From Acidobacteriota bacterium (GTDB lineage Bacteria > Acidobacteriota > Terriglobia > Terriglobales > SCQP01), in contig JAKASR010000025.1 of NCBI GenBank assembly GCA_021818955.1, positions 1-52,888 on the forward strand: a DNA stretch of 52,888 nucleotides. The letters are read 5' to 3'. Positions 1-52,888 of this stretch are shown here, in pieces (position 1 is the first letter of the stretch; every line of letters starts with the position of its first letter). The notes under the pieces were generated by a model. That model was not told where the DNA came from, ran no database searches, and was given only the letters and a program-made list of their open reading frames with translations. A program made the translations under genes and the position numbers.

Positions 1-137
1 TCCGCCCGGCTTCGCCGTGCTGGTCGTTTGTTCATGCCTGCCAGTTCAGCACGGCTTTGGCTGCTGATCTACCCTGTGTTTGCTCTAACGCTTACGGTCT
101 ATCGAACCTGTCTAGACGGCCTTGAGCGGCCGCTTAC
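1..137 (-). mobile_element. Outer end of an IS66-like insertion sequence (partial)
   Basis: Read on the minus strand from base 137 leftwards, the sequence starts GTAAGCGGCC and its first 43 bases (137 down to 95) are identical to 52762-52804 on the plus strand. IS66-family elements are known for terminal inverted repeats starting GTAA. Beyond the shared 43 bases the two ends differ, as expected for the left and right ends of one element type. On the minus strand an ATG at 35-33 opens an Arg-rich frame (MNKRPARRSR) that runs off the window and could be the start of tnpA; that is a guess from 11 codons. The element itself lies outside the window. Confidence 0.45.
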
Positions 138-245
138 ACACTTAAGCCGACCGTGTTTACACCATTTGGCCCTGTCAGCTGCCGAAGTACACGCGGAACG
201 GGCCCGTTGTGTTGTTCACCGCCGCAGCATCACCGCTTAACGCGG

Positions 246-854
246 TCATGGACAGAGATTGCACCCGATGTGCGCAACCGAAAGAATCTCTCCCGAACTA
301 TGTTTGTGCTTGGTCACCAGCGACCATTTGAGCCTGTGGTTCGCGCACGGCGCCGTCTGATTAAGAGGACGCTGTTTGTCCATTTCTGCTCTGAGTTTGT
401 CCGTGATGCCCTTTATGTTCTTCTTGCGCACGTAATTAAGCAGAAGTCCCGCGGTTTCGCGTCCCGTTGTATATCGTCCTACCAACTGGCCGATGCCTTT
501 GATGTGGTAACTTGGCGAGGAATATATCTTCGCTTCTCCCAACTTAATCCGAACCGGCGTGCACTCTGCTTCAATTGTGAGATCTACATGCCCGTTTGAG
601 TTTGCCTCTTGGGTAACGACCAACGCTCCAGGAATAGAAAGAGCGCCGGCAAAGGCACCGGAGAGCCCCTCTTCATCGAGCTTTTCAAAATTCTCTTTGT
701 TCTTCTCCAAGTGATGCACTGCGTGTTCGAGAAGGACACAAAAGGCAGATTCAAATTCCTCTTCGGTTTCGGCGGTTGCCAAATCTAGATATGCGGGATT
801 CCTACGTTTGAGGCGATCGAACAATTCTGCGGCACTGCTATCGTTGGAACTCAT
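246..854 (-). CDS. Fourth gene of the type I R-M operon, PD-(D/E)XK nuclease-like
   Basis: The protein has 202 residues from an ATG whose last base pairs with the hsdR stop (ATGA overlap at 852-856), so translation is probably coupled to hsdR. A longer frame from 887 exists but lies inside hsdR. The fold is suggested by a helix with Glu (residues 34-63), then Asp91 in a beta-strand, then Glu107-Ala-Lys109 (GEAK), then a helix with GIGQLVGRY. This order (E, D, ExK, then Q/Y helix) is that of PD-(D/E)XK nucleases. I do not recognise a named family. It may be a restriction-associated nuclease or accessory factor. The C-terminus lies about 110 bases from the IS end, so trimming by transposition is possible. 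Confidence 0.6.
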   Translation of the reverse strand: MSSNDSSAAELFDRLKRRNPAYLDLATAETEEEFESAFCVLLEHAVHHLEKNKENFEKLDEEGLSGAFAGALSIPGALVVTQEANSNGHVDLTIEAECTPVRIKLGEAKIYSSPSYHIKGIGQLVGRYTTGRETAGLLLNYVRKKNIKGITDKLRAEMDKQRPLNQTAPCANHRLKWSLVTKHKHSSGEILSVAHIGCNLCP

Positions 855-3800
855 CACAGACTCTCCTCCAGTGCCACAGGTGTCCATTTGACAATGACCT
901 TACCGGCCCAAGACCGCCACGCGTCGTCGTCAATGGTCTTGTCCCTCCACCACGCCCTAACGTGTTTTGCAACTTCCTCTTTGGAAACTTCAGCGGACTG
1001 GCCTGCTTCATGGGCGAGGTACTGGATCCGAAGAAATTGTGCAGCCGGTCGTGATAGCAGTGCCAAGACCGCAAGTGCATCGTTGGAATCAGCCCCCGAC
1101 AGGGTTGTCAATGCGTCCACGTCAGAGAGCGTTATTGAACGATCCTCGTGTTTGCCCACCAAACCCCACAGAGCTGAATTGATTGCCGCCCACTTTGGAT
1201 CGTTTCCAAAATGTTGCGCAACATAAGACTGCGACCGACAAGTTAGGGCCTGAAGCCCATCGCTCTCCTGTTGTTGCGCATTCCCCGCCGACGATTTGAG
1301 GCCTCTCTTGAACTCACCAAGAGCAAATTCAGTCAACAGTCTTCGAAAATCAGGCTCGGCCGACATTCGATTTAGCACACCATAGAAGTCGCTGGCGCTT
1401 GAGATGAACGCATTCTCTAAACTCTCAGCAAATTTCTGCCGTCGCAAGGTGTCCAGGTTGTCGGTCTGAAACGCAGCGACAAGGCCTTGATCTTTAGCCA
1501 GCTTGGGGATGACTATCTTCATCACCTTGTCGCGGTCCTCGAAGTCAAAGTGAAACCGCTCATTCAGCTCTTTCACGATCACTTCCAGTTCTTTCTTGTC
1601 TTCGCCGCCCCGTCCGTTGTGTCCGTCCCCCGTCGTGTTTGTAAGTTCCGTGTTGCCGGGATTCAACACGATACTACCGTTTTGCTGCTCTTGAAGTCGG
1701 AACTTGTCCATGTCAACCATGTCCAGGATTTCCTGGGGAAGGGGATCCTTCTTCAGTGGCAGGTATTTAAGAAGCAGCTTTGTGAAGAGGTAGAACTTCT
1801 CTAGGTCTGGATCGACCCACGTGATGATCTGGCTGATGAAGGAGTACTGGGTGACGTAACGTTCCAGAGCCTCGCGAAAGCTGGCTTGGCTCTCCTCTGA
1901 AAGGGTGGTGAATCGCCCCTGAATGATGCGAGTAAACAGAGGGCTTATTTTGTTACCGGGCGCCTTCTCTATCACAAAGAGTTCAGCAAACTCATCTAGT
2001 TCGCTTGGAGTGAAAACACCAAAGTCCTCTACCTCATATTTGAGGTTGTATAGCTTCTGTGGATCGGTGCCACGATCGAGAGTTGTCTTGCCGTAGTACT
2101 TCTGAAAATCCGTTTGAATATTTTCTTGCTTGTTTATAAAGTCCAGCACCATCGTGTCTTGCTTGGATGGCGGCCCTTTGCGATTCAATCGACTCAGTGT
2201 CTGAACCGTCGAAACTCCACCAAGCTTCTTGTCTACATACATCGTATGCAGGAGAGGTTGATCAAAACCGGTTTGAAACTTATTTGCAACGATGAGGATA
2301 CGGTACTTCTGCTTTTTAAAAGCGGCTCGGTTGTTCCGCGCATCTGGCGGATTCATATCCTCTTCGGTATGTGGCCCACCTAAGCCTTTGATCGAGACTC
2401 TTCCGGAAAACGCGACAAGTGCATTTGTTTGGGAAGCGTAATCATCTCGGAGGAGGCGGTCGACGGCTTGCTTGTACAAGACGGCATGCGCACGCGAGCT
2501 GGTCACGATCATCGCTTTCGCCTCGCCGTCGATTTTGTGCACGGTCTTGGAAAAGAAGTGGTCGAGCATTATCTTGGCTTTACTCTCGATGGTATGAGGG
2601 TGTCGCCCGACAAGCTTGAGAAGCATTCGACGTCCCTTTTCCGTATCTACCTCGTAGCCAGGAGGGGCTTTTTCATTTTCGAGCAGCTCAAAATAGGTGC
2701 CATAGGTGGTGTAGTTCTGCAGGACATCGAGAATGAAGCCCTCTTCGATTGCCTGTCGCATTGAATACGTATGAAAGGGCTCGAACTCGACCTTCTTTCT
2801 TCCTTCGGTGGTCAACACCTGTTGCGGTATCCCAAACACCTCCAAGGTTTTGGGTTTGGGAGTGGCTGTGAAGGCAAAGAATGACAGGTGTGGAAGCCTT
2901 TGACGTCCCTTCATGATCCGCGCGAGCTCCTCCGCCACGGGATCACTCGACTCCTTGTTCTCCTCATCTGCGTCGATGATGGCTTGCAGCGCCTCGGGTG
3001 TCGTGAGAACCAGCTTCAGATCCTTGGCGCCCTCGCCACTCTGTGAACTGTGCGCTTCATCGACGATGAGAGCGAATCGTTTGCCTTTGAGTTCCTTCGG
3101 GCCACCTAGCACGTTTCTCATCCAGCTGAATTTTTGCAGGGTGCAAACAATTATCTTCGCGCCGCCAGCGAGAGCTGAGACTAGCTGTTTCGTGTTCTTA
3201 TCGATCTTTTTTACCAAGCCAGCGGTCTTTTCAAACTGCTGCACAGTCTCTTGGAGCTGCTTGTCCAGTACCTGGCGATCGGTGATGATGATGACGCTGT
3301 CGAAGATGATTTGGTCAGCTTCATTGAAGAAGTTGGCGAGCTGATGGGCTAGCCATGCGATGGTGTTCGACTTGCCAGAGCCGGCGCTGTGTTGAATCAG
3401 ATAATTATCGCCCGCGCCCCGTCCCCGCACTTCGGCTAACAGTTTGCGGACTGCGTCGAGCTGATGATATCGAGGGAAGATCAGGGTAGTCTTTACTCTC
3501 CCTGTGTCCTCATCCTCCTTCTTTTCGAGGTGCAGGTAATTCTGCAATAGGTCAAGAAGACTATCCGCCTGCAGCACTCCAGGTTTGACATGCCCATCGA
3601 CGACGACGTCCTCCCAGAGGTAAGCCGTAGCGAAATTGTTCTCAATTGGCGGGTTTTTAAGGTCACGATTGAAGGGTAAAAATCGTGTTTTCCCATTCTC
3701 CAGCTTTGTTGTCATGGAGATAGTCGTGTTGTCAACCGCAAAATGGACAACACAAGCTTTCAAAAATGGATCATTACAACTGCGGTCCCTTCGATACTGA

Positions 3801-4324
3801 TGCTCCGCATGTTGCGAGGTCTGCCCAGTGAACTCGTTCTTGACCTCCATCGTAATCAGCGGAAGCCCATTGATCAGGATTACAAGGTCGATGGAATCGT
3901 TTGGACGATCTTTACTGAAATGGAACTGGCGGACAATCGTAAACCTATTCGACTCATATTTGAGACGGTGAGCTGGATTAAAGCCGGTGGCAGGCCTGAA
4001 GGTTACAAGGTCGATTTTGCCAACACCGCCCAGAGAGAATCCATTTCGAAGAAGTTCAAGAAGCCCACGCTTGGGCCGAAGCTTGTTTATCTCTGTGGCG
4101 ACGGCAGCTGCTTCATGCGCTGGGTATTGCTTTTGCAGTTTCTTCCAAGCGATTGGTTGTGTCTTCTCAATGTAGCTCCCTAGCGCTCCCAGATCGCAGT
4201 AGAGCTCCTTCGAAAAAGCTCCATTAGTGTAGGAGCCATCCGTGTCGTCATGGCCAGCATAGAGCGGGCTGTTCCCCAACGACTCAAAGATGAATGCTTC
4301 AAAATCCTTCTCATAGAGGCTCAT
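854..4324 (-). CDS. hsdR: Type I restriction enzyme, R (endonuclease/translocase) subunit
   Basis: The 1156-residue protein is the motor and nuclease of a type I restriction complex: it translocates DNA with ATP and cuts unmethylated DNA away from the recognition site. The N-terminal nuclease domain shows Asp146 and Glu160-Val-Lys162 (PD-(D/E)XK). The SF2 helicase has Walker A QHSAGSGKS at 311-319, DEAH at 422-425, a FTATP motif, and QTLSRLNR near residue 725 as motif VI. Length and motifs are normal for HsdR, and all key residues are present, so the enzyme looks active. The start ATG overlaps the hsdS stop by four bases (4321-4324) and the stop overlaps the next gene, giving a tightly coupled operon. 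Base composition is more A+T-rich than the core genes to the right, which suggests transfer. Confidence 0.95.
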   Translation of the reverse strand: MSLYEKDFEAFIFESLGNSPLYAGHDDTDGSYTNGAFSKELYCDLGALGSYIEKTQPIAWKKLQKQYPAHEAAAVATEINKLRPKRGLLELLRNGFSLGGVGKIDLVTFRPATGFNPAHRLKYESNRFTIVRQFHFSKDRPNDSIDLVILINGLPLITMEVKNEFTGQTSQHAEHQYRRDRSCNDPFLKACVVHFAVDNTTISMTTKLENGKTRFLPFNRDLKNPPIENNFATAYLWEDVVVDGHVKPGVLQADSLLDLLQNYLHLEKKEDEDTGRVKTTLIFPRYHQLDAVRKLLAEVRGRGAGDNYLIQHSAGSGKSNTIAWLAHQLANFFNEADQIIFDSVIIITDRQVLDKQLQETVQQFEKTAGLVKKIDKNTKQLVSALAGGAKIIVCTLQKFSWMRNVLGGPKELKGKRFALIVDEAHSSQSGEGAKDLKLVLTTPEALQAIIDADEENKESSDPVAEELARIMKGRQRLPHLSFFAFTATPKPKTLEVFGIPQQVLTTEGRKKVEFEPFHTYSMRQAIEEGFILDVLQNYTTYGTYFELLENEKAPPGYEVDTEKGRRMLLKLVGRHPHTIESKAKIMLDHFFSKTVHKIDGEAKAMIVTSSRAHAVLYKQAVDRLLRDDYASQTNALVAFSGRVSIKGLGGPHTEEDMNPPDARNNRAAFKKQKYRILIVANKFQTGFDQPLLHTMYVDKKLGGVSTVQTLSRLNRKGPPSKQDTMVLDFINKQENIQTDFQKYYGKTTLDRGTDPQKLYNLKYEVEDFGVFTPSELDEFAELFVIEKAPGNKISPLFTRIIQGRFTTLSEESQASFREALERYVTQYSFISQIITWVDPDLEKFYLFTKLLLKYLPLKKDPLPQEILDMVDMDKFRLQEQQNGSIVLNPGNTELTNTTGDGHNGRGGEDKKELEVIVKELNERFHFDFEDRDKVMKIVIPKLAKDQGLVAAFQTDNLDTLRRQKFAESLENAFISSASDFYGVLNRMSAEPDFRRLLTEFALGEFKRGLKSSAGNAQQQESDGLQALTCRSQSYVAQHFGNDPKWAAINSALWGLVGKHEDRSITLSDVDALTTLSGADSNDALAVLALLSRPAAQFLRIQYLAHEAGQSAEVSKEEVAKHVRAWWRDKTIDDDAWRSWAGKVIVKWTPVALEESL

Positions 4325-5709
4325 AGTGCTCCAACGCCCTCGACTTGAGCGGTCACCGCCCTACGGCGCACGTTAATCTTCCCGGTTACGGCGTGAGAAA
4401 TTAGAGAGCTGCGGTACTCGCCGAGCAGATCAATTTCTCTTTGATACTTCGAGCGTAGTATCTCGAGCTTCGCGACCTCGCTCTCGACATGTTTCAAAAT
4501 TGATCTCTGCTCGTGCAATTTAGGTAGAAGAATGAAGAGCTGTTTGATGATTGCAGAATTGAGCCCATCCATTATTGAACCTTTTGACTCAAATGCAATG
4601 TTTGCAGCCACATAAGGTGCCGCTTCAATCAGGAGGGCGAGGTAATGCGGGTCAATCTTGCGATCATCCACGCCAATTCGAATCAGGTGAGAATCCATGA
4701 TTCCATCAGCTATTCCGGAGGGGACCACCATGCATCTACCGATTGAACCCATCATTGTTACGAGTACATCCCCAGGGCGAAGGGCATACTCACGAAGCTC
4801 GGCATATTTGGTCTCGTCGATGTACCTGTTTCCGAGTTCAAAATCGTGGCCAATTATGTTTTCCTGGCCATACACCTTATATCCCTCTGTACGAATGAAC
4901 TCGCTTCTCAAGGAACTCCCGAACGGTCCGATCCGTATTCCGTCCTTCCCTGGCCGGAGAAGATTTCTTACGCGAGTGAGATCCCATTGTTCAGGGATAT
5001 TATCGAGCCACTTAACGGCACAGGGTCTTAGCGCAGGATGAGGCCCCAGCCCTTTGGTCACGGCGCGATGTATCACCGCGGTTCGCTGCTCCTCCAGGCA
5101 TACGATTTGCGCTTGGCGTGCGCTAATCAAGCAATCAATTTTCTCAGTTTCCTTATCGAGGAAAGAAATTATGGTGTCTTGCTCTTCGATTTCGGGCAGT
5201 AGGAGGCTTAATTCTCGTACCAAAGTTATATTGAAGTGCTGTTGAATAGCTCCATTGGACTTTATTGCTATTTCAGCTGACGCTTCCGCAGATGACAAAA
5301 AGTATCTAAGAAATTCCGATCGTATGTGGGGCGATCTTCGAACAATTATCAGGTCGATGCAATTGGCGCCATCGAATCGGTCATCGACAACCGCACAAGC
5401 CCCAGTTTGTCCTGTCCGGACAATGACAACGTCGCCTCTGAAAATGCTTGTTTTTGCAAGCCTTTGGTTATCTTCTTCCGAGAAGAACACGAGCTCATCG
5501 TCGACTAGCTTTCCATTCTTCACATTGAGAGAACGAATAGCTGGGACGCCATCGTCCACGTAATATTTTGACGGTGTAATAACAATCCCCACTGATACTC
5601 TAGGCATTACGAATTTGAGCCTAATAAGGCGCCAAGCTTCAGGCATTACCCCGAAGAGGCTCCTCGGAACTGCTCTAGTCACTGGATACCCCGGCAATTC
5701 GTACCTCAT
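4321..5709 (-). CDS. hsdS: Type I restriction-modification specificity subunit
   Basis: The 462-residue protein selects the bipartite DNA target for both methylation and restriction. Two target-recognition halves can be seen, each followed by a long helical spacer: the first spacer runs through EQDTIISFLDKETEKID and ends near AVTKGL. The second half begins near WDLTRVRNLL and ends with a helical stretch and SLISHAVTGKINV, the classic C-terminal signature of HsdS. GDVLVTMMGSIGRC and VIVRTGQTGACAVV are the paired beta motifs of the two recognition domains. Its start (5707-5709) overlaps the hsdM stop as TGATG. The recognised DNA sequence cannot be predicted by eye. Confidence 0.93.
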   Translation of the reverse strand: MRYELPGYPVTRAVPRSLFGVMPEAWRLIRLKFVMPRVSVGIVITPSKYYVDDGVPAIRSLNVKNGKLVDDELVFFSEEDNQRLAKTSIFRGDVVIVRTGQTGACAVVDDRFDGANCIDLIIVRRSPHIRSEFLRYFLSSAEASAEIAIKSNGAIQQHFNITLVRELSLLLPEIEEQDTIISFLDKETEKIDCLISARQAQIVCLEEQRTAVIHRAVTKGLGPHPALRPCAVKWLDNIPEQWDLTRVRNLLRPGKDGIRIGPFGSSLRSEFIRTEGYKVYGQENIIGHDFELGNRYIDETKYAELREYALRPGDVLVTMMGSIGRCMVVPSGIADGIMDSHLIRIGVDDRKIDPHYLALLIEAAPYVAANIAFESKGSIMDGLNSAIIKQLFILLPKLHEQRSILKHVESEVAKLEILRSKYQREIDLLGEYRSSLISHAVTGKINVRRRAVTAQVEGVGAL

Positions 5710-7826
5710 CAGGCTCGCAGCTCCCCTTGTAACTTGTCCGCCTCAGAATCTAGCGATTCTAAGTCCCTCAAAATGTCCTTGAGTTCACGAGGTGGCTTGT
5801 ACTCGTAGAAGCACTTTGTGAAGCTGATCTCAAATCCGATTTTGTCTTTGCTGCGATCTAGCCACGCGTCCGCCGCGAATGGTAAAACTTCAGTTTCGAA
5901 ATAATCATCAATATTTGTTTTCAAGGGGATACGCTCCTCGTCCCGAAGGTTGCTATCATTTTCGTACCAATTTCCGGGATCCGAATCTGCAATCAAACGG
6001 TCAAAATCCAATGCAAGGGGCCTGGAAAGGACCTTTTCTGCGGTTTCATCAATTTCTCCAAAGCACGATCGCAAAGCAGAGATGAGTTGGATTGACGGCC
6101 TGAATTCCAGAGAGTCGTTTACGAATCTCTGGAATTCGGCATCGTCCCGACAAGGACATATTGATCTAGCACCCTCAAGGGACTGCAGCAGCGATCCTTG
6201 TTTTTCCTTACCTTTCGCAATGTCTTTAGCCGCGCTCTCCCCGACTTTCTTCGTTTGAATCAGTCCGGTAAAGTAGGGAGACTGCTGAAAGGCATTTAGG
6301 CGTTCCTCAGTGATCTCAAATCGGAGGCGTAAAGGGCGGTTGACAACAACTCGCGTGTAGCCGAAATCCTCCAGGTCAAATACCCGTACGAGCTTCGGAA
6401 CAGGTTTGGCCTCACGATACATTCGCACGATCTCACGAATGTTGTCAGCGGTCAGCTCTACTCGTTTTTTCCCGAGATTCCTGCGCATCAGCGTACGGAA
6501 TTCCTCTCGGTTGCCATTCACCAATGTAATCGTGCCGCGTCGATGCTCAGGCTTATTGTTGCGCACAACCCAGAGGTAAGTTGCGATATTCGTGTTGTAA
6601 AACATGTCCTCGGGTAGCGCTACAATCGCATCGAGCCAGTCATTCTGTATGATCCACTTTCGAATATCGGACCAGCCAGAGCCAGCATCACCATTGAACA
6701 GAGGCGAGCCGTTGAAGACAATTCCAATCACGCTTCCGCCCTTATCAACGGGCGTCATCTTGCTGATCATGTGTTGCAGGAAAAGGAAGGACGCATCCCC
6801 AACATCTGGCAGACCTGCACCGAAACGTCCGTCATCTCCTCTCGCTGCTTCTTTTCGAATAGAATCCTCAATCTTCTTCCAGTCAGTGCCGAATTCGGGG
6901 TTTGCCAGCATGAAATTGAATTGATGGCCAACTAGTTGGTCGTCAGAAAGCGTATTACCCCGTCTGATGTGGCTGGCGTCGTCCCCTTTCATAAGCGCAT
7001 CTGCTTTGCAGATTGCATATGTCTTTTCGCGCAGTTCTTGCCCATAGATAAAAACGTTGGTCGGGTCAAGTTTCCATTGCGAAGTTAGGTATTCTTTGGC
7101 AACGGTAAGCATACCTCCGGTCCCGGCTGCCGGATCATAGATCGCGACAAGGGTACCCTTTGAACTTTTGAGCGTGTGTTCAACATCGGCCAGCACGAGC
7201 TGCACGAGGAGCTGTACGACGTCGCGAGGGGTGTATTGCTCTCCAGCCGCCGCTCCTTCTTTGAATTTCCGAATCAGGTATTCGTATATCAATCCCATCT
7301 CGTGGTTGGTTACCACGTCCGGGTGCAGATCAACCTTGTCTGATGCGAACTCTTTCGTTATCAGGTAAAGCAGATTCTTGCGCGCAAGCGTCTCATAAAT
7401 CGGCGCTAATCCCTTCTCTTCGCCGCCCGAGAAATTGTAGAGAATCTCCTTTATGTTGTCGGAGAAGCCCTCCAGGTACGAACCGAAGTTCTCCTTGATG
7501 TTCGCCGGATCCTTAAGCAGTTCGGCAAATGAAAATCGCGAGCGGTTATAAAAGGGGACGCCTGCCGCGCCTGTCAGAAGCTTCTTGAGAACCTCGTCTG
7601 TGACCTTCCCAGAGACCTGAAGTTCTGTTTCTCGAACCTTTTCGCGGGTCTTTTCGAGGACGCAATCGAGACGTCGCAGAAGCGTAAAAGGCAGGATTAC
7701 GTCCTCATTGTCGTTTTTCTCGTAGTCGCCTCGCAGGTGGTCCGCGATACGCCAAATGAAATCGCCGAGTTCGGTATGGGATGCCATATGAATTTTCTTT
7801 TGTTCAACTCTAGCACTTCGAGGCAT
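5709..7826 (-). CDS. hsdM: Type I restriction-modification N6-adenine methyltransferase subunit
   Basis: HsdM methylates adenine in the target using S-adenosylmethionine. The N-terminal helical domain has the family signature VILPFTLLRRLDCVL. The SAM-binding motif I is DPAAGTGG near residues 231-238. The catalytic motif IV, usually (N/D)PP(F/Y), reads NPEF at about 309-312; I confirmed this from the codons (aac ccc gaa ttc). At 705 residues it is longer than the usual 500 or so, with an extra C-terminal region found in a subfamily of large HsdM proteins. An in-frame ATG at 7787 (MASHTELGDF) matches where the family usually starts and may be the true start; neither candidate has a clear ribosome site. 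It is the first gene of the operon hsdM-hsdS-hsdR-accessory gene. Confidence 0.93.
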   Translation of the reverse strand: MPRSARVEQKKIHMASHTELGDFIWRIADHLRGDYEKNDNEDVILPFTLLRRLDCVLEKTREKVRETELQVSGKVTDEVLKKLLTGAAGVPFYNRSRFSFAELLKDPANIKENFGSYLEGFSDNIKEILYNFSGGEEKGLAPIYETLARKNLLYLITKEFASDKVDLHPDVVTNHEMGLIYEYLIRKFKEGAAAGEQYTPRDVVQLLVQLVLADVEHTLKSSKGTLVAIYDPAAGTGGMLTVAKEYLTSQWKLDPTNVFIYGQELREKTYAICKADALMKGDDASHIRRGNTLSDDQLVGHQFNFMLANPEFGTDWKKIEDSIRKEAARGDDGRFGAGLPDVGDASFLFLQHMISKMTPVDKGGSVIGIVFNGSPLFNGDAGSGWSDIRKWIIQNDWLDAIVALPEDMFYNTNIATYLWVVRNNKPEHRRGTITLVNGNREEFRTLMRRNLGKKRVELTADNIREIVRMYREAKPVPKLVRVFDLEDFGYTRVVVNRPLRLRFEITEERLNAFQQSPYFTGLIQTKKVGESAAKDIAKGKEKQGSLLQSLEGARSICPCRDDAEFQRFVNDSLEFRPSIQLISALRSCFGEIDETAEKVLSRPLALDFDRLIADSDPGNWYENDSNLRDEERIPLKTNIDDYFETEVLPFAADAWLDRSKDKIGFEISFTKCFYEYKPPRELKDILRDLESLDSEADKLQGELRA

Positions 7827-8223
7827 GCCGAAATACTCAAAAACGGCCTGAAGTCATTGAAAAAACAGGAATAGTACGCTCTACGGGGAATCCGGCCTCT
7901 CGCACCCGCTAGCGCGACTCCGGGCCTGGGTGCGCCGGTCATGCAGCCCGGATAGGGAAACTATGAATCAGCCGTCAAATTTCTTTCTTCGTCAAGCGCC
8001 CCCGCTTCAGGCAACGGTCTAGCCGAGGCGCGAAGAACCCGTCAAGGGTCTCCGCTGCGCTTCGATGAACGGGCACAAGACGCCCGCCCTTGACTGAACC
8101 TTCACGCCTCCGCCCGTTGCAAGAGCCATGAAGCGGGAGCACTCAACGAAAAAAATTGGTTTGAGTTGCTCTTCCGTTTCGGACGCCAATTCGGCCCACA
8201 GCGGGCAACAGAGGAGCATCACA
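7827..8223. other. Intergenic region between divergent hsdM and ardC-like fragment
   Basis: About 400 bases without a convincing gene. It must hold the hsdM promoter. Visible structure: GTCAAGGG near 8041 facing CCCTTGAC near 8088 as a spaced inverted repeat, and ACTCAA...TTGAGT around an A-tract at about 8139-8167. No clear sigma-70 promoter or phage repressor operator could be picked out. Confidence 0.3.
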
Positions 8224-8850
8224 ATGTCATTTCCCATTACAGCAACCACAGCAGCCAACGCCGCCAGCCACGGCGCAACCCGCAGCCGCAACGCAGCGCC
8301 GCACAGGAAAAATGCGGCGCTGCGCAGTCGCAGCGATTCCCCCTATCAGCAGCGCACCACGCAGCGCGACAATCCCACGCAAGTGCTCATCAAGCAGGCT
8401 GTGGATTACCTCATCCAGCAGCTTGAAGCGGGCAAGAGCGAAACCCTCACCGCGTACCTGAACGCAATGGCGCGTTTTCACTCGTACAGCTTCGGGAACA
8501 TTTTACAGATCGCCAGACAGCGCCCCACAGCCACCCGTGTGGCGGGCATCCGCACATGGAACGAAATGGGCCGTTTTGTGACGAAGGGCGAGAAAGGCAT
8601 ACAGATTCTCGCTCCCATGACTGGCTACCGGCGCAGAAAGCACGGCGACGGCAACTCGGAACAAGAACCCGAAACCAAACCTCAGCCTGTTCTGATCGGC
8701 TTCCGCGCCGTGTACGTGTTCGATGTGGCGCAAACCGATGGTGCGGACCTGCCCGAATTTGAGCACAACGTTACCGGCGAAGTGGGCGAGCACCGCGTAC
8801 TGGCCAAACTCAATCTATCGGGTCTACCTCAGGCCAGTTTTGCGGAATGA
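8224..8850 (+). pseudogene. ArdC-type N-terminal ssDNA-binding domain, 3'-truncated
   Basis: The preferred start is the ATG at 8224, preceded by GAGGAG; an upstream in-frame ATG at 8128 lacks such a site. From about residue 55 the protein shows the ArdC N-terminal pattern: QAVDYLIQQLEAGK, FHSYSFGNILQIARQ, AGIRTWNEMGRFVTKGEKG, IQILAPM and VYVFDVAQT. These domains bind single-stranded DNA and are carried by plasmids and integrative elements. The C-terminal metallopeptidase part seen in full ArdC proteins is missing: the frame runs into the remnant of an integrase at about 8815-8825 and stops. This is best explained by a deletion that joined two genes of a former mobile element. Confidence 0.6.
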
Positions 8851-9082
8851 TCTGAAGATCAAGGAACCAGTGGGCTGGCACACCTTGCGGCACAGCCTCG
8901 GCACGCTGATGAAAGAAAACGGAGAGAACGTGAAGACGATCCAGGAAACTCTCCGCCACGCCAACTTCAAAGTGACGATGGATGTGTACACGCAGGGCAT
9001 CACCGCGATCAGACGTTCGGCCCACAGCCGAGTGGTGCGTCAGATCATGGGGACAGCGGAGGGCGAAGGCAATGAACAGTAG
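8822..9082 (+). pseudogene. C-terminal remnant of a tyrosine recombinase (phage/ICE integrase)
   Basis: In the frame that is one off from the ArdC fragment, the sequence encodes VYLRPVLRND, GWHTLRHSLGTLM, TIQETLRHAN and MDVYTQGIT. These are the box II HxxR, the next conserved His and the nucleophilic Tyr of tyrosine recombinases, in the right order and spacing. The N-terminal two thirds, including the first catalytic Arg, are missing, so it cannot recombine DNA. It lies about 90 bases from the 3' end of tRNA-Glu, where such [18 protein letters not shown] sit, which identifies the tRNA as the probable insertion site of the island. TTTCCAC-AA-GTGGAAA at 9090-9105 is a small hairpin just after the stop. 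Confidence 0.8.
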
Positions 9083-9169
9083 CGACGGCTTTCCACAAGT
9101 GGAAATCCTTATCGAACCTTTTCAAACCCACGTTTTTCCGGCCCGAATTCTGCAAGTTGTTTGTTTTGT

Positions 9170-9247
9170 TGGCGTCCCCGACGGGATTTGAACCCGTGTT
9201 ACCGCCGTGAAAGGGCGATGTCCTAGGCCGGGCTAGACGACGGGGAC
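9170..9247 (-). tRNA. tRNA-Glu (anticodon TTC)
   Basis: On the minus strand the acceptor GTCCCCG (9247-9241) pairs with CGGGGAC (9180-9174), followed by G and an encoded CCA (9172-9170). The anticodon loop is CTTTCAC with anticodon TTC, and the T arm is ACGGG-TTCAAAT-CCCGT. Sequence and folding match bacterial tRNA-Glu. Its 3' end faces the integrase remnant, so it is the likely attachment site of the restriction island. Confidence 0.97.
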
Positions 9248-9362
9248 GCGGCGGGCAAGACGGCGGGCAGCGCAATGCCACCGCAGGTTTAAGTGTATCG
9301 CGAGGGGAACGAACGCGGCAATGGCGCCCGCGGAAAGCATAACCGTGCCGAGTCGCACGAAT

Positions 9363-10067
9363 TCAGGCCTGGTCGAGCGGGAGGGGTTCGGCCGCGGCGG
9401 CCGGCAGGGGCGGCGGGGCGAGGGCCGGGACGGCGTCAGCGAGGCCTATGTCCGAATCGGGGCTGGCAGCTGGAGCGGGGCCGGCGGCGGCGCGGCGGCG
9501 GCGGCCGTAGGCAATGCCGGCCAGGAGCAACGCGGCGGCAATTAATAAAATGATGAAAGGATGCCGGCGCAGATAGGCCAAGGCGCTAGCGCCGTAGCGC
9601 ACCGCCAGCCAGGCTTCGAGCAGGTAGCGCAAGCCGCGTCCGATGGCGGTCGAGAGGCTGAAGCGCACATAGGACATATCGAACAGGCCGGCGCCGATGA
9701 CGAAGAGCTTGACCGGCATGGGTGGAGGCAGCAGCATGGGCAGGCCCACAGCGACCAGTTCGTAACGATCGAACCAGCGCTGAATCCGCCGATATCGGCG
9801 CGGCGGCATCTGGCGTTCGATCCAGGCTCCGCCCCAGTGCCGCGCCAGAGCGAACAGGATGAGGCTGCCGGCGAGGGCGCCGGCGGTGGTAACGCCGGCA
9901 TACCAGAACAGGCGCTCCGGATGCCGGAGCACCAGCGCGATCAATAGCACTTCGGGCAGCAGCGGGAGGCTGGAAGAGTCAATAGCGGCCATGAGGAACA
10001 AGCCGAGCGTTCCCCAGCGGGAGAACTCGCGCGCGAGCAGGGACAACAGATGGGGCGAAAGGTGCAT
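9363..10067 (-). CDS. DedA/VTT-family inner-membrane protein (YqaA-like)
   Basis: The 234-residue protein has membrane segments near 18-30/36-48, 55-77, 105-135 and 168-187. The DedA-type features are an acidic residue and proline-rich re-entrant stretch (AIDSSSLPLLPEV, 29-41), a second proline-rich stretch (LPPPMPV, 113-119), and an Arg-containing segment after it (GRGLRYLLEAW). DedA relatives act in undecaprenyl-phosphate or phospholipid flipping in the cytoplasmic membrane; which substrate applies here is unknown. The C-terminal 45 residues are Ala/Pro-rich and probably disordered. The next minus-strand gene upstream ends 42 bases away, so the two may be co-transcribed. Confidence 0.75.
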   Translation of the reverse strand: MHLSPHLLSLLAREFSRWGTLGLFLMAAIDSSSLPLLPEVLLIALVLRHPERLFWYAGVTTAGALAGSLILFALARHWGGAWIERQMPPRRYRRIQRWFDRYELVAVGLPMLLPPPMPVKLFVIGAGLFDMSYVRFSLSTAIGRGLRYLLEAWLAVRYGASALAYLRRHPFIILLIAAALLLAGIAYGRRRRAAAGPAPAASPDSDIGLADAVPALAPPPLPAAAAEPLPLDQA

Positions 10068-10108
10068 GAAGAAAAGCCCGAAAGAAAAGCCGCCAACTTC
10101 CCGGTTTT

Positions 10109-10996
10109 TTAGGGCGTAGCCGACTCGGTTTCAATGGCCTTGGGCAGGCGGGCTTCGACATAGCGGTCGATTTCCTGGCGAAAGAGGCGCGCCATCTCGC
10201 CAGTCACCGGCCCCGGACCCGGGATCTGGAGATCGTCAACGCGCACCACCGGCTGGATTTCGCGGGTGGTGGAGCAGATAAAAGCCTCTTCGGCGGAGAG
10301 GAGGTCGAGCGGAAACAAGACGCGCTCGGCCACCATTTTGCCGGCGCGGGCGCAGGCTTCGAGCAGATGCTTGCGGCTGACGCCGGGCAGGGCGCCGGAG
10401 GTGGCCAAGGGCGGGGTGACCAGGCGGCCGGCGCGGACGAGGAAGAAATTGGCGGCAGTGCATTCGGAGATTTCGCCGCGCTCGTTCAACAGCAGGACAT
10501 CGTCAAAGCCGGCCTGGTTGGCCGATTCCAGCAGGACCAGATTGTGCGACCAGGTCAGGGTTTTGGTGGCGGCCAGGGGCGACTGCGCATGGCGTCCATG
10601 AGGCTGGAAGCGGAGCCGGGCGGAGGGGCCCCAGTTGCGCAGATCGGCGGTAAAGACCAGCAGATCGGTTGGCCGGCTGCCGGGAGTATCGAGCAAGCCA
10701 CCGCGATTGCGGATGCAATAGACGCGCGCCATGGATTCGAGAGCGCGGTTGCGTTCAACCAGGGCATGCAGCGCGCCGGGAATCTGCTCAAGCAGTCCAT
10801 CGATCTCGATATGCAGCTTGCGGGCATCGGCATCCAGCCGGGCAAGATGATCTTCGATGGCGAAAGGAATGCCGCGATAGAGGCGCAGGGTGGAAAACAA
10901 CCCCCAGCCGGTCAACAGTCCCGTCTGGAAGGGAGAGAGGCGGATCTTTTCCGCCGGCAGAATTTCACCGTTATAGTAGGCGTACGCGTGAACCAC
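10109..10996 (-). CDS. Class IV PLP enzyme (branched-chain aminotransferase or aminodeoxychorismate lyase)
   Basis: At 295 residues it has the length of fold-type IV PLP enzymes. The N-terminal strand YAYYNGEILP, the stretch GWGLFSTLRLYRG, Lys145 in ATKTLTW (the expected PLP Schiff-base lysine), Glu178 in GEISECTAANFF and ALPGVSRKHLL are all family hallmarks. These motifs do not separate IlvE (branched-chain amino acid transamination), PabC (4-aminobenzoate formation) and D-amino acid aminotransferase. Neither ilv nor folate genes are nearby, so the substrate stays open. Confidence 0.85.
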   Translation of the reverse strand: MVHAYAYYNGEILPAEKIRLSPFQTGLLTGWGLFSTLRLYRGIPFAIEDHLARLDADARKLHIEIDGLLEQIPGALHALVERNRALESMARVYCIRNRGGLLDTPGSRPTDLLVFTADLRNWGPSARLRFQPHGRHAQSPLAATKTLTWSHNLVLLESANQAGFDDVLLLNERGEISECTAANFFLVRAGRLVTPPLATSGALPGVSRKHLLEACARAGKMVAERVLFPLDLLSAEEAFICSTTREIQPVVRVDDLQIPGPGPVTGEMARLFRQEIDRYVEARLPKAIETESATP

Positions 10997-11121
10997 ACTA
11001 CCTCGCTAAGACTCTTCAGCTTACACCAACCGAGATTGCAGTTCCCGATTGCCGGTTGCGGTTGCCGGACCAGTGCTCAATGCCCAGCCGCTCCCAGCAC
11101 CAGAAAAGCTGTTTTCAACTT

Positions 11122-11541
11122 TTACTCGCAATGGGAATTGCCGGCGGGCTTTTCGGCGAGCACGTAATACTGTTTTTTATCTTTGCCGTTGGCGAGCTTA
11201 ACTTTGAGCTTATCGTGATCGACGCGATAGAGCACGGGAACGCCGACCGGCAGCAAGCGGGCATGGCGGTCTTTGGGGCGGATGGTATAAACCGTGTCCG
11301 CGGTGCGCAAGGTGTAATTTTTGCACAGCATGATTTTGGCCTTGCGCCCGGAATTGCCGGCGCCCAGCACCGCGCCCAGCATGCCACTGGAGGCGTCGTA
11401 GCCGCAGCTGGAGGATTGCATCCGGGTGATGGTGCCGCGGAAGTAGGGTTTTTTCCTCGCCCAGGCGGGCAAGGCCATAGCCGCCACAAACAAGACGGCC
11501 AGACTGTAACGCAAACGCGGAAACCAAGTGAGTGGGCGCAT
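11122..11541 (-). CDS. Secreted small protein of unknown function
   Basis: The 139-residue protein starts with a clear Sec signal peptide (MRPLTWFPRLRYS, hydrophobic core LAVLFVAAMA, cleavage near PAWA-RKK). The mature part is basic, about 110 residues, with two Cys (in SSCGYD and LCKN) that could form a disulfide and a Gly-rich stretch between them. I do not recognise a domain. The gene stands alone between a class IV PLP enzyme and a copy of the dispersed repeat. Confidence 0.6.
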   Translation of the reverse strand: MRPLTWFPRLRYSLAVLFVAAMALPAWARKKPYFRGTITRMQSSSCGYDASSGMLGAVLGAGNSGRKAKIMLCKNYTLRTADTVYTIRPKDRHARLLPVGVPVLYRVDHDKLKVKLANGKDKKQYYVLAEKPAGNSHCE

Positions 11542-11712
11542 AAGTTTCTCCCGAATCGCAGTTTCTCCCGAACCGCACCCAGATAGAATGCAATTTTTTG
11601 CCCAAACCCGGCGCGACGGGTTAACCGCTAGAATTTCAGCAGCTTAGGATGGGCATCCGAGGCGGCGAAAGAGGCTGGGGCGGGATGAATTTTCGTAATG
11701 AAGCTACCGGGT

Positions 11713-11900
11713 GCGGCTCGGCCGCTTTTACTTTTAAGCGCTGACGCTTTCGCCAAGGTCCGGCCGAAACCGGACGCAGGGCGAATACTCATGGCTGCCG
11801 AGAGTTTATTGTCGTTAATAGGCGCGGGACCTAACAGGAACCCCGCGCTTCGGCCTGCGATTTCGGACGAAACTACTGCCCGACTCGGACGTTAACGCTT
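11713..11900 (+). repeat. Dispersed modular repeat, copy 1 (modules A+B, complete)
   Basis: This is the cleanest full-length copy without palindromic insert units. Module A holds the hairpin GCGGC-TCG-GCCGC followed by TTTTACTTTT, a GCGCTGACGCTTTCG segment, and a second hairpin GTCCGG-CCGAAA-CCGGAC. Module B holds a third hairpin with arms GCGCGGG and CCCCGCGC around CCTAACAGG, then CGATTTCGGACGAAA and a closing CTCGGACGTTAACGCTT. It lies between two minus-strand genes and ends 61 bases from the stop of the MlaF-like gene. Confidence 0.9.
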
Positions 11901-11961
11901 ATTGCAGATCAGTTTTGGATTTTACGGGTTTTCAATTTTAGCGATTGGCGGCGGCTGAAGC

Positions 11962-12816
11962 TTAAATCGCCAGGGAGAGTTCGTCCTGTTTCCAGAACTC
12001 GCGGAGGATGGGGTCGTTGAGGGCTTCGAGTTCGGCGGAAGTTCCCCAGAACAAGATGCGGCCTTCATGGAGGAAGATGAGGCGATCGGCGAGGCGGCGA
12101 GCGAGGCGGGTATCGTGAGTGACGACGATGCTGGTGAGTTTGATCTGGCGCTTGACCTTTTGAATCAGCTCGGCAATGGTGTTGGACATGAGCGGATCGA
12201 CCATGGTGGTGGGCTCGTCATAGAGGATAGCCGCCGGCTCGCTGGCCAGGGCGCGGGCAATGGCGACGGCGCGTTTCATGCCGGTGGAGAGGCCGGCGGG
12301 CAGCTCGTCGCGATAGCGCTTGACTTCCAGCATATCGAGATAGCCATCCACGAGCAGCTGGATCTGCTCTTCGCTCAGGTCGGCGCGGTCGCGCAGGGGA
12401 AAGGCCACGTTCTCGCCCACCGACAAGGAATCGAACAGCGCGCCGGACTGGAAGACCATGGTGATCTTCTTGTGAATTTCGGTCAGTTGCGCCTCGGTCC
12501 AATCGGTAATATCCTGGCCGGCGGCAATGATGCGGCCCTGGTCGGGCTTGAGAAAGCCCATGATGAGCTTGAGGGTGACGGATTTGCCGACGCCGCTGCG
12601 GCCGAGGATGCAGGCGGTCTCTCCGCGCTGGACCTGGAAGCTGACATTGTCGAGCACCGGGTGGCCATTGAACGCCTTGCTGACGCGCAGGAACTCGAAA
12701 AAGGGAGCATCCCCGCCAGCCGCGGGCGCCGGCAAGCCGGGCCCAGTTTCGGACATTCCAGCGGCCAAGCTTGGGATATTGTCCGCGAACACCCGGCGAT
12801 CCTCAGATAAGCCCAT
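11962..12816 (-). CDS. ABC transporter ATP-binding protein, MlaF-like
   Basis: The 284-residue ATPase has Walker A GRSGVGKS at 72-79, Q-loop VFQSGALF, signature LSTGMKRAVAIARAL, Walker B with D-loop YDEPTTMVDP, and switch His in VVTHD. VFQSGALFDSLSVGENVAFPL and the WKQDELS tail resemble MlaF, the ATPase of the Mce/Mla phospholipid transport system of the outer membrane. The signature has Thr for the usual second Gly. No MlaE permease or MlaD substrate-binding gene is adjacent, so its partners must be encoded elsewhere. It starts 24 bases after the stop of the rhomboid gene and is probably co-transcribed with it; ATG at 12756 is an alternative start. Confidence 0.85.
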   Translation of the reverse strand: MGLSEDRRVFADNIPSLAAGMSETGPGLPAPAAGGDAPFFEFLRVSKAFNGHPVLDNVSFQVQRGETACILGRSGVGKSVTLKLIMGFLKPDQGRIIAAGQDITDWTEAQLTEIHKKITMVFQSGALFDSLSVGENVAFPLRDRADLSEEQIQLLVDGYLDMLEVKRYRDELPAGLSTGMKRAVAIARALASEPAAILYDEPTTMVDPLMSNTIAELIQKVKRQIKLTSIVVTHDTRLARRLADRLIFLHEGRILFWGTSAELEALNDPILREFWKQDELSLAI

Positions 12817-12840
12817 AGGAAAGATCCCCGCGAACAGCGC

Positions 12841-13764
12841 TCAGGGCAAGGGGGTGCGGGCCATGAGCACGAAACAAACGGCGGTGAGCGCGACCAGCGC
12901 CCACTGCACGCCGCGCCAGAAGTTGATTTGGGTCTCGGTCAGCGGCGGGTCGTCGGAGATCAGCAAAGCCAGCAGAAAACCAGCGGCCATACCGCCAATA
13001 TGGGCGGCATTGGAAACACCCGCCATCAAGAATCCGAAGACGAGGGTGTAGAGGGCGAAGCGGATGGCCTGGGCGCGCATCTGCTGCGCCACCGCGGTTT
13101 TGTGGCGCACGCCGTAGGCGATGAGCACGCCGATCAGGCCCATGATGGCGCCGGAGGCGCCCACCACATTTTGTCCGAAATAGCCGGCAAAAATATTACC
13201 GGCGACGCCGGCGGCGAGGTAGAACAGCAGGAATTTCATGCGCCCAAAAAGCTGCTCGACCACGGGGCCGACATCGAACAGCACCCACATATTAAAGCCG
13301 ATATGCACGATGCCGGCATGGAGGAAGAGCGCGGTAACCCAACGCCAATACTCGCCGCGAAAAGGACTGACGGGGTTGAGCAGAATCGGCGCGGGGAGGC
13401 TGGAGCCCAGGCGAATCAGCACGCCGTTGCGCATGCCAAAGACCAGCGGGACGCTGCGGTTCAACATGCATTCGAGCGTAAAAATGAGCAAATTGACCCC
13501 GATCAAGAGCGAGGTCATGGGGATGTCGGAGGGGACCACGCGGGACGCGGCGCGGGCGACGGGGCCGGTGCCGATGACCCGCAAGGACTCGCCGCAAAAG
13601 GGGCAGCGGCGCTCGTGCCGCTCCACCAGAGCGCGGCAGGCAGGACACATTTTCTGCTCGGTAAAGACCTCGTGGCTGGTGTTGCGCAACGAGGCCTTCC
13701 AGCCTTCCCAACGGCGGCGAAGGCGATTCAAACGGAAGCGCAGCTTAGGGGTGAGCAGCTCCAT
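12841..13764 (-). CDS. Rhomboid-family intramembrane serine protease with N-terminal zinc ribbon
   Basis: A CPAC...CPFC zinc ribbon comes before a six-helix rhomboid core. The catalytic Ser is in GASGAIMG, the catalytic His in NAAHIGG, and the HxGxxHIGFNM-type helix (FLHAGIVHIGFNMW) and GEYWRWVTALF loop are present, so it should be active and cleave single-pass membrane proteins. I chose ATG at 13764 because the preceding in-frame stretch from 13866 is a low-complexity Arg/Ser run overlapping the promoter region of divergent trxB; ATG at 13650 (MCPACRAL) is another option. The gene leads the pair with the MlaF-like ATPase. Confidence 0.88.
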   Translation of the reverse strand: MELLTPKLRFRLNRLRRRWEGWKASLRNTSHEVFTEQKMCPACRALVERHERRCPFCGESLRVIGTGPVARAASRVVPSDIPMTSLLIGVNLLIFTLECMLNRSVPLVFGMRNGVLIRLGSSLPAPILLNPVSPFRGEYWRWVTALFLHAGIVHIGFNMWVLFDVGPVVEQLFGRMKFLLFYLAAGVAGNIFAGYFGQNVVGASGAIMGLIGVLIAYGVRHKTAVAQQMRAQAIRFALYTLVFGFLMAGVSNAAHIGGMAAGFLLALLISDDPPLTETQINFWRGVQWALVALTAVCFVLMARTPLP

Positions 13765-13970
13765 GCATTTAGGGGCTCGGCTTCTCGATCCGGATCCGCT
13801 GCGGCCCCCGCGCGCGGCCAGGCCGGAGGCGGCCGCATGACTCAGGCGGATGACTTCCGGCTTCAAACTCAGTTTAACAGACTGAAAAACGATTCCCTTC
13901 TCCGGCTACAATCAAGGATTCGGCGGGCGACCGCGAGCGCAATCCCCGCGGCAGAGACGCAAGGAGGAGC

Positions 13971-14903
13971 ATGGAAGCACGCAAGGTGGCCATAATCGGG
14001 TCCGGCTGCGCCGGCTTGACGGCGGCGCTTTATACCGCCCGGGCCGGGTTGCAACCGCTGGTCATCGAGGGCGACGAGAGCGGCGGACAGTTGAGCCTGA
14101 CGACCTTAGTCGAAAACTTTCCCGGTTTTGTCGAAGGGATCCAAGGGCCGGAGTTGATTGACAACATCCGGCGGCAGGCGGAGCGTTTTGGAGCGGAGTT
14201 TCGCAACGGGCGGGTGAAGCGGTTGTGGCTGGAACGCCAGCCCTACCGGCTGGAACTGGAAGAGGGCGAACTGGAAGCGTCCGCGGTAATCATCGCCGCC
14301 GGCGCGCGCGCGCGCTGGCTGGGGCTGGAATCGGAACAGGCGCTGATCGGGCACGGGGTTTCCAGTTGCGCCACCTGCGACGGCTTTTTTTTCCGCGGGC
14401 GCGACATCATCGTGGTGGGCGGCGGCGACTCGGCGATGGAAGAGGCGATGTTTCTGACGCGCTTCGCGCAGAGCGTGACGCTGGTCCACCGGCGCGACCA
14501 GTTCCGGGCGTCGCTCATCATGCTGCAACGGGCGAAGGAGAATCCAAAAATCCGCTGGATCACCAACGCGGAAATCGTAGAAATCCGCGATGTCGCGCGA
14601 CAGGAAGTCACGAGCGTGGTGCTGCAAGATACGCGCAGCGGCAAGCGCCGGGAAATGCCCATTGCAGCGGTATTTCTGGGGATCGGACATGTGCCCAACA
14701 CCGGCTTTTTCGGGGCCGATCTGGAGACCGACAGCGACGGCTACCTGGTGACGCGCGACTATGTATTCACGCGCGCGCCGGGCGTCTTCGCCTGCGGCGA
14801 CGTGCAGGACCGCCGTTATCGCCAAGCCATCACCGCGGCCGGCAGCGGGTGCATGGCGGCAATCGAGGCGGAACGCTATTTACAAGAACACGCCGGGATT
14901 TGA
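13971..14903 (+). CDS. trxB: Thioredoxin reductase
   Basis: The 310-residue flavoprotein reduces thioredoxin with NADPH. It shows the FAD-binding GSGCAG at 10-15, the redox-active Cys133-Ala-Thr-Cys136-Asp motif, the NADPH-binding GGGDSA at 150-155, the HRRDQFRAS stretch for the NADPH phosphate, and the second FAD motif GVFACGDV near the C-terminus. An AAGGAGGAGC ribosome site lies directly before the ATG. The stop TGA at 14901-14903 shares a base with an ATG in the proline dehydrogenase frame. Divergent transcription from the rhomboid gene leaves about 200 bases for both promoters. Confidence 0.95.
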   Translation: MEARKVAIIGSGCAGLTAALYTARAGLQPLVIEGDESGGQLSLTTLVENFPGFVEGIQGPELIDNIRRQAERFGAEFRNGRVKRLWLERQPYRLELEEGELEASAVIIAAGARARWLGLESEQALIGHGVSSCATCDGFFFRGRDIIVVGGGDSAMEEAMFLTRFAQSVTLVHRRDQFRASLIMLQRAKENPKIRWITNAEIVEIRDVARQEVTSVVLQDTRSGKRREMPIAAVFLGIGHVPNTGFFGADLETDSDGYLVTRDYVFTRAPGVFACGDVQDRRYRQAITAAGSGCMAAIEAERYLQEHAGI

Positions 14904-15001
14904 TGGGGGCAAATCCCTGGGAATTGCTTTCCCTGGCGCCCTTACCTGCGGAATCGACTTGCAGTATCAATGTCCTCGCCGAGGAGAGGCGGCGGCCTGA
15001 C

Positions 15002-15913
15002 ATGCTGAGACGCGTGCTGCTGGAACTGGCGGAACAACCCACCCCGCGGCGATGGCTGGAACAGAGCCGGAGCGGGCAACGGCTGTCGCTGCGTTTTGTC
15101 GCGGGGCGGGAACTGGAGGAGGCGCTGCGCGCCATTGCCCGGCTGGCGGAGAGCGGCATGCTGGCCACGCTCGATCATCTGGGCGAAAACGTCACCTCGG
15201 AAGCCAAGGCGGCGGAAGCGGCGGAAGCGGCGGGACGCAGCCAGGAGGCGATTGCCGCGCGCGGGCTGCCGGCGGATATCTCGGTCAAGCTGACCCAGTT
15301 CGGACTGGATTTGGGCGAGGAGACGGCATGGCGCCACCTGGCACGGGTGGGCGAACGAGCGCGCGCGCAGGGCAGCCAGGTGGAAGTGGACATGGAAGGC
15401 TCGGCCTATACCGAGGCGACGCTGCGGCTGGTGAAACGGGCGCACGCGGCGCAATTGCCGGTGGTGGCGGTACTGCAAGCCTACCTGCGGCGCACCGCCG
15501 GCGATCTGGAGCGATTGCGCGAGCTGGGCATGCCGATCCGGCTGGTCAAGGGGGCTTACCGCGAACCGCCAGCGATCGCCTACCCCACAAAACACGAAGT
15601 CGATGAAAACTTCCTGAAACTGATGCGGCGGCTGCTGGAGGGGCCGGCACAGGCCAAAATCGCCACCCATGACGAGCGCCTGCTCGCGGCGGCGCGGGCG
15701 CGGGCGCGAGAGTTGAAGCTGGGGGCGGACCGCTTCGAGTTCCAGATGCTTTACGGCATCCGGCGCGACCTGCAACGGCAACTGGCGGCGGAAGGCTGGC
15801 GAATGCGGGTTTACATTCCTTATGGCGCGGAGTGGTATCCCTACTTCATGCGGCGGCTGGCGGAACGGCCAGCCAACTTGTTGTTCATTTTGAAACAAAT
15901 ATTGAAAGCCTGA
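15002..15913 (+). CDS. Proline dehydrogenase, single-domain
   Basis: The enzyme oxidises L-proline to pyrroline-5-carboxylate with FAD and passes electrons to the membrane. The 303-residue product has the size of the stand-alone Thermus-type enzyme, not the large PutA fusion. Motifs: ISVKLTQFGLDL, VDMEGSAYTEATL, LQAYLRRT, RLVKGAYREP, ATHD, FEFQMLYG, RVYIPYGAEWYPYFMRRLAERP, all typical PRODH active-site strands. The ATG at 15002 fits the family start. An ATG at 14903, overlapping the trxB stop as TGATG, would add 33 residues without homology but could still couple translation. No pyrroline-5-carboxylate dehydrogenase gene is in the window. Confidence 0.93.
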   Translation: MLRRVLLELAEQPTPRRWLEQSRSGQRLSLRFVAGRELEEALRAIARLAESGMLATLDHLGENVTSEAKAAEAAEAAGRSQEAIAARGLPADISVKLTQFGLDLGEETAWRHLARVGERARAQGSQVEVDMEGSAYTEATLRLVKRAHAAQLPVVAVLQAYLRRTAGDLERLRELGMPIRLVKGAYREPPAIAYPTKHEVDENFLKLMRRLLEGPAQAKIATHDERLLAAARARARELKLGADRFEFQMLYGIRRDLQRQLAAEGWRMRVYIPYGAEWYPYFMRRLAERPANLLFILKQILKA

Positions 15914-15930
15914 AGCGGAAAGCAAGGCGA

Positions 15931-16010
15931 GCGGCTCGGCCGCTTTTACTTTTAGGCGCTGACGCTTTCGCCAAGGTCCGGCCGAAACCGGACGCATGGC
16001 GAATACTCAA
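15931..16010 (+). repeat. Dispersed repeat, copy 2 (module A only)
   Basis: It starts 17 bases after the proline dehydrogenase stop with GCGGC-TCG-GCCGC-TTTTACTTTT, which has the shape of an intrinsic terminator, then carries the GTCCGG/CCGGAC hairpin and ends at GCGAATACTCA. Module B is missing. The remaining 110 bases before the ClC gene include an AT-rich run (TTACATAATTTTTTTAGAC) that may serve its promoter. Confidence 0.85.
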
Positions 16011-16152
16011 TGAAACAATCTTTAGATCGCGATTGCGCAGCAGGCGAACGCCTGCCGCCGCCATTTTTTTTGAATCCGTTTCTGGAAACGACCGGGGAAC
16101 TGTTACATAATTTTTTTAGACTTTGTCGCGCCCCAAGCCAACTCAAGTCAAA

Positions 16153-17892
16153 ATGCTGCGGCTGCTGCGGCGGCTGCGGCTGGATGAAGACCGCACTTTC
16201 TGGGTGCTGGTACTCGCCACCGGCGCGCTGGCCGGGATCATGGTGGTGTTGTACCACATTTTCCTGGACACGATTTACACCTGGCTATACGGCAATCTCA
16301 ACTTCAATCACCCGGCCAACTGGCGCTTTGTCGTTTACGCGACGCTGGGCGGAGTGGTGGCGGCCCTGGTGCTGCGACTGATGCCGCAGTCACGCGGCAG
16401 CGGCGTCGCCCAGACCAAGATCGCCATTCTGGCGCGCGACGGCTTCATTTCGATGCGCAGCACGATGGGCAAGTTTTTAGCTTCCGGCATCGGCATCGGC
16501 AGCGGGCAATCGATGGGGCCGGAAGGGCCGGCCTTGCACATTGGCGCCGGGGTCGCCTCGCTGCTGGGACGGCTGACCGCCAGTTCGAAGACCAAAATGC
16601 AGCAACTGGTGCCGGTGGGCGCGGCGGCAGGGCTGGCGGCCATCTTCAATGCCCCCATCACGGCGATGCTGTTCGTGATGGAAGAGGTGACCGGGTTCAA
16701 CTCGCCCATGCTGGGCTCAACCATCCTGGCGGCGGTGACGGCGGTGATCGTGCGACGCTCGGTGTTAGGCACCGGAGCGCTCTTCACCGTTCCCAAGTAC
16801 ACGATGGGCGGGCTTTCGGACCTGCTGGCTTTCGTGATCATGGGGGTAATCGGCGGGGCGGCCTCGGCCGGTTTTTCGAAAGGCATCGAGTGGGGCCGCG
16901 AGCACATGCTGCGCTCGCCCAAGCAGGTGCGCTATTGGCTACCCGTAACCGGATCATTGTTTTGCGGGCTGGTGGCGATGGCCTACCCGCAAATCCTGAG
17001 CGTGGGCTACAACTGGGTGGACGACGCGCTCAACAACCGTCTGCTATTAAGCGTGCTGATCTGGCTGGCGGTGCTGAAACTCGTTTCCACCGCGGTGTGC
17101 TACGCCACCGGCAACTCGGGCGGCATTTTCGCTCCCTCGCTGTATATCGGGGCGATGCTGGGCGGGTCGGTCGGCAAGGTGGCGCACCTGCTGTTTCCGG
17201 CGTCGCGGCTGAGCGATATTGGCGCCTATGCGCTGGTCGGCATGGGAGTCATGTTCGCCGGCATCAACCGCACGCCGATCACCTCGATTTTCATGATTTT
17301 CGAGGTGACGCAAGACTACAACCTGATTCTGCCGCTGATGGTGGCCAACATCATTGCTTATGCAATCGCGTCGCGGCTGCAGCCGGAGGGATTATACGAG
17401 ACGCTGGCGCGGCAGGACGGCGTCATTTTGCCTTCGCGCAAAAACGAATACGTGCTGCGCCGGCTGCGCAATGAAGACGCGCTCGATCACGATTACCTCA
17501 GCCTGCAGGCCGACGAGACCGTGGAACAGGTGCTGCACCGGGTCGAAGGGCGGGAAGAGACCGCGTTCCCGGTGCTGGCCGACGGCAGCTTTATCGGGTT
17601 GGCGCAGCGCGCACAACTCACCAAGGCCATGGCGGAAGGCCATGGCGAGGACCCGCTCAGCCGCTGGACGGATTGGGATCACGCGCTACTGGCCTTTCCC
17701 GACGAGGCGCTGGACCGCTCGCTCGAGCTGCTGGGCAGCGGGCACCCCATCCTGCCGGTGGTGAGCCGGCTGAACGCGCATCAATTATTGGGGATTCTGA
17801 CCACGGGTAAAATCCTGCGCACTTTCGGCATGGCGGCGCGGCCGGACAGCTCGCCGCTGCCGGAAGCGGCCACGCATTTACAAGAAAAGTAG
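16153..17892 (+). CDS. ClC-family chloride channel or antiporter with C-terminal CBS pair
   Basis: A ClC membrane domain (about residues 20-430) is followed by two CBS modules (about 455-575). The gating motif reads GPEGP, keeping the gating glutamate of the usual GREGP, and GGIFAPSL matches the GxFxP anion-binding loop. The first anion loop is GSGVAQ where many members have GSGIP, so the Pro is replaced by Ala after the conserved Ser. Transport probably moves chloride or a similar anion, with CBS modules sensing nucleotides. A TTG at 16123 would add ten residues; ATG at 16153 is preferred. Confidence 0.92.
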   Translation: MLRLLRRLRLDEDRTFWVLVLATGALAGIMVVLYHIFLDTIYTWLYGNLNFNHPANWRFVVYATLGGVVAALVLRLMPQSRGSGVAQTKIAILARDGFISMRSTMGKFLASGIGIGSGQSMGPEGPALHIGAGVASLLGRLTASSKTKMQQLVPVGAAAGLAAIFNAPITAMLFVMEEVTGFNSPMLGSTILAAVTAVIVRRSVLGTGALFTVPKYTMGGLSDLLAFVIMGVIGGAASAGFSKGIEWGREHMLRSPKQVRYWLPVTGSLFCGLVAMAYPQILSVGYNWVDDALNNRLLLSVLIWLAVLKLVSTAVCYATGNSGGIFAPSLYIGAMLGGSVGKVAHLLFPASRLSDIGAYALVGMGVMFAGINRTPITSIFMIFEVTQDYNLILPLMVANIIAYAIASRLQPEGLYETLARQDGVILPSRKNEYVLRRLRNEDALDHDYLSLQADETVEQVLHRVEGREETAFPVLADGSFIGLAQRAQLTKAMAEGHGEDPLSRWTDWDHALLAFPDEALDRSLELLGSGHPILPVVSRLNAHQLLGILTTGKILRTFGMAARPDSSPLPEAATHLQEK

Positions 17893-17900
17893 AGCTGCAA

Positions 17901-17980
17901 GCGGCTCGGCCGCTTTTACTTTTAGGCGCTGACGCTTGCGCAAAGGTCCGGCCGAAACCGGACGCAGGGCGAATACTCAA
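17901..17980 (+). repeat. Dispersed repeat, copy 3 (module A only)
   Basis: It begins eight bases after the ClC stop codon with the terminator-like hairpin and T-rich tail, then the GTCCGG/CCGGAC hairpin, and stops at GCGAATACTCA. The placement suggests it ends the upstream transcript. Confidence 0.85.
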
Positions 17981-18057
17981 GGATAAAAACCTCTGGCGGT
18001 ACCCAGCCGCAGACTTAAACTACAATCGGACTCAGCTTGCAAGAAAGGCGGCTGGCA

Positions 18058-18555
18058 ATGGGAGTACTGTTTAGCTGGACGTTAGTGGCACACCTGACCG
18101 GAATCGTGATGTGGGTGGGCGGGTTGCTGGCGGCCACAATGAGCATTGCGCAAGACGCTCGCGAAGCGGCCAGTTTTCCCGTACCCGCCCGCGCCGCCGA
18201 CAGCAGCGCCCAGCCCGACTTGCAAGACTATCAGAACCAGCGGCAGGCGGCGCATGCCGCCTATACCCGGCTGGCACAGCGGTTGATGCGGGCGCTGGCG
18301 CATCCGGGCCTGGCGCTGGCGGTGGCCAGCGGGGTGGGCCTGTTATTGCAACTGCCCTCGCTGGAGCTGCGCATGGCATGGCTGCAGATCAAGCTGGGAT
18401 TGGCGGTGGCGATGATCTTTCTGGACTGGATGATTACGCGGCAGGCCCGGCGGATGGAAAAATCCACGCCCAGCCGCAAACTGGCGATGCGTCTGCACAT
18501 GCTGGTAGCGACAGTGTTTATCGTGATCTTAATGCTGGTGCTGGTGCAGCCGTAA
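18058..18555 (+). CDS. HemJ/CopD-like integral membrane protein
   Basis: The 165-residue product has four membrane helices: near 5-27 (VAHLTGIVMWVGGLL), 85-105, 110-130 and 140-160. The helix-1 His, the TRLAQRLMRALAHPGLALAV segment and the WLQIKLGLAV segment line up with HemJ (protoporphyrinogen oxidase, UPF0093) and with the related CopD fold. In HemJ a conserved Lys follows a His in helix 3; here the residue before IKL is Gln. The protein could therefore be a HemJ-type heme enzyme or another b-heme CopD-like protein. ATG 18058 has an AAAGG site upstream and is preferred over TTG at 18037. Confidence 0.6.
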   Translation: MGVLFSWTLVAHLTGIVMWVGGLLAATMSIAQDAREAASFPVPARAADSSAQPDLQDYQNQRQAAHAAYTRLAQRLMRALAHPGLALAVASGVGLLLQLPSLELRMAWLQIKLGLAVAMIFLDWMITRQARRMEKSTPSRKLAMRLHMLVATVFIVILMLVLVQP

Positions 18556-18625
18556 ATGCGGGATTGAGCGGCCCCCCTTCCGGTTACAATCCCACCTCGA
18601 CCAAAACCCCATACCACCGCAGAAA

Positions 18626-18643
18626 GCGGCTCGGCCGCTTTTA
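18626..18643 (+). repeat. Dispersed repeat, copy 4 (terminator hairpin only)
   Basis: Only the first hairpin of module A and TTTTA are present, 70 bases after the HemJ-like stop. Its survival alone suggests the hairpin is the most useful part of the element downstream of plus-strand genes. Confidence 0.6.
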
Positions 18644-18941
18644 GCGATAATTTCTAAAATGATGTCATCCTGTCACCTCCACAGACAAATCCTTTATTTA
18701 TCTATGGGATAGATAGTGACATCATTTTTGAAAAAGATGTCACCCTGATGTCACCGAGATGTCACCCATCGCCATTTTCCGATTCCTGTGCGGAAATTTT
18801 TTTCAAATTGCCGCCATTGCCGCCATTGGCTAGCTAACATATTTAAATTCAGTTATTTAGAGATGGCGGCAAATGAATATTTGCCGCCATCCTTGCCGCC
18901 ATTATCCTGCTCGCAATGCCTGCGCCGCGGTAAGGCAACTT
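18644..18941. repeat. AT-rich intergenic patch with 11-base tandem repeats and a perfect hairpin
   Basis: Between convergent genes lies sequence unlike its surroundings. GATGTCACC recurs at exactly 11-base intervals at 18736, 18747 and 18758, with a related GATGTCATC at 18661. TGACATC at 18717 pairs with GATGTCA at 18736 around TTTTTGAAAAA. The decamer TTGCCGCCAT occurs at 18808, 18817, 18881 and 18893 and inverted at 18863. Positions 18862-18891 form a perfect 13-base-pair hairpin with loop GAAT. No coding frame is convincing. It could be a protein-binding array, a bidirectional terminator, or the remains of a mobile element. Confidence 0.6.
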
Positions 18942-20117
18942 TTAATAACGCGGCAAGCTCGGGTCCACCTCATCGGCCCAGGCCAGGATGCCGCCTTTCA
19001 GATTCCAGACCTTGGTAAAGCCGGCCTGGCGCAGATGGCGCACGGCGCGAGCGGAGCGCTGTCCGGAGCGGCAATAGACGACGGTTTCGCGATCGGGCTG
19101 CAATTCGTTCAGGCGGCGGGGCAGTTCGCCCAAAGGAATGAGGGTGGTATCGGGAATGGCCGCGATTTGCACCTCGTGCGGCTCGCGGACATCGAGCACG
19201 AAGACCGGGCGTCCGCGCTGGCGCCAAGCCTGCAATTCGCGCGGGGTGACTTCGTCGCCGGCGGGCGGTTCGGGTTCGGCGGCTTCCCCTCGAATGCCGC
19301 AGAACTCCTGGTAATCAATCAATTCGCGGATGGTGGGGTGGGCGCCGCAGACGGGGCAATCGGGGTTTTGACGCAGCTTGAGCTCGCGGAAACGGAGCTG
19401 GAGCGCGTCAAACAGCAACACGCGGTTTTTTAGGGGCGTGCCAATGCCCAGAATCAGCTTGATCGCCTCCATCGCCTGAATGGTGCCCATGATGCCGGGC
19501 AGCACGCCCAGCACCCCGCCTTCGGCGCAGCTCGGCACCAGGCCGGGGGGGGGCGGCTCGGGATACCAGCAGCGATAGCAGGGGCCGCCGGACAGGGCGA
19601 GCACCGACGCCTGGCCTTCAAAGCGGAAGATACTGGCGTACACGTTGGGCACGCCGGTCAAAACGCAGGCATCGTTCACCAGATAACGGGTGGGAAAGTT
19701 ATCGGTGCCGTCCACGACCAGGTCGTAATCGCGGAAAATTTCCAGCGCATTTTCACTCGACAGGCGCACCGGATGGGGCACGAGACGCACGTTGGGATTG
19801 ATTTCCGACAAGGTGGCCTGAGCCGATTCCAGCTTGGGGCGGCCGACGTCGGAGGTGCCATGGATGACCTGGCGCTGGAGGTTGGTGAAATCCACAGTAT
19901 CGAAATCCACCATGCCAAGCGTGCCCACGCCGGCGGCGGCGAGATAGAGGCCGACGGGGGCGCCCAAGCCCCCGGCGCCGATGCAGAGCACGCGCGCGGC
20001 TTTGAGCTTTTTTTGGCCATCGACACCCACCTCGGGAATGATGAGGTGGCGGCTGTACCGCAGAATCTCGTCTTTGGAGAGCTCGATAGCGGGAGTGGGT
20101 TCAGTCAAAGTAGCCAT
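18942..20117 (-). CDS. moeZ: MoeZ-like sulfur-carrier activating enzyme (ThiF/MoeB domain plus rhodanese)
   Basis: The 391-residue protein adenylates the C-terminal Gly of a ubiquitin-like sulfur carrier and then transfers sulfur to it. The E1-like domain has the ATP-binding GAGGLGAP at 47-54, DFDTVDFTNLQRQ, two zinc-binding CxxC pairs (CYRC and CPVC), and a Cys in PSCAEGGVLGV. The rhodanese domain (about 290-385) has the active-site loop CRSGQRS, expected to carry the persulfide. This fusion is the architecture of mycobacterial MoeZ, which charges CysO. It is the last gene of the operon, 24 bases after the carrier gene. Confidence 0.93.
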   Translation of the reverse strand: MATLTEPTPAIELSKDEILRYSRHLIIPEVGVDGQKKLKAARVLCIGAGGLGAPVGLYLAAAGVGTLGMVDFDTVDFTNLQRQVIHGTSDVGRPKLESAQATLSEINPNVRLVPHPVRLSSENALEIFRDYDLVVDGTDNFPTRYLVNDACVLTGVPNVYASIFRFEGQASVLALSGGPCYRCWYPEPPPPGLVPSCAEGGVLGVLPGIMGTIQAMEAIKLILGIGTPLKNRVLLFDALQLRFRELKLRQNPDCPVCGAHPTIRELIDYQEFCGIRGEAAEPEPPAGDEVTPRELQAWRQRGRPVFVLDVREPHEVQIAAIPDTTLIPLGELPRRLNELQPDRETVVYCRSGQRSARAVRHLRQAGFTKVWNLKGGILAWADEVDPSLPRY

Positions 20118-20141
20118 GATAGGTATTGCCTTTTCGAACCA

Positions 20142-20420
20142 TTACCGGCCGCCGGCGACGGCGGGAACGATGGAGAGCGAATCGCCAGGCTTGACCGGGG
20201 TGCTTTCCCGGCCGGTATAGCGGATATCCTCGTCGTTCAAATAAATATTGACGAAGCTGCGCAGCCTGCCATCGGGGGTAAACAGATGAGGACGCAAGGG
20301 GGGATGCGCGGCGGTCAACTGTTGCAGCACTTCGCCGACACTGCCGCCCTCGGTCTCGACCGACTCGCGACGATCGGTGTAGGCGCGCAATGCAGTAGGG
20401 ATATGAACGGTGACAGCCAT
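20142..20420 (-). CDS. cysO: CysO-like ubiquitin-fold sulfur carrier ending in -GGR
   Basis: The 92-residue beta-grasp protein resembles mycobacterial CysO over its length: VTVHIPTALR at the start, RSFVNIYLNDEDIRYTG in the middle and GDSLSIVPAVAGG at the end. In CysO the C-terminal GG becomes a thiocarboxylate that donates sulfur for cysteine synthesis. Here one more codon (cgg, Arg) follows before the TAA at 20144-20142, so the product ends -AGGR and would need trimming to expose the Gly. The adjacent JAMM protease is a natural candidate. ATG 20420 is used here; ATG at 20426 overlapping the upstream stop as TAATG would add two residues. Confidence 0.9.
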   Translation of the reverse strand: MAVTVHIPTALRAYTDRRESVETEGGSVGEVLQQLTAAHPPLRPHLFTPDGRLRSFVNIYLNDEDIRYTGRESTPVKPGDSLSIVPAVAGGR

Positions 20421-20425
20421 AACCA

Positions 20426-20911
20426 TTACGCGGCGGCGCCCTCTTGCGAGACGCCGGCCTCGAGTTCCTCCTGAATAAAATGCGAGCGGTCGCCGGCCAA
20501 CTCGAAGGAATTCGCGGCGGCGGCGCGGGCCTGAGCGACAGCGACAATCAAATACGAAAGTCCGGGCCAACTGGCGTTTTCCAGGTCGAAGATGGAGGGG
20601 CGAGCGGGGTGATCGGGATGGGAATGATAGAAGCCGATCACTTCCAGGCCGCGCTCGCGCCCGCGGCGCTGCACTTGCAGGTGCTCGCGGGGATCAAATT
20701 CAAAGCGGTTTTGCGGCGAGGCGGTATGGGCGTTGCGCATGGGCGCGACGTCCAGCACGAGGCGCCGGGTATCATCGGCGCCGGGCGCAGCTTCCGCGAC
20801 CGGTTCGGAGCGGCCGAGGAGAATGCCGCAGCACTCGTGCGGATAGTCGCGCTCGGCATGAGCGCGGATGCGATCCAGAAGTTGAGGCGAGAGGCGCAGC
20901 ATTATGGTCAA
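20426..20911 (-). CDS. mec: JAMM/MPN+ zinc hydrolase, Mec+-like
   Basis: The 161-residue metallopeptidase has the full JAMM set: Glu26 in HECCGILLG, His96 and His98 in HSHP, Ser106 and Asp109 with exact JAMM spacing. In mycobacteria Mec+ frees cysteine from the CysO-cysteine adduct; in other carrier systems such enzymes also trim extra C-terminal residues to expose the GG. Both roles are possible here because the neighbouring carrier has an extra Arg. Its start overlaps the cysM stop by four bases (20908-20911) and its stop overlaps or abuts the carrier start, so the genes are translationally coupled. Confidence 0.93.
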   Translation of the reverse strand: MTIMLRLSPQLLDRIRAHAERDYPHECCGILLGRSEPVAEAAPGADDTRRLVLDVAPMRNAHTASPQNRFEFDPREHLQVQRRGRERGLEVIGFYHSHPDHPARPSIFDLENASWPGLSYLIVAVAQARAAAANSFELAGDRSHFIQEELEAGVSQEGAAA

Positions 20912-21912
20912 GCTTCCGGCGACTCTTCCCAGAAGCGGTCGCTCAGGTACTTATCCGCATTATCGGGAAACACGGTGACGATGGTGGCGGGGGAGGAGAG
21001 GCGACGAGCGATTTCCAGGCAGCCGGCCAAAGCTGCGCCGGAGCTGACACCCACCAGCAAGCCTTCTTCGCGCGCCAGCCGTTTCACCATGGCATAGGCG
21101 GTTTCGGTGGCAATGCCCAAATCGGCGTCGGCGAGCGAGGGATCGTAAATTTGCGGAACGATGGCGGTGGCCATGTACTTCAGGCCCTCGATGCCATGAA
21201 AAGGGGCGTCCGGCTGCAAGGAAATGCAGCGCACCCGCGGGTTGAGCTGCTTGAGCCGGCGGGCGGTGCCGACAAAGGTGCCGCTGGTGCCGAGCGCGGC
21301 CACAAAGTGGGTGACGCGGCCGCGCGTCTGCCGCCAAATTTCTTCCGCCGTACCCATGTAATGCGCCTGCCAATTGGCGGGATTGGAGTACTGATCGGCA
21401 TAGAAATAAAGATCGGGATCGGCCGCGGCCAGCGCGCGGGCCTGGCGGATGGCGCCATCGGAGCCTTCGGCGGGGTCGGTAAAGACCAGGTCGGCGCCAT
21501 AAGCCCGCAGGATGCGGCGGCGCTCGGGGCTGACGTTGGAGGGCAAGCAGAGACGAACGCGGTAGCCCCGGGCAGCGCCGATCATGGCATAGGCGATGCC
21601 GGTATTGCCGCTGGTGGCATCGAGCAGAATGCGCCCGGGCGTCAGCTGTCCGGCGCGCTCGGCTTCCCGCACAATCGCACAGGCGGCGCGATCTTTGACG
21701 CTGCCGCCAGGATTAAACCATTCCGCCTTGGCCAGCAACTCGATACCGGACAGGCCGGCGGCGATGCGTTCCAGACGCAATAGGGGAGTGTTGCCGATGC
21801 GATCGAGCAAGAGATCGCCCGGGCGCTCGGCGGCTTCCGGACGCGGAGGACGGCACCAGGGCAGCAGCGAGGCCGCGGGCGGCAGATTCTCCAAGCTGGA
21901 TGCGTAAGCCAT
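20908..21912 (-). CDS. cysM: Cysteine synthase, CysM/CysK superfamily (probable CysO-thiocarboxylate-dependent)
   Basis: The PLP enzyme forms cysteine from an activated serine. Lys73 in GGSVKDRAA is the PLP lysine, TSGNTG (100-105) is the substrate/phosphate loop, and GTSGTFVGTARRL is the cofactor phosphate loop. Its operon with a CysO-like carrier, a JAMM hydrolase and a MoeZ-like activator points to the mycobacterial CysM type, which takes O-phosphoserine and sulfur from CysO-thiocarboxylate instead of sulfide. ATG 21912 is preferred; a GTG at 21951 gives a longer form without homology. It is the first gene of the operon. Confidence 0.92.
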   Translation of the reverse strand: MAYASSLENLPPAASLLPWCRPPRPEAAERPGDLLLDRIGNTPLLRLERIAAGLSGIELLAKAEWFNPGGSVKDRAACAIVREAERAGQLTPGRILLDATSGNTGIAYAMIGAARGYRVRLCLPSNVSPERRRILRAYGADLVFTDPAEGSDGAIRQARALAAADPDLYFYADQYSNPANWQAHYMGTAEEIWRQTRGRVTHFVAALGTSGTFVGTARRLKQLNPRVRCISLQPDAPFHGIEGLKYMATAIVPQIYDPSLADADLGIATETAYAMVKRLAREEGLLVGVSSGAALAGCLEIARRLSSPATIVTVFPDNADKYLSDRFWEESPEA

Positions 21913-22104
21913 AGGAAAAATCGAAAAACGAATGGACCCGGCCAAAATCACCGGTCCAGATCAATTATTGAGAAAATGATTGAAAAAGACGGAATTATGG
22001 GCAGTCAAGCCCATTGGCTCAACATCGGCAGGAGGGACATCGCCGCTCAAGGCTAGCGAACATAAAATCAGTTTAACGCGTCTTGGACGGATGGGCAAGA
22101 CCGG

Positions 22105-22450
22105 GCGGCTGGGCCGCTTTTACTTTTAGGCGCTGACGCTTGCGCAAGGGTCCGGCCGAAGCCGGAGGCTTGGCGAATACTCATGGCTGCCGAGCATTAC
22201 CGGGCGCAATTCCTGCGGAATTGCCGGCTTGCTTGGCGCAATTCCTGCGGAATTGCCGGCTTGCTTGGCGCAATTCCTGCGGAATTGCCGGCTTGCTTGG
22301 CGCAATTCCTGCGGAATTGCCGGCTGGCTTGGCGCAATTCCTGCGGAATTGCTTTATATAGTCGTTCATAGGCGCGGGACCTAACCGGAACCCCGCGCTT
22401 CGGCCTGCGATTTCGGACGAAACTACTGCCCGACTCGGCCGTTAACGCTT
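22105..22450 (+). repeat. Dispersed repeat, copy 5, with five 32-base palindromic units
   Basis: Modules A and B are both present, separated by five head-to-tail 32-base units beginning at 22204, 22236, 22268, 22300 and 22332. Each unit carries the palindrome GCAATTCC-TGC-GGAATTGC, and the units are nearly identical. It sits between divergent cysM and the 22602 gene. The 190 bases to its left (21913-22104) show no gene and no clear signal. This is the largest array of units in the window and probably a variable-number tandem repeat. Confidence 0.9.
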
Positions 22451-22549
22451 CATGTTTGGGCAAATTTGTTCGAATTAATTTTGGCAGCATAAACGGAGCC
22501 GCAAGCGGAGTCTCGGAGCGCACAAGGCGGCATTAGCCGCCGGGCGGCA

Positions 22550-22579
22550 TTGCCAGCCGCAAGCCGGATGCCGGATAAT
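22550..22579 (+). promoter_or_regulatory. Possible sigma-70-type promoter for the 22602 gene
   Basis: TTGCCA at 22550-22555 and GATAAT at 22574-22579 are 18 bases apart and would start transcription near 22586, shortly before GGAGGG at 22591. The call rests on two hexamers only. Confidence 0.3.
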
Positions 22580-22601
22580 AAAGGATTCACGGAGGGAAGC
22601 G

Positions 22602-23063
22602 TTGCCCAGACTACCGTTGCGCGGGAGGAAAGCGTTCCACCCCGATTTTGACGCGCTGATGAGCAAGCTGCAACAGCAGGGCTTCAGCCTGCTTGGGGCA
22701 GGGGAAGGCAGGCGGATGTTCATCAGCAAACACGGGTGCGCCGCCGGATTGGAGCCGGACGCGGAGCAAGGGGCGCGGTATTTTGCTCCTCCGGGACGCG
22801 TGGTGAAAGGCGAGCTGGCACGTTTAATTGATCGAGGCTATCAAAAATTCCTCAAAACCGCCGACAGCGAAGTGCCGGCCACCGCGCAGGACTTGCGCGC
22901 AATTTACGATTTCAATCGCGAGCTGCACTATGCCGCCGGCTCTCCCCTGCTTTATAACGAAAGCCTGGGCACCGTCAGCAACCGCTATCTTTATGACCGG
23001 GTCTGGTTCCGCGACGAGGGGCGACAGCCGAAAGTCTGGGAGAAAGTCGCACCGCATTCCTAA
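22602..23063 (+). CDS. Conserved-looking protein of unknown function
   Basis: The 153-residue product starts at a TTG with a strong GGAGGG ribosome site five bases upstream; there is no nearby in-frame ATG. It has no signal peptide or membrane helix and is mixed charged, with a Tyr/Arg-rich C-terminal half (NRYLYDRVWFRDEG). I do not recognise a domain. It ends 31 bases before ffh and may be the first gene of that operon. Confidence 0.6.
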   Translation: MPRLPLRGRKAFHPDFDALMSKLQQQGFSLLGAGEGRRMFISKHGCAAGLEPDAEQGARYFAPPGRVVKGELARLIDRGYQKFLKTADSEVPATAQDLRAIYDFNRELHYAAGSPLLYNESLGTVSNRYLYDRVWFRDEGRQPKVWEKVAPHS

Positions 23064-23094
23064 GCGCGGCGGCGGGACAGCAGCATAACCATCC

Positions 23095-24465
23095 ATGTTC
23101 GAAACGTTAACCGATAAGCTGCAGCAGGTATTTAAAACGCTGCGGGGCGAAGGCCGGCTGACCGAAGCCAATATGGCCGAAACGCTGGCGGCGATCCGGC
23201 TGGCGCTGCTGGATGCCGATGTCCATCACGCCGTGGTGGACGAACTGATCACGCACCTGCGCGAGCAAGCGCTCGGGCAGAAGGTGATGCAATCGCTATC
23301 GCCGGCCGAGCAACTGGTGAAGATCCTGCGCGACGAGCTGCTGAAAATTTTAGGCAACGACACGGCGAAATTGAACGTGAAGAGCTCGCGGCCGCCGGCC
23401 ATCGTGCTGATGGCCGGCCTGCAAGGCTCGGGCAAAACCACCACCAGCGCCAAGCTGGCGCTGAGGCTGCGGGAACAGGGCCATCGCCCCATGCTGGTTT
23501 CCGTGGACGTGTACCGGCCGGCGGCGCGGGAGCAATTGCAGATATTGGCTGCGCAAACCCAGACGCCGTATTTTCAGGGCAATCCGGCCGAAGGCGCGGA
23601 GCCGCTCGCCTCGGTGCTGGAACTGGCGCGGGGAGCGCGGCGCGAGGCCGCCAACGCCGGCTGCGACGTGTTGATCGTGGATACCGCCGGGCGGCTGCAC
23701 CTGGATACCGGGTTGATGGAGGAGATGCGGCAACTGAAGGCGCAACTGGCGCCGAACGAGATTCTGTTTGTGGCCGATGCCATGACCGGGCAAGATGCGG
23801 TGAACTCGGCCCGCGAATTTCATCACCAACTGCAATTCACGGGCGTGGTGCTCACCAAAATGGATGGCGACAGCCGCGGCGGAGCGGCGCTCTCGATTCG
23901 GCACGTGACCGGCGCACCCATCAAATTTCTGGGCGTCAGCGAGCGTTCCGAGGGGCTGGAGGTATTTCACCCCGACCGCATCGCCGGCCGCATTCTGGGC
24001 ATGGGCGACATGATGACGCTGCTGGAGAAAGCGGAAGCGGCGGTCGATAAGCAGAAGGCGGTAGAGCTGGAAGCCAAGCTGCGCAGCGACAGCTTCAGCC
24101 TGGAAGATTTTCGCGATCAATTGCGCCAGGTGCGCAAACTGGGACCGCTGGACAGCCTGATGAAGATGCTGCCGCGCGTGGGCCCTTTCCAAGCCTTGCA
24201 ACGGGGGGCGCCGGAGGTGGATGAAGGCCGGCTGACCCGCATCGAGGCGATGATCAACTCGATGACGAAGGAAGAACGGCGGCGGCACCAGATCATCAAT
24301 GGGAGCCGGCGCAAGCGCATCGCGCGCGGCAGCGGCACCACGGTACAGGAAGTGAACCAATTGTTGAAGCAGTACGTGCAAATGCGGAAGATGTTTCAGT
24401 CGTTTTCGGCCTCGCCATTCTTACGCAAACGCATTGGCAACATGAATTTGCCGGAATCTGAATAG
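23095..24465 (+). CDS. ffh: Signal recognition particle protein (SRP54 homologue)
   Basis: Ffh binds signal peptides of nascent membrane proteins and 4.5S RNA and brings the ribosome to FtsY. The 456-residue product has the N-domain (1-85), the G domain with G-loop GLQGSGKTTT at 108-117, DVYRPAAREQL, VDTAGRL and TKMDGDSRGGAALS motifs, and a methionine-rich M domain with the RNA-binding RRHQIINGSRRKRIARGSG stretch. It leads the group ffh-rpsP-khpA-rimM-trmD-rplS, a classic conserved order. The 4.5S RNA gene was not seen in the window. Confidence 0.97.
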   Translation: MFETLTDKLQQVFKTLRGEGRLTEANMAETLAAIRLALLDADVHHAVVDELITHLREQALGQKVMQSLSPAEQLVKILRDELLKILGNDTAKLNVKSSRPPAIVLMAGLQGSGKTTTSAKLALRLREQGHRPMLVSVDVYRPAAREQLQILAAQTQTPYFQGNPAEGAEPLASVLELARGARREAANAGCDVLIVDTAGRLHLDTGLMEEMRQLKAQLAPNEILFVADAMTGQDAVNSAREFHHQLQFTGVVLTKMDGDSRGGAALSIRHVTGAPIKFLGVSERSEGLEVFHPDRIAGRILGMGDMMTLLEKAEAAVDKQKAVELEAKLRSDSFSLEDFRDQLRQVRKLGPLDSLMKMLPRVGPFQALQRGAPEVDEGRLTRIEAMINSMTKEERRRHQIINGSRRKRIARGSGTTVQEVNQLLKQYVQMRKMFQSFSASPFLRKRIGNMNLPESE

Positions 24466-24498
24466 CCGGCGCGAAGCCGGATGAAGGAGAAGCTTGTC

Positions 24499-24780
24499 AT
24501 GCTCATGATTCGACTCTCGCGCCTGGGCACCAAAAAGAAACCGTTTTACCGGGTGGTGGTGCTGGAAAAAAGCGCCGCCCGCGACGGCCGGGCATTGGAA
24601 ATTCTGGGAACATACAATCCCGTCCCCAACCCGGCGCATATCGAGCTTAACCAGGAGCGCATCCAGTACTGGCGGAGCCAGGGCGCGCAGGTATCTTCCA
24701 CCGTGCAGAACCTGCTGCGCCGCTCCGGCGAGCGGAGCACGGCAACGCCAGCGGAAACCGCGCCAGCGGAAGCCAAGTAA
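24499..24780 (+). CDS. rpsP: 30S ribosomal protein S16
   Basis: The 93-residue product matches bS16: MIRLSRLGTKKKPFYRVVV, GRALEILGTYNP, and a C-terminal segment with GAQVSSTVQNLLRR. The ATG at 24499 has AAGGAG nine bases upstream; the ATG at 24481 contains that site within its own codons and is therefore unlikely. The tail is Ala/Pro/Glu-rich, as often seen. Confidence 0.97.
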   Translation: MLMIRLSRLGTKKKPFYRVVVLEKSAARDGRALEILGTYNPVPNPAHIELNQERIQYWRSQGAQVSSTVQNLLRRSGERSTATPAETAPAEAK

Positions 24781-24795
24781 ACGGGGAGCCCAGGC

Positions 24796-25053
24796 ATGGA
24801 CGAGGAAACGCGCAATGATGCAGTGGAGCTGATGCTGGGATTGGCGCGCCGACTGACGGATCATCCGGAAGCGGTGCGGGCACGGGCGGAAGAGGCGGAG
24901 GGCAGCATGGTAATCGAGCTGCAAGCCGATGCCCGCGACATAGGCCGGCTGATCGGACATCGCGGACGCACCGTGCAGAGCCTGGAACTGCTGCTGGCCG
25001 CCGCCACCCGCAAAGCGCATGAACGGTATACGCTGGAAGTGACGGAAGCTTGA
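24796..25053 (+). CDS. khpA: KH-domain RNA-binding protein
   Basis: The 85-residue protein is a single KH domain with the GRLIGHRGRTVQSLELLLAAA motif (GxxG loop GHRG) and an N-terminal helix. KhpA binds RNA, often with KhpB, and in several bacteria affects ribosome function and cell size. It lies 15 bases after rpsP, its usual place between rpsP and rimM. Confidence 0.93.
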   Translation: MDEETRNDAVELMLGLARRLTDHPEAVRARAEEAEGSMVIELQADARDIGRLIGHRGRTVQSLELLLAAATRKAHERYTLEVTEA

Positions 25054-25147
25054 TGCTTGAGTTGCGAGCTTAGCGTCTAAATACGTTCCCCGTTCCGCAT
25101 ATCCATTTGGCCGCTTTCGCCCTTACAGGCGTTACCCCCAACCCGAC

Positions 25148-25672
25148 ATGGCAGAGCAGGAATTTATCACGATCGGGCGGGTGCTGCGCCCGCAAGGGCG
25201 GCGGGGCGAGTTGCGCATCGCATTGGAAACCGATTTTCCGGAACGGTTTCAAGCCACGCGCCAGGTGTACCTTTGGGGGAAGCAGGGCGAAAGGCAAGCC
25301 TTCAACCTGATCCGCGCCTGGCCACACCAAGGCGCGATGGTGCTGGAACTGGAAGGCCTGAGCAACATCAGCGAAGCGGAAGCCTGGCGAGGCGCAGAAG
25401 TCCAGGTACCGGTGGCGGAGCGGCACGCGGCGCCGGACGGCGCTTATTTCATCGTCGAGCTTGAGGGCTTAGATGTCCGGGCCAATGGGCAGGCGCTGGG
25501 CAAAATTCGCTGGGTGGAAACCATCGCCGGCGGCACGGCGCTGCTACACGTGATGACTCCGGCAGGAACCACCCGGCTGATTCCCTTCGCGCGAGAGTAT
25601 GTAAAGCAAATCGAAGCCGGCGAGATGCAACTGGAAGTGCCGGAAGGACTGCTGGACTTGAATGAGAAATAA
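25148..25672 (+). CDS. rimM: 16S rRNA processing/30S maturation factor RimM
   Basis: The 174-residue product has the N-terminal RimM domain (ITIGRVLRPQGRRGELRI, GLSNISEAEAWRGAEVQVP) and a C-terminal PRC-barrel (YFIVELEGLDV, TTRLIPFAREYVKQIE). RimM binds S19 and helps the 3' domain of 16S rRNA to fold. The 94-base gap after khpA has no gene. Confidence 0.95.
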   Translation: MAEQEFITIGRVLRPQGRRGELRIALETDFPERFQATRQVYLWGKQGERQAFNLIRAWPHQGAMVLELEGLSNISEAEAWRGAEVQVPVAERHAAPDGAYFIVELEGLDVRANGQALGKIRWVETIAGGTALLHVMTPAGTTRLIPFAREYVKQIEAGEMQLEVPEGLLDLNEK

Positions 25673-25682
25673 TTTGAAGTTT

Positions 25683-25745
25683 GCGGCACGGCCGTTTTAC
25701 TTTCAGGCGCTGACGCTTTCGCCAAGGTCCGGCCGCGGAAACTCA
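25683..25745 (+). repeat. Dispersed repeat, copy 6 (shortened module A)
   Basis: It begins ten bases after the rimM stop with GCGGC-ACG-GCCG-TTTTACTTT, then GGCGCTGACGCTTTCG and only the left arm of the second hairpin. It lies inside the rimM-trmD operon, so if it terminates transcription it would lower trmD-rplS expression relative to the genes before it. Confidence 0.75.
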
Positions 25746-25753
25746 ATGGAGTC

Positions 25754-26488
25754 ATGCGTTTCGATTTGATTACCGTTTTTCCCGATTTCTTTCGCGGGCC
25801 GCTCGACTATGGCGTGGTGGCGCGGGCGCGGGCGCGCGGACTGATCGAGGTGGAAACGCACGATCTACGAGCGTACACGCACGATCGGCACCAGACCACC
25901 GACGATCGTCCCTATGGCGGGGGCGAAGGGATGGTGATGAAAATCGAGCCGATCTATGCCTGCCTGGAGCGGCTGTTGGGGGCGGCAGAACGGGAAAAGC
26001 GCGCTGCCGCAAGCACCCGCGTGGTGCTACTTTCGGCCCAGGGACGGGTTTTTCACCAGGCGCTGGCTCGAGAATGGGCCGGGTTGGAGAGGCTGGTGCT
26101 GATTGCAGGACGCTATGAGGGCGTGGATGAACGCGTCGCCGAATACCTGGCGGACGAGGAATTGTCGATTGGGGATTTTGTCTTGAGCGGCGGCGAACTG
26201 GCGGCGGCGCTGGTGCTGGACGCCGTGGCGCGGCTGATCCCGGGAGTGCTGGGCGATCCGCAATCGGCAATCAACGAGTCGTTTGCCGCGGCAGCAGGCG
26301 GGGAGGCGAGCGGCGCGCTGGATTATCCGCATTACACCCGGCCGCCACAGTTTCAAGGCATGGCCGTACCGGAAATCCTGCTGGAAGGCAACCATGCCGT
26401 CATACGGGAATGGCGGCTGAACAAAGCGCGGGAGAAGACACGGCGGCTGCGGCCGGATCTGATGCGGCTCGGCCGCTTTTACTTTTAG
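25754..26488 (+). CDS. trmD: tRNA (guanine-37-N1)-methyltransferase
   Basis: TrmD methylates G37 of tRNAs next to the anticodon and prevents frameshifts. The 244-residue product has the SPOUT knot motifs: RFDLITVFPDFF, DRPYGGGEGMVMK, LIAGRYEGVDERV, IGDFVLSGGELAAALVLDAVARLIPGVLG, and YTRPPQFQGM. The last eight codons (MRLGRFYF) and the stop TAG are encoded by the first bases of repeat copy 7, which starts at 26464, so the original C-terminus was probably replaced when the repeat inserted. The catalytic part is untouched. Confidence 0.95.
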   Translation: MRFDLITVFPDFFRGPLDYGVVARARARGLIEVETHDLRAYTHDRHQTTDDRPYGGGEGMVMKIEPIYACLERLLGAAEREKRAAASTRVVLLSAQGRVFHQALAREWAGLERLVLIAGRYEGVDERVAEYLADEELSIGDFVLSGGELAAALVLDAVARLIPGVLGDPQSAINESFAAAAGGEASGALDYPHYTRPPQFQGMAVPEILLEGNHAVIREWRLNKAREKTRRLRPDLMRLGRFYF

Positions 26489-26830
26489 GCGCTGACGCTT
26501 TCGCAAAGGTCCGGCCGAAACCGGACGCTTTGCGAATACTCATGGCTGCCGGGCATTGCCGGGCGCAATTCCTGCGGAATTGCCGGCTTGCCGGGCGCAA
26601 TTCCCGCGGAATTGCCGGCTTGCCGGGCGCAATTCCTGCGGAATTGCTTTATATTGTCGTTAATAGGCGCGGGACCTAATAGGAACCCCGCGCGAAACCG
26701 GCCTGCGGGCATGGCTAGAGGCAATTTCTCTGAAATTGCCAATGACGAAAACTGCTGTCCGACTCGGCCGTTAACGCTTAAAGTAGGCGAAAACGCGCGG
26801 CGAGGCGGTCCGACTCGGCCGCTAACGCTT
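26464..26830 (+). repeat. Dispersed repeat, copy 7, with three 32-base units and a doubled end
   Basis: Module A overlaps the trmD 3' end. Three 32-base palindromic units start at 26563, 26595 and 26627. Module B follows; its rear part has the alternative hairpin GGCAATTTC-TCT-GAAATTGCC in place of CGATTTCGG. The closing CTCGGCCGTTAACGCTT (ending 26779) is repeated as CTCGGCCGCTAACGCTT (ending 26830). The following 165 bases up to rplS hold no gene; they would form the rplS leader and are GC-rich with several short inverted repeats. Confidence 0.88.
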
Positions 26831-26996
26831 TCTGATACACTGAAGGTCGGGCCTCGGAGTCGCTCGCGGTCCGGTCCGACGGGCCGTCCTGGAAGGGACA
26901 GCGCCCATATATCCAAGCAACGGACGCCTATATACGGCCGCAAGCCCAGCCAGGCTGGCGAAGGGCCGGGCGCGGCAGTCCCCAGAGGTGAATTTT

Positions 26997-27389
26997 ATGA
27001 GCATCAAGCCTGCCATTGAGCAATACCTGGCCAAGCAACAGGGAGCCAAACTGCCCAAGTTTCAATCCGGGGACACGCTGCGCGTGCATGTGCGGATCAA
27101 GGAAGGCGACAAGGAACGCATCCAGGTATTCGAAGGGCTCTGCATCGCGCGCAACGATCGCGGGCAGCGCCGCTCTTTCACGGTACGCAAAATTTCGTTT
27201 GGCTATGGCGTCGAGCGTATCTTCCCGGTCAACTCGCCGGCGCTGGATAAGGTCGAGGTCTTGCGTTCCAGCAAAGTGCGCCGCGCGAAGCTTTATTATC
27301 TGAGGCAATTGCGCGGCAAAGCGGCGCGCCTGCGAGAAGTGGAAAGCTCAACGAACGCCGCGGAAGCCAGTTCCGCCGCCCAAGCATAA
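26997..27389 (+). CDS. rplS: 50S ribosomal protein L19
   Basis: The product of about 130 residues matches bL19: [53 protein letters not shown], and [23 protein letters not shown] 26997 follows AGAGGTG at a good distance; the GTG inside that site (26988) is an unlikely start. The C-terminal 20 residues are Ala/Ser-rich. It lies at the 30S-50S interface. Repeat copies lie on both sides of the gene. Confidence 0.97.
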
Positions 27390-27391
27390 AC

Positions 27392-27635
27392 GCGGCACGG
27401 CCGCTTTGACATTGCGGCTCGGCCGCTTTTACTTTTAGGCGCTGACGCTTTCGCAAAGGTCCGGCCGAAACCGGACGCATGGCGAATACTCTAATGGCTG
27501 CCGAAAGTTTATTGTCGTTCATAGGCGCGGGACCTTATAGGAACCCCGCGCTTCGGCCTGCGATTTCGGACGAAAACTGCTGTCCGATTCGGCCGTTAAC
27601 GCTTTAGGCGCTGACGCTTTCGGCCGTTAACGCTT
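27392..27635 (+). repeat. Dispersed repeat, copy 8, with doubled front hairpin
   Basis: It starts two bases after the rplS stop. The front hairpin occurs twice, as GCGGC-ACG-GCCGC at 27392 and GCGGC-TCG-GCCGC at 27414, then a complete module A and module B without palindromic insert units. The end CGGCCGTTAACGCTT is also doubled, separated by GGCGCTGACGCTTT from module A. It ends five bases before the rnhB start codon. Confidence 0.9.
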
Positions 27636-27640
27636 CCCGC

Positions 27641-28351
27641 ATGGACGCCCCACTCAAACCGGCCAGCAAGGCGGCACGATGGCGACGGTTGCGCTGCGGG
27701 TGGCGCTACGAGCGCGAGGCCCGCAGCCAGGGAGCGCAACGCATCGCGGGCGTGGACGAAGTCGGGCGCGGGGCGCTGTTTGGCCCGGTGGTAGCGGCGG
27801 CGGTAATTTTCGACGGCGAGCCGCGGCTACGCGGCATTAAAGACTCCAAACAATTGACGGCGGAAGAGCGGGAAGCCTGGGAAGCACGCATCCAGGAGAC
27901 CGCGCACTGCTGGGCGATCGCCGCCTGTGATGCCGGGCGGATCGAGTTGATCAACATTTATCAAGCCAGCCGGCAAGCCATGCTGGATGCCCTGCGCAGG
28001 CTGGCGGCGCCGCCCGATTGGCTGCTGGTGGACGCGGTGCGGCTGGACTGGACCGGACCGCAGCAGGCGATTGTGCATGGGGATGCACTGTCGGTGACGA
28101 TTGCCGCGGCATCCATTCTGGCCAAACAACATCGCGACCGGTTGATGCGGCAGTGGGACAAGGTCTACCCGCAATACGGGCTGTTTCGCAATAAAGGCTA
28201 CGCCACGGCGGAGCACATCGCCGCATTGCTGCGCCATGGTCCCAGCCCGCAACACCGGCGGAGTTTTCTCAGGGAACTAACCGCACCGCAACTCTTTGCA
28301 GCCGCCGAAGAAAAATGCATCGAGGGAACGCCTAAAAAAGCAACCAACTGA
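27641..28351 (+). CDS. rnhB: Ribonuclease HII
   Basis: The enzyme cuts RNA in RNA-DNA hybrids and removes single ribonucleotides from DNA. Catalytic residues Asp39 and Glu40 are in GVDEVGRGALFGPVV, and the third acidic site is in WLLVDAVRLD; KDSKQLTAEERE and SVTIAAASILAKQHRDRLM are typical of HII. The N-terminus has about 33 extra basic residues before the core. The ATG follows a repeat copy, with no obvious ribosome site, so a start further in cannot be excluded. Confidence 0.95.
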   Translation: MDAPLKPASKAARWRRLRCGWRYEREARSQGAQRIAGVDEVGRGALFGPVVAAAVIFDGEPRLRGIKDSKQLTAEEREAWEARIQETAHCWAIAACDAGRIELINIYQASRQAMLDALRRLAAPPDWLLVDAVRLDWTGPQQAIVHGDALSVTIAAASILAKQHRDRLMRQWDKVYPQYGLFRNKGYATAEHIAALLRHGPSPQHRRSFLRELTAPQLFAAAEEKCIEGTPKKATN

Positions 28352-28508
28352 AGACCAGCTTAATTTCCCTTTCCTGTTTGGAATTTTTTCGTGTAAGGGC
28401 TCAAAACACAAATTGGACGTATCAGGAAATTCAACGCCGGCGTTCCGAGATTTTCTGGAACTTTTGCCGGGCCCGCGGGTTCTTATTATGTAGGGAAAGG
28501 AGCCAAAA

Positions 28509-28610
28509 GTGACGGCGTCGCAAGGGCTTGAAGCGATAGTGAGAGAGCGGGCGGCGGGCAGAAAGCGCAGCGGCGCAGAAAAGGTCCTGGAATTGCAGGT
28601 TGAAAGATAG
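28509..28610 (+). CDS. Possible 33-residue small protein
   Basis: A GTG at 28509 has GGAAAGGAG six bases upstream, one of the best ribosome sites in the region. The frame gives a charged helical peptide (MTASQGLEAIVRERAAGRKR...) and stops with TAG at 28608. It ends 34 bases before the next start codon. Small size and lack of a known family make it tentative; it could also be a leader peptide. Confidence 0.35.
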   Translation: MTASQGLEAIVRERAAGRKRSGAEKVLELQVER

Positions 28611-28644
28611 GATGGGCGAAACACAGCAGTCAGGAGGTGAGCGT

Positions 28645-28923
28645 ATGGCCAGCGCAGTCAAATTGATGGATGCCTGGATTCCCAGCCTCATCGAAGCGGG
28701 ATCACTGCTGGTAATGAATGCCACCAGCGACCGGGACACGGGGGGCATGAATTGCGGCATTTTGCATTGCCCCTATTGCGGGCAACTGGCGGTCATCACC
28801 GAAACCCAGATGCAAGGACAGGAGATGATCACTTGCGGGGGACAGAACTGCCCGGCGCGATTTTTCCTGCGCGACGGACAGACGGTGCCGATTGCCGCGA
28901 TGGGCGAAGAAACGAAGCAGTAA
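28645..28923 (+). CDS. Small zinc-ribbon-like protein
   Basis: The 92-residue protein starts at ATG 28645, which follows AGGAGGTG at ideal spacing; upstream in-frame ATGs lack this. It has CPYCG and a second Cys pair, CGGQNC, separated by about 28 residues, so it can form a zinc ribbon. The N-terminal 40 residues are mostly hydrophobic but not a clear membrane helix. Function unknown. Confidence 0.7.
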   Translation: MASAVKLMDAWIPSLIEAGSLLVMNATSDRDTGGMNCGILHCPYCGQLAVITETQMQGQEMITCGGQNCPARFFLRDGQTVPIAAMGEETKQ

Positions 28924-28926
28924 AAC

Positions 28927-30063
28927 TCAGGACGCACCCGGGATCGCGTAATAACCTTTCCGGGCACGAACGCGGCGATGGCGGCTGACCGATTTGATTA
29001 AACGCACCTTGAGCCGGTAAAACCCGCCATTCATGGGATGCTGGGGCACGTAAGCCAGCGCGTATTGATGGCGCAATTCGACGCTGATCTGGTGGAAAGC
29101 GCGGCGCATATGGCGACCGGCATTAAAAGAACCCCCGCCGCTATCGCGGGCAATATGGCGTAAATCGCCAGCCCCGGTGTACCATCCGCCAGCCTGCCGA
29201 TAAAAAGCGGGATCAGCGGCCACCATGGCATACAAGACCGTATTGGTGGCCAACAGGGCCCGTTCCGCATCGCGCCAAGTGTGACGGCTGCCCTCATCCT
29301 GTCCATCCGTAATCACAATCAAAGCTTTGCGGCCGGCCTGGCCGGAGAGCTTATCATCACACGCTTCGACAATAGCGTCCCAAAGCCGGGTCCCGCCCAT
29401 GCCGGCATGGCTGGGAAATGGGCCGGGATTGACCAGCACGGATGAAATCCCGCCGCCGCCGATGCGGGCACGATTCAGGCCACGGGCCAAACGGGCGGGG
29501 TTGGCGGTGAAATCAGCCAGCAGGCGGATATCGGAATCGAAGCTGATCGCGAAGGCCAGATCGTCTTTGCGCAGGATACTGCGGAAGAAATTGGCGCCCA
29601 GACTTTGCTCGGCGCCCAGCAAATTGATCTGACTGGGGCTAGTGTCGAGCAGCAAGCCGATTGTCAGAGGCGTTTTGCCTTCCTCGGAAAAGAAGCGAAT
29701 CGCCTGCAAACGATTGTTTTCATAGACGCGGAAATCAGCGGCCGTCAAGCCGGGAACAAAACGCCCATGGCGAGTTTGAACGCTGACGGTGAGGTTGACC
29801 AGATTGGAGACAACCGAAAGCCGCGGGATATTGCCAGGCGCGCGTGCGGGGGCAGGAGGCGGAGGCGGGGGCAGCGGCGAGCCGGGCGGGGGAGTGGGTG
29901 GAGGCACCGCAGGCGAGCCGGCAGCAGGCGCGGAGGGCGTGGCTGGAGCCGTCCGGGAGTGCGGATTGGGCGAGACCTGGGTGGGAATCCATTGCGCCAA
30001 AGCCGGACTGACAGCCAATCCCAGCAGATAAATCCATGCTAAAAAGAACCGGGGATAACGCAT
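28927..30063 (-). CDS. Secreted VWFA-domain protein, acidobacterial type
   Basis: The protein has a signal peptide (1-23, ending PALAQ) and a Pro-rich linker (about 40-80 with runs of Pro). A beta-sandwich segment (NLVNLTVSVQTRHGRFVPGLTAADFRVYENN) and a VWFA domain follow. The MIDAS motif DTSPS is at 140-144, which fits DxSxS, and later acidic residues are in VITDGQDEG. This combination is the one known from Acidobacteria as the VWFA-related acidobacterial domain. Role unknown, probably adhesion or envelope protein interaction. ATG 30063 places the signal peptide at the N-terminus; a start at 30105 would add 14 residues before it. Confidence 0.85.
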   Translation of the reverse strand: MRYPRFFLAWIYLLGLAVSPALAQWIPTQVSPNPHSRTAPATPSAPAAGSPAVPPPTPPPGSPLPPPPPPAPARAPGNIPRLSVVSNLVNLTVSVQTRHGRFVPGLTAADFRVYENNRLQAIRFFSEEGKTPLTIGLLLDTSPSQINLLGAEQSLGANFFRSILRKDDLAFAISFDSDIRLLADFTANPARLARGLNRARIGGGGISSVLVNPGPFPSHAGMGGTRLWDAIVEACDDKLSGQAGRKALIVITDGQDEGSRHTWRDAERALLATNTVLYAMVAADPAFYRQAGGWYTGAGDLRHIARDSGGGSFNAGRHMRRAFHQISVELRHQYALAYVPQHPMNGGFYRLKVRLIKSVSRHRRVRARKGYYAIPGAS

Positions 30064-30212
30064 CCTGATTTGATTATCGAACGCATCAAGCCGGCTGGCT
30101 TGCACAAACCCGCATCAAAAACACATAAAAGCGATGAATTTTAATGCATGCTTCAGGCCCAAAAGGTATAACCCATGGAGCAAGGCCTAAAGTTCGCGCC
30201 CAGCCGGCAGAT

Positions 30213-31415
30213 TCAATGAGCGGTTTGGTGGCGCAACCGCGGCAACAGCGGAGCAGCGGAAGCAGAACTATCGACATCCTCCACCACGGCCGGAACAGGC
30301 TTGAAGCGAGGCAGGATAGTCCAAATGGAAGCATCTTCCAGCCCCAGCCGCCAAATGGAATAGCCGCGCAGGTGGTAAATCGAAACCAGATCGAGCTTGG
30401 CTTCCAGACTACGACGATCTTCCACCCAGACCACATGCCGATGCAGGCCATGACCATAGACGCGATAGGCGGAACGCAATTTCGGGTCCCAGTGCAGGTC
30501 GCCAGGCTGGGTACGGACACGCCCGGAGAAGCCGATCAAGCGCCAAGCCCAGCGCCAGAAACGGCGGAGGCGGTGGCCCACGCGGCGCCAGAAATGAATG
30601 CGGACGCGATGATAGCCCCAATCGGACTGGTAATCGGGAATACCCAGTGAAATTTTATTGGGCGGCACGGATTGCAGAATAAAGGAGAGCACCTGCGCCA
30701 CCCAGGGATAGCTGGCAAGGGGGCCGGGATGATGGCGTCCCGATTCGGGATAAGCCATGACGGTGAGGAAATCGGCGTAGCGGGCCAGGGCATGGTAATC
30801 ATAGACCCCGGTGAAATGAATATAAGAATCCGTATGCAGGTTATCGGTGCGCGCCGCCACCGCGACGCTGAGCGCCAGGCCGCGATGATGGAGAGCGCGC
30901 GCGGCTTCGCGGACAAAATGCGTCAAGCGAGCACGGTCCCAGTCGGGCAAGCCTTCAAAATCCAGTTGCCAGCCGGCAAGGCCATCGCGGCGAGCCGTAG
31001 CCAGCAAGGCACCGATGGCGCGGTCGCAGGCGGCGGGACTGCGCAACATTCGAGTCGCAACCCAACTGGAAAAATTATCGTTAATCACCAGCGGCATCAG
31101 GCGCACATGATTGGCATGCGCCAAATCCAGCCAGCGCGGGGCAATGCCGCCACGCAAGGCGCCCCAGGAAGTCAAGGCGAAGGCTTGGGGCGCCAGCGTG
31201 CTGATCTGATCATGATGGGCGGCAAAGCTGGCTAAGGCGCGGTCGCCGCCGGTGAGATAAAACAAGGCAGGATCGCGCTGGCGCGACCAGGATTGCGCGC
31301 ACACACTACCCGCCGCAAAAGCCACGAGCCATACCGCCCAACCTATGGAACGGAAGGCCGGCACGTACGCGGCTAAACGCCGGATGAAAATGCGCCTCCT
31401 CAGAAACGTACTCAC
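30213..31415 (-). CDS. Secreted glycoside hydrolase family 18-like protein
   Basis: An N-terminal signal anchor or signal peptide (about 20-41, ending VCAQ) precedes a TIM-barrel of the GH18 type. The active-site strand reads DGLAGWQLDFEG with Asp152 and catalytic Glu154, and FLTVMAYPES and KISLGIPDYQSDWG correspond to later barrel strands, as in YaaH-like peptidoglycan or chitin-active proteins. The third Asp of the DxxDxDxE motif is Gln150. A basic insert (about 265-300, WRRVGHRLRRFWRWAWR) is unusual. The start is a GTG; GAGGAGG just inside the frame leaves the exact start open. Confidence 0.7.
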   Translation of the reverse strand: MSTFLRRRIFIRRLAAYVPAFRSIGWAVWLVAFAAGSVCAQSWSRQRDPALFYLTGGDRALASFAAHHDQISTLAPQAFALTSWGALRGGIAPRWLDLAHANHVRLMPLVINDNFSSWVATRMLRSPAACDRAIGALLATARRDGLAGWQLDFEGLPDWDRARLTHFVREAARALHHRGLALSVAVAARTDNLHTDSYIHFTGVYDYHALARYADFLTVMAYPESGRHHPGPLASYPWVAQVLSFILQSVPPNKISLGIPDYQSDWGYHRVRIHFWRRVGHRLRRFWRWAWRLIGFSGRVRTQPGDLHWDPKLRSAYRVYGHGLHRHVVWVEDRRSLEAKLDLVSIYHLRGYSIWRLGLEDASIWTILPRFKPVPAVVEDVDSSASAAPLLPRLRHQTAH

Positions 31416-31486
31416 CTGGATTTCAGTATAGCGAGAGTAGCGGAATGCAAGCTCAGCGAAATGCCTTAAATCGGGGGAACGCGCGG

Positions 31487-31813
31487 GCGGCTCGGCCGCT
31501 TTTACTTTTAGGCGCTGACGCTTTCACAAAGGTCCGGCCGAAACCGGACGCAGGGCGAATACGCATGGCGGACGAAAGTTTATTGTCGTTCATAGGCGCG
31601 GGACCTAATAGGAACCCCGCGCTTCGGCCTGCGATTTCGGACGAAAACTGCTATCCAACTCGGCCGTTAACGCTTCCTGCGAGCATGGCTTGAGGCAATT
31701 TCTTCGAAATTGAAAATGCTTGAGGCAATTTCTTCGAAATTGAAAATGCTTGAGGCAATTTCTCCGAAATTGCCAATGACGAAAACTGCTGCCCGACCCG
31801 GCCGTTAACGCTT
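31487..31813 (+). repeat. Dispersed repeat, copy 9, with three 30-base units
   Basis: Modules A and B are complete without 32-base units. After the first closing CTCGGCCGTTAACGCTT (about 31675) a different array follows: three exact 30-base periods at 31690-31779 around the palindrome GGCAATTTC-TTC-GAAATTG, then TGACGAAAACTGCT and a second closing GTTAACGCTT at 31813. It lies between two minus-strand genes and ends 58 bases from the stop of the MDR dehydrogenase. Confidence 0.9.
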
Positions 31814-31871
31814 GAGGAGCCAGGAAAGATGAGCACGCGGGGGCGCCGCGCGAACGGCAAAGCGAACCTGT

Positions 31872-32975
31872 TCAGGCCACCTGGCAGAAGACCTTGATCT
31901 GGTCAGGATCCTTGGAGTTCATCAGGGTGTTGAACAAGTCCTGATAGCGCGCCAGGCCGGCCACCGAATGAGTCAGCAGGCGCTCGAGCCAGCCGGGGTA
32001 AAGGGCCTCGGCCAAAGCCATATCGGAGACGCCGCGCACGAAATCGCCACGGCTGGCATTGACCGTGCCCAAGAGCAGTTTATTGCCCAACACGAACTCC
32101 AAGTTGATTTGATCGGAAGCGACGGTCGTGGTGCGATTGCCGCCAGTCACGCTGGACCAGACCAGCACGCCATTCTTGGCCAGGACGCGCATGGCGTCGA
32201 AGGCCATAGGGGAATACCCGGTGGCCTCGAGAATCAGGTCGAAGGGGCCGTATTTTTTGGCAGCGTCATCGAGACTCATTTCCCGCGTAGAGACATACAC
32301 GGCGCCGAGATCTTTCAGCAGGCGGGCCTGCAAGGAAGGGCCCGTGGTCAGCCCAAAGGTGACCACGTCCAGGCCCCGCAGGCGAAGCGCCAGCGTGCCC
32401 AACAAGCCAATGCTGCCGGCGCCGGTCACGGCGGCGCGGACAGGACGCCAGATGTGGAGCCGACGCTGCGCCGCATAGGCCTGGGCAATGCCCTTCTGCA
32501 CGATCGAAAACGGCTCCATCATCACCGCCGGATTCTGAATCGCAGGGGGGATTTTGACCAAGTAATCGGCCGATTCCACGTAGGCTTCGGCGAGATAGCC
32601 GTGCAGCAGATTGATGCCGCGCTCGTAATAAGTATCGTCGGTGGTAAAGTCCTGGGCGCCGATGAGGTCATAGAGGCTATGGCCGGGGCGGCGCACCGTG
32701 GCCACCACCAGGTCGCCCGGAGCAAAATCCCGCACCCGCGGGCCGACGGATTCGACCTGGCCGAGGCTTTCATGGCCTTCGATCAGATAATCGCAGCCGG
32801 GGGGAGGCGCGCCGTACAGGCCGGCCTGCAATTCTTTATCGGTGCCATCCACGCCGACGCGCAGCACCTTAACGCGCACGCCGCGCCCCTCAGGAATGGC
32901 CGCGAGTTCCGGCAAGGGCGCATCAATCAGACGGGCGCTGGCGGGCTTACGTGGAGTAATCGCAATGGCTTGCAT
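31872..32975 (-). CDS. Zinc-type medium-chain dehydrogenase, glucose 1-dehydrogenase-like
   Basis: The 367-residue protein has a GroES-like N-terminal half with RVGVDGTDKEL, LIEGHESLGQVESVG and YYERGINLLHGYLAEAYVE, and a Rossmann half with VTGAGSIGLLGTLALRLRG. The GxDGTDxE and GHESLG motifs are those of archaeal-type glucose dehydrogenases (glucose to gluconolactone with NAD(P)+). The first zinc ligand, Cys in classical alcohol dehydrogenases, is Asp in this family and here (VDGTDK). A TGAGGTC ribosome site precedes the ATG. Lying next to trehalose synthesis, it hints at sugar stress metabolism, but no direct link is shown. Confidence 0.8.
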   Translation of the reverse strand: MQAIAITPRKPASARLIDAPLPELAAIPEGRGVRVKVLRVGVDGTDKELQAGLYGAPPPGCDYLIEGHESLGQVESVGPRVRDFAPGDLVVATVRRPGHSLYDLIGAQDFTTDDTYYERGINLLHGYLAEAYVESADYLVKIPPAIQNPAVMMEPFSIVQKGIAQAYAAQRRLHIWRPVRAAVTGAGSIGLLGTLALRLRGLDVVTFGLTTGPSLQARLLKDLGAVYVSTREMSLDDAAKKYGPFDLILEATGYSPMAFDAMRVLAKNGVLVWSSVTGGNRTTTVASDQINLEFVLGNKLLLGTVNASRGDFVRGVSDMALAEALYPGWLERLLTHSVAGLARYQDLFNTLMNSKDPDQIKVFCQVA

Positions 32976-33011
32976 GGCTTGACCTCATTCTGAATAAAAA
33001 AATGCCACCAT

Positions 33012-35342
<2,331 letters not shown>

Positions 35343-35414
35343 TTGTTTATTTTACTCTGCCTGGAAGGAGCCCAAAAACCAGCGGGCATGGCCCGAGCGC
35401 TTATTTTTTACCCC

Positions 35415-38081
35415 TCAACAACTTCCGGATTCATTCAAGTCGCGCCAATTCGGGCCAAACCCGGTTTCGGCGACCAGCGGCACGCGCAATGCGGCAACAG
35501 CTTCCATTTCCGAGCGCACCGCATCGGCAACGGCGCGGGCCTGGGCGGCGGGGGCTTCGAGCACCAGTTCATCATGCACCTGCAGCAGCAGGCGGGTGGG
35601 TCCGTCCGCAAAGCGCGCATGCACCCGCAGCATGGCCAAACGCATCAGGTCGGCGGCCGTACCCTGCAGCGGGCTGTTGATAGCGGTGCGCTCGGCAAAG
35701 CCGCGCTGGGCGGGATTGCGGCTGGCAAGATCGGGAATGGGCCGCAATCTTCCCCAGAGGGTGCGCACGCCGCCCTCCTGGCGGGCAGCCGCCAACCGCT
35801 CATCAATGTAGCGGCGCACTCCGGCATAACGTTCAAAATAGCGGCGGATGAACTCCGCCGCTTCCGATTGCGGAATCCCCAACTGACGGGCCAAGCCGAA
35901 AGCGGAGAGGCCGTAGACGATACCAAAGTTAACCGCCTTGGCGCGGCGGCGCTGTTCATCATCAATGGCCTCGGGCTTTACGCCAAAGACTTCGGAGGCG
36001 GTGAGGCGGTGAATATCACCGCCGGATTGATAGGCGGCGAGCAGCAGCGGGTCCTGACTGAAGTGGGCCAGCAGGCGCAATTCGATCTGCGAGTAATCGG
36101 CCACCACCAGCGCCATTCCGGGCGCGGCGCAAAACGCGGAACGGATTTGGCGTCCCAGCCGGCTGCGGATCGGGATATTTTGCAGGTTGGGATTACTGGA
36201 GGAGAGCCGGCCGGTGACGGCCCCGACTTGGGAAAAGCTGGTGTGCAGCCGGCCCGTGCCGGCCACCAGCGGCGGCAAGGCATCCACATAGGTGGATTTC
36301 AGCTTGGCGAGCTGGCGATAGGCCAGCATCCTGGCGGCGATGGGGTAATCGCCGGCCAAGTCTTCCAGCACATCCACGGCGGTAGAAAGCGATTTGGTTT
36401 TACCGCGCCGGGGAGGGGCGGGCAAGCCCAATTTAGCAAACAGCACCTCGCCCACCTGGCGCGGCGAGTTGAGATTAAAAGAACCGCCGGCAAGGGAAAA
36501 GATTTCGGTTTCGAGCGCCTGGCACTGGCTTTGCAAATCGGCCGAAAGCGCGCGAAGCGCGGCCAGATCGATGCCCACGCCGGCAGCTTCCATCGCTTCG
36601 AGCACCGGCGCGAGCGGCAGGTCAAGATCGCGATAAAGCGGCCACAGCTGGAGCGCCTCCACCTCGGCGCGCAAACCGGGCGCGAGGCGCGCCAGGGCAC
36701 AAGCGGCGGCAGCGGGGTCGGCCTCGCCGGCGCCGGCATACCAGCCGGCGCCCAGACGGGCGCGGACGAGCGCCTCCAACTCATAGCGGCCGCGGGCGGG
36801 GTCGAGCAGATAAGCCAGCAATTGGGTATCGAGCAGCCGATCCGGCAAATGCGGCGGCAGCGGCAAACCCTCATCGCGCAAGCGGCGGCGCAGGCGACGG
36901 CATTCGTGCACGCACCAGACGCGCTCGGAGCGGCGCAATGCTTCCGCCAGCACAGGAAATAATTCCGGGCCGGCCAGGCCGGCTTCATTTTCGGTCGCCA
37001 ACGCCAGGCCGGCGGCGCCGGACAGCGCCAGTTCCGCCGCCGCGGCAGGCTGGCCGGTTAAAAGCGCCAGCGGCCGATTGCCCGCGGCGCGCAGCCAGGC
37101 GGAGAGTTCATCCGGCGACTTCCATTCCCGCCGAATCCAGGCCGGGGACTCCGCCGGCAACGCGGGCGCGGCGGCGGCCGGCGGCAACTCCTTAAGCAAA
37201 TTATAAAATTCCAGCTCGGTATAGAGGGCGCGGCAGGCTTCCAGGTCAGGCTCGACGGCGCGCAAGGCCTCCAGCTCGAGCGGCACCGGCGCCGCGGTAT
37301 GAATGGTGGCCAACTCACGGCTGAGCAGAATCTGCTCGCGGTTGCGCAGCAGCGATTCGCGATAGCTTTTGCGCTCCACTTCCGCGGCCCGCGCGAGCAG
37401 CGTATCGAGCGCGCCAAAGCGCGCAATCAGATCGCGGGCGCCTTTTTCGCCAATGCCGGGCGCTCCGGGAATGTTGTCCACGGCGTCGCCACGCAACGCC
37501 AGCAAGTCCACCACCTGATCGGGGCGAACGCCCAAGACACGCTCGACTTCGGCGGGGTCGCAGAGCCAGTCGCCGCGGGTGGGATTCAGGACACAGACCC
37601 GGTCGTTGACTAACTGCAGCATGTCTTTATCGCTGGAGACAATTACAACCGAGAGCTTCTGTTCCGCCGCCTGGCGGGCGAGCGCACCAATGAGGTCGTC
37701 GGCCTCAAAGCCGGGGTATTCCAGGACGGGCAGGCGCAAGGCCTGGGTAACGCGGCGGATATAAGGCAGTTGCACCGCCAGTTCCTCGGGCATGGAGGGG
37801 CGATGGGCTTTATAGGCCTCGTATGTCTTTTCGCGAAAAGTCGGGCCGGGAGCATCCATGACCACCGCGAGATGCGCCGGGTGCGCCTGTTTCATCAGCT
37901 TGCGCACCATGTTGAGGAAGCCGAGGGTGGCCTGAGTGGGCAAGCCCCGCGCATTGGTCAGGTGCGGCAAGGCATGGAAGGCGCGAAACACATACCCCAT
38001 GGCATCGATCAGGTAAAGATCGGCGGCCGGCCAGGAGGAGGCGCGCGGGGTGGAGGCGGAGGATGGAGAAGCCGTAGGCAC
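35415..38081 (-). CDS. polA: DNA polymerase I
   Basis: The 888-residue protein has a 5' nuclease domain (1-290, with DAMGYVFRAFHALP, YPGFEADDLIGALA and SSDKDMLQLV), a middle domain and a family A polymerase domain. The latter has motif A DYSQIELRLLAHF, motif B RRRAKAVNFGIVYG and motif C QVHDELVLEA. The middle domain has lost the proofreading motifs: where DxE should be, the sequence reads PLALLTGQPAAA, and the NxxxD strand is also gone. It is thus a repair and primer-removal polymerase without 3'-5' exonuclease, as in several other bacteria. The NTF2-like gene lies 51 bases upstream. Confidence 0.95.
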   Translation of the reverse strand: MPTASPSSASTPRASSWPAADLYLIDAMGYVFRAFHALPHLTNARGLPTQATLGFLNMVRKLMKQAHPAHLAVVMDAPGPTFREKTYEAYKAHRPSMPEELAVQLPYIRRVTQALRLPVLEYPGFEADDLIGALARQAAEQKLSVVIVSSDKDMLQLVNDRVCVLNPTRGDWLCDPAEVERVLGVRPDQVVDLLALRGDAVDNIPGAPGIGEKGARDLIARFGALDTLLARAAEVERKSYRESLLRNREQILLSRELATIHTAAPVPLELEALRAVEPDLEACRALYTELEFYNLLKELPPAAAAPALPAESPAWIRREWKSPDELSAWLRAAGNRPLALLTGQPAAAAELALSGAAGLALATENEAGLAGPELFPVLAEALRRSERVWCVHECRRLRRRLRDEGLPLPPHLPDRLLDTQLLAYLLDPARGRYELEALVRARLGAGWYAGAGEADPAAAACALARLAPGLRAEVEALQLWPLYRDLDLPLAPVLEAMEAAGVGIDLAALRALSADLQSQCQALETEIFSLAGGSFNLNSPRQVGEVLFAKLGLPAPPRRGKTKSLSTAVDVLEDLAGDYPIAARMLAYRQLAKLKSTYVDALPPLVAGTGRLHTSFSQVGAVTGRLSSSNPNLQNIPIRSRLGRQIRSAFCAAPGMALVVADYSQIELRLLAHFSQDPLLLAAYQSGGDIHRLTASEVFGVKPEAIDDEQRRRAKAVNFGIVYGLSAFGLARQLGIPQSEAAEFIRRYFERYAGVRRYIDERLAAARQEGGVRTLWGRLRPIPDLASRNPAQRGFAERTAINSPLQGTAADLMRLAMLRVHARFADGPTRLLLQVHDELVLEAPAAQARAVADAVRSEMEAVAALRVPLVAETGFGPNWRDLNESGSC

Positions 38082-38132
38082 TTATATGGGCGGGCCAGGC
38101 GATCAGCGCGGCGGGATGGGCTTCATAGCGAA

Positions 38133-38558
38133 CTATTGCAGCCAGCGCGGAGCGCCGGATTGCTCCTTCCACGGCGCGGCATGATGCAAAACCAAGCGCC
38201 AGCGCTCCTGCCGTTTCCAGAATAGATTCGAGGCCTGCCACCAGCTTTCGCGACCCTGGCGCCCGGCCACAAGCAGGATCCGTTCACGGCAATTGAGCCA
38301 GGCGCGATCGTCCTCCAACTGCACGGTGACGCGATCCACCTGAATATTGAGCTCGCGGGCGCGGGCAAAAAGCTCCTGCCAGCCATGACGAATGGCATTC
38401 CAACCTTTCAGCAAAGGCCCGCCGGGAAGCAGACAGCGGCAGGCTTCGGAAGGCAACCAGATATCCTCCAGATCCGGCAGGCTGGAGGCCGCGACGGCCT
38501 GGTAGTAGCGGAGGTTGGCTTCCTGAACAAACTCCAGTTCGGATGAGCGGGAGCCCAT
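38133..38558 (-). CDS. NTF2/SnoaL-like protein
   Basis: The 141-residue protein has the cone-shaped NTF2-like pattern: helix with FVQEANLRYYQAVAASSLPDLEDIW, the strand WNAIRHGWQELFARA, and strands DDRAWLNCRERILLV and WRLVLHHAAPW at the end. Such proteins bind small ligands or stabilise partners; the ligand is unknown. It precedes polA by 51 bases on the same strand and may share its transcript. ATG at 38558 is the only good start. Confidence 0.65.
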   Translation of the reverse strand: MGSRSSELEFVQEANLRYYQAVAASSLPDLEDIWLPSEACRCLLPGGPLLKGWNAIRHGWQELFARARELNIQVDRVTVQLEDDRAWLNCRERILLVAGRQGRESWWQASNLFWKRQERWRLVLHHAAPWKEQSGAPRWLQ

Positions 38559-38624
38559 GCCTGCATGATGACACGAATTCCCACCGCACTTCGACCCGGC
38601 GAAAGATTTTCAAGCCCGCGCCCA

Positions 38625-38711
38625 GCGGCACGGCCGCTTTTACTTCTAGGCGCTGACGCTTTCGCAAAAGTCCGGCCGAAAGCGGACGCACGGAACTCCG
38701 CGCTTCGGCCT
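38625..38711 (+). repeat. Dispersed repeat, copy 10 (module A plus a piece of module B)
   Basis: Front hairpin GCGGC-ACG-GCCGC with T-rich tail, GGCGCTGACGCTTTCG and a mutated second hairpin (GTCCGG-CCGAAA-GCGGAC). It then jumps directly to GGAACTCCGCGCTTCGGCCT of module B, so the middle is deleted. It ends seven bases from the stop codon of the small protein gene at 38718. Confidence 0.8.
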
Positions 38712-38717
38712 AAGGCA

Positions 38718-38948
38718 TTAAGCGCCGCTCGTTTTCCTGGCCGCCCGCGCCATGGCCCAGCGCTTGCGCGCCGCCTCGGCAATGCGCTGGCGCCCTTCCG
38801 GAGATAAGCGGTAATTGGCTCGGCGCCCGACGGATGCCCCGCGTCTCCCGGCGCCCGGCAACTGAAAATCGCGCAAGCTGCGAATGATCGTTTCCAGCCG
38901 CGCCCGTTCGGCTTCCAACTCGCGAATCGCCCGCGCAATAGTATTCAT
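38718..38948 (-). CDS. Small basic helical protein of unknown function
   Basis: The 76-residue product begins with a heptad-like helix (MNTIARAIRELEAERARLETIIRSL), followed by a Gly/Arg linker and a second basic helix LSPEGRQRIAEAARKRWAMARAARK. The layout, an oligomerising helix plus a basic end with GRR, resembles small nucleoid or DNA-binding proteins but no named family is recognised. ATG 38948 follows GGGTGG; an ATG at 38987 adds 13 residues. Confidence 0.6.
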   Translation of the reverse strand: MNTIARAIRELEAERARLETIIRSLRDFQLPGAGRRGASVGRRANYRLSPEGRQRIAEAARKRWAMARAARKTSGA

Positions 38949-39151
38949 TTTTCCACCCGCTAAAATATCGTTCCTTCCCCTAAGCACGATTTTACAGGCT
39001 GCGGCTTAGAGCGCGCCATAGCTTCTTGCCACAAAGAGCGGCCGTGGTTACGCATTTATTTGCGAGATGCTTTTCCAAGACACTGACCGTATCTTCTGAC
39101 CTCATGACCCAGCCTGCCAGCGGCGGCGCAGCGGGAGCGCCCGCATAGACT

Positions 39152-39340
39152 GCGGCACGGCCGCTTTTACTTTTAGGCGCTGACGCTTTCGCAAAGGTCC
39201 GGCCGAAACCGGACGCAGGGCGAATACTCATGGATACCGACAGTTCATTGTCGTTCATAGGCGCGGGACCTAATAGGAACCCCGCGCTTCGGCCTGCGAT
39301 TTCGGACGAAAACTGCTATCCGACTCGGCCGTTAACGCTT
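39152..39340 (+). repeat. Dispersed repeat, copy 11 (modules A+B, complete)
   Basis: Almost identical to copy 1 along its length, with no palindromic insert units. It sits just downstream of dnaB, which is on the other strand, so its terminator-like hairpin faces the wrong way to end dnaB transcription. The 200 bases between it and the small basic protein gene contain no gene. Confidence 0.9.
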
Positions 39341-39354
39341 AAGGCCGGGGTGAT

Positions 39355-40728
39355 TCACATACCGGCGGGAGCGTCCCCGGGCTCCAACTCGCTGAGGGTT
39401 TCAAAGCGGGTAAACTGGCGCAAGAAAGCCATATGAATGCGGCCGGTGGGGCCGTTGCGCTGCTTGGCGATAATAATATCGGCTTTGCCCTTCTCGTGCT
39501 CGTCCAAATCCTTGTTATACATTTCTTCGCGATAAATGAAGGCCACCAAGTCGGCATCCTGCTCGATCGAGCCGGATTCGCGCAGATCGGAAAGCAGCGG
39601 CTCGCGGCTCTTTCCCGGACGCTGCTCGGGGGCGCGGCTGAGCTGGGATAAGGCGATGACCGGCACTTGCAGTTCCTTGGCCAGCGCCTTCAGACCGCGC
39701 GAGAGCTGGGAAATTTCCAGGTTACGATTTTCCACGCGTTGATTGGTGGACATCAACTGCAAATAATCAATGATCACGAGATCGAGCGCACCCCGCTCGG
39801 CTTTCAGCCGGCGGCACTTGGAACGTAGCGTCAACAGATCGATGCCGGAAGTATCATCGATGAACAAAGGGGCAGGCGCCAGTTGCCCCATGGCCTGGGT
39901 CAAGGTGGAGCGGGTGGTCTTATCGAGCCGGCCCATGCGCAGGTGGTGATTATCGACGCGTGCGACCGAGCAGAGCAAGCGCAGCACGAGCTGGACCTTG
40001 GACATTTCCAGGCTGAAGATGGCCACGGTTTTGCCCTCGCGTAACGCGACATTTTCGGCAATATTCATGGCGAAGGCGGTCTTGCCCATGGAAGGGCGGG
40101 CGGCCAGGATGATCAATTCGGACGGCTGCAGGCCGGCGGTGATGGCATCGAAGTCGCTATAGCCGGTGGCCAGGCCGGGGATGGCGTGGCCCTGCATTTC
40201 CTCCAATTTGCGCAACAGCGGCGGGGCCAACTCGCTGACGCCGGTCAAGCCTTCGCGCACCCGCTCGCTGGCGATATCGAAAATCAGCTTTTCGGCGCGA
40301 TCGAGCACCGTCGCGCTATCTTCGCCGCCGGCCAGGGCCATCTCGCCAATCGCCTGCGCGGCGCCCACCAGTTGCCGCAGCAGCGAACGGTCTTTCACGA
40401 TGCGGGCATAATGCTCGACGTTGACGCTGCGCGGCAGGCCCTCGGTGAGCGCGAACAGAAAGGCATGCCCGCCCACCGCTTCCAGTTGGCCGCGGCGCTC
40501 CAGCGCATCGCCTAGAGTGATGAAATCAATGGCGCGGTTGGCTTGCGCCAGCTCGCTCATGGCGGCAAAAACGCGCGCGTGCGAATCGAGGTGAAAGTCT
40601 TCCGCGGCCAGAATTTCGGCGGCATAGTGAAAGGCAACATGATCGAGCAGAACGGCGCCCAGCACCGAACGTTCGGCCAGCAAATGGGCGGGCAAGCCCT
40701 TTTGATCAACTAATTCCGCCACCGCCAT
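39355..40728 (-). CDS. dnaB: Replicative DNA helicase
   Basis: The hexameric helicase unwinds DNA at the replication fork. The 457-residue product has the N-terminal helical domain (LLAERSVLGAVLLD, HARVFAAMSEL), the RecA-like motor with Walker A ARPSMGKTA at 210-218, Walker B LVIIDYLQLM and the ALSQLSR and GSIEQDADLVAFIYREE motifs. No intein is present. A GGGAGGGCG ribosome site precedes the ATG. Three DnaA boxes lie about 100-130 bases upstream, which suggests control by DnaA. Confidence 0.97.
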   Translation of the reverse strand: MAVAELVDQKGLPAHLLAERSVLGAVLLDHVAFHYAAEILAAEDFHLDSHARVFAAMSELAQANRAIDFITLGDALERRGQLEAVGGHAFLFALTEGLPRSVNVEHYARIVKDRSLLRQLVGAAQAIGEMALAGGEDSATVLDRAEKLIFDIASERVREGLTGVSELAPPLLRKLEEMQGHAIPGLATGYSDFDAITAGLQPSELIILAARPSMGKTAFAMNIAENVALREGKTVAIFSLEMSKVQLVLRLLCSVARVDNHHLRMGRLDKTTRSTLTQAMGQLAPAPLFIDDTSGIDLLTLRSKCRRLKAERGALDLVIIDYLQLMSTNQRVENRNLEISQLSRGLKALAKELQVPVIALSQLSRAPEQRPGKSREPLLSDLRESGSIEQDADLVAFIYREEMYNKDLDEHEKGKADIIIAKQRNGPTGRIHMAFLRQFTRFETLSELEPGDAPAGM

Positions 40729-40821
40729 CGCCGCGCCCTCCCGGCGCTGGTTTATCTTGCCGCAAGAGCGGGAACAGGCGGCGAAAAAAAATTTCCGCGC
40801 CCATTCGCCCCGAAATTTGCA

Positions 40822-40861
40822 GCTTATCCACAGCCGAAGCTGTGGATAAGCCTGTGGAAAA
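40822..40861. promoter_or_regulatory. Cluster of three DnaA boxes upstream of dnaB
   Basis: Perfect boxes TTATCCACA lie at 40824-40832 (plus) and 40841-40849 (minus), and a near match TTTTCCACA at 40853-40861 (minus). The first two form a perfect inverted repeat, GCTTATCCACAGC-CGAA-GCTGTGGATAAGC (40822-40851). An A-tract/T-tract run lies between this and dnaB at about 40783-40794. The site may let DnaA regulate dnaB, or may be part of an origin or DnaA-titrating locus. Confidence 0.8.
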
Positions 40862-40872
40862 AGCCGCGGCGG

Positions 40873-43173
40873 TTAGCGCGGCGAGGCGGGGATGTTGACC
40901 AACACCTTAATGGAGTTTTGATTCCCGGCGGCATCTTCGATGCGCAGCATCAGCAAATGCTCCCCGGGCGGGAGATGGAGGGCGCGCACGGTGAAGGTTT
41001 CATGGCGCGAATCGATGATGCCGTCGTCGGAATACAGCAGGCGCCAGGGGCCGGCATCAATGGAATCGGCGGCACGCACCAGCACCGTTCCCGGATCCCG
41101 GGCGGAAAAACGCGCCACCGCCTCGCCGGGGCGGGGCTGCCGGGTGGAGAGCAGGCGCAAGCTGGGGGCAGCGGTGTCGAGCGTGGCCAGCGGGCTGATC
41201 GCTTCCGCGCGCCGCGTCTGGGCAGGCGGATTGGAAGGCGCGTCGCTGGCCACCAGCTTGAAGCGGTACACGCCATCCGGCAAGCGCTGGCTGCCAATCG
41301 ACAGATGGCTGACATGCAAATTGTGTTGCAGCAATTTCCAGCCGGTTTCGCCCTCCGCCTGGAAGTAGACCTGATAGCGCAAGCGATCGCCATCGGGATC
41401 GGCCGCCTTCCAGCTCAACTGAATGCCGTGCACCGGGCGGGTCTGATGGGCGGCAAAGGCGGCGATCGGCACCATTTGCCCCTGCTCCGCCTCGTGCATC
41501 ACCTCCGCCGAAATCGCGGACGGGGGAGTCGCCGGAGGAGCGGTGGAAGAGAGCGCGGAGCGCACGTGAAACCAGAGAATCTCCGGGCTGAGATTGACCG
41601 GTAGATAAGGCACCACCACTTCGTCGAGATAGGGGGAGCCGGCGGCGGAGCCCACAAAGGCGGCCTTCCACTGAATGTAGCGCGCGGCGGGGCTGAGGAT
41701 GCGCTGTCCCAAAGCCACCGCCGCCCAATCGCTCCAGGTGCGGTCGGGCCGGGGCGAATTGCCGCTGCGCGTATAAATCGTCAAATGGCTGCTGGGCGCC
41801 AGGCGGCCCAGCCATTCCAGATCGCCCCAATGGGAGATCTCACCGGTGTCTTTGACCGGCGAGACGAACCAGCCGCGAGTAGCGACGCTGCCGCCGAGGC
41901 GGTATAAATCGCCGCGATTGGCCGTAGTCGCCAGCAGGTAGGGACCGGCGCGCAGCAGCCGGGTGGTTTCCTCCTGATTGGTTTGCACCAGGATAGTGGA
42001 CTGGCGATTGGGCCCCAGGCGATAGATGCGGCCATGATGGTCGGTGGAAACCAGCAGGCCTTGGGTTGTGGGCAACACGTCATCGGCATCCTGCGATTTC
42101 GAGCTCCACAACGTATCCACCGCCTGGTTGGAGGTAATGCGATACACGGCGCTGCGCATGCCCAGCAGGCGCGGCACCGGGCTGAAGTTCGGCGTCGCCA
42201 GCGAGGGGACGCCCGCCGCGGCGGCGGGTTGAGAGTTTTTACCAGAGGCGTGAGCCCCCGGCTTCGGCGCCAGATGCGAGCCGCTGGAAGCGGCAATCGT
42301 CACGGTTTCCGGCGGCGCGGAAATCTCGCCGGCCAATTCCGAGCGCGGCAGCATGGGGTTGGGCATCATCGGTCCCGGCGCGCCCTGCGCGGTGACGTAG
42401 ATACTGCCGTCGGCGGCGACGGTAAGGCGGTGAATTTCCTCCAAGGGCGAGTTATAAAGCACGAAGGCGCGGCCAGCGGGAGTAATGCGAAAGATCAGCC
42501 CGCCGGGCTCGGAGCCGGCCAACAGATCGCCATTGGGCGCGGCCGCCAGCGCCATGACCTGGCTTTGCCGCGTATCGAAAAACCTGCCGCCCTGCATGGG
42601 GCCGGTAACGCGGTAAATTTCGCCGCGATCGCCGGTGCCCACATAGAGCGTGCGTCCGGTAAAGGCCAGCGCCCAAATATAGTGTTCGTGCGGATCGAAA
42701 TAGACGGAAGCATGCCCATCGGGAGCGATGCGATACACCTTGCCGTCAGGCGAAGTGCCGGCGTATAAGGCTCCGTCGGGGCCGACGGCGAGCGCGAAGA
42801 CCTCCGGTTGCGGGGCAGTGAACCACAGCGCATGGCGCGGCGCAAGGGTGCGCGCGGCGGCCAAGGCGGCGGGGGTGAGGCGATAGATGCGGCCTTCATG
42901 ACCGGTGCCGAGAAAAATATCGCCCTGGTGGTCGGCGGCAACGCTCCAAATCAAGGCTTGCTGGGTATGAAAAACCAGGCGCAGATCGGGAGCCAGCCGC
43001 AGGCGGCCTTCGCGGCTGAGTGAAAGGCCGTGCATGGAGCCATGCGAAAACTGGCGAAAGCTGGCCATGCGCCAGAAAACGGTATTGACCGCGGCGATCG
43101 GCAAGCCGCAGGCCAGAACAAGCAGGGTGGCGCGCAACCAAGACCAGTTGCTTCCACGGGGGGGTAAGTTCAT
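40873..43173 (-). CDS. Membrane-anchored beta-propeller protein with C-terminal Fn3/Ig-like region
   Basis: The 766-residue product has an N-terminal membrane helix (about 14-34), then repeated propeller blades (e.g. LALAVGPDGALYAGTSPDGKVYRI, ALAFTGRTLYVGTGDRGEIYRV, LAAAPNGDLLAGSEPGGLIFRI). Each has a strand, PxGxLYxGT-type loop and GxIYR. The C-terminal part (about 560-760) has beta-sandwich features: WKAADPDGDRLRYQVYFQ, LPDGVYRFKLVASD, FSARDPGTVLVRA, LPPGEHLLMLRIEDAAGNQNS. The protein probably faces the periplasm and binds protein or glycan; no catalytic motif seen. It lies 30 bases after the S55 peptidase gene and is likely co-transcribed. Confidence 0.75.
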   Translation of the reverse strand: MNLPPRGSNWSWLRATLLVLACGLPIAAVNTVFWRMASFRQFSHGSMHGLSLSREGRLRLAPDLRLVFHTQQALIWSVAADHQGDIFLGTGHEGRIYRLTPAALAAARTLAPRHALWFTAPQPEVFALAVGPDGALYAGTSPDGKVYRIAPDGHASVYFDPHEHYIWALAFTGRTLYVGTGDRGEIYRVTGPMQGGRFFDTRQSQVMALAAAPNGDLLAGSEPGGLIFRITPAGRAFVLYNSPLEEIHRLTVAADGSIYVTAQGAPGPMMPNPMLPRSELAGEISAPPETVTIAASSGSHLAPKPGAHASGKNSQPAAAAGVPSLATPNFSPVPRLLGMRSAVYRITSNQAVDTLWSSKSQDADDVLPTTQGLLVSTDHHGRIYRLGPNRQSTILVQTNQEETTRLLRAGPYLLATTANRGDLYRLGGSVATRGWFVSPVKDTGEISHWGDLEWLGRLAPSSHLTIYTRSGNSPRPDRTWSDWAAVALGQRILSPAARYIQWKAAFVGSAAGSPYLDEVVVPYLPVNLSPEILWFHVRSALSSTAPPATPPSAISAEVMHEAEQGQMVPIAAFAAHQTRPVHGIQLSWKAADPDGDRLRYQVYFQAEGETGWKLLQHNLHVSHLSIGSQRLPDGVYRFKLVASDAPSNPPAQTRRAEAISPLATLDTAAPSLRLLSTRQPRPGEAVARFSARDPGTVLVRAADSIDAGPWRLLYSDDGIIDSRHETFTVRALHLPPGEHLLMLRIEDAAGNQNSIKVLVNIPASPR

Positions 43174-43203
43174 CGAATTACTCCGCGCCTCGCCGGCAGG
43201 CGC

Positions 43204-45012
43204 TTAATCTTTGATCGTCACGGCGACCACCTGGCTTCCGGAAACCGCGTAGGGCAGCGGCCGGCTGTGATAGCGCAGCAGGATGGACATCGGCTGGCTG
43301 TGGAGATCGCCGCCGATCGCGTCGGGAGCGGTCAGAATGCGGGTCAAGGAGGGGGGCGCCAGCGGGAATTCCTCGCCCTGCAGGCGATAACTGGCGCCCG
43401 GCAGCAACACCCGCGCGTAGATCCGGTTATTGCGGTGCAGGCGATTCAAATGCCGCACCAGTTGCGCCAGGCTGCGCGGCGAATCCGAGCCCGCCAGCAA
43501 TCCACGCAAGGCGGAAATGCCGACGCCGCCGCCGACCACGATGCGCAGCGGTCCGGGCGCGACGCTGTAGGGCAGGCGCAAATGGATGGGCAACCGGCGC
43601 TGTTTGCCTCCGCTCAGGCGCAGAGTGGCCAGCAACTGCAGGCGCGAGCCGGGGTGCACCACCTGGCGATCGCTCCACACCTGCACCAGCTGCGCGGTTT
43701 GCAGGCGATTGGTCGAACGCACATCCAGATTGACGCCTTCCAATCGCACATCCGGCAACTGGCTGCCATAGAGCTCCACCAGCGGCGCGGCCACCGCCAG
43801 CGCCGCCTGGGCGGGAACATTCAAGTCGCCGGAATACAAATTTTCAATCCGCACCGGGGGACTGTTCGCCAGGCGGATATCGCCGGAGACCGAGATGGTG
43901 GAGGGGCCCAGCGCGCGCTGGGTGGCGCTCAAGGTGGCCAGCACCCCCATATTGGCCAGCAGCGGCGTCAGGAAGGGATGATTGACCACTTCAAAATGAA
44001 ATTGCCGCTGCTCGCCGTCCTGACTGTGCACGGTGATGGCGATGGGAATCATCGCGGCGCGGCCGCCAAGCTGGCCGTAAATGCCCTGGCTGCGATCCTG
44101 GCGGATGACGCCCAAGGGCGCGCCGGGCACATCGATTTTGAACGAGCTCATATACCCGGGCATGAGCGCGATCACGTTGGCCTGACTGAAGGGAAAAGCG
44201 GTGGCCCCGGCGGAAAGAAAGCGATGTCCGCAGGCGAAGACCTGGCCTTTTTGAATGTAGGTCACGGTGCAATCGGCGGAGACGCCTAAATCGCCGCGCA
44301 TCAGTTGCACGCTGATCATTTGACCCGGCTGCAAATGCGCTTCGGCAGCGGGAACGGGCGCCAGTTCGCCCCCGGCACTGGAGCCGCCCAGCATCGGGGT
44401 CAGGTGCAACGCGCGAAACTGCGGCAGCAATTGCTGCATGACGTCGGCGCTAAAGCCGGCAAGCATCAGCGTGGTGGTCGGACGCGGCAGGGATGGATTG
44501 GATAAAGCCGGGCTGGAAGCATTCGCATCCAGCGGCGAAGCCGGCGTCAAAAGCGAGGCCAGCAAACCCCGGTTGACGGTTGCCCGGGCGGAGGCGTGCC
44601 GACGCCGCGCCCGGTGCGCCTGATGCAACATTTGTTCGATCGGGGTGATGCCGGCAATCGCCGCCTTGGCGAAAGGATAGCCCAGCGCCACCGCGCCAGC
44701 CAGCTTGCCATCCAGATATACCGGGCTGCCGCTCATCCCCTCAATCACACCGGTTTGCGCCAGCGGGCCGCCACTGAGCTTGGCCCAGATCACCGCTTGC
44801 CGGGGCCCCATATTGCGCACTACGCCCAGGATGCGCACTTGGAAGCGCGACCGGTGATTGCCGGAAAAAACCGTCAGCCCATAGCCCACCATGCCGGGCC
44901 GGATGCGGTCGAGCGGAAAGAACGAATTGGCCGAAGCGGCCGGGGCGGATTTCTGGCTCCAGCCCCATGGACTCAAGCCAAGCAAAAGAAGCAAGCAACT
45001 AAAGCGACGCAT
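43204..45012 (-). CDS. Exported SpoIVB-type (S55) serine peptidase-like protein
   Basis: A signal peptide (1-19, ending WGWSQ) precedes an S55 domain. The nucleophile motif is GMSGSPVYLDGKLAGAVALGYPF with Ser96 as probable catalytic Ser, and the CGHRFL segment (FACGHRF) fits the conserved CGHG region of SpoIVB. A C-terminal beta-rich part of about 300 residues has no recognised family. In Bacillus, SpoIVB cleaves SpoIVFA to start pro-sigma-K processing; in non-sporulating Acidobacteria its substrate is unknown. It is directly followed by the beta-propeller gene and preceded by an S41 protein, so the three probably act together in the envelope. Confidence 0.85.
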   Translation of the reverse strand: MRRFSCLLLLLGLSPWGWSQKSAPAASANSFFPLDRIRPGMVGYGLTVFSGNHRSRFQVRILGVVRNMGPRQAVIWAKLSGGPLAQTGVIEGMSGSPVYLDGKLAGAVALGYPFAKAAIAGITPIEQMLHQAHRARRRHASARATVNRGLLASLLTPASPLDANASSPALSNPSLPRPTTTLMLAGFSADVMQQLLPQFRALHLTPMLGGSSAGGELAPVPAAEAHLQPGQMISVQLMRGDLGVSADCTVTYIQKGQVFACGHRFLSAGATAFPFSQANVIALMPGYMSSFKIDVPGAPLGVIRQDRSQGIYGQLGGRAAMIPIAITVHSQDGEQRQFHFEVVNHPFLTPLLANMGVLATLSATQRALGPSTISVSGDIRLANSPPVRIENLYSGDLNVPAQAALAVAAPLVELYGSQLPDVRLEGVNLDVRSTNRLQTAQLVQVWSDRQVVHPGSRLQLLATLRLSGGKQRRLPIHLRLPYSVAPGPLRIVVGGGVGISALRGLLAGSDSPRSLAQLVRHLNRLHRNNRIYARVLLPGASYRLQGEEFPLAPPSLTRILTAPDAIGGDLHSQPMSILLRYHSRPLPYAVSGSQVVAVTIKD

Positions 45013-45112
45013 GAAAAAACCAGCAGGCTGGACGAAAGAATTGTGCCCAGTTTAAAAGCAGTTCGCGTTTCGGGTCAAGGGGTGAAACACCCCAGCCGCG
45101 CAAAGCCCTTTT

Positions 45113-46333
45113 TTAGGCAGGAGCGGCGAGCGCCCGCGGCAGCGGCTTGGCGCCTAGAGTTTGCAAGGCGCGGTTCAGCTGTAAATCCTGTTTGGGCGGC
45201 AACACGCCAAGGGGGGACACATCATCGTCGGGCAGCGCCCCGGGATAGCGCACCTGTTCAATGTTAGGGGTAATGGCGGTATCTTCAATGGCTTGATGCG
45301 CCGGGGTGTAATATTTCGCCACGGTCAGCAGCACGGCGGTACCGTCGCCCAGCGGAAAGAGCTTCTGCACCGCCCCCTCGCCGAAGGTTTTGTCGCCCAC
45401 CACATTGCCCCGGTGATTATCCAGAATTGCCGCGGCCAGCACTTCGCCGGGACCAGCCGTGCCGGCGTTGACCAGCACCGCCATCGGCAAGGAAGGCCAA
45501 CGCACGCGCTGCGGCTGCGCTTCGACGAGCTGTTGCGGCATGGTGCGTCCCGACAGAGAAGTAATTACGCCCTGCTTCAGAAACAGGTTGGCTGCAGCTT
45601 CGGCGGTGTGATAGCTGCCGTCCCCGCAGCCGCGCAGATCGAGCACGAGTTGGTTCGCGCCTTGCCGGGTTAAAGCGGCCAGATGCGCCGCCAATGCACG
45701 CGCTCTTCCCTTCCCCAGGTCGGGGAGGCGCAAATAGGCGATATGGTTTTCAAGCAGTTGCGCCAGAATCGGCCGGTGCGGCAACAGCACCCGTTGCAAG
45801 TTCAGCGTTTTGGGCTGGACATGGCGCATGAAGATGACGCGCACTTGCACGCTGGTGCCGGGCGCGCCCACCAGCAGATGGCGGATTTCAAACAGCGATA
45901 GACGCTCCGTATGCTGGCCGGCAATCAACTCGAGCAGATCGCCGCGGTGCAAACCGGCGGTGTCGGCGGGGCTGCCGGGCACGACATCCACAATGATCGC
46001 CTCGCCGCGCTTGGAAACGACCAGACCGGTCGAGCCCTGGGGATCGGGCTGAGCCAAAGCCGCGCGATAAGCGCGATATTGCCGGGTGGTGAGGTAGCTG
46101 GAACCGGCATCGAGCGAATCAAGCAGACCATGCAGCGAGCCATTGGCGACGGCATGCATATTCGGCTTGGTCACATAATCGCGCTGGATGTAAGACAGCA
46201 CTTCCGCATAGACGCCGAACTGGCGATAGGGGCGTGAATGCTGGCCATGGCTGGCCATGGCCATTCCGGCGACAATAAAACCGGCCAGCAGCAAAGAACC
46301 AAAAAACAGCCACCAGGTGGTGCGATGACGCAT
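45113..46333 (-). CDS. S41 (CtpA-like) family protein lacking catalytic Ser and Lys
   Basis: The 406-residue product has an N-terminal membrane helix (7-26), a helical region, a PDZ domain (about 101-185, with VVSKRGEAIIVDVVPGSPADTAGLHRGDLL) and an S41 core with LVLDLRGCGDG and VVGDKTFGEGAVQ. In active enzymes the core reads SASASE and FGKGTVQ. Here the nucleophile position is Gly294 (in GTAGPGE) and the general-base Lys position is Glu319 (FGEG); both were checked in the codons. The Gln after it is kept. It is probably a non-catalytic scaffold. Start ATG 46333 follows GAGG at good distance; the frame from 46378 lacks a site. It is the first gene of an operon with the S55 peptidase and propeller protein. 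Confidence 0.88.
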   Translation of the reverse strand: MRHRTTWWLFFGSLLLAGFIVAGMAMASHGQHSRPYRQFGVYAEVLSYIQRDYVTKPNMHAVANGSLHGLLDSLDAGSSYLTTRQYRAYRAALAQPDPQGSTGLVVSKRGEAIIVDVVPGSPADTAGLHRGDLLELIAGQHTERLSLFEIRHLLVGAPGTSVQVRVIFMRHVQPKTLNLQRVLLPHRPILAQLLENHIAYLRLPDLGKGRARALAAHLAALTRQGANQLVLDLRGCGDGSYHTAEAAANLFLKQGVITSLSGRTMPQQLVEAQPQRVRWPSLPMAVLVNAGTAGPGEVLAAAILDNHRGNVVGDKTFGEGAVQKLFPLGDGTAVLLTVAKYYTPAHQAIEDTAITPNIEQVRYPGALPDDDVSPLGVLPPKQDLQLNRALQTLGAKPLPRALAAPA

Positions 46334-46410
46334 ATCAATCCTCGTGCAGGCGGCGGCAGCAGCCGCGCTGCCCCCCACTGAATACGATTATAATCCGCCG
46401 CTGGATGAAG

Positions 46411-46656
46411 GCACGGCCGCTTTTACTTTTAGGCGCTGACGCTTTCGCCAAGGTCCGGCCGAAACCGGACGCAGGGCGAATACTCATAGCTGCCGGGCAT
46501 TGCCAGGCGCAATTCCTGCGGAATTGCTTGGTATTGTCGTTCATAGGCACGGGACCTAATAGGAACCCCGCGCTTCGGCCTGCGAGCATGGCTGGAGGCA
46601 ATTTCTCCGAAATTGCCAATGACGAAAACTGCTGCCCGACGCGTCCGTTAACGCTT
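46411..46656 (+). repeat. Dispersed repeat, copy 12, with one 32-base unit
   Basis: Module A starts at GCACGGCCGC-TTTTACTTTT (the first arm is partly lost), then the second hairpin, one palindromic GCAATTCC-TGC-GGAATTGC unit at 46509-46527, module B, and the alternative GGCAATTTC-TCC-GAAATTGCC hairpin, closing with GTTAACGCTT. It lies between the divergent S41 gene and dnaA. Confidence 0.88.
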
Positions 46657-46918
46657 GAGGCTTCGAAAACCCGCTATTCGCGCCCGCTTACCCATTGATC
46701 AATGGCCGCATGGCGGCGCATTTGCTGGCCGGGATGGATGGCGTTTCGCGTATTGCTTGAAGTTTGGGCGGACAATTGACTGTTCTCACAGCACGCGCGC
46801 AAAAAAAAATTTTTCGGCTTGCAAAATTATTTCCGGGACGTTAAAAACATACCTCGTCGTTAATTTTTGAAAGTGAGTGGATGCGAGGGGCGCGGCCCTC
46901 GACATTAAAAAAAGATTT
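46657..46918 (+). promoter_or_regulatory. dnaA upstream region, AT-rich, without DnaA boxes
   Basis: About 260 bases with a run of A9T5 at about 46801-46814 and AT-rich sequence to 46870, which fits a promoter and leader for dnaA. The A/T tract resembles the one upstream of dnaB. TTATNCACA-type boxes were looked for and not found, so this does not look like oriC by eye. No promoter hexamers are clear enough to place. Confidence 0.4.
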
Positions 46919-48259
46919 ATGAGCACGGCTAGCGCGAAAAGTGCAACGGTTTGGGATGCGATTCTGGGAGAAATCCGGAAAAAAGCCAATGCCCACAGCT
47001 TTGACGTGTGGCTGCAGCCGACCCGGCAACAGCGGCTGGATGGCGGCACTTTGTATATCGCCGTGCCGAATGCGGATTTCGAGCGGGTCCGGGAAAGATT
47101 CGGGCCGCAGATCGAACAGGCCAAGCTCCATCTGGGACTGGAACACGACGTGCGCCAGATTGTTTTCGTGCCGCCAACGCCGGCCTCCCCGGTGCAGGCA
47201 CGGCTGGATTTCGATTCCATTGCCAACCGCCTGAACCCGCGCTACCGTTTTGAAACTTTCGTGGTGGGCAGTTCCAATCAATTTGCCCATGCCGCCGCGC
47301 AGGCAACCGCCGAACGCCCGGGAAAAGCCTATAATCCGCTGTTTTTATATGGCGGCGTGGGGATGGGCAAAACGCACCTGATGCAGGCCATCGGCCATCG
47401 CGTTCACGAACTCGCGCCGCAGTTGAAAATCGAATACGTCACCGCGGAGAAATTCACCAACGAATTTCTGAGCGCGCTACGCAGCGGGCGCACGGCCCCT
47501 TTCAGCGAGCGCTATCGCTCCTATGACGTGCTGTTGATTGACGACATCCAGTTCATCGACAACAAGGAACGCACGCAAGAGGAGTTTTTCCACACCTTCA
47601 ACACCCTGCACGCGGCGCAGAAGCAACTGGTCATTTCCAGCGACCGCGCGCCGCGCGAGCACACGCAACTGGAAGACCGCATGCGCTCGCGGTTTGAATG
47701 CGGCCTGATCGCCGACCTGCAACCGCCCGACCTGGAAACCCGCATCAACATCCTGCTGCAGAAGGCGCAGTTGGAGCGCCTGAACTCGCCCGCAGTGCCC
47801 GATCTACCCTACGACGTGGCCGAGTTTATGGCCAGCCGGATCAAGAGCAATGTGCGCGAACTGGAGGGGGCGCTGGTGCGGCTGCTGGCCTACTGCTCGC
47901 TCAAAGGCCTGCCGGTTTCGGTAACCAGCGCGCAGGAAGCGCTGCGGCACCTGCTCGATCAACAACAGCGCAAAGTCGATATCGAACTGATCGCCAAGGC
48001 AGTGGCGGAAACTTTCGGAATGCGGGTGTCGGAACTGAAAGCACGCAACAATTCCAAACCGATTGTCTATCCCCGCCAGATCGCCATGTACCTGGCCAAG
48101 CAGTTAACGCAAGCCAGCCTGCCCGAAATCGCCCGATATTACGGCGGCAAGCACCATTCCACCGTGATCCACTCCATCCGAAAAATCGAGCAGCAACGCC
48201 ACGATAATTCCGACCTGCAGCGCACCCTGGACCGGCTGCACGATCAACTCAACGGCTGA
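46919..48259 (+). CDS. dnaA: Chromosomal replication initiator protein
   Basis: DnaA binds origin boxes and opens DNA for DnaB loading. The 446-residue product has domain I (1-80, with WDAILGEIRKKANAHSFDVWLQPT), a short linker, the AAA+ domain with Walker A GGVGMGKTH at 145-153 and Walker B LLIDDIQF, and the DNA-binding domain IV with YYGGKHHSTVIHSIRKIE. The ATG at 46919 fits domain I; a GTG at 46877 would add 14 unlikely residues. The linker is shorter than in E. coli. It lies some 6 kb from dnaB and its DnaA boxes. Confidence 0.97.
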   Translation: MSTASAKSATVWDAILGEIRKKANAHSFDVWLQPTRQQRLDGGTLYIAVPNADFERVRERFGPQIEQAKLHLGLEHDVRQIVFVPPTPASPVQARLDFDSIANRLNPRYRFETFVVGSSNQFAHAAAQATAERPGKAYNPLFLYGGVGMGKTHLMQAIGHRVHELAPQLKIEYVTAEKFTNEFLSALRSGRTAPFSERYRSYDVLLIDDIQFIDNKERTQEEFFHTFNTLHAAQKQLVISSDRAPREHTQLEDRMRSRFECGLIADLQPPDLETRINILLQKAQLERLNSPAVPDLPYDVAEFMASRIKSNVRELEGALVRLLAYCSLKGLPVSVTSAQEALRHLLDQQQRKVDIELIAKAVAETFGMRVSELKARNNSKPIVYPRQIAMYLAKQLTQASLPEIARYYGGKHHSTVIHSIRKIEQQRHDNSDLQRTLDRLHDQLNG

Positions 48260-48353
48260 AGAGGGCGCGACGAGGCGGGGCGCGGCCGCTGGGAGGCGAT
48301 CACGGCCGAAGGCGGCGATGATCCGCCAAGCCGGTTCGACGCGGCCATAACTT

Positions 48354-49010
48354 TTACGCGATCTTGATGATTTTATTTTTAATGGCGTACTGCACTAGCT
48401 GCGCCTTATTGTGAATATCGAGCTTGCGCATGAGATTGAACTTGTGCGCCTCGATGGTTTTCACGCTGAGGCCCAAATGGGCCGCAATTTCTTTAACCGA
48501 TAAGCCTTCGGCCAGCAGCTTCAACGTTTCCCGCTCGCGCGGGGTGAGCATTTCCAGGCGCGGCTTGAAGCGATCTTCCGGGGCGCGGGTGCGCAGGTCC
48601 TCCACGAATTTCGAGAGCACGCGCGGGCTCATGTATTTTCCGCCCCGGCGGACCTCACGAATGGCGGCGATTAATTGTTCCGCGGGGGTGTCTTTGAGCA
48701 CGAAGCCAGAGGCGCCGACTTCCAGGCATTGCGCCAGGTAATCCTCGTCATCATACATGGTGAGAAAGAGGATTTTGACGGCCGGGTGATCCTTACGGAT
48801 GCGGCGCACGGCTTCGAAGCTGGCCAGGCCGGGCATGCCAATATCCATCAGCACCATATCGGGCTGCAGCTCGTGCGCGCGGCGCACAGCCTCTTCGCCG
48901 TCGCGGGCTTCGCCCACAACTTCCAGATCGAGTTCGCTTTCCAGCAGGTGACGCAGTCCCTGGCGAAACAGCATGTGATCGTCGGTGATCAGGATGCGGT
49001 ATTTGGGCAT
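48354..49010 (-). CDS. NarL/FixJ-type response regulator
   Basis: The 218-residue protein has a receiver with acidic pocket Asp10-Asp11, phosphoacceptor Asp56 in VLMDIGMP, conserved Thr in LFLTMYDDED and Lys in GFVLKDT. A LuxR-type helix-turn-helix follows (about 150-215, TPRERETLKLLAEGLSVKEIAAHLGLSVKTIEAHKFNLMRKL). All phosphorylation residues are present. Its start lies 22 bases inside the end of the upstream kinase gene, so the two are coupled and form a pair. The target genes are unknown. Confidence 0.95.
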   Translation of the reverse strand: MPKYRILITDDHMLFRQGLRHLLESELDLEVVGEARDGEEAVRRAHELQPDMVLMDIGMPGLASFEAVRRIRKDHPAVKILFLTMYDDEDYLAQCLEVGASGFVLKDTPAEQLIAAIREVRRGGKYMSPRVLSKFVEDLRTRAPEDRFKPRLEMLTPRERETLKLLAEGLSVKEIAAHLGLSVKTIEAHKFNLMRKLDIHNKAQLVQYAIKNKIIKIA

Positions 49011-50677
49011 GGGAGAGTATCGGATTTCCCGGCCGGCGCCGGCGCGGCGGTAAACGGCAACCAGAAGGCCAATCGCGTTCCGCCACCCCGGCGGCGGGAA
49101 ATTTGCAAATCGCCGCCGGCCATCAGAATGCGTTCCCGCATGCCGCGCAGGCCTAAGCCATGGACATAGCCATTGCGTTGCACCCGTGCCGGCAGGTGGG
49201 CCAGGGCGACGGCCCGGATGGCATCCTGCGCGCTGCCGGCTTCGAGGCCTATACCATTATCTTCGACGGCCACTTCGAGCCGGCCGTCGTTTGATTGGAT
49301 GCGCACACTGACCCGGCCGGCGTGGGCATGTTTGACCACATTGGTCAGCGCTTCCTGAATGACGCGATAAAGCACGGTTTGCAATTCATCCGGAAGGGGA
49401 AGATTTTCCAGATGGGGCGCGCTGAATTCCGTCTTAAGTCCATGCCAGCGATGCAAGCGGCGCAGGTCGCGCCGGACGGCAGCGCACCAGCCCAACTCTT
49501 CCAGCACGGCGGGCGAAAGCCGGGCCATGATCCGGCGCAGGCCTTCCGCCGTACGGTCCACCTCACGCAAGGCGCCGTTCAGGCTGGCGACATGGGTCAG
49601 GCCGCTTTGACGCCGCAGCAGTTCCAATTGCAGGCGCAGCGCCATCAGGCGCTGTCCGCTTTCATCGTGCAACTCGCGCCGAATGCGGCGCCGCTCCTGT
49701 TCCTCGGCCAGCCAAAGCTGGTGCGATAACGAGCGCACCTGCGCCTGCCGGTCGCGGATGGAATCCAGGAGCAAGGCCCGCTCAATCGCCAGCGCCGAGC
49801 GTTGGCCTAACGCCCCGAGCAGGTCCAATTCCTGGGGCAGGTATTCATACACCTGGGCAAAATCAACATGCAAAACCCCCAGCGGCTGCCGTCCGCTTAC
49901 TTCGCCGGTGCGCTCGCCGAAGAGCGGCACCGCCCAAATCGACTTCACTTCCATCATGCGGAAACAGGGATGAGCGATCCGGGGATCGTTAGCGGCATCG
50001 AGCACCATGCCAGGCTGCTGATTGCGCAGGCACTGGCTGAAGAAAAGGCCTTCATAACGGTTATGGGGCTTGTATTCGGCGGGCCAACCATGCATGGCGC
50101 GGTGCCGTAATTCCCCGTGCTCGTTCAACAGTAAAATCCCGGACCAGCGCGCGCCAAATGCCGCCGCCGCCAGTTCCAACAAGCGTTGCAACAGATCATC
50201 CAGTCCGATCGAAGCCAATTCCGCATCCAGCACCCGCAACAACGTTTCCAGCGCGCGGCGCTGTACCTCGTCATAGGACTGGCTGGCCAACAACAGACTC
50301 AAGTGATGCCAGTTTTCCAGAACGCTCAAGCCACGCTCCGAGCGCGCGCCCAGGCCCGCTTCCAGGTAAGGCGCAGCGAGTTCGCGGCCCAAAGTCCAGG
50401 CCGCGGCCATGCACACCAGGGGAAATCGCAGCTTGGCCAGCTTGCGTGCGGAATATCCGATTTGCTCGGCATACGCCTCCGGCTGCTGCGCCCCGCCATC
50501 GAGTCCCATCAGCACCAAAGGCTCCAGCACGCAAAGGATGTGCGTGGCGTAGGCCTCGCTGCCCGCATTAAAATCGGTTCGCCAGCGCGCGGCGATACGC
50601 GCCCTATGCGGACGAAGGCAAGACGAGACTTCCGCCAAAGCGGAGCGGTCGCGCTCGGATAATTCTAAAATTTCCAT
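48989..50677 (-). CDS. GAF-domain histidine kinase of the NarX/HisKA_3 type
   Basis: The 562-residue cytoplasmic kinase has an N-terminal helical region (about 1-165, no named domain recognised, with WRTDFNAGSEAYATHIL), and a GAF domain (about 170-320, with ILLLNEHGELRHRAMHGW, IWAVPLFGERTG). A HisKA_3 dimerisation helix follows with the phosphorylated His in RRELHDESGQRLMAL, and a HATPase domain with EALTNVVKHAHAG, VEDNGIGL and GLGLRGMRERI. No membrane helix is seen, so the signal is internal. It overlaps the response regulator gene by 22 bases. Confidence 0.93.
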   Translation of the reverse strand: MEILELSERDRSALAEVSSCLRPHRARIAARWRTDFNAGSEAYATHILCVLEPLVLMGLDGGAQQPEAYAEQIGYSARKLAKLRFPLVCMAAAWTLGRELAAPYLEAGLGARSERGLSVLENWHHLSLLLASQSYDEVQRRALETLLRVLDAELASIGLDDLLQRLLELAAAAFGARWSGILLLNEHGELRHRAMHGWPAEYKPHNRYEGLFFSQCLRNQQPGMVLDAANDPRIAHPCFRMMEVKSIWAVPLFGERTGEVSGRQPLGVLHVDFAQVYEYLPQELDLLGALGQRSALAIERALLLDSIRDRQAQVRSLSHQLWLAEEQERRRIRRELHDESGQRLMALRLQLELLRRQSGLTHVASLNGALREVDRTAEGLRRIMARLSPAVLEELGWCAAVRRDLRRLHRWHGLKTEFSAPHLENLPLPDELQTVLYRVIQEALTNVVKHAHAGRVSVRIQSNDGRLEVAVEDNGIGLEAGSAQDAIRAVALAHLPARVQRNGYVHGLGLRGMRERILMAGGDLQISRRRGGGTRLAFWLPFTAAPAPAGKSDTLPCPNTAS

Positions 50678-50823
50678 ACTGCCGGAACGAGAGAGGCGCG
50701 ACCGGAGGGATTCGCTGACTCTACTGCTGCATTAAACTTACTCCTAATGCGGTGCAAGCTGCAAGTCTAAGTATTTACCCTACTTACCTTATGCATTAAC
50801 AGGCAGCGGCCGAAATGGGGGTT

Positions 50824-51234
50824 TTAGCTGGCGGATCGCGCCGCCGAGGCCGAGGGCAATGTCCGGCGCGGGCCGCGCCGCTGGAAAAACGCCTTGCGGA
50901 TAGCTTCCATCAATTCCGCCGGCGACAATTCCCGCGCTTTAAAGCGCGCCTTGGGAGTTTCCGCGTCTTCCGGCGACAGGATGCGCTCGCGATAGACGAC
51001 GGAAGTGCGGGGGTAATTTTCGCCCACATAGGCGGCGATCGGCTGGCTATTAGGCGCGCAAACGTGACTGAATGTAATGAACATTTCGACCTCATGCGCG
51101 CTCAATTGCGCCAAGGCATCTTCGGGCTTGGCGCTGGCCAGCACCCGGTAGCCGTGCGTTTCCAGCAGCAGTTTCAGGCTAGAAAGGCGGGGCGAATCGT
51201 GGTCGAGCAGAAGGATGAGATGGTGACGCCGCAC
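50824..51234 (-). CDS. Pseudo-receiver-like protein
   Basis: The 136-residue product has the opening strand and first helix of a receiver (LILLLDHDSPRLSSLKLLLETHGYRVLAS, acidic residues Asp11 and Asp13). The phosphoacceptor position reads MFITFSHV and has no Asp, and the Lys in the final loop is not visible. It may work as an unphosphorylated adaptor. The start is GTG at 51234 with AGGA nearby. It lies 146 bases upstream of the histidine kinase gene on the same strand, so it may belong to the same signalling unit. Confidence 0.6.
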   Translation of the reverse strand: MRRHHLILLLDHDSPRLSSLKLLLETHGYRVLASAKPEDALAQLSAHEVEMFITFSHVCAPNSQPIAAYVGENYPRTSVVYRERILSPEDAETPKARFKARELSPAELMEAIRKAFFQRRGPRRTLPSASAARSAS

Positions 51235-51292
51235 GAGATGGCATCCTAAACGGCCCGATGTGGCATTGTCAATCGTTCGTCCGAATCATGAT

Positions 51293-51311
51293 GCGGCACG
51301 GCCGCTTTTAC
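51293..51311 (+). repeat. Dispersed repeat, copy 13 (front hairpin only)
   Basis: GCGGC-ACG-GCCGC-TTTTAC is all that remains of module A, in the divergent region between the pseudo-receiver gene and purN. It points into purN, so a terminator role would not make sense here unless it attenuates purN. Confidence 0.6.
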
Positions 51312-51382
51312 TCCAGGCTGCGCGCAATCTAGCCGCGTAATTTCGGCCGCGGCCCGCAATTTTCTGCTTGCGGTGAACTATC

Positions 51383-52045
51383 ATGTTCAGCATGGCTGAC
51401 CATCTAGAATCGGCGGAGAGCCGGCGGCCGCGGCTGGGGATTCTTTTTTCCGGGCGGGGAAGCAACTGCCAAGCTATCGTGGCCGCGGTCAATTCCGGCC
51501 ACATTCCGGCGGAAATCGGCTTGCTCGTCTCCAACCGTGAACACGCCCCCGGCGTCGCGTGGGCGCGACAACAGCAATTGCCGCTGCGCATTATTGCCAG
51601 CGCCGGCCGCGAACGCGAGGAATACGATCGCGAAGTGGTTGCGTCGCTGCGAGAACAGGGCGTGGATTGGGTCTGCCTGGCGGGCTTTATGCGCCTGCTC
51701 AGCGCCTACTTCATTGCCGCCTACCGGAATCGCATTTTGAATATTCACCCATCGCTGTTACCGGCATTTCCCGGACTGGAAGCCCAACGGCAGGCGCTGG
51801 AGTATGGGGTACGCTATTCCGGATGCACCGTGCACCTAGTCGACGAGAGCCTGGACGGCGGCCCGATTATCGCCCAAGCGGTTGTCCCGGTACTAGATAC
51901 AGACGATGAAACCGCGCTGGCGGCGCGTATTCTTGAGCAAGAACACCGGCTCTATGCCGAAGCGCTCCGATATATGCTGAGCGGCGGCTATTATTTGCAA
52001 GGCCGCCGGCTGCTTCGCGCCCCCGCGCCCTCCGCGACCGGGTGA
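51383..52045 (+). CDS. purN: Phosphoribosylglycinamide formyltransferase
   Basis: PurN moves a formyl group from 10-formyl-tetrahydrofolate to GAR in purine synthesis. The 220-residue protein has the N-terminal GILFSGRGSNCQAIV motif, the catalytic Asn120 and His122 in ILNIHPSLLPAF, and Asp158 in VDESLDGGPII. These are the three catalytic residues of the family. An ATG at 51392 is an alternative start; neither has a strong ribosome site. Confidence 0.95.
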   Translation: MFSMADHLESAESRRPRLGILFSGRGSNCQAIVAAVNSGHIPAEIGLLVSNREHAPGVAWARQQQLPLRIIASAGREREEYDREVVASLREQGVDWVCLAGFMRLLSAYFIAAYRNRILNIHPSLLPAFPGLEAQRQALEYGVRYSGCTVHLVDESLDGGPIIAQAVVPVLDTDDETALAARILEQEHRLYAEALRYMLSGGYYLQGRRLLRAPAPSATG

Positions 52046-52068
52046 TTTCGCACTACAATCCGAGCCAA

Positions 52069-52281
52069 GCGGCTTGGCCGCTTTTACTTTTAGGCGCAAA
52101 CGCTCGCGCCATCCAAGCCACCCATCCAACTGCAAAAGGGAGGCTCGATGGGGATCCCGACGTGGCCTTGCTGGACGCAATTCCCGCGGAATGGCTTATG
52201 CCGCTCATCGGTGCGAAACACTTAAAAGCAACCCCGAGCGAGCCCGGCCTGCGAGCATGGCTTCCATCGGACGTTAACGTG
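52069..52281 (+). repeat. Dispersed repeat, copy 14 (diverged)
   Basis: It starts 23 bases after the purN stop with GCGGC-TTG-GCCGC-TTTTACTTTT. Then it is heavily altered: GCGCAAACGCTCGCG replaces GCGCTGACGCTTTCG, one GCAATTCC-CGC-GGAATGGC palindrome is recognisable, then GCCTGCGAGCATGGCT and CGGACGTTAACG. It looks like an old copy. Confidence 0.65.
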
Positions 52282-52395
52282 ATATCGCCGCTAAATCACC
52301 GCATGGAGAGGGCGGCATCGGACGGGCGCAATCGCCGGCGCGGCCGTGGAGCCGTGATGCTAAAATAACTCTCGGTTGGTTTAAATCCAGGGAAA

Positions 52396-52471
52396 GGGCG
52401 TGTAGCTCAGTTGGGAGAGCGCCGCGTTCGCAACGCGGAGGTCAGGGGTTCGACCCCCCTCACGTCCACCA
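52396..52471 (+). tRNA. tRNA-Ala (anticodon CGC)
   Basis: Acceptor GGGCGTG pairs with CACGTCC (52461-52467), followed by A and an encoded CCA. The D arm is GCTC-AGTTGGGAGA-GC, the anticodon stem is CCGCG/CGCGG with loop TTCGCAA (anticodon CGC), and the T arm is AGGGG-TTCGACC-CCCCT. The fold is complete. Confidence 0.97.
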
Positions 52472-52483
52472 ACAAAGTTCCTT

Positions 52484-52720
52484 ATGCCCCACTTCGGGCC
52501 TGGTTCCAACCCGGCAACCGTTTTCACCGTAAGCATGGCGATTGCGGGCCTGCTGCTGCTAGCCGCGGGCACAGCGTTATGGTTATTTCGTTATCTGCCG
52601 GCCTCACCCCGGCCGCGACTACCTGCCATTGCCGCGCCTTGGACATGGCTATTGATGGGTTTGGGCGTGCTGGCCTGCCTTTTTAGCCGCTATTGGGAAA
52701 AGCGCCGCCAACCAGCATAG
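52484..52720 (+). CDS. Small membrane protein, unknown
   Basis: The 78-residue frame begins 13 bases after tRNA-Ala and has two hydrophobic helices (about 14-36 and 50-67) with an [12 protein letters not shown] loop and a basic end (YWEKRRQPA). There is no clear ribosome site. No family is recognised. It could be a chance frame, but the hydrophobic pattern favours a real protein. Confidence 0.4.
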
Positions 52721-52761
52721 TCCCGCAGATATTTTGCTGTTAGCTGCCCGTTAGCCCAAGG

Positions 52762-52888
52762 GTAAGCGGCCGCTCAAGGCCGTCTAGACAGGTTCGATAG
52801 ACCGACTCAAGCTTGGGACGTGGGCACTTCCGCAAGTGTCCATGTTCTTTAGCTAATGGACACTTCACACCCCACTCAACGCAAGCGT
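52762..52888 (+). mobile_element. Outer end of an IS66-like insertion sequence (partial)
   Basis: From 52762 the plus strand starts GTAAGCGGCC and is identical for 43 bases to the minus strand of 137-95. Inside it, 52826-52865 can form two competing hairpins: CACTT-CCGC-AAGTG and AAGTGTCCAT...ATGGACACTT (52834-52843 with 52856-52865). The inner sequence differs from that at the left edge of the window, as for opposite ends of one element. Confidence 0.45.

Follow-up and report, generated by a model that had tools for sequence, protein, structure and literature searches.

The window analysed here, a stretch of 52,888 nucleotides from an Acidobacteriota bacterium, carries on its minus strand a gene (45113..46333, ATG start) for a 406-residue protein that has the S41 fold without the catalytic residues, as seen from the open reading frame and from Pfam and structure matches. 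We refer to it as pseudo-CtpA; its parts and the two genes next to it listed below are on the same strand. The reading frame, the Pfam matches, and the structure model give the order hydrophobic helix, N-terminal helical region, PDZ domain, and S41 core. The hydrophobic helix (residues 3-26; 46256..46327), evident in the sequence and in the secondary structure of the model, is a probable membrane anchor or signal in which no lipobox was seen, and the protein is presumably exported. It is followed by an N-terminal region (residues 36-94; 46052..46228) that matches the dimerisation region of CtpA/CtpB and is conserved as in canonical paralogues, by a Pfam PDZ domain (residues 98-166; 45836..46042), and by a Pfam S41 core (residues 198-359; 45257..45742; 1.6e-36). 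Alignment places Gly77 (46103..46105) against a His that is invariant in canonical paralogues, CGDG (residues 236-239; 45617..45628) where these have NPGG, Gly294 (45452..45454) at the catalytic Ser site, Glu319 (45377..45379) at the catalytic Lys site, and Gln323 (45365..45367), which is retained. The next gene (43204..45012), recognised by Pfam and from the loci of relatives, encodes an S55-like protein of 602 residues that adjoins pseudo-CtpA in this lineage only; beyond it lies the gene for a 766-residue beta-propeller-like protein (40873..43173), which the loci identify as the S55 partner throughout the order. In the window (46333-46877) and in one related genome (G001), the S41 operon and dnaA are arranged divergently, which the other loci read do not show.

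The AlphaFold2 model of pseudo-CtpA has a pLDDT of 81.6 and was built on 46 sequences, with much of residues 23-57 poorly predicted. The closest solved structure is H. pylori CtpA (E 3e-36, 29% identity), whose S300, K325, and Q329, taken from the title of 9ku3, where the mutant is named, align with G294, E319, and Q323 at the same spacing of 25 and 29 residues. The sequence-only reading had placed the lost Ser and Lys at Gly294 and Glu319, and this alignment shows that it was exact; its statement that the PDZ domain, the core, and the downstream Gln are kept is likewise borne out by the Pfam matches and by the wide retention of Gln among relatives. The loss extends further than had been noticed, since neither the NPGG loop nor the active-site His (residue 77) remains. 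Pseudo-CtpA thus has the PDZ domain and S41 core fold of an active S41/CTP protease and lacks its Ser-Lys dyad, its active-site His, and its NPGG loop. It also scores below the curated cut-off of TIGR00225 (NCBIfam), at 179.3 versus 218.6 bits.

We pooled 165 non-redundant pseudo sequences and 35 canonical paralogues, all from Acidobacteriota, in one alignment. The comparisons at the Ser and Lys positions are partly true by definition, since the two groups were sorted by these residues themselves: Ser is replaced by Gly in 162 of the 165 (the remaining three have Ser, Asn, and Gln), and the Lys position holds Asp (58), Glu (53), then Ala, Val, Ile, Arg, Met, Ser, and others, with Lys in a single sequence (L305), while both residues are present in 35 out of 35 canonical paralogues. 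The His at residue 77 is found in 0 of 165 pseudo and 35 of 35 canonical sequences, the GG of NPGG in 14 and 35, and Gln323 in 155 and 35, respectively; the ligand-loop Gly103 of the PDZ domain is present in 161 of the 165. In canonical paralogues the His is part of an LDPHS motif, and by this motif, rather than by structure, we take the column to be that of His84 of P. aeruginosa CtpA, which in the active state comes close enough to the Lys for a hydrogen bond (PMC11021448). Mutation of the Gln in the same enzyme has only a minor effect (PMC11021448). The distant proteins sampled are dead as well: L184 keeps Ser and has lost Lys, and L305 keeps Lys and has lost Ser. Each may be an intermediate or a reversion, and neither retains Ser and Lys together. 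The alignment of the branch shows no fixed new nucleophile or base, and repurposed catalysis was dropped as a candidate because no nucleophile is newly conserved. As judged from these alignments, pseudo-CtpA is almost certainly catalytically dead.

An S41 match was found in all 60 genomes of relatives searched, nearly all of which carry two kinds of S41 gene: an orthologue of pseudo-CtpA, scoring >200 bits, and a paralogue that is longer and scores lower. Ser has been replaced by Gly in 58 of the 58 orthologues from these relatives, and Lys by Glu, Asp, Val, Ile, Gln, or Ser. When 84,980 species genomes were scanned, 80 loci came back, almost all under the names Acidobacteria or Terriglobia; every one of the 80 has Gly at the Ser site and none has Lys. 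A cultured Terriglobales species, Silvibacterium bohemicum, is represented among the loci. Within the phylum, ∼190 of 396 genomes (counted from the table) score E 1e-75 or better, the range in which every sampled protein was dead. Many of the genomes with G numbers are metagenome-assembled (MAGs). One record titled Rhodanobacteraceae (L169) holds an acidobacterial pseudo-CtpA gene beside an acidobacterial penicillin-binding protein (PBP) gene, and its contig is probably mis-binned.

In a tree of 44 pseudo and 20 canonical sequences, which is independent of the residue-based sorting and whose root was not set by an outgroup, the two groups are split by a branch of length 1.19 with 100/100 support. 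The dead copies share common ancestry and form one ancient branch of the CtpA (S41) family across Acidobacteriota. They are also under purifying selection: Comparison of the two species in the genus of the window gives pseudo-CtpA a dN/dS of 0.14, close to the 0.13 of DnaA and the 0.14 of DnaB, at synonymous sites that are near saturation (dS about 1). A local loss or a decaying gene is ruled out by this ratio together with the Gly in 58 of 58 relatives and 80 of 80 loci. The proposal of a maintained pseudo-protease is therefore strongly supported by 165 relatives, by the branch, and by dN/dS, and the orthologues with intact Ser and Lys that would have pointed to a local loss were not found.

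For the 16 genomes that have both copies, we compared conservation along the protein. The N-terminal region is the best-kept part (identity 0.60 in pseudo versus 0.63 in canonical copies; ratio, 0.95), followed by the PDZ domain, which is somewhat less conserved than its canonical counterpart (0.50 versus 0.57; ratio, 0.87). For the loops and core that surround the active site the ratio is 0.63-0.79, and the LDLRxNPGG loop has an identity of 0.51 in pseudo versus 0.81 in canonical copies. Constraint has shifted away from the site that cuts and towards the part that assembles, as expected of a scaffold.

The genes surrounding pseudo-CtpA differ among lineages, and the recurrent ones are cell-wall genes. 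In basal lineages, an EnvC-like gene lies directly upstream in 12 of 19 loci and at 1.2 kb in one more; among the canonical loci of the deep sample, the count is 0 of 15. In both sets the flanks are ∼1.4 kb, and some are cut by contig ends. The EnvC-like neighbour has an M23 (LytM) match whose final HLH zinc motif is altered in 13 of 13 cases, and its LytM domain is degenerate. The M23 domain of E. coli EnvC likewise is without the final HLH zinc motif. In the window's relatives, the search for EnvC gave only M23-type matches, none of them adjoining S41.

Clustering of neighbours at 134 non-redundant pseudo-CtpA loci gave a different association. An orthologous class A PBP (Transgly and Transpeptidase domains) is encoded on the same strand directly downstream (≤600 bp) in 75 of these loci, and in 86 of 134 if intervening genes are allowed up to 4.5 kb; one locus (L181), whose neighbour is a monofunctional transglycosylase, was left out of the count. 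Related genomes contribute many of the 134 loci, so the numbers count loci and not independent events. A class A PBP lies downstream of S41 in all 17 genomes searched of a second family, and the 14 searched genomes of the window's own family yielded only weaker PBP paralogues and no PBP orthologue.

The S55 neighbour had been read as the partner of the dead S41 protein. The assignment to S55 stands in part: The Pfam match is real, at 27.6 bits, and covers only positions 126-191 of the 210 in the profile, which correspond to the Ser half of the domain; a full domain with the His half first was not seen. The GMSGSP Ser motif is present in all 27 S55 rows aligned, and this motif and the half that holds it are shared with SpoIVB; orthologues of the protein occur in L200-L219 and L251-L270. 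The two proteins differ in that Ser94 of the motif precedes an invariant His263 (ACGH), whereas SpoIVB has the reverse order. When the sequence is rearranged with the His half first, the Pfam score rises by ∼2-4 bits in five of five second-family orthologues and the match extends to profile positions 12-193. A circular permutation of the domain is only suggested by this gain, since the His half alone did not find SpoIVB in a search of the PDB. The structure model of the protein, made from three sequences, has a pLDDT of 37.

S55 is present in 48 of the 60 relatives, and it follows S41 directly only in G000, G001, G003, and G013, a set made up of the window's genus plus two further genomes of the family; in the majority of the remaining relatives, S41 and S55 lie far from each other. 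In 17 of 20 loci of the order (L251-L264 and L266-L268), by contrast, the propeller gene lies downstream of S55 on the same strand, with or without S41. S55 and the propeller are therefore the conserved pair, which S41 joined in one lineage, and gene order in relatives rules out S41-S55 as a conserved unit. The S41-S55 pairing proposed in the sequence-only reading fails the check that this reading set for it, a differing gene order elsewhere, and a linked site-2 protease, which it suggested looking for, was not found on the window's contig: The M50 genes of site-2-protease type in this genome are all on other contigs.

What has been retained is the fold, together with the N-terminal region used for assembly and a PDZ domain that still has its ligand-loop Gly; a scaffold in the periplasm would explain this most simply. 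On balance, we think it somewhat probable that pseudo-CtpA, as a member of an ancient dead branch of CtpA, serves the cell-wall machinery as a non-catalytic PDZ scaffold in the periplasm. The protein would most likely be exported and membrane-anchored, with its N-terminal part for assembly and its PDZ domain kept; these two parts would bind the C-terminal tails of cell-wall proteins, and would hold or position them instead of cutting. The partner in the ancestor was probably an amidase activator of the EnvC type. Within Terriglobia the gene for the dead CtpA came to be linked with the class A PBP, and in part of the window's family, where the 14 genomes gave no PBP orthologue, it stands ahead of the S55-propeller pair. 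More tentatively, the ancestor of much of Acidobacteriota may already have had a dead CtpA next to an EnvC-like protein whose LytM domain was dead too, the two forming a purely non-enzymatic complex controlling wall cutting, from which the dead CtpA passed to the class A PBP in Terriglobia; we regard this history as possible but doubtful. The neighbourhoods demonstrate linkage between the dead CtpA and wall genes, not interaction.

A role as regulator of the active CtpA paralogue, through mixed oligomers or through substrates held on the PDZ domain, relies on the same kept parts as the scaffold. It would fit with the presence of both copies in nearly every genome searched, with the dimer-forming N-terminal region being the best-kept part, and with the observation that CtpA is a multimer with one active subunit per pair (PMC11021448). 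However, the pseudo and canonical lineages are far apart (branch 1.19) and the short flanks read at the deep loci contained no canonical copy, and we consider such regulation rather unlikely. Distinctly less likely is an envelope signalling pair of dead S41 and S55, comparable to CtpB and SpoIVB in Bacillus sporulation. The two genes do adjoin on one strand in the four genomes listed above, but this linkage does not reach beyond some members of a single family. In other lineages the propeller accompanies S55, and wall genes accompany S41. None of the M50 genes shares the window's contig, and the likeness of S55 to SpoIVB is confined to the Ser half. That pseudo-CtpA could still be a peptidase through other residues is hardly credible. 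It retains the fold, Gln323, and commonly an acidic residue at 319, but the residue at 319 varies, from Asp and Glu to Ala, Val, Ile, Arg, Met, Ser, and others. Since His, Ser, Lys, and the NPGG loop are all missing and no other nucleophile has become conserved, cutting is very unlikely.

Among known systems, the closest are H. pylori and P. aeruginosa CtpA, the best PDB matches, which share the domain order and fold of pseudo-CtpA; they differ from it in that Ser, Lys, His, and NPGG have been lost in pseudo-CtpA and that it falls below the TIGR00225 cut-off. The N-terminal region of CtpA has a role in dimerisation (PMC11021448). The gene order of the basal lineages of Acidobacteriota, envC then ctpA, is also that of P. 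aeruginosa (PMC12569750), where the two form an envC-ctpA operon and the product of ctpA degrades wall hydrolases (PMC12569750, PMC6050968). B. subtilis CtpB, whose PDZ domain governs access to the site (PMC3808539), has the PDZ-S41 architecture in common with pseudo-CtpA; unlike pseudo-CtpA it is active, and there is no sporulation context here. We found no earlier report of a dead CtpA branch in the open-access literature searched. IRBP and other S41-fold non-peptidases resemble pseudo-CtpA in having the fold without protease function, although they are eukaryotic and have a different architecture.

Bacterial S41 proteases are known to regulate peptidoglycan enzymes by degradation. A branch without the catalytic parts beside the same kind of genes across the phylum suggests that a platform function can outlive cutting, and it cautions that proteins annotated as "S41 family peptidase" in Acidobacteriota are often not peptidases. 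At 30 loci (L064, L104, L112, L117, and 26 others), the genes for the dead CtpA, the class A PBP, and a PASTA protein follow one another in this order on one strand, possibly as a wall-synthesis unit with a sensor-like PASTA partner. A gene for MltG (YceG) lies near pseudo-CtpA in five distant loci.
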